A DNA stretch of 32,154 nt from Fibrobacter succinogenes (GTDB lineage Bacteria > Fibrobacterota > Fibrobacteria > Fibrobacterales > Fibrobacteraceae): contig CACWPM010000037.1 of NCBI GenBank assembly GCA_902762795.1, positions 1 through 32,154 of the forward strand. The letters run 5' to 3'. Each line of letters begins with the position of its first letter. The first letter of the stretch is position 1. Shown piece after piece: positions 1-32,154 of this stretch. Under the pieces are notes generated by a model. That model did not search any database. It saw only the letters and a list, made by a program, of their open reading frames with translations, and had not been told where the DNA came from. The position numbers were made by a program, and so were the translations under genes.

Positions 1-1
1 G

Positions 2-218
<217 letters not shown>

Positions 219-220
<2 letters not shown>

Positions 221-249
221 TAGACAGTAGGAAGTAGGCAGTAGACAGT
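219..249. repeat. short tandem AGTAGGCAGT-like repeat
   Basis: Just after the pgi stop lies a degenerate tandem run of a 7-10 base unit (TAGACAGTAGGAAG, TAGGCAGTAGACAG). A related run, TAGGCAGTAGGCGG, occurs at about 9749-9765 upstream of moxR. The repeats are intergenic and have no coding potential. Confidence 0.6.
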
Positions 250-261
250 CTGTTTCAGCAC

Positions 262-293
262 TGTCATGCCCGCCATTGAGCGGGCACCTCCTT
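262..293. repeat. dispersed GTCATGCCCGCC hairpin repeat, copy 1
   Basis: The 32-bp unit begins TGTCATGCCCGCC and ends GCGGGCACCTCCTT. GCCCGC (268-273) pairs with GCGGGC (280-285) around a 6-base loop. A second copy at 9865-9896 is identical at 30 of 32 positions, and both differences are in the loop, so the stem is preserved. Both copies are intergenic. Confidence 0.85.
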
Positions 294-304
294 TCTTCAA
301 ATTT

Positions 305-333
305 GTCATCCTAAGTGAAGTCGAAGGATCTAG
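305..333 (+). repeat. GTCATCCTnAG...GAAGGATCTAG intergenic repeat
   Basis: The sequence runs GTCATCCTAAGTGAAG then TCGAAGGATCTAG. Similar intergenic sequences of this style recur in many bacterial genomes. Related pieces are seen here at 15301-15345, 16881-16917, 29310-29335 and 29425-29452. Function is unknown. Confidence 0.65.
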
Positions 334-340
334 GCATTAG

Positions 341-374
341 AAAAAGTCGCAGCACTCAAAGCTGCGACTTTTTT
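341..374. terminator. bidirectional rho-independent terminator between pgi and the EAL gene
   Basis: A 13-bp stem AAAAAGTCGCAGC / GCTGCGACTTTTT encloses the loop ACTCAAA. T-runs are available on both strands, so it can end both pgi (+) and the convergent GGDEF/EAL gene (-). Confidence 0.9.
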
Positions 375-444
375 GCATTCAAACTTTCAGGCATTTTCCC
401 ACGCGCGTTTCATAACACGAGGCAATTTCGCAACCCGAGGGTTT

Positions 445-2385
445 CTATATCCCCACGCCCTTTTCTTTGAGCACAGCCATAACCTCGTCATACGGGAGCG
501 GTTTGGAATAATAATACCCTTGCACGCGGTCGCATCCAATTTCTTTCAAAAAGTCCAGATGGATCTTTGTTTCCACTCCTTCCGACAACGTACCCGCATG
601 GAGACGCTTTGCCATATCCACAATAGACCGAATAATCATCTTCGATTTTTCACTAAAGTTCCGCAAGAAAATCATGTCTATCTTGATAAAATCAAAATCA
701 TAATCTTTCAGCACATTCAATGAAGAGAAGCCCGAACCAAAATCATCCATCCAAACCTGAATGCCGTCTTTTTGGAAACGATTAATCTGGTCATGAATAT
801 ACCCGTCTTCATCACCGTCCAAGACAGATTCTGTAATTTCAACATGGATCATATCATGCGGAACATTATATTCCGCCGTCAATCGGGTCAATTCCTTGTA
901 GATATCACACAACTTAAAATCCAGGCGTGACAAGTTGAACGAAATAGGAACGCACTTGTGCCCCAATTCCGTTTCCTTGCGATACTTTTCGCAAACCTTT
1001 TTGAGCATAAACGTATCGAGTTTATGAATTAAATGGGCATCTTCAAGAATACCGATAAAATCAAGGGGCGGCAGGAAGCCGTGTTCCGGGTCATCCCAAC
1101 GGGCAAGCGCTTCGAAGCCACATAGTTTATTCGTCTCCAAATCTACAACTGGCTGATAATAAACTTTGATGTATTCCTTTTCAACAGCTTCATCGATGTG
1201 GGTAATCAGGTACATTCTCAGACGTTCACGGGCACTCATCTCGTCTGCATAAGACGCCGTGTACACATCGTAAACACCTTTAGTCGTCGCTTCTGCAAGA
1301 CGCGCCCTCATAAAGCAACGTTCTATTTCCTCATTCGGTTCCCGCTGCACATATACGCCAGCCTTTATTTCAAGAGCGCCCAACATCGAAAAACATCTAA
1401 TTTTTTCGTGCGCTTCTTTTATCTTGACCTCCACACCGGCGGCATCACCTACGGCACGGAACGTATCACACGAAACACGCATCACATAACGTTCCCCAAA
1501 TAGCGACTTGAGCGTATCCGCTACAAATTTCAGGGATGCATCGCCCTTTTCAAAACCAAACCGCTCATTAAAAGCCTTAAAATTGTCCAAATCAAAAACA
1601 ACAAAAGCAAAACATTTTTTCGGATTTCTAAAAAGAAGTTCCTGCACGTAATTCGGGAAGAGCAGCGCATTCGGTAGCCCCGTGAGTTCATCGTGGTTGC
1701 GCGCAATTTCAGCCTGCTGCGTCAAGCGGACCGTCCTAAAAATGAGTTTAACGGAAATCGTAAGCGTAAACCAAAAGAGCCATGACACAAATACGAGATA
1801 ATTCAAAAATTCCGGAGTCACCTCGATTAAGCGTACGCACACAAACATGGCAAGATTCACGAGCAAACTAAAGAACGTGACAAAGCCTAAAAATCCGAAG
1901 CGCATAAAAATTTGCGTATTGCGGACAAAGAGAAGCTCGTTCCAAAGAAGTTTCCACCAAATGACGATTGCGGCCAAGTCTACTAAGAATGAACCAACCT
2001 GAGTCTTGCCGACCACCATACCAAGATAGCCGATACCGCCAAACGCCGAAAGCAAAAATAACGACTGCGACCAGTGAACCGAAAGCCGTTTATTGAAAAC
2101 GAGAACCGCAACCGGAATCAACACAACGCGGCTCAAGTAGTCCACGATCACGTCCGCCAACAACGGGACACTCCCAACCGAGTGCGCAAGCAAACCCATC
2201 AACCCATGATAGATTCCATCCGAAAGAATCATGTACGGACACAACGAGAAGAGCGCCCCCCACAGCAGCGTCCCTTTTAAATTTCTCTTCTCGCCAAGAA
2301 ACACAAGCTCCGTCAGAAAAAAACATCCGACGAGCAATGACGGGATAAAGAACACGTGACTCGCATAATCAAGCAGACTCATCAT
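445..2385 (-). CDS. membrane GGDEF/EAL protein with degenerate GGDEF motif (probable c-di-GMP phosphodiesterase)
   Basis: This 646-residue inner-membrane signalling protein probably hydrolyses cyclic di-GMP. About seven hydrophobic segments fill residues 10-215. A GGDEF-fold domain follows (about 228-380), starting HDELTGLPNALLF and containing FDLDNFK. Its GGDEF motif is replaced by S-C-D-T-F at 305-309, so diguanylate cyclase activity is not expected. The EAL domain (about 395-640) looks intact: EALAR at 425-429, N484, E516/E519 (VEITES), DDFGSG from 547, K568 in FIKID, E602 in SEGVET, and QGYYYSKPLP near the end. By family knowledge these are the metal-binding and catalytic positions of active phosphodiesterases. 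It is transcribed alone, convergent with pgi. The degenerate GGDEF may bind GTP or act structurally (inference). Confidence 0.92.
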   Translation of the reverse strand: MMSLLDYASHVFFIPSLLVGCFFLTELVFLGEKRNLKGTLLWGALFSLCPYMILSDGIYHGLMGLLAHSVGSVPLLADVIVDYLSRVVLIPVAVLVFNKRLSVHWSQSLFLLSAFGGIGYLGMVVGKTQVGSFLVDLAAIVIWWKLLWNELLFVRNTQIFMRFGFLGFVTFFSLLVNLAMFVCVRLIEVTPEFLNYLVFVSWLFWFTLTISVKLIFRTVRLTQQAEIARNHDELTGLPNALLFPNYVQELLFRNPKKCFAFVVFDLDNFKAFNERFGFEKGDASLKFVADTLKSLFGERYVMRVSCDTFRAVGDAAGVEVKIKEAHEKIRCFSMLGALEIKAGVYVQREPNEEIERCFMRARLAEATTKGVYDVYTASYADEMSARERLRMYLITHIDEAVEKEYIKVYYQPVVDLETNKLCGFEALARWDDPEHGFLPPLDFIGILEDAHLIHKLDTFMLKKVCEKYRKETELGHKCVPISFNLSRLDFKLCDIYKELTRLTAEYNVPHDMIHVEITESVLDGDEDGYIHDQINRFQKDGIQVWMDDFGSGFSSLNVLKDYDFDFIKIDMIFLRNFSEKSKMIIRSIVDMAKRLHAGTLSEGVETKIHLDFLKEIGCDRVQGYYYSKPLPYDEVMAVLKEKGVGI

Positions 2386-2493
2386 TGCCTAAAATCCTAG
2401 TGTTATAAATATAATGCATCTCACGCTTGCGTGCACATGCAAGGTGAAATTTCGCACATTTTAGGCGCTACACATCAGAATAATCGCTAGGAT

Positions 2494-2763
2494 TTACTTC
2501 ACTTTTTCAAAATCGAGCCTATCATCAACCGGAATCGGGTCGTTCAAATTCTGAACATTGATATTTAGCGGTTCAGGCGTTCCAACATTAGTCGGCGGCG
2601 CAGGCATTTTCGCCATTTGGGCAGACTGGTCATCGCGACCGTCCTTTCTCAGTTGCATTTCATCCGGATTGTTTCCAACACCAATTATAGCAGGGCAACC
2701 CTTCGGGCTATCGCACGCACAACCTAAAACAAGCAAAGCAAATACGATCAAAACAAATTTCAT
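2494..2763 (-). CDS. small lipoprotein of unknown function
   Basis: This 89-residue predicted lipoprotein starts at the ATG at 2763. An upstream in-frame TTG at 2772 is less likely because it overlaps the promoter-like TTGTATATT. The N-terminus MKFVLIVFALLVLGC is a textbook lipoprotein signal with lipobox LVLGC. The mature part is short, polar and rich in Pro, Asn and Asp, and shows no domain that I recognise. It is divergent from the collagen-like gene at 2883 and lies upstream of the EAL gene on the same strand, 108 bp apart. The TTGTATATT box ends 7 nt before the ATG and leaves no room for a Shine-Dalgarno site. Coding status is likely from the clean signal sequence; function is unknown. 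Confidence 0.7.
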   Translation of the reverse strand: MKFVLIVFALLVLGCACDSPKGCPAIIGVGNNPDEMQLRKDGRDDQSAQMAKMPAPPTNVGTPEPLNINVQNLNDPIPVDDRLDFEKVK

Positions 2764-2770
2764 GGTTTGC

Positions 2771-2779
2771 AATATACAA
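2771..2779 (-). promoter_or_regulatory. TTGTATATT box (candidate -10 region) of the small lipoprotein gene
   Basis: On the minus strand TTGTATATT is followed by GCAAACC and then the ATG. If TATATT is the -10 element, transcription would begin within a base or two of the start codon, giving a leaderless mRNA. The same 9-mer lies upstream of three other genes in the window. Confidence 0.45.
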
Positions 2780-2882
2780 AAAAAACGAAAATGAACATTT
2801 CATCAATACAAAACAGAACGGCAACGCCCAGCAGCAAGAGTAAATTTTTTAAATTTGTCGCGAAAAATATTGGGAGCAGTGC

Positions 2883-4952
2883 ATGAAAAACAAAATCCTT
2901 TTAGCAGCATCCATCATCGGTTTATCGACACTTTACGGCTGTCTCGATGAGATAACCGAAGCTCCGGATATGTCCGAATTCGCATGTACAACAGAAACGC
3001 TAGACGACAATAGCGGAGTCAAGATTATCTGCGGAGGCGATTCCATAGGTGTTGTCCACAACGGCAAAGACGGTCGTGATGGTAAAGATGGCAAAAATGG
3101 AGTTGATGGGAAAAACGGCAAGGACGGAAATGACGGAGCTAAAGGAGACAAGGGCGAAAACGGCAGCCCAGGACAAAAAGGCGAAAAAGGCGATACCGGC
3201 TCTAAAGGAGAAAACGGATCATCTTGCTCGATTGTAGAGAACAAAGAAATCAACGGCTACGATGTTATCTGCGATAACAAAAAAGTAGGCGAACTGAAGA
3301 ACGGGAACGACGGAGTCAAAGGAGAAAGTGGCGACAAAGGTGCTACAGGCAAATCGGCTTACGAAGCTGCCGTATCAAAAGGCTTTACAGGCACTGAAGA
3401 GGAATGGTTAGCATCATTAAAAGGCGATGCCGGCACAAGCTGTTCCATCCAGGAAAACCAGGAAAAGGACGGCTACGACTTAAATTGCGGTGGCAAGGTT
3501 GTCACAATAACAAACGGAGAAAACGGGAAAGCCGGAAAGAGCGCTTTCGAAATCGCACAAGAAAAGAACACGGACCTGGGAAGCGTTGACGAATGGCTAG
3601 CTTCACTCAAAGGCGATGACTGCAAGGGAGAACAACTTGCTAACGGCAACATCAAGATCACTTGCGGTTCAAGTTTCGAGGCAGAGCTTGAAAAGGGCAA
3701 TGACGGCGCAAACTGCACCGTGAAAGAACGCACGGACGGAACCGGCTACGATCTGGATTGCAGCGGTGATGTTGTTACGGTAAAAAACGGAACGCAGGGC
3801 GATACAGGCAAGAGCGCCTTTGAAATCGCACAAGAAAAGAGCCCGAACCTCACCGAGGACGAATGGCTCGAATCATTAAAAGGCAAGGGATGCTCCGTAG
3901 CTAAGGTTACAGACGGCGTCCAAATCACTTGCGGCGACGACAATCCGGTAACCATCAAAAATGGCGAAAACGGCAAGAGCGCTTTCGAAATCGCACAAGA
4001 GAAGAACCCAAACATTACAGTTGACGAATGGCTCACCTCGCTCAAAGGCGAGGGATGCACTGCAAAAGAAGTCGAAAACGGCGTAGAAATCACCTGCGGC
4101 AATGGTACCCCGGTAACCGTCAAAAACGGTGAAAACGCCACAAACAAAGTCGAAGTTCTCAACGATGCGTGCAAAGCCCTCCGCTCTACGACAGATAAAT
4201 TCATACCCATATTCGATATTTTCTACTGCCTCCGTTCCAACGAAAAAGTGACCTTCATTCTCCGGCACGCGGCACGCGGTGATGATACCAGCGAAAGCGG
4301 TACACTAAGCACAATAGGCGAAAACCAATGTAAAGAAGTCGGCAGCAAGTTAAAAGAAATGAACCTTGAAGATTTCTCTTATATGCACACGAGATTTTAC
4401 CGTGCCAAGCAATCAGCATGGATTATCGCCCAAAACAAAGGTCAAGATGTAGGCAACCAAAATGCATGGTTTAACAGCGATGACACCGAAATCCAGATAA
4501 CAAACGACGACTTGCTAGACGGTTGGTATGTCCAAAATAAAGACGACAATCTCAAAAAAACATGCAAAGGCAACGTCAGTTCTGGTTGGGGCGCCTATTC
4601 AAGAGCGGCATACAAAGAATACGACAGCAACGATCAGAAAAAAGCCTGCGATGCATTTCTTTATGACATTGACCAAAAAACACAAGAAATCATCAAGAAG
4701 CATTTCACTTACGACAAAATGAAACCGGGAGTAACCTTAGCCATTTCGCACGACCAGTTCTTGGCTCCGTTCGTCATTTCCACCAGCAATCGCATGATAA
4801 GCGGTCCTGGCGGGCGTGATTTACGTTATCACAAATACGGCACTCAGGAGCATTGGATAAACTATCTCTCCGGCGTTGCCATCATCACGGATCCCGATGA
4901 CAACACAAAAATCATCCCCGCAACAGCACTAAGCAGCGGATTCTTGCAATAA
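2883..4952 (+). CDS. collagen-like repeat lipoprotein with C-terminal histidine-phosphatase domain
   Basis: This is a 689-residue predicted surface lipoprotein. Residues 1-20 form a lipoprotein signal ending LSTLYGC, with Cys20 as the lipidation site. From G61 there are about 18 uninterrupted collagen-type G-X-Y triplets (GKD GRD GKD GKN and so on). Then come four copies of a module beginning KSAYEAA or KSAFEIAQEK and ending EEWLASLKG or DEWLxSLKG (near 158-180, 219-243, 310-333 and 365-389). They are separated by Cys-containing blocks of the form GY-D-L-x-C-G-G followed by VTIKNG. The C-terminal 250 residues carry the histidine phosphatase motif ILRHAARGDD (R461-H462), HTRFYRAKQSA (from H502) and a second His in AISHDQF (H623). 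These match the phosphohistidine and acid-base residues of that superfamily. GGGAG-type SD at 2872-2876. A terminator follows at 4974. The substrate is unknown. Confidence 0.85.
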   Translation: MKNKILLAASIIGLSTLYGCLDEITEAPDMSEFACTTETLDDNSGVKIICGGDSIGVVHNGKDGRDGKDGKNGVDGKNGKDGNDGAKGDKGENGSPGQKGEKGDTGSKGENGSSCSIVENKEINGYDVICDNKKVGELKNGNDGVKGESGDKGATGKSAYEAAVSKGFTGTEEEWLASLKGDAGTSCSIQENQEKDGYDLNCGGKVVTITNGENGKAGKSAFEIAQEKNTDLGSVDEWLASLKGDDCKGEQLANGNIKITCGSSFEAELEKGNDGANCTVKERTDGTGYDLDCSGDVVTVKNGTQGDTGKSAFEIAQEKSPNLTEDEWLESLKGKGCSVAKVTDGVQITCGDDNPVTIKNGENGKSAFEIAQEKNPNITVDEWLTSLKGEGCTAKEVENGVEITCGNGTPVTVKNGENATNKVEVLNDACKALRSTTDKFIPIFDIFYCLRSNEKVTFILRHAARGDDTSESGTLSTIGENQCKEVGSKLKEMNLEDFSYMHTRFYRAKQSAWIIAQNKGQDVGNQNAWFNSDDTEIQITNDDLLDGWYVQNKDDNLKKTCKGNVSSGWGAYSRAAYKEYDSNDQKKACDAFLYDIDQKTQEIIKKHFTYDKMKPGVTLAISHDQFLAPFVISTSNRMISGPGGRDLRYHKYGTQEHWINYLSGVAIITDPDDNTKIIPATALSSGFLQ

Positions 4953-4973
4953 AGAATTTTTCCCATCCACAAG

Positions 4974-4998
4974 AAGCCCCCGCACGGGGGCTTTTTTT
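4974..4998 (+). terminator. rho-independent terminator of the collagen-like gene
   Basis: Stem AAGCCCCC / GGGGGCTT with loop GCAC is followed directly by a T-run. It lies 20 bases after the stop codon at 4952. Confidence 0.92.
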
Positions 4999-5045
4999 GA
5001 TAGTCCCTCTCTTGCAAAATTATGATATATTTATTTCTACAAAAG

Positions 5046-6362
5046 ATGAAAAAATCGCTCATTCTAATCACCGCATTTATCACGGCATCAGCCGCATTCG
5101 GCCAAAACGCAAAATCCACCGGCGTCACCAAAGAAGACGTGCAGAGTTGGATCAAAAACCAAAAGCAAATCGAGCAGAGCCTTAATGAGGCCGGTATTTC
5201 TCGCGATAACATCGCAGACGCTGGCAAGCAAGAGAAAGCAAAAGCGGAGTCCATCCTCCAGAAATATGGCATCACCGCGCCAAACAGCATCGAAAAATAC
5301 GCCATGATAAACCAATGCGCCACTCTCGTTCTGGCCGAAAACGGAGCCGGTTCAGGCATAGATCCGAATACGATGGCGATGCTAAAGAAGATGAATGTCG
5401 ATCCCTTCGCCGAACTGAGAGCAAACACCAATCAGAAAGATTGCAAGGTTGTAAAGGCGAACGAAAAAGCTATCGTCAACTTGATGAATGAAATGGATCA
5501 GACAAATGCAGGCCGCGCAAGTGCATCCGCACACCAAACAGCAAATACTGTAACGCCCTCTGCATCAAGCGCCACCAAAAGCGGCGGAGCCAAAAGCAAA
5601 GACGCCGCCTACGCACAAGCAGAACAAATGCGAATCGCAAATCCTGAAATGACCGAAGAAATGGTCGAATAAATGGCACAAAAAATCAGACACCAGCCCG
5701 GATACGCCATGCAGCAAGCCGTATGGGCAAAGCAACAACAGGGCCTCGCAAACGAAACACAAGAAAGCGCCCAAGACGACGTTGCGCAATTCAAGGAACT
5801 CAACGAAAAAGCGATCAAAGTCAAAAACGCCATCGACGAATTTTCCAAGAGCAAAGGCGACTGCGGATTCATTTACAAAAACGCCGACAAAACAGCCAAA
5901 GCATACACCAAGAAAGAACCGGCCAGTTGGGAAAGCTTGATGATCCATGTTCAAGACAACGTTGTGCTATTCCTCCCCGTAACAACAAAAGGCAAAGTCG
6001 AGTTCAAGTTCACCTGGGAAGAACCTGAATTAAAGAAAGTTGCCGTCGACATCCCCGACTATGCCGCATCCGATGTCGAGACGACCGAAATGAGCAAGAC
6101 AGTCCCTGCCACCATCATTTACTTAAATCGCAAGCGCAGGAAATTTATAAGCGAGACAGTCCCTGTCACCATCACAAACATCGAGATGTACGAAGCATCT
6201 GACAAGAACAGCACTGCAAGAGAGTACGTCATCTCGACAAAAGAAGGAAAGGTAATCCACCTCTGGCAGAAATGGAGCGGGGATAATTGGACCACGAAAG
6301 TCAACTTCAACGGATTGAAAGACGCTTCTACCTGGAAGTGGGGCGAAACCGGCGGAAACTAG
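5046..6362 (+). pseudogene. secreted protein of unknown function, split by an in-frame TAA at 5670-5672
   Basis: Two open frames, 5046-5672 (208 codons) and 5673-6362 (229 codons), are in the same phase and separated only by one TAA. Around the stop the sequence reads EEMVE, stop, MAQKIRHQPGYAMQQ, a continuous charged helix-like run. A CAA or CAG to TAA/TAG-type change of a Gln codon is the simplest explanation. The joined product would have 438 positions. The start at 5046 gives a clean signal peptide (MKKSLILITAFITASAAFG); the ATG at 5022 only adds residues in front of it. The first half is Lys/Gln-rich and helical, with an Ala/Ser/Thr-rich stretch near its end. The second half is β-rich at its C-terminus. 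TAAATG places a start codon right after the stop, so the second half could be re-initiated, but without a signal peptide. No family is recognised. No terminator follows. Confidence 0.75.
6094..6174 (+). repeat. 24-bp imperfect direct repeat inside the split gene
   Basis: GCAAGACAGTCCCTGCCACC at 6094 recurs as GCGAGACAGTCCCTGTCACC at 6151, each followed by ATCA. The offset is 57 bp (19 codons), so the frame is kept and the peptide KTVPATI recurs as ETVPVTI. It may be the trace of an internal duplication. Confidence 0.6.
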
Positions 6363-6427
6363 CGCCTCTTTGCCCATCCTGTTTTATAGCCCCCGAATTT
6401 AATCAATTTCAGAAACAGCAACACCGA

Positions 6428-6712
6428 GCCGTACCTATAAACAGAGCATTTTCCACTATTTATAGGTACGGCACAATCGTAATACAAGCTACCGTACCTA
6501 TAAATCACCCAAATACATCTTTTTATAGGTACATTTTTCATGTTAGCAAACAAACTAACAACATAATTCAATCTTTTTTCTTTAAAACGTACCTATAAAA
6601 ACAACAATCTCTCATTTTTATAGGTACGTTTATTCTCAACAACATCATTTTTCTCAGCATCAACACACCATTCGTACCTATAAAAAACAACTTCAACAAA
6701 ATTTATAGGTAC
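6428..6712. repeat. array of four inverted-repeat pairs of GTACCTATAAA with constant 17-bp spacing
   Basis: Eight copies of the 11-mer GTACCTATAAA occur in four head-to-head pairs: 6431/6459, 6494/6522, 6589/6617 and 6674/6702 (first bases of the arms). Within each pair the distance between arm starts is exactly 28 bp. The 17-bp loops have unrelated sequences, and three of the four lack G on the plus strand. Pair 1 extends to a 14-bp stem (GCC/GGC outside) and pair 3 to about 16 bp. Gaps between pairs vary (24, 56 and 46 bp). A minor hairpin TGTTAG/CTAACA sits at 6541-6560. The rest of the 6363-6872 spacer holds no gene. The array could be a set of protein-binding sites or a run of RNA stem-loops. 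Confidence 0.9.
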
Positions 6713-6872
6713 ACCTCTTCAACAGAACGCCCAAACCAAGCTCCAAACGCATTTAAAACAGTTCAAAGCGTAACAAACTGGCTTCCCGAAATTTTTCAAA
6801 CGCGATTACCTCGCATATTTTCTGAAAAGCTGATAACTGTTGTTTGCAAAATGAACACGCTATTCCAAAATG

Positions 6873-6902
6873 CTTGCTTTTACAGCAAGTTCATTGTATA
6901 TT
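6873..6902 (+). promoter_or_regulatory. sigma70-type promoter with overlapping palindromic operator, upstream of the PD-(D/E)XK gene
   Basis: A -35 TTGCTT (6874-6879) is separated by 17 bases from a -10 TATATT (6897-6902). A perfect inverted repeat CTTGCT-N5-AGCAAG (6873-6889) covers the -35 box, as expected of a repressor site. The start point would be near 6909, upstream of an AGAAGGGG ribosome-binding site at about 6913-6920. Confidence 0.75.
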
Positions 6903-6928
6903 GCCTTCACCAAGAAGGGGAAATCATT

Positions 6929-7750
6929 ATGCAGAAAAAACAAGAACACACCCACACTCCGTTAGACGCATTGACAAGCCTCGCGCAAACTCAGCAAGCA
7001 GAGCTGCTACAATTGTTATCACTACTACCCAAGTCAAAAGCCATCGTCGGAAACCTGCGAATAGACCGATGCAGGAATTCCTTCCAATACTACATCGTAT
7101 CAGAGCACGGCGATACGAAAGGCAATTACATTCCCCGCAAAGAAATCCGCAAAGCCGTAGCAATTGCACAACGCGATTACAACAAAGCCACGGCGACGAT
7201 TCTCAAAAAACAAATCAAAGCAATTGACTCGTTCCTCGCAATTTACACCCCAAACGCAATCGACGACGCATACACAAAGCTCCACCCAGGTCGCCGCGCG
7301 CTCATCACTCCCGTTCGGGAACCTGACGAAGATTTTATCGCCGCATGGCGTCACCTCCCCTACACCGGCAAACCATTTGAAATCAATGCCCCCGAGTATT
7401 ACACGGCAAGCGGTGTGCGCGTCCGATCCAAATCCGAGGTCATCATTGCAGACGCACTCACCCGCGCAAACATCCCCTACCGCTACGAATACCCTACAAG
7501 CATCAAAGGCTGGGGAACGCTCTATCCAGACTTCACCTGCCTCGACATTCGCACCCGCGAAGAAATCATCTGGGAGCACTTCGGCCTCATGGGCGACCCT
7601 GACTACGCCGAGAACGCCGTTCAGAAAATCACGCACTATGCAGCGAGTGGCTATGTTCTCGGCAAGAACCTCATCGCCACATTCGAAAGCGGCACAACCC
7701 CGCTTTCCGTCAAGCAAGCGCAAGGATGCATCGACGCACTTTTCAAATAA
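6929..7750 (+). CDS. PD-(D/E)XK nuclease-like protein
   Basis: This is a 273-residue soluble protein, probably a restriction-endonuclease-fold nuclease. I chose the ATG at 6929 because AGAAGGGG lies just before it. The longer frame from 6851 would read through a strong promoter. The C-terminal half contains RSKSEVIIADALTRANIPY, then LYPDFT, then IIWEHFGLMGDPDYA. This fits the E...(Y/P)D...ExH pattern of a PD-(D/E)XK core, and conserved bacterial hypothetical proteins share the SKSE / YPDF / WEHFG signature. The N-terminal half is helical, with Lys/Gln-rich segments. It is preceded by the GTACCTATAAA array and followed 36 bp later by a small membrane-protein gene on the same strand. A role in defence or DNA processing is an inference from the fold only. 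Confidence 0.75.
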   Translation: MQKKQEHTHTPLDALTSLAQTQQAELLQLLSLLPKSKAIVGNLRIDRCRNSFQYYIVSEHGDTKGNYIPRKEIRKAVAIAQRDYNKATATILKKQIKAIDSFLAIYTPNAIDDAYTKLHPGRRALITPVREPDEDFIAAWRHLPYTGKPFEINAPEYYTASGVRVRSKSEVIIADALTRANIPYRYEYPTSIKGWGTLYPDFTCLDIRTREEIIWEHFGLMGDPDYAENAVQKITHYAASGYVLGKNLIATFESGTTPLSVKQAQGCIDALFK

Positions 7751-7786
7751 ATTTAAATTTATCACACGAAAGCCTCAAGCGTTCCC

Positions 7787-8212
7787 ATGTTCCAAACCAC
7801 GACTTTCCGGAATTCAATGCAAAATTTTTTCAGCACACTTTATCAAGTTTTCGCCACCTCGCCCTGGTGGGTGCAAATCATCCTCGCATTTTCAATTGGC
7901 GTTTGCGCACTCTCGGTCTTGGCAATTCTAGTTTGCAGTCTCTATCTAACCCCAACATGCGGAATTCATCGCCCAAGCGTAATAAGACCTATCACTTTGC
8001 ACATTTGGCACGCAGGCATTACCGCACTCATCGCCATTTTCAAAGCACTCCACCTCCCCACAGACGGACTTGAACGAGGCAAACGAACTTACGAAGAAGA
8101 AATCCGCAAAGCCGAGGGATCCGAATACAGAAGCGACAAAGCCAAACCCAAAGAACCGCCGCCACCAAACAATCCCCTCGGCAAGCATTCCTACAAAGAC
8201 ATCGAAGAATAA
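7787..8212 (+). CDS. small membrane protein of unknown function
   Basis: This 141-residue protein has one strong membrane segment at about 28-52 (WWVQIILAFSIGVCALSVLA), perhaps continuing into a second weaker one near HAGITALIAIFKAL. The C-terminal tail is charged and Pro-rich, ending GKHSYKDIEE. No clear ribosome-binding site marks the start; the Met at 7817 (MQNFFSTLY) is an alternative that would put the membrane segment nearer the N-terminus. It follows the PD-(D/E)XK gene by 36 bp on the same strand and is probably co-transcribed with it. It ends at the terminator at 8217. No family is recognised, so a functional link to the nuclease rests on position alone. Confidence 0.65.
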   Translation: MFQTTTFRNSMQNFFSTLYQVFATSPWWVQIILAFSIGVCALSVLAILVCSLYLTPTCGIHRPSVIRPITLHIWHAGITALIAIFKALHLPTDGLERGKRTYEEEIRKAEGSEYRSDKAKPKEPPPPNNPLGKHSYKDIEE

Positions 8213-8216
8213 AAAA

Positions 8217-8240
8217 ACGCCCCGACTGGGGGCGTCACTT
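8217..8240. terminator. bidirectional terminator between convergent genes
   Basis: Stem ACGCCCC / GGGGCGT with a short GACTG loop lies between the stop at 8212 (+) and the stop at 8242 (-). A-rich sequence on the left gives the minus-strand transcript a T-run. Confidence 0.8.
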
Positions 8241-8241
8241 T

Positions 8242-8439
8242 CTAATCATCTTCACATTGCGACACAGCCACTTCGGAACAAGCGGCATCAGCAAGCCACG
8301 TACCTTCAGTTCGCCGCATGCACTCCTCATACATAGAACTTTGGCACGGGTCAGAATGCGAATAGCCGCATGAGCACATAACAAACAAAAGAAGACTTAC
8401 GAAAAGTCTTCTTACGATTATAAATAAATCAGCATCCAT
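8242..8439 (-). CDS. small cysteine-rich lipoprotein
   Basis: This is a 65-residue predicted lipoprotein. The N-terminus MDADLFIIVRRLFVSLLLFV leads into MCSCG, where the first or second Cys could be the lipidated residue. The mature peptide has further Cys residues spaced as C-x(6)-C-x(11-13)-C-x(6)-C, which suggests disulfides in the periplasm or on the surface. No family is recognised. The gene lies downstream of moxR on the same strand, across a GC-rich structured spacer (8440-8599). Its short length makes the coding call moderate; the signal sequence and lipobox favour it. Confidence 0.6.
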   Translation of the reverse strand: MDADLFIIVRRLFVSLLLFVMCSCGYSHSDPCQSSMYEECMRRTEGTWLADAACSEVAVSQCEDD

Positions 8440-8458
8440 AATCTAAACCTTTTCTGCA

Positions 8459-8558
8459 GTTGCACCTTCCTGGTGCACGGCCCGGCGGCTCGGCCATGGG
8501 CTTTCAAGCAAGCTCGATGGCCGCGGCTCTCGCTTCAACGACTCGTTAATACGAGTCG
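8459..8558 (-). repeat. GC-rich structured spacer with a degenerate copy of the 3'-UTR element
   Basis: GGCTCG (8487-8492), GCCATG, an inner AGC-AA-GCT turn, the 7-mer CGCGGCT (8522-8528) and CTCGCT (8529-8534) appear in the same order and nearly the same spacing as the elements at 15440, 29361 and 29483. The outer 6-bp stem is missing. Instead there are two independent hairpins: TGCACC/GGTGCA (8461-8477) and CGACTCGT-TAAT-ACGAGTCG (8539-8558). The region lies 3' of moxR in its sense direction. Confidence 0.5.
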
Positions 8559-8599
8559 CTCCAGCTCACGAACACGACCGCAACGTTCGCATCCGGCAA

Positions 8600-9583
8600 T
8601 TACGGCACCTCGACACTGTCCAAAATCTTCTGCACGACGGTTTCGGCAGTGACTTCTTCCGCTTCAGCTTCGTAGCTCAAAATCACACGGTGGCGCAGCA
8701 CTTCCATAGCGACAGCCTTCACGTCTTCCGGCGTCACGTAAGCGCGGCCCTGGATAAACGCATGAGCCTTCGAAGCCTGGGCAAGGCCGATAGAAGCACG
8801 CGGCGAAGCGCCTACTTCCACAAAGCCCACCAAGTCACTACGCTTGATGCTACCCGGATCGCGCGTCGCAAGCACGAGGTTCACGATGTATTCGCGCACG
8901 CGTTCGTCCACATAAACCTGCTTCACGAGCTCGCGAGCCTTCAAGATATCTTCCTTCGTCGCGACCGCATTCGGCTGGCGCAGCCCCGCACCCGAAACCG
9001 CATCGAGAATCTTCATTTCGTCAGCCTTGTTCGGGTAGCTCACCTTCACCTTCAACAGGAAACGGTCCACCTGAGCTTCCGGCAGCGGATACGTACCTTC
9101 CTGTTCAATCGGGTTCTGCGTGGCAAGCACCAAGAACGGTTCGTCGAGCTTGAACGTTTCATCGCCAATCGTGATGTGGCGTTCCTGCATGGCTTCGAGC
9201 AAGGCGCTCTGCACCTTCGACGGAGCACGGTTAATTTCATCAGCAAGCACAAGGTTCGTAAAGAGCGGACCCTTGCGCGTTTCGAACTTTGCTTCGCGAG
9301 CGTTATAAATCGTCGTACCGAGCAAGTCTGCCGGCAGCAAATCAGGAGTAAACTGGATGCGCTTGAAGTCGAGCGAAACAGCATCGGCAAAAGCCTTCAC
9401 CGCAGTCGTCTTGGCAAGGCCCGGAAGACCTTCCAAAAGCACGTGGCCATCAGCCAGAATACCCGTCAGAATGCTTTCGACCATCGCCTTCTGACCAATC
9501 ACCGTATCTTCAACTTCACGCAGCAAGTTCATGCAAAAAGAACTCTGCTGCTTCACCTTTTCCGAAAGTTCCTGAATATCCAT
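8600..9583 (-). CDS. moxR: MoxR-family AAA+ ATPase
   Basis: This 327-residue cytosolic AAA+ ATPase belongs to the MoxR group, whose members act as chaperones that mature or insert metal-dependent or von Willebrand A-domain proteins. Walker A is GLPGLAKTT (52-60) and Walker B LVLADEINRA (111-120). Sensor 1 is ATQNPIEQEGTYPLPEAQ (N157), with an arginine in VDRFLLK. The C-terminal lid domain contains ASPRASIGLAQASKA and ends VEVP. Length is typical for the family. Many moxR genes sit beside DUF58 and BatA/B/D genes; here none is adjacent, although a BatD-like gene lies about 6 kb away at 15511. The upstream 9584-9968 spacer is full of repeats, and a structured element follows the stop. Confidence 0.95.
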   Translation of the reverse strand: MDIQELSEKVKQQSSFCMNLLREVEDTVIGQKAMVESILTGILADGHVLLEGLPGLAKTTAVKAFADAVSLDFKRIQFTPDLLPADLLGTTIYNAREAKFETRKGPLFTNLVLADEINRAPSKVQSALLEAMQERHITIGDETFKLDEPFLVLATQNPIEQEGTYPLPEAQVDRFLLKVKVSYPNKADEMKILDAVSGAGLRQPNAVATKEDILKARELVKQVYVDERVREYIVNLVLATRDPGSIKRSDLVGFVEVGASPRASIGLAQASKAHAFIQGRAYVTPEDVKAVAMEVLRHRVILSYEAEAEEVTAETVVQKILDSVEVP

Positions 9584-9654
9584 TTATAGTCCTCTCTATG
9601 TATTTCTTCAAATTTTTATCACTTTCGTTTTTAACCATCTTCTTTCGCGAATAA

Positions 9655-9682
9655 GGCGAGAGACGAGAGACTAAAGACGAGA
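9655..9682. repeat. GAGAGACGAGAGAC short tandem repeat
   Basis: The spacer contains GAGAGACGAGAGACTAAAG and then ACGAGAGA. The same motif, in reverse complement (CTCTCGTCTCTCGTCTGTAG), occurs at about 15391-15410. Both are intergenic and degenerate. Confidence 0.6.
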
Positions 9683-9854
9683 GAATTTTTTCGTTCATTA
9701 AGATACTAAAATCTTTCAAAAAAAACAAATGATTCTAATTCACAATAGGCAGTAGGCGGTAGGAAGTGACAAATAAACGTCATCGTGAGGAATACCGCAA
9801 CGCAGCCATCCAAAATTTTTTATCAAGGGGGGGAAGCCTCCCCCTGATTGCAGC

Positions 9855-9906
9855 CTTGCCCTATTGTCATGCCCGCCACCGAGCGGGCACCTCCTTCTAG
9901 GGCAAG
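9855..9906. repeat. dispersed GTCATGCCCGCC hairpin repeat, copy 2, inside a 9-bp inverted repeat
   Basis: The 32-bp core at 9865-9896 matches the copy at 262-293 at 30 of 32 bases. Here it is enclosed by CTTGCCCTA (9855-9863) and TAGGGCAAG (9898-9906), a perfect 9-bp inverted repeat, so the whole 52-bp block can fold as one long hairpin. The enclosing arms are absent around copy 1. Confidence 0.8.
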
Positions 9907-9968
9907 TCTTCCATCACCCCTTCGCCTAAGGGGCTGTGCCCCCTAACACCCCCAAATGCAAAAAATGT

Positions 9969-10634
9969 TTATGTTGACGACTCTCCACTCATAAAAGCAT
10001 AATTTATCATAAAATAAAAACGATTTCGCGGTTCACCAATTTCACGCCCATAACGAAATTCAACGGAAAAGCCTTCATATGTCAAATAAGCACCTACACC
10101 AAACTCACCATATTCGTATGTAGAAGGAATACCCAAGCCACCACAATTTTCGTCAACAGTATAAGCATTTCTTGAAATATGCTCACTGGCACCAACCCTT
10201 AGATTATCGTAAATTGGAAACTCTTCTATCAACATCAAGCCACCAGAAAAAGGCATAGCATTTTTATCATGTCCTTTTTCTGCAGACCCTATACCAGCCC
10301 ATCCCTGCACTCCAATATATTGACTCCGTCCACCAAAAATAGTTCTCAAAGAGATATTTTCAAAAGAAAAACCAAATACACCATGGTCCAAACGAAATAA
10401 AAGGGATAAATCTAAATTTGCAGAACCCTCCTCATCAATATAATCTACATCAATATGAGAACGACCGCTATAAATATCCCCAGCTCTAGCACTACCACCA
10501 ACACCAAGGGCCACTCCAAATTTGTTTTCATTAATCTTCACATTCATGAACTGCGCAGCTGAAGGCGGATGACTTGAGCACCCCGCAAGCATCATCGCCA
10601 CAAGCAAAACAACAAAATAAGCCAACCGATTCAT
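9969..10634 (-). CDS. lipoprotein paralog 1 (SSHPPSAAQFMNV family), probable outer-membrane β-rich protein
   Basis: This 221-residue predicted lipoprotein has a signal ending MMLAGC (Cys at about 19). The mature protein starts SSHPPSAAQFMNV. It alternates short β-strand-like segments rich in Gly, Tyr and Phe. Near its end is FSVEFRYGREIGEPRNRFYFMINYAF, a long amphipathic pair of strands (described here, not listed as a motif database hit). It is clearly homologous to the products at 10668 and 14493. The final aromatic strand suggests a small β-barrel or surface sheet (inference). It follows paralog 2 on the same strand with only a 33-bp gap, which nevertheless contains its own promoter. Function is unknown; the family looks restricted and locally duplicated. 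Confidence 0.8.
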   Translation of the reverse strand: MNRLAYFVVLLVAMMLAGCSSHPPSAAQFMNVKINENKFGVALGVGGSARAGDIYSGRSHIDVDYIDEEGSANLDLSLLFRLDHGVFGFSFENISLRTIFGGRSQYIGVQGWAGIGSAEKGHDKNAMPFSGGLMLIEEFPIYDNLRVGASEHISRNAYTVDENCGGLGIPSTYEYGEFGVGAYLTYEGFSVEFRYGREIGEPRNRFYFMINYAFMSGESST

Positions 10635-10641
10635 TACGTAT

Positions 10642-10671
10642 AAAATACACTTTAATTTAAAAATTCATCAA
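10642..10671 (-). promoter_or_regulatory. promoter of lipoprotein paralog 1 in a 33-bp gap
   Basis: On the minus strand, -35 TTGATG (10666-10671) is 18 bases from -10 TATTTT (10642-10647). The ATG follows seven bases after the -10 box, so the mRNA would be leaderless or nearly so. The -35 box contains the TGA stop of the upstream paralog. Confidence 0.5.
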
Positions 10672-11327
10672 TGCGATTGCGCATCAAACATCACGCTAAA
10701 ATCAAGATAAAAGCGTTGGTTATCAGAACCAAGTTCATTCCCGTAACGGAATTCTAAAGAATAATCATCATAACTGATATACGCCCCTACACCGAGTTCC
10801 TTATAGAATTTCACATAATAATCCAAATTTATTGAGCAACATTCATCAAGCACCCCAGAATAAGAATTGTGTGCAAAAAATTGACTCACACCCACTTTAA
10901 ATTTCGAGGTAATAGGATACTGTTCAATCGTCATAATTCCAAATGGACGCTTCCAATTCGTTGAGCTATCATCGTTAAGAACAATAACATCGCCCCATCC
11001 CTGAACACCAAAATAATCACTAACAAAGCCCAGCATAAAACGGGGGAAAGGATGTTCTCCTAAACTAAAACCAAATGAAAAATGGTCGTTTCTAAAAAAG
11101 AGCGCCCCATCTAGTAAAAAACGAGGTTCCTTATATCGGTAAGCTTCCTGAGCACTTCTTTCTTCACGGTGAGAATTGTCATCGCCCCAAAAACCTCCAC
11201 CGCCAAAACCCATATAAATAGAATTCGGTTTTGCACTCATAAAACGAGCTGCCGACGGTGCATGAGAACTGCACCCCGCAAGCACAAAGGCAACAAACAA
11301 AACAAGCAAAGAAAATCTATTACACAT
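10668..11327 (-). CDS. lipoprotein paralog 2 (SSHAPSAARFMSA)
   Basis: This 219-residue predicted lipoprotein has the signal MCNRFSLLVLFVAFVLAGC. The mature protein begins SSHAPSAARFMSAK. Shared with paralogs 1 and 3 are the N-terminal SSHxPSAAxFM block, the central G-W-G strand (YFGVQGWGD), the EQYPI segment and the closing YSLEFRYGNELGSDNQRFY. It is the most divergent of the three, with a Cys-Cys pair (DECCS) in place of the DENCGG loop. The start ATG follows TATTTTATAATTA on the minus strand, again a -10-like element right at the start codon. The upstream DNA (about 11345-11402) resembles that of paralog 3, which indicates duplication of gene plus promoter. Function is unknown. Confidence 0.8.
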   Translation of the reverse strand: MCNRFSLLVLFVAFVLAGCSSHAPSAARFMSAKPNSIYMGFGGGGFWGDDNSHREERSAQEAYRYKEPRFLLDGALFFRNDHFSFGFSLGEHPFPRFMLGFVSDYFGVQGWGDVIVLNDDSSTNWKRPFGIMTIEQYPITSKFKVGVSQFFAHNSYSGVLDECCSINLDYYVKFYKELGVGAYISYDDYSLEFRYGNELGSDNQRFYLDFSVMFDAQSH

Positions 11328-11501
11328 TAATTATAAAATAGCTTATTCTGCAAAAATGCAAGAGCGCTTCGTCGCCGCAATTTTACCAGTCATCAGAATT
11401 TTTCACGTTTCTTATGAAAAAAAAATCGCTTTATGCGGCCTTATTTTTTCACAGTCAAGCCTTCATGAGCGTTATTTACCTGTTTTAACAGTATCATAAA
11501 A

Positions 11502-11515
11502 TTGTATATTGGGAG
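11502..11515 (+). promoter_or_regulatory. TTGTATATT box and GGGAG upstream of vanW
   Basis: TTGTATATT (11502-11510) is followed by GGGAGCCG and then the ATG at 11519. The -10-like hexamer ends only 8 bases from the start codon, so either the message is leaderless or the GGGAG is the binding site and the true promoter lies further up. Confidence 0.45.
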
Positions 11516-11518
11516 CCG

Positions 11519-12331
11519 ATGATTCACAAAGTCGACAAGCCCGTGCATCGCAGCAAAATTCGACGCATGTTGGGCAAGGAATTTTATATCGCCAAGCGTC
11601 GCCTCGCCTGGTTGTTTTCCCGAATACGATTTTCTAAAATTGACCGCTCCATAAATTTTTCAAACGTATGGATAGACCACAAATCCATTCTTCTGCGCAA
11701 GCTGAAAGATGTGGATATGCGTCTCCAGTACAACAAGATTACGAACCTGAAACTCGCGATTGCCAAGCTGGATGGTGTGATCATTAAACCCGGCGAGACA
11801 TTTTCCGTCTGGCGTCTGGTAGGCAGGCCCAGCAAATGGAAGGGCTACAAAGAAGGCATGATGATCCACAACGGAAAAGTAGGCTCGGGCGTGGGCGGCG
11901 GATTATGCCAGCTCGGGAATTTACTTTATTGGATGGCATTGCACACAGACCTCACCGTAAAAGAACGCTGGCGCCATAGTTTTGATGTTTTTCCCGATGC
12001 CGGGCGAACCATTCCTTTCGCCTGCGGGGCCACGCTGTCGTACAACTACATTGACCTTCAACTGCAAAACAACACGGATCACGCATTCCAAATAAAGCTA
12101 TGGATCGATGACGAGTATCTGAACGGGCGCATAACATCAGACGTTCCACTATTTTCAAAGTACGAAGTCTATGAAACCGACCACCGCTTTGAACTCCAGT
12201 GGTGGGGCGGCTATACACGGCACAATTGCATTTGGAAACGCGTTACTAACTTGTCTACCAGCGAAGAAACAACGGAATTGATTACCGAAAACAACGCCAT
12301 CATGATGTACAATCCGATGCTGGAACGGTAA
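11519..12331 (+). CDS. vanW: VanW-family protein
   Basis: This is a 270-residue protein with the VanW domain (about 85-215). It contains IIKPGETFSVWRLVGRPS, the hallmark GSGVGGGLCQLGNLLYW (123-138), and RHSFDVFPDAGRTIPFACGATLSYNYID. VanW proteins accompany some vancomycin-resistance clusters but are widespread in bacteria without them. Their biochemical role is not established, so no resistance should be inferred. The N-terminal 45 residues are basic and there is no clear signal peptide. It is convergent with the TfoX-type gene (stop at 12335, 3 bp apart) and no hairpin terminator is visible. The start at 11519 fits the GGGAG just upstream, although spacing is short. Confidence 0.9.
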   Translation: MIHKVDKPVHRSKIRRMLGKEFYIAKRRLAWLFSRIRFSKIDRSINFSNVWIDHKSILLRKLKDVDMRLQYNKITNLKLAIAKLDGVIIKPGETFSVWRLVGRPSKWKGYKEGMMIHNGKVGSGVGGGLCQLGNLLYWMALHTDLTVKERWRHSFDVFPDAGRTIPFACGATLSYNYIDLQLQNNTDHAFQIKLWIDDEYLNGRITSDVPLFSKYEVYETDHRFELQWWGGYTRHNCIWKRVTNLSTSEETTELITENNAIMMYNPMLER

Positions 12332-12334
12332 ACA

Positions 12335-12652
12335 CTATTTTTTCTTCGAGGCGGGCAGTTCCGGGAGCATGGTATCGAGCAAACGCATAAGCAAGCCTTT
12401 GTCTGCAATTTGTTCCGCAGTGACACGCAACATCGGTTTTGCGCCATCATATGGCAACTGCAATTTTGCATCCGGGAGCATAGCCTTTGCCGCGGCCACA
12501 GGCTTCACAAGCAAGCGGTCATCGTAAATTCCGCCAAAGATTTTTCCGTCAGCATAAAGGATATACTCGCCCATCATCTTGCGGGTGGTCACGCGCAGCT
12601 CACCCTTGAACTGCGCCAAGACGTAATCACGGAACTTTTCAGAACTCGGCAT
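12335..12652 (-). CDS. TfoX N-terminal-domain protein
   Basis: This 105-residue cytosolic protein consists of a single TfoX/Sxy N-terminal domain. The diagnostic block is TTRKMMGEYILYADGKIFGGIYDDRLLVKP (residues about 22-51), followed by DAKLQLPYDGAKPMLRV. In γ-proteobacteria TfoX promotes competence gene expression, but stand-alone N-domain proteins are common elsewhere and their function is unknown. The start lies 5 nt after the stop of the HEPN gene, with no separate ribosome-binding site. It is therefore likely translated by coupling, as the third gene of an MNT-HEPN-TfoX unit. It lacks the TfoX C-terminal domain. Confidence 0.85.
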   Translation of the reverse strand: MPSSEKFRDYVLAQFKGELRVTTRKMMGEYILYADGKIFGGIYDDRLLVKPVAAAKAMLPDAKLQLPYDGAKPMLRVTAEQIADKGLLMRLLDTMLPELPASKKK

Positions 12653-12657
12653 AAAAA

Positions 12658-13068
12658 CTACGAAGGATTTTCTTCCAATTCACGAATCTTTTCTTTCATC
12701 GTATTCGAAAATTTTTCAAATTCAGCAATATAAGATTCATAAATACGAGCAAGAACATTTTTAAAGGCTTTTTCATCATACACATGGGACGCAGAATTTC
12801 TATCACGAAGCATCGAGAGCCAGACTACTTCATCATCCAAAAAACTGAATTTAAAACCTGCTCTAAGAATTTCACGAGGAGACCCATTTTCAGCTTCGGC
12901 TATAGCATGAGCACGCATTACCTCTTGTAAAGTTTTCCACAGCAGTTTAAAGATTAAGCGAAACTGACTTATGACCCCGGTCCTATAAATTTCATCAGAC
13001 GAAGCCAATTCTCTATTAGAATTTTTTAGCACCCGAAAACTCTTTAAAAAATTATCAAACTTTTGCAT
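12658..13068 (-). CDS. HEPN-domain protein, HI0074-type nucleotidyltransferase partner (probable toxin)
   Basis: This 136-residue helical protein is of the nucleotidyltransferase substrate-binding (HI0074) type. I chose the Met at 13068 (MQKFDNFLKSF), which matches the usual start of the family; the frame is open to 13092. The core motif is NGSPREILRAGFK (from residue 61), and DRNSASHVYDE (from 89) contains R90-x4-H95, the HEPN RX4-6H ribonuclease-type motif. It overlaps the MNT gene by 14 bp (13055-13068), the typical tight coupling of these pairs. In studied HEPN/MNT pairs the HEPN protein is an RNase toxin that the MNT partner inactivates by adenylylation. Whether that applies here is inferred from motifs. 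Confidence 0.88.
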   Translation of the reverse strand: MQKFDNFLKSFRVLKNSNRELASSDEIYRTGVISQFRLIFKLLWKTLQEVMRAHAIAEAENGSPREILRAGFKFSFLDDEVVWLSMLRDRNSASHVYDEKAFKNVLARIYESYIAEFEKFSNTMKEKIRELEENPS

Positions 13069-13339
13069 AAAGAAGCTTTCCCTCCCTAGCAATAGATTCT
13101 CTTAACTTATCTGAGATAATTTCATCTAAATTAACAACATCAAAGGTCAAAAGAGTATCTGCTTGTTCTTCAAGAAGTTCTTCATAGCGATAAATGTCAA
13201 AACCCGAAACAGCAAGATCAACATCACTACGCTCACGATTCGTACCGCGAGCTCGAGAACCAAATAGAATAACCTTATTCAGAAAGCAATCCTTTGCAAA
13301 CTTTCGAATCTGATTCTGTATGTCTATAGATAGGTTCAT
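13055..13339 (-). CDS. MNT-type minimal nucleotidyltransferase (probable antitoxin)
   Basis: This 94-residue protein of the DNA polymerase β-like fold has the motif GSRARGTNRERSDVDLAV. G-S and D-x-D are the catalytic residues, with a third Asp in LLTFDVVNLDE. The Met at 13339 is preceded by GGTGA on the minus strand and is preferred over the Met at 13348. A good promoter lies upstream (13362-13390). It overlaps the HEPN gene downstream and forms a two-gene toxin-antitoxin-like unit, with the TfoX-N gene as a possible third member. By analogy with characterised pairs it would transfer AMP to the HEPN toxin. Confidence 0.9.
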   Translation of the reverse strand: MNLSIDIQNQIRKFAKDCFLNKVILFGSRARGTNRERSDVDLAVSGFDIYRYEELLEEQADTLLTFDVVNLDEIISDKLRESIAREGKLLYAKV

Positions 13340-13361
13340 ATTCACCATGCCATTTCTTTTT

Positions 13362-13390
13362 ATTATACATTAATTAAAAAGAATTCGCAA
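13362..13390 (-). promoter_or_regulatory. sigma70 promoter of the MNT-HEPN-TfoX unit
   Basis: On the minus strand, -35 TTGCGA (13385-13390) and -10 TATAAT (13362-13367) are separated by exactly 17 bases. The -10 is a perfect match to consensus and lies 22 bases upstream of the chosen start codon. Confidence 0.75.
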
Positions 13391-13444
13391 CTCTAGCAAG
13401 CGACCATTCTCGCAAAAAACAGCCATCCAATAGACTACGTTTCA

Positions 13445-14503
13445 TTATTTCTTTTTCAGCATTTTCGCACACGGCTTTTCGACAAATTCATGCAACGCAA
13501 TAGCCATAAGCGTACAAAGCGTCACCGACACCGCAATTTGCAGCACGTTATTTTGAATACCGCACGCAGCAAACAACCAATTTTCAATTTCAGTATTGAA
13601 TGTCTGCGCCAAGAAAAACGCATAACTCGCCGCGCTCGCATACCGCAGCACAGAAGACCCCTGTAACCGTGGAGACTTGAGACCCGCCAGCGTTAAAATC
13701 ATGCAAGCAAACAACGGAACAGCAATCCAGTCGTAAAGCATGTAATTGCCCACGAAAATATTCAGCCGCACGGCAATCGAAATCCCTGCAACTAAAAGCA
13801 AAACTTCAACAAGCAAGGCTTTCCACGTCGCAATCCATTTTGCGACGCTATCCGTCACCGGCAATGAGCACAACAGCACCCCGATAAAAAATTCAAGACC
13901 TCGGAAAAATGGATTGGAATAAATCGAGTCCGTCTTGAACGTGTGCACGACAAGCGGCGACCAGAACAAAACCGCAACACAAACGGCAAGAGCAATCCAC
14001 TTCGTGCGAGTCGTCATCATCTTCACCACTTCTTGCATCAGCGGAAACGCCAAGTACGCAAACAGCAAGCAAGAGATAAACCATGTTCCGCCATTATGGC
14101 TCACCGGGAACAATGTCGAAAATACACTCTGCAATCCCAAGACTTCAATCGGCAACAGCACCAGATTCTGGAACGATGATTCTTGCCCCAGCGTCACGAC
14201 GTACAACATAGCCACGACCAAGTACAAAGGAAAAATTCCAAAGACGCGTTTCAGGTAAAAGTTCTTGAGTGATGGAGCCTGCACAAGCGACTTGTCCTTG
14301 TACGTCAAGAACAGCACATAGCCCGAAAGCATAAAGAACGCCGTCATAAACACGGCACCCATCGAGACAAATCCCGTAAACGCTCCAAAATCATTTCCAT
14401 GGTGAATATTGCAATGGAACAGCAACACCATCACGGCTGCCACAACGCGAAACAAGTCGAGTCCTGCCACACGATGAGAAATTTTCTTTTCATCAATAAT
14501 CAT
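13445..14503 (-). CDS. acyltransferase family 3 membrane protein
   Basis: This is a multi-spanning inner-membrane O-acyltransferase (OafA/NolL type, 352 residues from the chosen start). Such proteins transfer acetyl or other acyl groups to surface sugars. The N-terminus RVAGLDLFRVVAAVMVLLFHC holds the conserved His (H30), followed by FFMLSGYVLF and about ten hydrophobic segments. The start MIIDEKK at 14503 is preferred because it leaves an 11-bp overlap with the upstream lipoprotein gene; the longer start at 14551 would overlap by 59 bp. It is probably co-transcribed with lipoprotein paralog 3 and translationally coupled to it. No glycosyltransferases are adjacent, so the acyl acceptor cannot be guessed. 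Confidence 0.85.
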   Translation of the reverse strand: MIIDEKKISHRVAGLDLFRVVAAVMVLLFHCNIHHGNDFGAFTGFVSMGAVFMTAFFMLSGYVLFLTYKDKSLVQAPSLKNFYLKRVFGIFPLYLVVAMLYVVTLGQESSFQNLVLLPIEVLGLQSVFSTLFPVSHNGGTWFISCLLFAYLAFPLMQEVVKMMTTRTKWIALAVCVAVLFWSPLVVHTFKTDSIYSNPFFRGLEFFIGVLLCSLPVTDSVAKWIATWKALLVEVLLLVAGISIAVRLNIFVGNYMLYDWIAVPLFACMILTLAGLKSPRLQGSSVLRYASAASYAFFLAQTFNTEIENWLFAACGIQNNVLQIAVSVTLCTLMAIALHEFVEKPCAKMLKKK

Positions 14504-15200
14504 TATACAACTCAAAATCCGACGTAATTTTATCTTTTGCCCTAAAAGCATAGTTTAACATAAAATAAAAGCGATTTCGTGGTTCGCCAATTTCGCGACC
14601 GTAACGGAATTCAATGGAAAATCCCTTGTAAGTTAAATATGTTCCTATACCATATTCATTATAATAATCAGAAGAAGAACAATCTATTCCTTCATTTATC
14701 TGATCAACCTGGTAAGCGTTATGTGAAATATGTTCACTCAGCCCAACTTTTAAATTTTCATTTATGGGATATTCTTCAATTAACATCAAGCCACCATAAG
14801 ATGCCGATTTGTCAGGAAAAAAAGACTTTAACGCCAAACCTCCCCAACTTTGCAATCCAATATACCGACTAACAAAACCCAAAACTCCTCTATGCGAAAG
14901 GTTTTCCACAGAAAAACCAACAATTAAATGATTATATCTAAACAAAAAAGACAAATCTAAATTTCCATAAAATTCCGCACCTTCGTAATCATCCCATTGT
15001 ATAGATTCTCCATCAACATGCTCTTTATAAATATCACCAGCACGAAGCGAGCTACCAATAATAAAACTAGTCCCCATTTTATTTCTTTTTTCATGCACAT
15101 TCATAAACTGCGCGGCAGAAGGCGGATGGCTGGAACACCCCGCTAAAAGCAAGAGCGAGGCGGCAACGCAAAAAACAAGCGAGCAAAACTTCCGAATCAT
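14493..15200 (-). CDS. lipoprotein paralog 3 (SSHPPSAAQFMNV family)
   Basis: This 235-residue predicted lipoprotein has a signal ending LLLLAGC. The mature N-terminus SSHPPSAAQFMNVHEK is almost the same as in paralog 1, as are GLMLIEEYPI, SEHISHNAYQVD, and FSIEFRYGREIGEPRNRFYFMLNYAF. It has a longer C-terminal tail (RAKDKITSDFELYNDY), whose coding sequence overlaps the start of the acyltransferase gene. Paralogs 1 and 3 are thus closer to each other than to paralog 2, although 1 and 2 are adjacent. The upstream region (AAATGCAA, AGC, TTCGTC and then ATCAGAATTTT) resembles that of paralog 2. Function is unknown. Confidence 0.82.
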   Translation of the reverse strand: MIRKFCSLVFCVAASLLLLAGCSSHPPSAAQFMNVHEKRNKMGTSFIIGSSLRAGDIYKEHVDGESIQWDDYEGAEFYGNLDLSFLFRYNHLIVGFSVENLSHRGVLGFVSRYIGLQSWGGLALKSFFPDKSASYGGLMLIEEYPINENLKVGLSEHISHNAYQVDQINEGIDCSSSDYYNEYGIGTYLTYKGFSIEFRYGREIGEPRNRFYFMLNYAFRAKDKITSDFELYNDY

Positions 15201-15510
15201 TCTATAAAGTTAAAATATTTCCGATAAATGCAAAAGCATTTCGTCTGCTGATTCTATCCGCTTATCAGAATTTTCAGGATAAATGCATAATAAAATCACT
15301 GGACCCATTCGACTTCGAGGCTTTCGCCTCTCCACTCAGGGTGACACTTCCCTAACCACCAACCACTAAACACTGCGGCAAAGCCGCCTCTCTCGTCTCT
15401 CGTCTGTAGACTCAGAGAGCCGTTCTTTGTACAAGTACCAAATGCTAGGCTCGGAAATGGTCCTGCAAGCAGTCACGCTTCACTCGCCTTACGCATTTGT
15501 CGTCTAAACC
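15201..15510. other. repeat-containing intergenic spacer
   Basis: There is no gene here. It holds the duplicated promoter-region segment of paralog 3 (about 15228-15282), a TTCGACTTCGAGG...CACTCAGGGTGAC repeat (15301-15345, the reverse orientation of the GTCATCC family), a CTCTCGTCTCTCGTC run, and the structured element at 15440-15498. Confidence 0.65.
15440..15498 (-). repeat. structured 3'-UTR element, copy B
   Basis: On the plus strand the parts are AAATGC, TA, GGCTCG, GAAATG, GTCCTGC-AA-GCAGTCA, CGCTTCA, CTCGCC, TTAC, GCATTT. The outer 6-bp arms AAATGC/GCATTT pair perfectly. Read as minus-strand RNA, the core is GGCGAG facing CGAGCC, a 6-bp helix with tandem G-A pairs. It starts 12 bases after the stop of the BatD-like gene and is in its sense orientation. 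Segment lengths equal those of the copies at 29361 and 29483, except for the inner hairpin arms and one linker base. Confidence 0.75.
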
Positions 15511-16656
15511 CTAATCGTCCTCTTTCAGCCCCATAAGCTGCATCGCGAGCTTCCAAGTTTCCTTATTCTCAAAGCTGTCGCGCTTGCCGCCGCCGTAGCG
15601 GGCGTGCGCAAATTCTTCAAGCAAAGGCTTCCAGCCGTCAAGTTTGCCATCGGCCACGAGAGCGTCCAAATTCACCGTGGAGGCGGCGGGCATTGTCCCC
15701 GCAACTTCCGTTTCAGCAATCCCGGCACTTCCAGCAATACCGCACGCTTTTGCACCGAACTGATGCAACGTATATTCTTTGCAAATTCCTTCAAGTTCCA
15801 AAAGCCATTCACGGCTGTCGGCTACCATCACGCGCTGCTTCAAGACCACCATCTTTTCACGGAGTGCATTTTCGAACGCATTCTTCGCGGCAACAGCCGC
15901 GCGTTCCCGAGAACGCTTGCGCATGCGCCACAAGGCCGCAAGCAGCACACAAATGCCCACGACACCGCCAGCAATAAACGGCATTGCATTGAACGGCGCA
16001 TCGACTCGTACAGGAACACTCTCGCTACGCAAATCGAGCGACTGCCCCATCGGCGTAGGAATTTCGAAACGCATCGCCGGAATGTTCAAATTGCCCGTAT
16101 CCTGCATGACGAGCTTATAATTGAATGTAATCTGAGCTATTTCCTTGCCGTTTTTCACCAAGCGACTCGATTCCTGCGACATGCCCAACTGCAAAATGCC
16201 CTTTGCGTTTGCAGAACTCATCGGCACGACCAAAATAGCGAGGCCATTCTCGTTCCACGAGACCGTCACAGGAAAGTTGATCGTATCGCCCACAGTCGCC
16301 GAGAACAACGACCCCGTTGCATTTCCCGCGTTCCCAGTATTCCCTGCTGTAATAGAAATTCCAAGCTGTTCCGCGGTCGGAAATGCAGGCGTTTCAACAT
16401 TATCCGAATTCCCGACATCACCACTGGCGGAATGGGCGCCATCAGAATTTACAGCATTGCCAACCAAACCTGAATCCGCATAAAGAACGCCCGCAGAATC
16501 GCCCAAAGCATTTGCGGGTACCACAAGGGCAGAATCTTCTGAATTTTGCTTAACTAACGCAACTTTTTCGGAACGCCCCGTATTTTGGGTGTTTTTAGCA
16601 TTTTCCGATTTTAGCGTCTTCGACGATTTTTTAGACTGGTTAGACTTTGTTTTCAT
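15511..16656 (-). CDS. BatD-like single-span membrane protein without a recognisable signal peptide
   Basis: This 381-residue protein has a long polar, low-complexity N-terminus (1-95, Ser/Asn/Lys then Gly/Asn/Ala-rich). A β-sandwich-like domain follows (about 115-220: FSATVGDTINFPVTVSW, ITFNYKLVMQDTGNLNIPAMRF), then one membrane segment (about 226-243, FIAGGVVGICVLLAALW). The C-terminal segment (245-381) is basic, then helical (EWLLELEGICKEYTLHQFGA). This order, β-domain then TM then cytosolic helical domain, resembles BatD/oxygen-tolerance proteins, which work with MoxR and von Willebrand A-domain partners. The β-domain would need export, yet there is no N-terminal signal. TATATT ends 8 bases before the ATG, so the start may be misassigned or the mRNA leaderless. 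Assignment is moderate. Confidence 0.6.
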   Translation of the reverse strand: MKTKSNQSKKSSKTLKSENAKNTQNTGRSEKVALVKQNSEDSALVVPANALGDSAGVLYADSGLVGNAVNSDGAHSASGDVGNSDNVETPAFPTAEQLGISITAGNTGNAGNATGSLFSATVGDTINFPVTVSWNENGLAILVVPMSSANAKGILQLGMSQESSRLVKNGKEIAQITFNYKLVMQDTGNLNIPAMRFEIPTPMGQSLDLRSESVPVRVDAPFNAMPFIAGGVVGICVLLAALWRMRKRSRERAAVAAKNAFENALREKMVVLKQRVMVADSREWLLELEGICKEYTLHQFGAKACGIAGSAGIAETEVAGTMPAASTVNLDALVADGKLDGWKPLLEEFAHARYGGGKRDSFENKETWKLAMQLMGLKEDD

Positions 16657-16664
16657 ACATTGAT

Positions 16665-16673
16665 AATATACAA
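16665..16673 (-). promoter_or_regulatory. TTGTATATT box upstream of the BatD-like gene
   Basis: On the minus strand TTGTATATT is followed by ATCAATGT and the start ATG. It is identical to the boxes at 2771, 6894 and 11502. There is no Shine-Dalgarno sequence between box and start. Confidence 0.45.
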
Positions 16674-16814
16674 AAAATCAAATTTAAGTGTTTTCCACGT
16701 AAAATCGTGCAGTTTTCATTTTCTGAATTTTCAGCCCACTTTTTTTCAATTCCCGCATTCTTTTCAATTAACTTATACAAAGAACAATGATGAAAGAAAA
16801 GTCCACACAAAATG

Positions 16815-16855
16815 AAGTGCCCCCGAAAGTTGGATTCAACTTTCGGGGGGCACTT
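16815..16855 (-). terminator. long hairpin terminator downstream of the GH8 gene
   Basis: AAGTGCCCCCGAAAGTTG (16815-16832) pairs with CAACTTTCGGGGGGCACTT (16837-16855) around the loop GATT, with one bulged G. On the minus strand it is followed by CATTTTGTG. It lies 75 bases past the GH8 stop. A GTCATCCCGAGATTGAAG-type repeat (16881-16917) lies between. Confidence 0.75.
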
Positions 16856-16929
16856 TAAAAATCGAGCACTAGTTTAACGGAGAAGTCCACACCCCTCGAC
16901 TTCAATCTCGGGATGACACCTCTAAACCA

Positions 16930-18384
16930 CTAGACTCCAGCCGGACGAAGGAACAAACCGTTCAGCAAGGCGGAATACATCGTGAGCAAGATATCTGCGA
17001 AGTAGCTGCTGCCCGTATTAGAAGGAGCTCTGGTATTTAAGCCCGTCGTGCAGGCATTAAGCCATGCAGCATTACCTGCAAGCCCCGTTGCACACCATGC
17101 GGCATACCACTGGCTCGCCACAGCCGTATTCCTCGTATAGTCAGCACCCACAGCCAAATTCCAGGAATAGTTGACAGAAAGAGCCTCATCATCAGGATTG
17201 TTGTTGGACTTTGCCGAAATAAAGGCGTTCAATGTCGTCAAGATTCCCGCAGCGCGCGGATCCTGGTACCAGTAGTAATCCCACGCAATTCTCCACGGAA
17301 TGCGCACAGATTCCTTATTGAACGTAAACCACGTGTAGGTCTTTGGATCTGTACCGGCCGATTCGTTAGGCGGATTGGCGGCATTACCCGTTCCATCGCT
17401 CCAATCCGGGAACACGCCCGTACCCATAGATTGCACTAACTGCATGTATGCATACATGGCATCCAAAACTCCCAGCCAATCATGGCTCGGATCTACTAAA
17501 GCAAAGAGTCGTAACGCCACCGGAGAGAAGTAACTCAAGTTGTAAACCGGATTTGCGCCTTTCCACAAATCTTCATCGCCCGAGTAGATGAGCTTGGTCG
17601 CCGGATTCACTTCCATATTCCAAATGGCATTCACAAAGGTAAGAGCATCTGCCAAATAAAGATTAGCAGCCGCAGGATTACCCATAGCGGCAGACTTGTA
17701 ATACATAAGGATCAATGCGGTTGCGATATCTTCATCGGCATCCGTGGCACTAGAATTGTCCACTACCGACCAATCGAACGAAGGCGTAATCCAAGGCATG
17801 AGCTTTCTGTTGTGGTATTCCCTAAAAGCTCTTGTATAGTTCCACAAACGGATAAACGTATCGTCATCGTTATTGAAGTAGGCAAGGAGCATACCATAGC
17901 CGATACCTTCCGATACGGTACACTTACGGAATTTCATCTGCGGATTGGTGACATCGTCCTCAGAGCAATACGCCCTGTAATAACCACTCTGGTTAGACCA
18001 AATAACACGACCAGCCGGTTCATACTGCGGCAAGAAGGCAACAGCAAATTCGGGCGCAAGAGAAGGATAAATCAGCGCATCCGCTTCCTTTGTCGTGAAA
18101 TGGTAACTTTTCCACAAGGCGTAATTACTCACCGCAGAAGAAAAATTTGCAGCCGGAGCAAGAGTGGCATAATTAACAGGAACCGGACCTGCAGAACTCC
18201 CCGGAGTAGGCGTCGAAGAATTCGGCACCGGAGTAATTGAAGACGAACTGAGCCCAGGAATCGGTGTTGCTGAACTCGGGGTCGGATTAATCGGATTGCT
18301 TGGACCAGATGCATCATCACCGCAAGCACTCAAGTAAAAAGCCGCGCCAATCACAACAGGCAACAGGATTTTTTTGCTAATCAT
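16930..18384 (-). CDS. glycoside hydrolase family 8 lipoprotein (endoglucanase/xylanase-type)
   Basis: This 484-residue surface lipoprotein is predicted to cleave β-1,4 (or mixed β-1,3/1,4) glycans in plant cell walls by an inverting mechanism. Residues 1-21 are a lipoprotein signal (FYLSAC, Cys21). A Pro/Ser/Thr linker spans about 28-68. The (α/α)6 GH8 domain follows, with TVSEGIGYGMLLA (general acid E159), SATDADEDIATALILMYY (D215/D217 motif), WKGANPVYNLSYFSP, and RIPWRIAWDYYWYQDPRA. The last residues are LFLRPAGV, with no secretion-tail domain, which fits lipid anchoring rather than type IX export. GAGAGG precedes the start on the minus strand. Exact substrate specificity (cellulose, lichenan or xylan) cannot be told from the motifs. 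Confidence 0.92.
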   Translation of the reverse strand: MISKKILLPVVIGAAFYLSACGDDASGPSNPINPTPSSATPIPGLSSSSITPVPNSSTPTPGSSAGPVPVNYATLAPAANFSSAVSNYALWKSYHFTTKEADALIYPSLAPEFAVAFLPQYEPAGRVIWSNQSGYYRAYCSEDDVTNPQMKFRKCTVSEGIGYGMLLAYFNNDDDTFIRLWNYTRAFREYHNRKLMPWITPSFDWSVVDNSSATDADEDIATALILMYYKSAAMGNPAAANLYLADALTFVNAIWNMEVNPATKLIYSGDEDLWKGANPVYNLSYFSPVALRLFALVDPSHDWLGVLDAMYAYMQLVQSMGTGVFPDWSDGTGNAANPPNESAGTDPKTYTWFTFNKESVRIPWRIAWDYYWYQDPRAAGILTTLNAFISAKSNNNPDDEALSVNYSWNLAVGADYTRNTAVASQWYAAWCATGLAGNAAWLNACTTGLNTRAPSNTGSSYFADILLTMYSALLNGLFLRPAGV

Positions 18385-18509
18385 AAAGGCCTCTCAAAAT
18401 TACCCCAACATATGGAGTTGGTAAATGCGAATGTAATATATATAAATATAGCTATTAAGGGAAAAATGAAAGTAAAAATCAACTTTACTTGTGAGTAAAA
18501 ACAAAAAGA

Positions 18510-18533
18510 GAAGGGTTGCCTTTGCGACCCTTC
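18510..18533 (-). terminator. rho-independent terminator of the secreted-protein gene at 18559
   Basis: On the minus strand GAAGGGTCGC pairs with GCAACCCTTC (one wobble pair) around AAAG, followed by TCTTTTTG. It lies 26 bases after the stop. Confidence 0.85.
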
Positions 18534-18558
18534 CCTAAATTTTCGTTGCAGTCCGAAA

Positions 18559-19503
18559 TTACTTCAAAACAATCTTGTTGGAGAAGTTGACGGACTTGCC
18601 AGCAACGCGAACCATGTAGACACCAGCATCGAGAGAAGCGAGGCTGAGAGACTTGGAAACGTCGCCCTTTGCAACAACCTGGCCCTGGAGGTTCACGACT
18701 TCAGCTGTACCGGCAGAAACGCCAGTGATGGAGAGAGAACGACCGGAGAGGACCGCCTTAACAGAAGAAGCACCACGGACATCCTTGATAGCAGGTCCCG
18801 GAGCAGTGCAAGATGCCGGGCAAGTACCACCAGAGTACGGACCGATAGCGCAAATGTTGAAGTCGTAGTTGCCTTCAGCAGCCTGAAGCTTGAACTTGAG
18901 AGCAACGAGACGAGCAGCAGCTTCAGTACCAGTAATCTTGGTGTCGCCCTTGTACCAGGCCGGCTGCTTAAAGTCAGACCAAGCAAGAGACTTGGACACG
19001 GCAGCGGTCGTAGCCTTGGAAAGGGATGCAGCCGGGTTTGCGTAGCCAATTTCAGAGTCGAAGTCGCCGAGACCGAGTTCGAGAGCCGGGCCTGTAGCAG
19101 CAGTATAGGTAATGCAGACGCCGCCCCAAGCAGAAGCGTTACCAGCAGCCGGATTACCCGTGTCAGGATCTTCACCGACAACGTTGAAACCAATACCGAC
19201 GAACGGCTGGTAGGTCAACGTGCCCTTGCTGAGCTGAGCTGTACCGCAGATACCACCGCAGTGAAGGACAACCGGGTCCATAGCGTCCGGAGAGTAGTCG
19301 TTACCGAGGGGAACCGGCCAAACGACCTTGGATGCGCCACCGTCACCATCGTCACCGTAGCTAAACCAATAACCCTGAGTCTTTGTGCTGTTTTCAAGAC
19401 CAGTCTGAACTTGAGGTTCACCTTCAGCGCCAATCCACGTGTCGAAAGCAAACGCAGCAGAAGCAGCGAGGAGTGCCGAAGCGAGTGTGAGTTTCTTATT
19501 CAT
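18559..19503 (-). CDS. secreted protein with type-IX-like C-terminal sorting domain
   Basis: This is a 314-residue exported protein. The signal peptide is MNKKLTLASALLAASAAFA. The N-terminal domain (about 20-230) is β-rich and aromatic (FDTWIGAEGEPQVQTGLE, QGYWFSYGDDGDGG, ASAWGGVCITYT) and resembles galactose-binding-like or carbohydrate-binding folds; I cannot name a CBM family. Cys pairs occur at HCGGICG and in GGTCPASCTAPGP. The last 70 residues (LSGRSLSITGVSAGTAEVVN...LQGQVV...LDAGVYMVRVAGKSVNFSNKIVLK in part) match the β-sandwich tails that route proteins through type IX secretion in Bacteroidota and Fibrobacterota. GAGAGAGA precedes the start. It is divergent from the GH5 gene. A role in binding or attacking plant polysaccharide is inferred from context. 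Confidence 0.78.
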   Translation of the reverse strand: MNKKLTLASALLAASAAFAFDTWIGAEGEPQVQTGLENSTKTQGYWFSYGDDGDGGASKVVWPVPLGNDYSPDAMDPVVLHCGGICGTAQLSKGTLTYQPFVGIGFNVVGEDPDTGNPAAGNASAWGGVCITYTAATGPALELGLGDFDSEIGYANPAASLSKATTAAVSKSLAWSDFKQPAWYKGDTKITGTEAAARLVALKFKLQAAEGNYDFNICAIGPYSGGTCPASCTAPGPAIKDVRGASSVKAVLSGRSLSITGVSAGTAEVVNLQGQVVAKGDVSKSLSLASLDAGVYMVRVAGKSVNFSNKIVLK

Positions 19504-19701
19504 AATTCTCTCTCTTTTTTTAACTGTTTAACCCAAAATGGGGGATTTGGACAACAATATATTTTTTTTTCTCAAAAAATGCCATAGCTATAGCACTCTG
19601 AAAAAAAAATTTACATAAGTGTGACAATTCGATCAATCGCCCATAGTACGGGGCTTCAGCGCGTGTTACGCTACAAACAAGTTTTTAGCGTCCAAATTTG
19701 T

Positions 19702-19717
19702 TGTGGCTTTCATCACA
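19702..19717. promoter_or_regulatory. CRP-like binding site
   Basis: TGTGGCTTTCATCACA differs from the CRP consensus TGTGA-N6-TCACA at one defined position. It lies 245 bp upstream of the GH5 start and 199 bp upstream of the divergent gene. Binding by a CRP/FNR-type regulator is inference. Confidence 0.35.
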
Positions 19718-19890
19718 CGAAAAAAGAACGCAATCTTTTTATTACGTTACAAATATTTTATTTCAATGTGAAAAAATCTAGATTATACCTAATACTAAGA
19801 GGAATCAGGATGAAGGTGTAAAATTGCCGGAGACGGCAATGCAAAAAAAAGTCTTATGTCCAAAGGTAAACAAAAAATTAGCCTAATATG

Positions 19891-19918
19891 TTTACTATCT
19901 TGGATTTATTAAGATAAT
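19891..19918 (+). promoter_or_regulatory. promoter of the GH5 gene
   Basis: -35 TTTACT (19891-19896), a 16-base spacer and -10 GATAAT (19913-19918) precede the ribosome-binding site AAAGGAAAG (19932-19940) and the ATG at 19947 at normal distances. Confidence 0.6.
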
Positions 19919-19946
19919 TTTTGTCAAAACAAAAGGAAAGACACTC

Positions 19947-22184
19947 ATGAAATTGACAAAGCTACTGACAAGCATCCTGGCAAGTGCGGCGATATCCGCC
20001 TTTGCAGCGGACGCAATAGCAACTCCCAAAAAAATTGGGCCAGTATCCTATTACGGCGCCCTCCACACTAGCGGCAACAAAATAATCGGCGCAAAGAACA
20101 ACCAGCAAGTCATGCTTCGCGGTGTAAGCCTTTTCTGGTCCGATGCTACAGGTTTGTCCTATTACAACCCGACAGTCATTTCATGGGCTGTAGACAACCT
20201 CAAGATTGACGTATTCCGCTACGCCATGGGCATCGAATACTACGATAGCGATGGCGGCACCAAGAACAAGCTGGACGACCAGGTTTCCTATAAAGTGTCC
20301 CCGGAAGGCCAAATGTCCACAATCGACAGAATGGTCAAGGCAGCTATCGAAAACGACGTCTATATTGTTATCGACTGGCACAGCCACAGAGCCCATCTCG
20401 AAACGTCCATCGCCAAGACGTTCTTCGAAACAGTCTCGAAGAAGTACAAGGACGTCCCAAACGTCATCTATGAAATTTACAACGAACCCGTTAGCGGTAG
20501 CGGTGGCGACTGGGGCGCCATCAAGAACTACGCAAACTCCGTTGTCCCGGCCATCCGAGCCAATACGCAAAATTTGATTATCGTGGGTACGCCTAACTGG
20601 TCCCAACATCCGGAACAGGGCGCAAGGGATCCTATCAATTCCCCGAACATCGCCTACGTTTTGCACTTCTATGCAGCCACCCACTCCAGAGGAAGCTATG
20701 GCGGAAACGTTTCTAGCGCCCTTAGTGCAGGCTATCCCGTATTTATTAGCGAATGGGGCACAACGAACGCCGACGGCGATGGCGAACCTAACTCCAACGC
20801 AACAAATGACTGGACTCAGTTCATGGACCAGAACATGATTCCGAACTGCAACTGGAGCTTGCGCCAGCAGACAAGCGACGTTGACCAGAAAAGCGAAAAG
20901 TCAGCCATTTTCGCAGGCAACCGTTCCCTCATCACGGCGGCGGCACTCGAATCCGCAACCTACACATCTTCGGGCAACATCATCAAGAGCTACCTCACCA
21001 AGAACGCTCGTTCCTGGGCGGATTCCATCGTGAAAGGCAAGAGCGGCAGCTGCTCCTTCAAGGCCGTAACGGTCAAGCAAACCGAGAGCAAGATTTCCGG
21101 CACACTCAAGTCCGGCTGCACGTACACATCCAGCAACGAAAACGTCGCCACAGTTTCCGGAAGCGACATTATTGTCAAGGACTACGGTTACACCATTCTG
21201 ACAGGCAACGACGGATCTCAGTCAGCTGTAACAATCACGCAGGTCGCAGGCCAAACCATCTCGAATCTCGAAAACCTCTACTGCACTTTCGCGAGAACTT
21301 GCAAGACCGATACAAAAACCGGCAGAGCTCTCGACTATGATGGAGACGGAAGCAACGACTACGTCCTTACAATGGAAGACAAGACGAACGAAGGTTCAAA
21401 GTTCACGCTCACGGCCCTCAATCCGAACGTCATTTCCGTAAGCAAGTCAAAATGCACAAATTCCAACTGCTCCAATTCGATGAAAAACCAACAAGTTTGG
21501 ATGTTGCATTTCAAGGCCTACGGTAAAGGAAAGGTCGTAGCCACGGCACCTGCAATTACTGGTTTCCGCGCCATGCAGGACACTTTTGAAATCGAATACA
21601 GGAAAGCCGATCCGCGTATAGACAACTCCTTCAAGAGTCAAAAGGTTGCTCTGGGATCTGTTTCTTTAACCGGTCTTCCAACGGCAACGCTTGTCGACAA
21701 CGCTCCTATCACTTATACATTCAACGGCCAGCCGACCTCGATTTACATGGTCCAGCAAGGAGAAGGGTTTGGCGCAGGAACACTCCCGGCAATTATCGCT
21801 GTCACGGCAAAAGCCCCGGAAACAACTAATTACGCGGAACTCAACAGAACAATCACAATTATCATTGGCGATAGCGCATCTGCTGTAAATATGGAAGAAT
21901 ACTTGAAGTTCATCGATCCGACTTACGCCATCAAGCCTATACAAAAGGTTACGAACAACCTCAAGGCAAGCATGGTCGGCTCGACGCTTCACTTCACCAC
22001 TAGAAACACAGGGCTTGTAAAGCTTGACATTTACGACGCCCTCGGCGCGAGCGTAAAGCAGGAATCCGACATCTACAGCGCAGGTTCGCATTCCATCGAC
22101 CTGAAGGACCTTCCAAACGGTTCCTACACGTTGATTGTCCGTCAGGGCAGCAACAAGGCATCTATCCGCTGGACGAACAAGTAA
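19947..22184 (+). CDS. glycoside hydrolase family 5 cellulase with type-IX-like tail
   Basis: This 745-residue secreted endo-β-1,4-glucanase has a signal peptide at about 1-20 (ISAFAA). The GH5 TIM barrel (about 30-340) shows VMLRGVSLFWSD, FRYAMGIEYYDS, VIDWHSH (144-147), IYEIYNEP with acid/base E180, HFYAATHSR (H240, Y242) and FISEWGTTNADGDGEPN with nucleophile E269. The GEPN wording after the nucleophile is common in GH5_2-type enzymes. The following region (about 370-660) contains Ig-like β repeats (SGTLKSGCTYTSSNENVATV; VTAKAPETTNYAE). The C-terminus KLDIYDALGASVKQ...DLPNGSYTLIV (ending IRWTNK) is a type-IX-like sorting domain. It is divergent from another tail-bearing secreted protein, and a strong terminator follows at 22284. 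It acts outside the cell on cellulose or related glucans. Confidence 0.93.
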   Translation: MKLTKLLTSILASAAISAFAADAIATPKKIGPVSYYGALHTSGNKIIGAKNNQQVMLRGVSLFWSDATGLSYYNPTVISWAVDNLKIDVFRYAMGIEYYDSDGGTKNKLDDQVSYKVSPEGQMSTIDRMVKAAIENDVYIVIDWHSHRAHLETSIAKTFFETVSKKYKDVPNVIYEIYNEPVSGSGGDWGAIKNYANSVVPAIRANTQNLIIVGTPNWSQHPEQGARDPINSPNIAYVLHFYAATHSRGSYGGNVSSALSAGYPVFISEWGTTNADGDGEPNSNATNDWTQFMDQNMIPNCNWSLRQQTSDVDQKSEKSAIFAGNRSLITAAALESATYTSSGNIIKSYLTKNARSWADSIVKGKSGSCSFKAVTVKQTESKISGTLKSGCTYTSSNENVATVSGSDIIVKDYGYTILTGNDGSQSAVTITQVAGQTISNLENLYCTFARTCKTDTKTGRALDYDGDGSNDYVLTMEDKTNEGSKFTLTALNPNVISVSKSKCTNSNCSNSMKNQQVWMLHFKAYGKGKVVATAPAITGFRAMQDTFEIEYRKADPRIDNSFKSQKVALGSVSLTGLPTATLVDNAPITYTFNGQPTSIYMVQQGEGFGAGTLPAIIAVTAKAPETTNYAELNRTITIIIGDSASAVNMEEYLKFIDPTYAIKPIQKVTNNLKASMVGSTLHFTTRNTGLVKLDIYDALGASVKQESDIYSAGSHSIDLKDLPNGSYTLIVRQGSNKASIRWTNK

Positions 22185-22283
22185 GCGACAGTAGAACAGC
22201 TCGAAGGCGGTCCGAACCCGCCTGAAGCCAATGAAAATAAAATCCTATCGATCCATAAAGGAACCGTAGGACGACTAGATTTG

Positions 22284-22314
22284 AAAAGTTCCTGCCGGTT
22301 GGCAGGAACTTTTT
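22284..22314. terminator. strong terminator after GH5, usable from both sides
   Basis: Stem AAAAGTTCCTGCC / GGCAGGAACTTTT encloses the loop GGTT and is followed by a T-run. It lies 100 bases past the GH5 stop and 17 bases before the stop of the convergent DUF4832 gene. Confidence 0.92.
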
Positions 22315-22330
22315 GTAAGCGAAACGGAAT

Positions 22331-24058
22331 TTATTTCCCTCTAGAGCCGTTTGCCTTATAGTGTTTATCAGCATTGTAGATAACCATGCCGTTGTGCGCC
22401 CTCTGTACGAAGGGGGCGTTTTTCTTTTGTGCAGCACCCGGGAAGGCATACGGGATTGCAGTCCGTTCGCAATCTCCCATGAAAAAACTTCCGATATAAG
22501 CGTCGCTCTCTAAATTGCCCTCGTAACCATTTTTATTTGCAAACTGGATGCAATCTTCGGAGTTTTTCTCACTGCAAACTTTTAATTCAACATCCAAACG
22601 GACTCCAGACCATCCCGAATAACAGCCCACGTTCGCCTCGATAGAAAATTCGTTGTTTCCGTCGAACGTCATCACCGTATCGGCGCCCATGATTTCAATC
22701 TTTCGGCTATGAACCTTCATGAAATCAATAGTATCCGGAAGCGCAACACGGTCAGAAAGAATCCCTAACGTATCCAACATGCCGAAATTACCCATTCCAT
22801 GAATGTAGAGCGAGGCCTTCATCTTGCGCGTCAAGTTGCCAAAGCCCACGTTCTGGATGCGCAGTTTCGCACGTAAAATTCCGTCAGCCTCCACCGTATC
22901 GCTCAGCCACGATTCGCGCAGGACAAAGCGGTAGCCCAGATGGTCATTGATGTACTTGAAGCCCGTAAGCGAATCGACACGCGACGGATCGTAATCAAAA
23001 TCTTTTTGTTTGAACAAAGTCTTTTTCCAGCGGTCTATTAAATTGTTGTTCCACTGGATATTCAAATAGCTTGTATGTGTGCGGAACCCCTCGTACGAGA
23101 GGAATTCCGGCGTGTTGATGACTTGGTAATTGTCTGCCGTCGTGAGCGCTTCGCCGCCATAGGGCGTGTTGACACCGTACTTTTCGAGCCAGGCCACGCC
23201 TTCTTCGCGGCAGATGGAAGTCTTGCAGTCTGCACCCCAAGTACCGTAATCATATTGCGTTCCCAGATAGCCGTCATTGAACATCCCCACGCGGTACATC
23301 GTGTCGCCCTTGGCCTTTGCGATTTCGGCAAACTTCTCGCCATCGATATGAAAATCTACGCCCCAATTATCAAAGCCGAGCACCTTCGCCGAGTAATTGC
23401 CCGTGCGTGTGAGAATCTTGAGTTCCGGCGGCGTACTGCGGAGCATCAAGTTTGTCGCTTCGGCAATGCGGTCGTAAGTGATACTCGTGTCGGAATGCAT
23501 CTCGCCATAGGCGCCGTGCATGCCCATTTCAAGCGCTACGATTATGTCGGTGTTTTTCGAAAGCACCAGTGCAAGTTGTTTCACATGCTTGAGCACCCAC
23601 TCGTGTTCCGGCGTCACGTTGCTCCTGCCGTTATACCACGGGTCGTAACAGATGCGCACGATCACATGCCCGCCATTCTTGCGGATATTGTCAAACGTTG
23701 TCTGCAACACGTTAAGTGCATCTTCCGTGAGATCCTGGCTTTTCCCCCAAGTCGTGTCTTTCCTTCCGCCCGTCGTATCGATGCCGAGCCAAGCGCGGCT
23801 GCTGAACTCCGAAATCTCGGCACGGAGATGCAACAGCTTTGCGTACGGCTTTTCAATCGGTTTACCGCCCGAGGGTTTTATATGCAGCACCTGAGGCGTG
23901 TAGAAACCGCGATCAAAATTGTCAAGCGTTGTCATCGCATCGGTCGTATCGATATTCTGCTTCACGAGGCCTGCCGCCAGAACGGAGGATTGTGAAAACA
24001 CAAGGGCAAGCAAAGCAACGGCCCCCGAAAATCTGGAACGAAAAGAAAAAAAATTCAT
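22331..24058 (-). CDS. secreted DUF4874/DUF4832 protein (glycoside-hydrolase-like)
   Basis: This 575-residue exported protein begins at the chosen Met at 24058 (MNFFSFRSRFSGAVALLALV), which gives a normal signal peptide; the Met at 24073 only adds MYILS. The N-terminal half resembles DUF4874: LDNFDRGFYTPQVLH, RICYDPWYNGRSNVTPEHEWVLKH, VALEMGMHGAYGEMHSDTS. The C-terminal half resembles DUF4832: RVGMFNDGYLGTQYDYGTW, SYLNIQWNNNLIDRWKK, FVLRESWLSDTVEADGILRAKLRIQNVGFG. The first part looks like a TIM barrel and the last part like a β-sandwich; members are found near carbohydrate-active genes, but no activity is established. There is no type-IX-like tail. It is convergent with GH5. TATATT ends six bases before the ATG, another leaderless-type arrangement. 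Confidence 0.78.
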   Translation of the reverse strand: MNFFSFRSRFSGAVALLALVFSQSSVLAAGLVKQNIDTTDAMTTLDNFDRGFYTPQVLHIKPSGGKPIEKPYAKLLHLRAEISEFSSRAWLGIDTTGGRKDTTWGKSQDLTEDALNVLQTTFDNIRKNGGHVIVRICYDPWYNGRSNVTPEHEWVLKHVKQLALVLSKNTDIIVALEMGMHGAYGEMHSDTSITYDRIAEATNLMLRSTPPELKILTRTGNYSAKVLGFDNWGVDFHIDGEKFAEIAKAKGDTMYRVGMFNDGYLGTQYDYGTWGADCKTSICREEGVAWLEKYGVNTPYGGEALTTADNYQVINTPEFLSYEGFRTHTSYLNIQWNNNLIDRWKKTLFKQKDFDYDPSRVDSLTGFKYINDHLGYRFVLRESWLSDTVEADGILRAKLRIQNVGFGNLTRKMKASLYIHGMGNFGMLDTLGILSDRVALPDTIDFMKVHSRKIEIMGADTVMTFDGNNEFSIEANVGCYSGWSGVRLDVELKVCSEKNSEDCIQFANKNGYEGNLESDAYIGSFFMGDCERTAIPYAFPGAAQKKNAPFVQRAHNGMVIYNADKHYKANGSRGK

Positions 24059-24092
24059 AGAGAGAATATACATATTATTCTCAAAACAAGGA

Positions 24093-24117
24093 AGCCCTGC
24101 AGAAAAGCTGCAGGGCT
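24093..24117. terminator. perfect 10-bp hairpin after the first protease gene
   Basis: AGCCCTGCAG pairs with CTGCAGGGCT around AAAAG. On the plus strand a T8 run follows (24121-24128); on the minus strand TCCTTGTTTTG follows. It lies 40 bases past the stop of the minus-strand protease gene. Confidence 0.75.
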
Positions 24118-24156
24118 CTGTTTTTTTTCGAAGGAGTTTTTTAAACGAAATAAGAA

Positions 24157-25941
24157 TTAATCAAGTCTGATAAAGGCGTAACCGAGATAGACCTTTTCGC
24201 TTGAAGAACGGTTTGCACGGCGCTTGATCTTAACCGTAAACGAACCTGCCGAAGGAGCCACGAAATCGACAACTTCAAACGGATTGTATACAGATTCCGA
24301 TTTTGCAATGGTAGAGCCATTCTGCACAATGCTCAAGTCGATATTCTGAGCAAGCCCCTGGTTGTTCAAAGCGTATTGGCCAGAAGTCAACCAAGCAATG
24401 GCAAGACGATAGCGCTTACCTTTCTTGATATCGTATTCCGTAAAGGAAATCTCATTATTCGAATTGAAATTGCTCTTGTTTTCACCCTGCCAGAAGCGCC
24501 AGCGATAGGATTCGCCCCAAGTCAGGACGGAATAATGAGGAATACCCGCCAAGAAAGTGTTCTTGCCGTCAACATCATAATCAGGGTTTTTAACAGGCTT
24601 GCTACCTGCGATCAAGACAGCCTTGACAACTTCCGGATGCCACCACAAGAACTGATGCTGTGACATCATCGTTGCGGTCATGCCAGCCATGAACGGAGTC
24701 GCCGCACTCGTCCCATTGAAAGTGCCATTATAGGTATCATTGGCACCTGCCGTGAAAGAAGGGTCGCCCGGGAAACGGAAGCTCGTGTAGTTAGCAACTT
24801 CAGGCTTGTCACTTTTCGTACCAACATTCTTAGACGATGAATACGAAACATACATGTCGTCTACCGGAGAGACGGCACCGACAGAAATGGCATTCAAGGC
24901 TCTCCCTGGAGCTCCTACATAGGCGTTTCTGCCACCGTTACCGGCAGCAACGAATTCAACAACTTTATTCGTATAAATAAAGTTATCCATATCGGCATCT
25001 CCCGAAGTATAGCCCGTATTGTCCGTGACAAAGCCCCAAGACTGCGAGCCAACCATGATCGGATAGGAATAGTTACGCACATTCTGCGGGTAGTTCACGC
25101 CATCAATGCCATAGATCATCGCCTGTGGAGCGGTTGTCTGCAAAATTCTTGTGACACCAATAACATGCGTTCCATAGCCCGGGCAAGACCCAATGCGAGT
25201 ATAGAACGTCCTATTCACGTAGTTAAGCGGAGGGCATCCGCCTTCATTGTAATAAACGCCTACACCCTGGCCCATATAACCGTTATTATGCGCATAATCT
25301 GTAATTTCCGATCTTTTCAGAATATACGTGTAATCGCGGTAATCCTGGGCACCATACGAAAGGGCCGGCTGCGGTTCCTTATATTCGGAAATATACTTGG
25401 TCTCGCTGCTTGCAATTTCCTTTTCGATTTCGCTTGCCGTAAGGTATGCAACACGAGGCGCATTGAAGGATTTGCTAAAGCTATCGTATTTCTTTTCGCG
25501 CTTTTCAGCTTCAGAAAGATAGCTGGTTTCGCTCACCTTGGAACCGTTCAACCAGAACGCCTTTTGATTTGTTTTCGGATCGAATTCGTAACGTCCGCTA
25601 ACGGTTGCCAACGGAGCGTCGTCAACCTTGACATCACTAATAACGACCTTCATTTTTTCAACGCCAGAAGCATTAATTTCGTAGTTGAGAGCGCCTTTCT
25701 GCGCGCCTCCACGGCGACCCAAGACGTCCGCTTTCACCGAGACTTTGCGCTTCAGCTTATTGGCTTTTTGTTTTTCAACGAATTTCTGAACGCTCTTGTC
25801 CATTCGTGAGGGCGCCGACGAAACTTCATCCGTCAATTTCACTTCGTCAGACGAAACGTCATCAGAAGCTGTATTTGCATAAGCAGCGGAACCTCCTACA
25901 AGAACCGCCATTGCTGTCAATGCCAGCATTTTTTTATTCAT
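24157..25941 (-). CDS. subtilisin-like (S8) secreted protein, paralog A, with altered catalytic Asp motif
   Basis: This 594-residue exported protein has the signal peptide MNKKMLALTAMAVLVGGSAAYA. The pro-like region (25-200) holds a conserved RMDKSVQKFVEKQK helix and ADVLGRRGGA. The S8-type domain (about 205-450) contains THVIGV (H259), VVEFVAAGNGG (oxyanion N335) and NGTSAATPFMAG (nucleophile S412). Where subtilases have D-T/S-G or D-G-G, this protein has VGVYYNEGGC (N232-E233-G-G). The classical Asp is therefore replaced, possibly by Glu. A β-rich C-terminal domain (about 480-594) ends YLGYAFIRLD. Two Cys (236, 253) may form a disulfide beside the active site. It is homologous along its whole length to the gene at 26293. 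TAGGAGT precedes the start. The target is unknown. Confidence 0.85.
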   Translation of the reverse strand: MNKKMLALTAMAVLVGGSAAYANTASDDVSSDEVKLTDEVSSAPSRMDKSVQKFVEKQKANKLKRKVSVKADVLGRRGGAQKGALNYEINASGVEKMKVVISDVKVDDAPLATVSGRYEFDPKTNQKAFWLNGSKVSETSYLSEAEKREKKYDSFSKSFNAPRVAYLTASEIEKEIASSETKYISEYKEPQPALSYGAQDYRDYTYILKRSEITDYAHNNGYMGQGVGVYYNEGGCPPLNYVNRTFYTRIGSCPGYGTHVIGVTRILQTTAPQAMIYGIDGVNYPQNVRNYSYPIMVGSQSWGFVTDNTGYTSGDADMDNFIYTNKVVEFVAAGNGGRNAYVGAPGRALNAISVGAVSPVDDMYVSYSSSKNVGTKSDKPEVANYTSFRFPGDPSFTAGANDTYNGTFNGTSAATPFMAGMTATMMSQHQFLWWHPEVVKAVLIAGSKPVKNPDYDVDGKNTFLAGIPHYSVLTWGESYRWRFWQGENKSNFNSNNEISFTEYDIKKGKRYRLAIAWLTSGQYALNNQGLAQNIDLSIVQNGSTIAKSESVYNPFEVVDFVAPSAGSFTVKIKRRANRSSSEKVYLGYAFIRLD

Positions 25942-25959
25942 AGTTTACTCCTATTGTTA

Positions 25960-25976
25960 TGATACAAACCGTATCA
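25960..25976. promoter_or_regulatory. TGATAC-N5-GTATCA palindrome upstream of protease A
   Basis: TGATAC (25960-25965) and GTATCA (25971-25976) form a perfect 6-bp dyad with a 5-base spacer, 18 bp upstream of the start codon and next to the GGAG. An identical dyad precedes protease B. It may be an operator or an RNA hairpin controlling the ribosome-binding site. Confidence 0.7.
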
Positions 25977-26210
25977 CAACAATAAATAACAAAATAAAAG
26001 AAGCTTTTGTCAGCAAAACCAGCGCTTTTTGATATTTTTATAATACAAATTAATTATTTTAGTGTAAACTATTCTCTACAAGTTTTTATTAACTTATTTA
26101 TAATTTAAAAAAGATTAAAAGCAATATTCTTTTATCTATAATAATTAAGATGTACACAACACAATTATCATACAAAGTAACAAAATAAAAGTATTTCGCC
26201 GTTTTTTTTA

Positions 26211-26248
26211 TAACAAAAAAAAAGCCCAGTAGCATTGCTGCTACTAAG
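26211..26248 (-). terminator. rho-independent terminator of protease B
   Basis: On the minus strand AGTAGCA-GCAA-TGCTACT is followed by GGGC and a run of 10 or more T. It lies about 45 bases after the stop at 26293. Confidence 0.88.
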
Positions 26249-26292
26249 CCCGTACCATTTCACCAAATCCAGTAAATAATAGCTAGTTCAAA

Positions 26293-28077
26293 CTAATCCT
26301 TCGACACAAACGCATATCCAAGAGCAACATTTTCACTCGAGGAACTATTCGAATAACGTTTAATCTTAATCGTCAACGGGCTAGAAGAACGGGCTACAAA
26401 TTGAACAAGTTCAAATGGGTTGTTCGCCGATTCCGAAGTCGCAATCATTACACCATCTTGCCAAACGCTCAAGTCGATATCCTGAGCAATGCTTTGGTAA
26501 CGAACCGCAAACTCGCCCGTAGTCAGCCAGGAAATGGCGATACGGTAGCGTTTACCCTTATGGATATCATATTCCGGGAACGTAATTTCTCTCTTGGAAT
26601 CAAACCAAGATGAGTTTTCGCCTTCCCAGAAGCGCCAGCGATAAGAGTCCGTCCATGAGAAGTTGGAATAATGCGGAATGCCCGCCTCAAATTCGTCAAC
26701 CCCGTCAGCATCGTAATCAGGATTTTGAATCGGATTACTGCCGGCAATCAAGACAGCCTTGACAACTTCAGGATGCCACCACAGGAACTGGTGCTGAGAA
26801 AGCAAATCCGCAGTCATGGCTGCCGCAAACGGAGTCGCCCCGCTCGTGCAACAGAAGGTTCCGTCATAAGTGTCACCCGGGCCTGCCGTGTACGAAGGAT
26901 CCGGGAAACGGAAATGAGAATAAGCGCCCAATTCGGGCTTGTCGTTTCCAGGACCCGGATTTTTAGAAGTCGAATACCCCATAAACATATCATCCGCCGG
27001 AGACACGGCACCAACAGTGATTGCATTGAACGCCCTAGCCGGAGGAGGAATGACCGCATTCCGGCCTTCGTTGCCAGCGGCAATAAATTCAACCACTCTA
27101 TTTTCATAGATGTAGTTATCCAGCGTGGCATCAGTACCTTCGTATCGCGAGAAATCAGAACCATAGCTCCAAGAATTCGAACCGATCAAAATCGGCACAT
27201 CATAGCTCGCCGGATTTTCAGGGCCATCGGTACCCTGCAATCCATAGAGCTTCGCCTGTGGAGCTGTCGTCTGCAAGATTCTCACAACGCCGATCGCATG
27301 CGTCGAATATTCGTCACAAGGCGTTTCCAACTGTTCATAATAATTTGTATTCACATACTGCAGCGGGACGCACCCGCCTTCATTGTAATGGACGCCCACA
27401 CCCTGCCCCTTAATGGACAAGCTATGTGCGTAGTCCGTAACACCGGACTTTTTCAGTATATAGCGGTAGTCCCAAGATCCTTCTTGGCCGTACATGACCT
27501 GCGGTTTCGGCTTTCGGTATTCCGAGATGTACTTGGTTTCGCTACTTGCAAGTTCTTTCTCGATTTCGCTCGCCGTAAGGTACGCAACACGAGAAGACTT
27601 AAAGGATTTCTTAGAGCGGTCATATTTCTGTTTGCGTTTTTTCGCCTGATCCAAGTAACTGGACTCGCTAACTTTGGAACCGTTCAGCCAGAATTCCTTC
27701 TGTTCCATTTTCGGCCTATATTCATAACGGCCGCTAACGGCAGGCAAAGGCGTCTTGTCTACACGGACATCGCTCACGACGACTTTCATTTTTTGGACAT
27801 CGGAAGCGTTGACTTCGTAATTCAACGCAGCCTTGCCCTTGAGGGCTCCACCGCGGCGACCGAGCACGTCTGAAGAAACTGAAACACTGCGTTTTTGACC
27901 GTTCTTCTTTTGCGCTTCAACAAATTTCTGAACATTCTTGTCCATACGGGATTCGCCCACCTCGTCGGCCTGTTCGTCTTCCATAGGCTGAATGTTTTTA
28001 GAAATCGGCTTTGCATAAGAAGCGGCCCCTCCTACAAGCACCGCCAATGTCGTTACTGCCAGTAATTTTTTATTCAT
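26293..28077 (-). CDS. subtilisin-like (S8) secreted protein, paralog B, with altered catalytic Asp motif
   Basis: This 594-residue protein is the same length as paralog A and collinear with it. The signal peptide is MNKKLLAVTTLAVLVGGAASYA. Shared blocks include RMDKNVQKFVEAQKK, VLGRRGGA, KVSESSYL, RVAYLTASEIEKELASSETKY (split here for length: the core is LTASEIEKE) and HQFLWWHPEVVKAVLIAGS. The S8 residues are STHAIGV (H260), VEFIAAGNEG (N336) and CCTSGATPF (S412); the usual Gly before Thr-Ser is replaced by Cys. The Asp motif is again replaced: VGVHYNEGGC. Cys at 236 and 254 are kept. The gene carries its own promoter region and terminator, so the two paralogs are separate transcription units. 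Active protease, altered specificity or a non-catalytic scaffold are all possible. Confidence 0.85.
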   Translation of the reverse strand: MNKKLLAVTTLAVLVGGAASYAKPISKNIQPMEDEQADEVGESRMDKNVQKFVEAQKKNGQKRSVSVSSDVLGRRGGALKGKAALNYEVNASDVQKMKVVVSDVRVDKTPLPAVSGRYEYRPKMEQKEFWLNGSKVSESSYLDQAKKRKQKYDRSKKSFKSSRVAYLTASEIEKELASSETKYISEYRKPKPQVMYGQEGSWDYRYILKKSGVTDYAHSLSIKGQGVGVHYNEGGCVPLQYVNTNYYEQLETPCDEYSTHAIGVVRILQTTAPQAKLYGLQGTDGPENPASYDVPILIGSNSWSYGSDFSRYEGTDATLDNYIYENRVVEFIAAGNEGRNAVIPPPARAFNAITVGAVSPADDMFMGYSTSKNPGPGNDKPELGAYSHFRFPDPSYTAGPGDTYDGTFCCTSGATPFAAAMTADLLSQHQFLWWHPEVVKAVLIAGSNPIQNPDYDADGVDEFEAGIPHYSNFSWTDSYRWRFWEGENSSWFDSKREITFPEYDIHKGKRYRIAISWLTTGEFAVRYQSIAQDIDLSVWQDGVMIATSESANNPFELVQFVARSSSPLTIKIKRYSNSSSSENVALGYAFVSKD

Positions 28078-28403
28078 AGCATACTCCTATCTATGATACA
28101 AAACGTATCATGACAATAATTAATAAAATAAAGGAGCGTTTTGTGAGAAAAAACCAATGAGTTTTATTATTTTTATAATATAAATTAGTTACAACAGTGT
28201 AAATTATTTTCTACAAAATTTCTTTATCATTATTTTAAATTAAATTAAATTTATTTATGAATTAGTTTAAAATAGAACAAAATAACAACTACAACGTTTT
28301 GAACACGTAAAAAAAGCAGCAATCTGCGTTTTTCAAACAGGCTCATTTTAATCACCTCAGCAGCAAAGCGAATAGAAACCGAGCCCGTCTTAATGTTCAC
28401 TTT
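28078..28403. other. AT-rich promoter region of protease B and 3' region of the amidase gene
   Basis: There is no gene here. It carries the palindrome at 28094 and the sequence shared with 25942-26110. A weak hairpin GCAG-CAAT-CTGC flanked by A and T runs (about 28309-28336) could end the amidase transcript on the minus strand. Confidence 0.6.
28094..28110. promoter_or_regulatory. TGATAC-N5-GTATCA palindrome upstream of protease B
   Basis: TGATAC (28094-28099) and GTATCA (28105-28110) lie 16 bp upstream of the start codon. The dyad arms are identical to those upstream of protease A while the spacer differs (AAAAC versus AAACC), so the arms appear to be what is conserved. Confidence 0.7.
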
Positions 28404-29183
28404 TCAAATAAGTTTATTCATACACTTTGCAATAACAGCCTTGAGCGAAGGCGTAAACGGCCAGTCCCATTTATCCCTGCGTACACTGGTGTGGTAGAAA
28501 ATACCCCTAAAGGCGACAGCTTCGGCATCACTTGTAAACAAAGCGTCGTCACTCTTAAAGTTCATCGGTATTTTATGTTTATTGACAAGATACTTTATCA
28601 AGGCTGCCACTGCATCGATCTGGACACTGGTCATAGAAGCGAAATACCGGCGACCCCTATAAGGATATTCATCGTAATATTGCGTTTCGGAAAGTTTGCA
28701 GTACTTTTCATGCAATCGTAAATCACTTTGCAGCTCGCCGTCATTGTATATTAAAGGTCCGAAATTCGAAATTTCAATCCCGATGGACTGGCTCGACATA
28801 GCCTCGTTTCCACCAACAGCATGAGCCCCCAAATGATAGCTCCAACATTCGTCAGGGAACAACTCGTAAATGCGGCCAGAACGGTCCACCACGTACGGAA
28901 CAGAAACATGGTGATTTCCTTTTTTACTTTCTTTTGAAGAAAGAGACGCCACATCGGACTTGATATAACCCACAGTAAAGTGAAGACAAATTTTTTGCTT
29001 CTTTGGAGGTCCTTTGCCTTGAAAAGACTTGAAGTAGTAAGTATCATAATCAGGACGTATGGAATAAATTTTGACGCCATTCCCGATATCTTTCGTTGCG
29101 ACAAGCCTGTACTTCACCATTTCGGTGCTTGTCAAATCTTTGAAGAATTCGTCTTCCTTGCTTTTGATGGTTTCCGGTGTCAT
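28404..29183 (-). CDS. N-acetylmuramoyl-L-alanine amidase (PGRP/AmpD type) without signal peptide
   Basis: This 259-residue amidase_2-fold protein is predicted to cut the amide bond between MurNAc and L-Ala in peptidoglycan. Zinc ligands and catalytic residues are visible: H68 in ICLHFTVG, H231 in IFYHTSVRRDKWDWP with K238 and D240 (the K-x-D spacing of AmpD), and E137 in SIGIEISNFG. HVSVPYVVDRSGRIYELF and WSYHLGAHAVGG are typical core strands. Residues 1-60 are a charged extension (MTPETIKSKEDEFFKDLTS) with no signal sequence or membrane segment. The enzyme is therefore cytosolic, phage-type, or exported by a non-Sec route. GGGAG precedes the ATG, with TATATT further upstream. No immunity-like gene or holin is adjacent. 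Confidence 0.88.
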   Translation of the reverse strand: MTPETIKSKEDEFFKDLTSTEMVKYRLVATKDIGNGVKIYSIRPDYDTYYFKSFQGKGPPKKQKICLHFTVGYIKSDVASLSSKESKKGNHHVSVPYVVDRSGRIYELFPDECWSYHLGAHAVGGNEAMSSQSIGIEISNFGPLIYNDGELQSDLRLHEKYCKLSETQYYDEYPYRGRRYFASMTSVQIDAVAALIKYLVNKHKIPMNFKSDDALFTSDAEAVAFRGIFYHTSVRRDKWDWPFTPSLKAVIAKCMNKLI

Positions 29184-29263
29184 ATTATCAGCTCCCTTTT
29201 ATCGGCATAAAATAATATAGACTCCAATATTGCGCGCCATATTTTGTATTTACAGTTTTACAA

Positions 29264-29300
29264 AAAAAAGAAAAACCGCGACGTAGTTGCTGCGGCTTTT
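29264..29300 (-). terminator. probable terminator of the ABC-transporter operon
   Basis: On the minus strand AAAAGCCGCAGCAAC and GTCGCGGTTTTT form an imperfect hairpin followed by TTTTTCTTTTTTTT. It lies about 245 bases after the ATPase stop at 29543, beyond two structured elements. On the plus strand the hairpin is followed by CTAATTG and CTAGATCCTTCGAC, the same arrangement as beside the terminator at 341-374. Confidence 0.6.
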
Positions 29301-29360
29301 CTAATTGTTCTAGATCCTTCGACAAGCGACATCCGGGAAATTATGGATGGGGCAAACCCC

Positions 29361-29424
29361 AACCTCTTTGGCTCAGTTATAAAAACGAGCTCGCTCATTT
29401 TTGCAACACTCGCCTTTTGAGGTT
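29361..29424 (-). repeat. structured 3'-UTR element, copy C1 (64 bp)
   Basis: On the plus strand the parts are AACCTC, TTT, GGCTCA, GTTATA, AAAACGAGC-TC-GCTCATTTT, TGCAACA, CTCGCC, TTTT, GAGGTT. The outer arms AACCTC/GAGGTT are perfectly complementary. In the minus-strand RNA GGCGAG faces UGAGCC, keeping the helix with a G-U pair. All segment lengths equal those of copy C2. Confidence 0.8.
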
Positions 29425-29482
29425 GTCCCTACGCTTCGCTTCAAGGATGACACTGTCGTGTCAGTGGCGTTTTTCAAACACA

Positions 29483-29546
29483 GTAATCTTCGGCTCGGTC
29501 ATGAAAACAAGCAAGCTTGTTTTCGCGACTCTCGCCTTGCGATTAC
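29483..29546 (-). repeat. structured 3'-UTR element, copy C2 (64 bp), starting at the ATPase stop codon
   Basis: On the plus strand the parts are GTAATC, TTC, GGCTCG, GTCATG, AAAACAAGC-AA-GCTTGTTTT, CGCGACT, CTCGCC, TTGC, GATTAC. Outer arms and inner 9-bp hairpin are perfect. The arm at 29541-29546 contains the TAA stop (29543-29545) of the ABC ATPase. It lies 122 bp from copy C1, in the same orientation. Confidence 0.82.
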
Positions 29547-30352
29547 TTCTTGCTGCGATGGCTGTTCTTGATCCATTCGGTCTTGTGGACTTCCGGGATG
29601 TCGTCGAGCAAGCGAAGCGTGTGCGGTTCGTTCGTGTTGTCGAGCACTTCGGCAGGAGTACCCTGGTTCACGATCTTACCGTCGTGCATGATGAAGATAC
29701 GGTCGGAAACGTAGTTTGCAAGACCGATATCGTGGGTCACGAACACCACGGTCATCTTCAGCTCGTCCTTCAACTTGCGGAGGTAATCGAGGATGTTTGC
29801 ACGGACGCAGGCGTCCACCATGGAGGTCGCTTCGTCAGCAATCAAAACCTTCGGACGGAGCGCGAAGATACGAGCGAGAAGCATACGCTGCATCTGACCG
29901 CCGGAGAGTTCGAACGGATACTTGCCTTCGATATCAGCCGGGGTGACGTTCACAGCCATGAGACCTTCGTCAACGCGGCGACGGACTTCTTCCTTGGACG
30001 GCTTGTCCTTCAAGATGTTGAGAGCGTCTTCGAGCTGGCTACGGATGGTGAAGAACTGGTTGAAGCAGCCGAACGGGTCCTGGAAAACGGACTGGACTTC
30101 GTTCCAGTGGTCCTTCAGGTTTTTGATCGGCTTGTCGCGATAGAGGAACTGGCCACGAGTCGGCTGGTAAAGGCCGAGCATGATCTTTGCAAGCACGGAC
30201 TTGCCGCAACCGGAACCACCCACGATGGAGATGAACTCTTCGTCGTAGATGTCGAAAGAAACGTCCTTAACGGCAGTCTTCAGGTTCTTGCCGGCACCAA
30301 AGTCCTTGCTGATGCGCTTGGCAGAAAAAACAATGGGCTTATCACTTTGCAT
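29543..30352 (-). CDS. oligopeptide-type ABC transporter ATP-binding protein (DppF/OppF-like)
   Basis: This 269-residue cytosolic ATPase subunit powers a peptide/nickel-type importer. Walker A is GGSGCGKSV (45-53), the Q-loop is VFQDPFG (Q91), the signature is LSGGQMQRM (149-157), Walker B is VLIADEATSMVD (169-180) and the switch His is in VTHDIGLA. It is the last gene of the operon: its ATG (30352) is 9 bp after the stop of the partner ATPase, with GAGGTG upstream. The C-terminus ends HRSKK at a stop codon embedded in the structured element C2. The family imports oligopeptides, dipeptides or nickel; the substrate-binding protein is not in the window, so the cargo is unknown. Confidence 0.93.
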   Translation of the reverse strand: MQSDKPIVFSAKRISKDFGAGKNLKTAVKDVSFDIYDEEFISIVGGSGCGKSVLAKIMLGLYQPTRGQFLYRDKPIKNLKDHWNEVQSVFQDPFGCFNQFFTIRSQLEDALNILKDKPSKEEVRRRVDEGLMAVNVTPADIEGKYPFELSGGQMQRMLLARIFALRPKVLIADEATSMVDACVRANILDYLRKLKDELKMTVVFVTHDIGLANYVSDRIFIMHDGKIVNQGTPAEVLDNTNEPHTLRLLDDIPEVHKTEWIKNSHRSKK

Positions 30353-30361
30353 AATCGCACC

Positions 30362-31297
30362 TCACGTCACGATCGCCGACAATGCGGAGATTCTGGGTAT
30401 TCGGCAGCCCACAATCTTGTTCTTGAGGCTCGGAGGAGCACCTTCGATAGCCACCGGATGGCGGCCACGCTGGCTTGCCTCGGTACTGAGCATAGCGCCC
30501 ATGAGAGCCTGCGTATACGGATGACGCGGATCCTTGACGACCTGTTCTGCAGTACCCTTTTCCACGATTTCGCCTGCGTACATGATGGCGATGTTGTCTG
30601 CCACATGGTAGAGAAGCGGAAGTTCGTGGGTAATGAAGATCATCGTCGAGAAGATGCCCTTGTCGAGCAAGTCAAAGATCATCTTGATCACTTCTTTCTG
30701 CGTGGAGACGTCCAAAGCAGAAGTCGGTTCGTCAGCGATAACCATTTGCGGGTTCAAGAGCGTGGAAATACCGATAACAGAACGCTGGCGTTCACCGGCA
30801 GTAAGCTGGATCGGGAAAGAGTTCAACACGCGCTTCGTGTCCATACCGAAGAGGTCAAAGCGTTCGCAAAGGCGATCATAGACTTCGTTCTTGTCGATTG
30901 CCTTGCCCGGCTGCTGGTGGGCTGCAATCACGTCGGCAGCAATATCCTTGATCTTGCGGACCGGATTCAAAGCGTTGAATGCGCCTTGAGGAATCATGGA
31001 GACCTTCTGGGCGAGGACGTTGGCACGCACGTCTTCGATAGAACGGTTCATGAGGGATTCCATCTTGTCACCGCTCTTGACGCGAACGTCACCCGATTCA
31101 GGATAAAGCGGCGGAATGCACATGCCCATAAGGCCAGAGACGAGCGTGGACTTACCGCAACCCGATTCACCGGCGATACCGAGAATTTCCCCCTGCTTCA
31201 TGGAGAAGGACACGTCTGTAACAGCGTGAGTCTTGTCTCCAAAACGGCCGAGGTAATAAAGACCCAAGTGGTCAACTTCAAAAACATTATCAGACAT
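30362..31297 (-). CDS. oligopeptide-type ABC transporter ATP-binding protein (DppD/OppD-like)
   Basis: This 311-residue ATPase is the partner of the 29543 product. Walker A is GESGCGKST (43-51), Walker B is MVIADEPTSALD (185-196), and the switch His is in ITHELPLLYH. The signature motif reads LTAGERQRS (165-173), with A in place of the first Gly of LSGGQ. The C-terminal region shows the OppD-type GAPPSL segment and GCR, but then ends after IPRISALSAIVT. It lacks the Cys-rich GCRFxxRC tail typical of the family. It is preceded by the permease gene with a 10-bp gap. Confidence 0.92.
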   Translation of the reverse strand: MSDNVFEVDHLGLYYLGRFGDKTHAVTDVSFSMKQGEILGIAGESGCGKSTLVSGLMGMCIPPLYPESGDVRVKSGDKMESLMNRSIEDVRANVLAQKVSMIPQGAFNALNPVRKIKDIAADVIAAHQQPGKAIDKNEVYDRLCERFDLFGMDTKRVLNSFPIQLTAGERQRSVIGISTLLNPQMVIADEPTSALDVSTQKEVIKMIFDLLDKGIFSTMIFITHELPLLYHVADNIAIMYAGEIVEKGTAEQVVKDPRHPYTQALMGAMLSTEASQRGRHPVAIEGAPPSLKNKIVGCRIPRISALSAIVT

Positions 31298-31307
31298 TTT
31301 TTACCTC

Positions 31308-32102
31308 TTACTTGCGCAGGCGCGGGTTGAAGACGCCTTCCATGGAAGTGTTGATCAAGTACAGAGCAAACACCGTGAGGGTAACGACGATCGTTGCCGG
31401 GATGAATGCAATCCAGATGGAGTCGGAGAGAGCACCGTTATCCTTAGCCTGGTTCAAGATGATGCCGAGGCTAGTGGAATCGACAGGGCCAAGACCGATC
31501 ATGGAGATGGAGGCTTCGGAAAGAATACCGGAAGACACCTGCATGATGAACACCATGAACACGTACGAGAGCAAGTACGGAAGCACATGCTTGATCACAA
31601 TCGTGAGTGTCGATGCACCGTTGATGCGGGCAAGGGCGATGTGGTCGCGGCTACGGAGAGAAGAAGCCTGGGCACGAACGGCACGGGCAGACCAGCTCCA
31701 AGCGGTAAGACCGATGATGAGACCAATCAAGGTGAGGGAACGGCCATCCTTAACAGCGGAGCTGATAAGAACGAGTTCATCAACCCAGCCACCGCGGAAA
31801 CCGCCGAACAGACCGATAAGCACACCGATAGTCGTAGCAATGATACCAGCAACGAAACCCACGTAGAGAGAGCTGCGAAGGCCTGCAATCAAAAGAGACA
31901 CATAGTCACGGCCAAGGTGGTCGGTGCCGAGCCAGTGAGCAGAGCTAGAACCTGCATAGGGGCCTGCGACGATGTCACGAGCGTGAGTATCAACGTTGTA
32001 GAACAAAGGTCCAAAGATGGCGATGAGGAGCGTGAGCACGAAGATGGACACGCCAATCACGAACATCGGGGACTTGAGAAGGTTTCTTAAAAGCTTACCC
32101 AT
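31308..32102 (-). CDS. oligopeptide-type ABC transporter permease (DppC/OppC-like)
   Basis: This is a 264-residue inner-membrane permease subunit. The N-terminal TM (FVIGVSIFVLTLLIAIFG) is followed by the OppC-N signature HWLGTDHLGRDYVSLLIAG. The core TMs and a coupling-helix region ARINGASTLTIVIKHVLPYL correspond to the EAA motif. A stretch with KDGRSLTLIG follows the third TM. It is slightly shorter than the usual 280-300 residues. Its start lies 2 bp after the stop of the upstream permease gene, so the two are tightly coupled. With the two ATPases downstream it forms the classical B-C-D-F order. Confidence 0.92.
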   Translation of the reverse strand: MGKLLRNLLKSPMFVIGVSIFVLTLLIAIFGPLFYNVDTHARDIVAGPYAGSSSAHWLGTDHLGRDYVSLLIAGLRSSLYVGFVAGIIATTIGVLIGLFGGFRGGWVDELVLISSAVKDGRSLTLIGLIIGLTAWSWSARAVRAQASSLRSRDHIALARINGASTLTIVIKHVLPYLLSYVFMVFIMQVSSGILSEASISMIGLGPVDSTSLGIILNQAKDNGALSDSIWIAFIPATIVVTLTVFALYLINTSMEGVFNPRLRK

Positions 32103-32104
32103 GA

Positions 32105-32154
32105 TTACTTACCTCCCATCTGGAGACCGGCCTTGACACGCGGGTCAAAGACAG
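32105..32154 (-). CDS. C-terminal end of an upstream permease gene (DppB/OppB-like, cut by window end)
   Basis: The minus-strand frame ends ...VFDPRVKAGLQMGGK with TAA at 32105-32107. D-P-R-V is the usual C-terminal motif of OppB/DppB permeases (LDPRxR). Position directly before the OppC-like gene, 2 bp apart, supports this. Only 15 codons are visible. Confidence 0.7.
   Translation of the reverse strand, partial: VFDPRVKAGLQMGGK

Follow-up and report, generated by a model that had tools for sequence, protein, structure and literature searches.

The window analysed here, the whole stretch of 32,154 nucleotides from Fibrobacter succinogenes, carries an intergenic array of inverted 11-bp arms upstream of a gene for a nuclease-like protein. 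Such arrays recur in genomes of rumen Fibrobacter: their palindromes lie whole turns of the DNA helix apart, their arms are under purifying selection, and they are linked to homologues of this gene, with gene types and arm types co-varying. We read the arrays as phased platforms for the protein encoded beside them, within a self-spreading, specificity-switching family of genes and arrays, and we give this reading a probability of about 0.6.

Palindrome spacing is quantised to the DNA helix

The array in the window consists of four palindromes, GTACCTATAAA-N17-TTTATAGGTAC, at 6431-6712. The features are:

6363-6928, no strand: intergenic region that contains the array and, presumably, the promoter of the nuclease-like gene (from the list of open reading frames)
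6431-6469, no strand: palindrome 1, GTACCTATAAA-N17-TTTATAGGTAC (exact match)
6494-6532, no strand: palindrome 2, 63 bp (6 helical turns) past palindrome 1
6589-6627, no strand: palindrome 3, 95 bp (9 turns) past palindrome 2
6674-6712, no strand: palindrome 4, 85 bp (8 turns) past palindrome 3
6929-7750, plus strand: PD-(D/E)XK/EDxHD-like protein of 273 aa (from sequence, AlphaFold2 model, homologue conservation and fold matches)

The exact 11-mer occurs eight times in the window, always inside the array, on the plus strand at 6431-6441, 6494-6504, 6589-6599 and 6674-6684 and on the minus strand at 6459-6469, 6522-6532, 6617-6627 and 6702-6712. With up to two mismatches, 15 matches were found in the window compared to 4.5 expected, and this number was reached in 0 of 100 shuffles. 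An earlier note on this DNA had described four inverted pairs with arm starts 28 bp apart, which is true of all four; the offset it called invariant is so in this array, but is 28 or 29 bp across the GTACCTATAAA arm family. It had also placed the array 160-445 bp upstream of the gene, whereas the true position is 216-498 bp upstream of the ATG at 6929. The absence of G that it noticed on the plus strand of the loops holds for three of the four window loops and is not a property of the array family. A search of the intergenic region (6363-6928) for sigma-70-like promoter or terminator matches found none. Within the open reading frame upstream of the array there is a 28-bp direct repeat (89%) at 6090-6117 and 6147-6174.

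The pair-to-pair distances had been taken to vary freely, but the 63, 95 and 85 bp of the window correspond to 6, 9 and 8 helical turns, stepping by one turn. The same holds throughout the genome of this window, a Fibrobacter assembly of 3.93 Mb (G000). Here the exact 11-mer occurs 85 times, all within intergenic arrays that form about 15 clusters, and exact pairs are separated by N17 (24 pairs) or N18 (9 pairs) only, in a search that allowed N2 to N32. When mismatches were allowed, 15 arrays of three or four palindromes each were found. Measured from centre to centre, their distances are all 61-63.5, 74-75, 84-85.5 or 94-96.5 bp, except for a single 167.5 bp; these correspond to 6, 7, 8, 9 and 16 turns. 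The best period for these 39 distances was 10.65 bp (R 0.88, phase about zero), and 0 of 20,000 uniform draws were as strong; the result was unchanged in a reduced set that kept one representative of related arrays. Dozens of arrays with other, non-GTACC arms behaved similarly (92 distances, R 0.93, phase about 0 at 10.55 bp; 0 of 20,000 null draws). Further arm families also form dispersed arrays in G000.

Changes in spacing follow the same rule. Nine of the 15 G000 arrays are homologous along their linkers, and the spacing changes among them are insertions of about 10 or 22 bp, that is, one or two turns. One orthologous array in two species (L043 and L030) differs in spacing by one turn (85 vs 95 bp). 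Loop centres are A/T-rich, at about 80-90% in the middle positions. The earlier suggestion that the geometry is constrained, as it would be for a dimer or tetramer on two half-sites, is supported.

Arms are under purifying selection

Selection on the arms is evident even at arrays distant from any gene. Orthologous arrays were 97.1% identical in their arms, compared to 84.1% in loops, 83.2% in linkers and 76.2% in flanks (790 of 814 identical in arms vs 1594 of 1908 in loops and linkers; Fisher p 2e-27). In G006, 13 dispersed arrays share a geometry of 6, 13 and 6 turns (64/136/63 bp), and once the arms are masked only 2 of the 91 pairs of these arrays show similarity. The core bases of the arm, ACCTATAA, are almost invariant, and mismatches gather at the two outermost positions and the innermost one.

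Arm mismatches were one-sided in 112 cases and two-sided in 15, of which 4 were still complementary. Because the mismatches are one-sided, and uncompensated, RNA hairpins with an 11-bp stem and a 17-nt loop (as in small RNAs or at sites of transcript processing, for instance), which the earlier note had raised and which perfect arms would be able to form by pairing, are scarcely credible. Helical phasing between palindromes also argues against them, and Rfam gave no match above chance.

The arrays could instead be operators, by which the protein or some other regulator controls neighbouring genes and its own gene. Phased operators with looping are well known, and the gene-linked array sits in the upstream intergenic region at most loci. 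However, the 26 gene-less arrays of G000 and G080 lie in 11 convergent, 12 co-directional and 3 divergent intergenic regions; these solo arrays avoid promoters rather than marking them, and the genes flanking them are unrelated. We consider operators improbable.

Decay of arrays in genomes that lack a cognate gene was also considered. The proportion of perfect arms, 41% in G006 compared to 79-93% in four close gene-bearing genomes, was suggestive, but the idea is undercut by G080, which bears a gene and has 50%.

Gene and array are linked and their types co-vary

The ATG at 6929 is preceded by a ribosome-site-like aaggggaa. AlphaFold2 (pLDDT 90.4) predicts for the 273-aa protein an N-terminal helix, a beta-hairpin (residues 42-57) and a long helix, followed by a nuclease-like domain (about 150-273). 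E170, E216 and H217 are invariant across 47 homologues, and D201 is conserved in at least 90%. The modelled nuclease domain is similar to I-Bth0305I, Bax1 and TnsA, with weak matches at Z of about 8, the best in VIA being 3r3p (Z 8.5); a Foldseek search with the model gave no match at E<0.001. Sequence searches found no relatives in the PDB and no Pfam family at E<1, and NCBIfam and PHROG were likewise empty. In PADLOC, residues 158-271 alone matched PDC-S68 (profile positions 1101-1218 of 1221), so that only the last domain, and not the full-length multidomain protein of about 1200 aa, is matched. The phylum search found full-length relatives only in Fibrobacter and in a second genus of its family; another genus gave a partial match. 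Neither the exact palindromes nor relatives of the gene family were found in IMG/VR, and plasmids and phages gave matches to the C-terminal domain only, besides one faecal scaffold (MT839528, 33% identity) with no array.

Since the genes beside the other G000 arrays are unrelated, this gene was first taken as a chance neighbour, an explanation that was rejected once the flanks of homologous loci were examined. One or more homologues are present in 49 of 80 Fibrobacter genomes and absent from 31, many of the genomes being metagenome assemblies and some incomplete or contaminated; locus L083 lies at a contig end. The flanks of the homologues carry arrays of like geometry with other arms (TTACATACTAA, GGGGCGTATAAA, GGGGCATATAAA, ATGCATATAAA, TTACGTACTAA, ATAGGACTAAA, TGGGTACCAAA and more). 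Throughout, an automatic detector picked the best arm per locus, and a locus was counted as positive at a score of at least 45. An array adjoined the gene in 57 of 70 homologous Fibrobacter loci (36-100% identity), leaving 13 (about a fifth) with no clear array, and in 13 of 20 held-out loci, with none clear at the other 7. One held-out positive is from another genus, with TTGCTTATAAA four times at 84/85/85 bp. No Markov-2 control window reached a score of 38 (0 of 280), and 14 of 300 random G000 windows scored at least 45, about what genuine arrays in that DNA would give. Thus, the association with homologues of the 6929 gene, which the earlier note had proposed, is real. Its alternative of a generic repeat, with scattered pairs, variable spacing and no link to this gene family, describes the scatter of the arrays correctly, but fails on the quantised spacing and on the strong link to the gene.

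Arrays with TTACATACTAA arms (at least three palindromes) occurred in 10 of 12 genomes with a TTACATACTAA-linked gene vs 4 of 68 others (Fisher 3.6e-8), and GTACCTATAAA (at least eight palindromes) in 6 of 7 genomes with the matching gene type vs 1 of 73 others (Fisher 1.6e-7); arm types were those assigned by the detector, and the genome counts ignore phylogeny. Some genomes have arrays with no cognate gene detected (G006, G099 and G017 for GTACCTATAAA; G019, G072, G093 and G097 for TTACATACTAA). The single exception to the GTACCTATAAA co-variation is G006, which encodes a chimeric protein (L063). Beyond about residue 85 the chimera is near-identical to the window protein, but its N-terminus is like that of L072, which is of the TTACATACTAA type, and the arms of its own array are TTACATACTAA, so that N-terminus and array have both been swapped. 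The same genome holds 34 TTACATACTAA palindromes and a few GTACC arrays. As N-terminus and array are physically adjacent, one crossover would move both regardless of function. The chimera, the unrelated linkers and the several types found in a single genome all speak against simple shared descent. Downstream of the chimeric gene lies an extra partial 3' end of the nuclease-like gene (L144, G006:C83 ~136788-136901), possibly a footprint of the recombination that made the chimera.

The beta-hairpin matches arm type even in diverged proteins: D[KR]CR goes with GTACC, NH with TTACATACTAA, [CS]HNS with TTACGTACTAA and HK with GGGGC arms. In a partial rank correlation with arm similarity, given the nuclease domain, the N-terminal half peaked at residues 41-58 (0.275, 0 of 500 permutations). 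Because segment 223-231 of the nuclease domain correlates as highly, we treat the hairpin as a candidate arm reader. We consider cognate binding of the array by the gene product very probable.

Turnover, proposed mechanism and known systems

Array positions turn over. G000, G097, G019 and G072 have array positions in common, whereas none of the 13 G080 arrays has flanks in common with a G000 array, the gene-linked site excepted. The orthologous site in G006 and G001 lacks one G000 array (L041), a difference seen as presence or absence, the intergenic DNA being too diverged to define ends. The window gene adjoins a MoxR gene, and in other species the same site holds homologues with different arms. 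In eight genomes the site has neither gene nor array; no solo array is left there, and excision in the manner of solo LTRs was rejected for this site.

At least 10 loci have the gene between direct repeats, each containing array sequence, that are mostly about 240-310 bp long and 70-95% identical; the window locus has an array upstream of the gene only. These array-bearing repeats would be consistent with arrays serving as places of integration or recombination. Neither target-site duplications nor terminal inverted repeats nor excised forms were found, and no instance of homing was seen. At one shared intergenic site, G006 has a TTACATACTAA array (L257) where G000 (L046) and other species have a GTACCTATAAA array, and the linkers are unrelated. 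This suggests preferred sites for arrays. It also speaks against point-by-point rewriting of dispersed arrays in place after a switch of specificity, at this single shared site; for the other G006 arrays, the G000 sequence that was examined offered no equivalent.

In G071, about 88% identity marks several arrays as copies. Such copies, the linker sequence common to nine G000 arrays and the dispersed intergenic positions would suit inert miniature mobile elements (MITE- or REP-like scars) with the gene as a passenger. We find this very unlikely, since arms are under selection where the rest drifts freely, geometry is retained without sequence similarity, and gene type matches arm type. The strong conservation of solo arrays is likewise unexpected for inert selfish scars.

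We propose instead that the protein encoded alongside each array uses it as a platform of double-stranded DNA. A dimer would sit on each 39-40 bp palindrome, its N-terminal domain reading the two 11-bp half-sites, probably by the beta-hairpin (residues 42-57). With a whole number of helical turns between palindromes, three to six dimers would lie on one face of the DNA and could contact each other. Such contacts may fold the array into one complex, positioning or restraining the C-terminal nuclease domains. Gene and array would together make up a self-spreading, specificity-switching family, of which the dispersed arrays would be gene-less members, much as in RAYT/REP systems.

Whether spread is the main function is a separate matter, and we put a chiefly selfish or homing-like role at even odds. 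A host role, in defence or chromosome structure, is kept in play because solo arrays are clearly maintained. The adjacent product would then bind arrays in place, as a docked defence nuclease or as part of a nucleoid-organising or segregation system, with spread incidental. Arms and spacing are long conserved at solo arrays, the distantly related G000 and G080 have similar array numbers (about 13-15), and the C-terminal domain also ends the large candidate phage-defence proteins PDC-S68. Positions, however, turn over between species, a given chromosomal site sees rapid change of both gene type and arm sequence, and almost two-fifths of the Fibrobacter genomes (31 of 80) lack the gene, so that we hold a host function to be possible but doubtful.

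Among known systems, RAYT (TnpA-REP)/REP/REPIN REPtrons likewise have a single nuclease-type gene beside cognate palindromic repeats (PMC3116915, PMC8266576), with gene-less repeat copies in extragenic DNA, co-evolution of repeat and protein, and several types per genome. Cognate palindromes both flank the gene and are dispersed in intergenic DNA in Fibrobacter too. RAYTs, however, are HUH proteins whose substrates are single-stranded hairpins, and their REPs, of about 20-60 bp, number in the hundreds (PMC3116915, PMC8266576), whereas the Fibrobacter system has a PD-(D/E)XK/EDxHD-like protein and about 15 arrays per genome, each of 200-300 bp with three to six helix-phased palindromes. No HUH/Y1 transposase domain was found in the profile searches above, the modelled nuclease domain resembling PD-(D/E)XK-type folds, and the palindromes lack the compensatory stem changes of a folded single-stranded hairpin. 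As both the HUH protein and the single-stranded hairpin are missing, the Fibrobacter system is not a member of the RAYT-REP group.

The closest fold match of the nuclease domain is the EDxHD homing endonuclease I-Bth0305I (Z 8.5 over 89 residues, weak), for which dimerisation on a target of almost 60 bp has been described (PMC3943268). Unlike the targets of EDxHD homing endonucleases, the Fibrobacter array appears to stay intact beside the gene and not to be split, and no sequence similarity was found. To our knowledge, neither phased arrays of several target sites nor dispersed target arrays without a gene have been described for these enzymes. TnsA of Tn7 is another weak match in the PD-(D/E)XK endonuclease fold (Z 8.0, 114 residues), and Tn7 ends also carry several protein-binding sites. 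Unlike in Tn7, no TnsB- or TnsC-like partner was present among the neighbouring genes examined in the window, neither terminal inverted repeats nor target duplications were found, and, unlike in TnsA, the nuclease domain is C-terminal.

For phage immunity repressors that act at stoperators, the site sequence differs between repressor lineages. Here too one protein would have many sites across a genome, but stoperators are single asymmetric sites on phage genomes, the repressor is not a nuclease, and there are no phased arrays (PMC9283540, PMC6550527). As to restriction-modification, no methyltransferase domain was found in the scanned window neighbours, and neighbours vary between species. CRISPR does not fit the inverted 11-bp arms with stepwise helical spacing, and no cas genes were found among the scanned neighbours. 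A search of open-licence papers yielded no description of such a gene and array system. Together, arrays and gene family point to an undescribed protein-DNA system. On balance we favour a new kind of genetic element, in which a PD-(D/E)XK/EDxHD-like protein assembles on helically phased arrays and switches recognition by N-terminal exchange, with arrays rebuilt genome-wide for each specificity.

If so, the system would be an independent double-strand-DNA counterpart of RAYT-REP, built on an unrelated nuclease, and a clear example from nature of helical phasing between protein-binding sites being under selection. Its dozens of natural protein/site pairs would allow a recognition code to be derived for an unstudied DNA-reading hairpin, and it would become testable how a sequence-specific protein changes its target yet keeps matching sites genome-wide.

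The window has several other features. Beside the MoxR gene, a stretch of 45-65 bp with CGACTCGTTAATACGAGTCG (8526-8590) has matches at many positions in most of the Fibrobacter genomes searched, and has the look of a short dispersed repeat in its own right. Three similar predicted lipoproteins (with CSSHPPSAAQFMN and variants) lie close together at 9969-10634, 10668-11327 and 14493-15200; the two that were scanned had no Pfam match. A secreted protein with collagen-like Gly-rich repeats, encoded at 2883-4952, ends in a phosphatase-like region (RHAARG), and its gene contains a 165-bp tandem repeat at 3807-4137. At 12658-13348, a nucleotidyltransferase (Polbeta/MNT-like) gene stands beside a 144-aa gene in a layout like that of MNT-HEPN toxin-antitoxin pairs. 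Tandem paralogous subtilase-family (S8) proteins, both of 594 aa, are encoded at 24157-25941 and 26293-28077.
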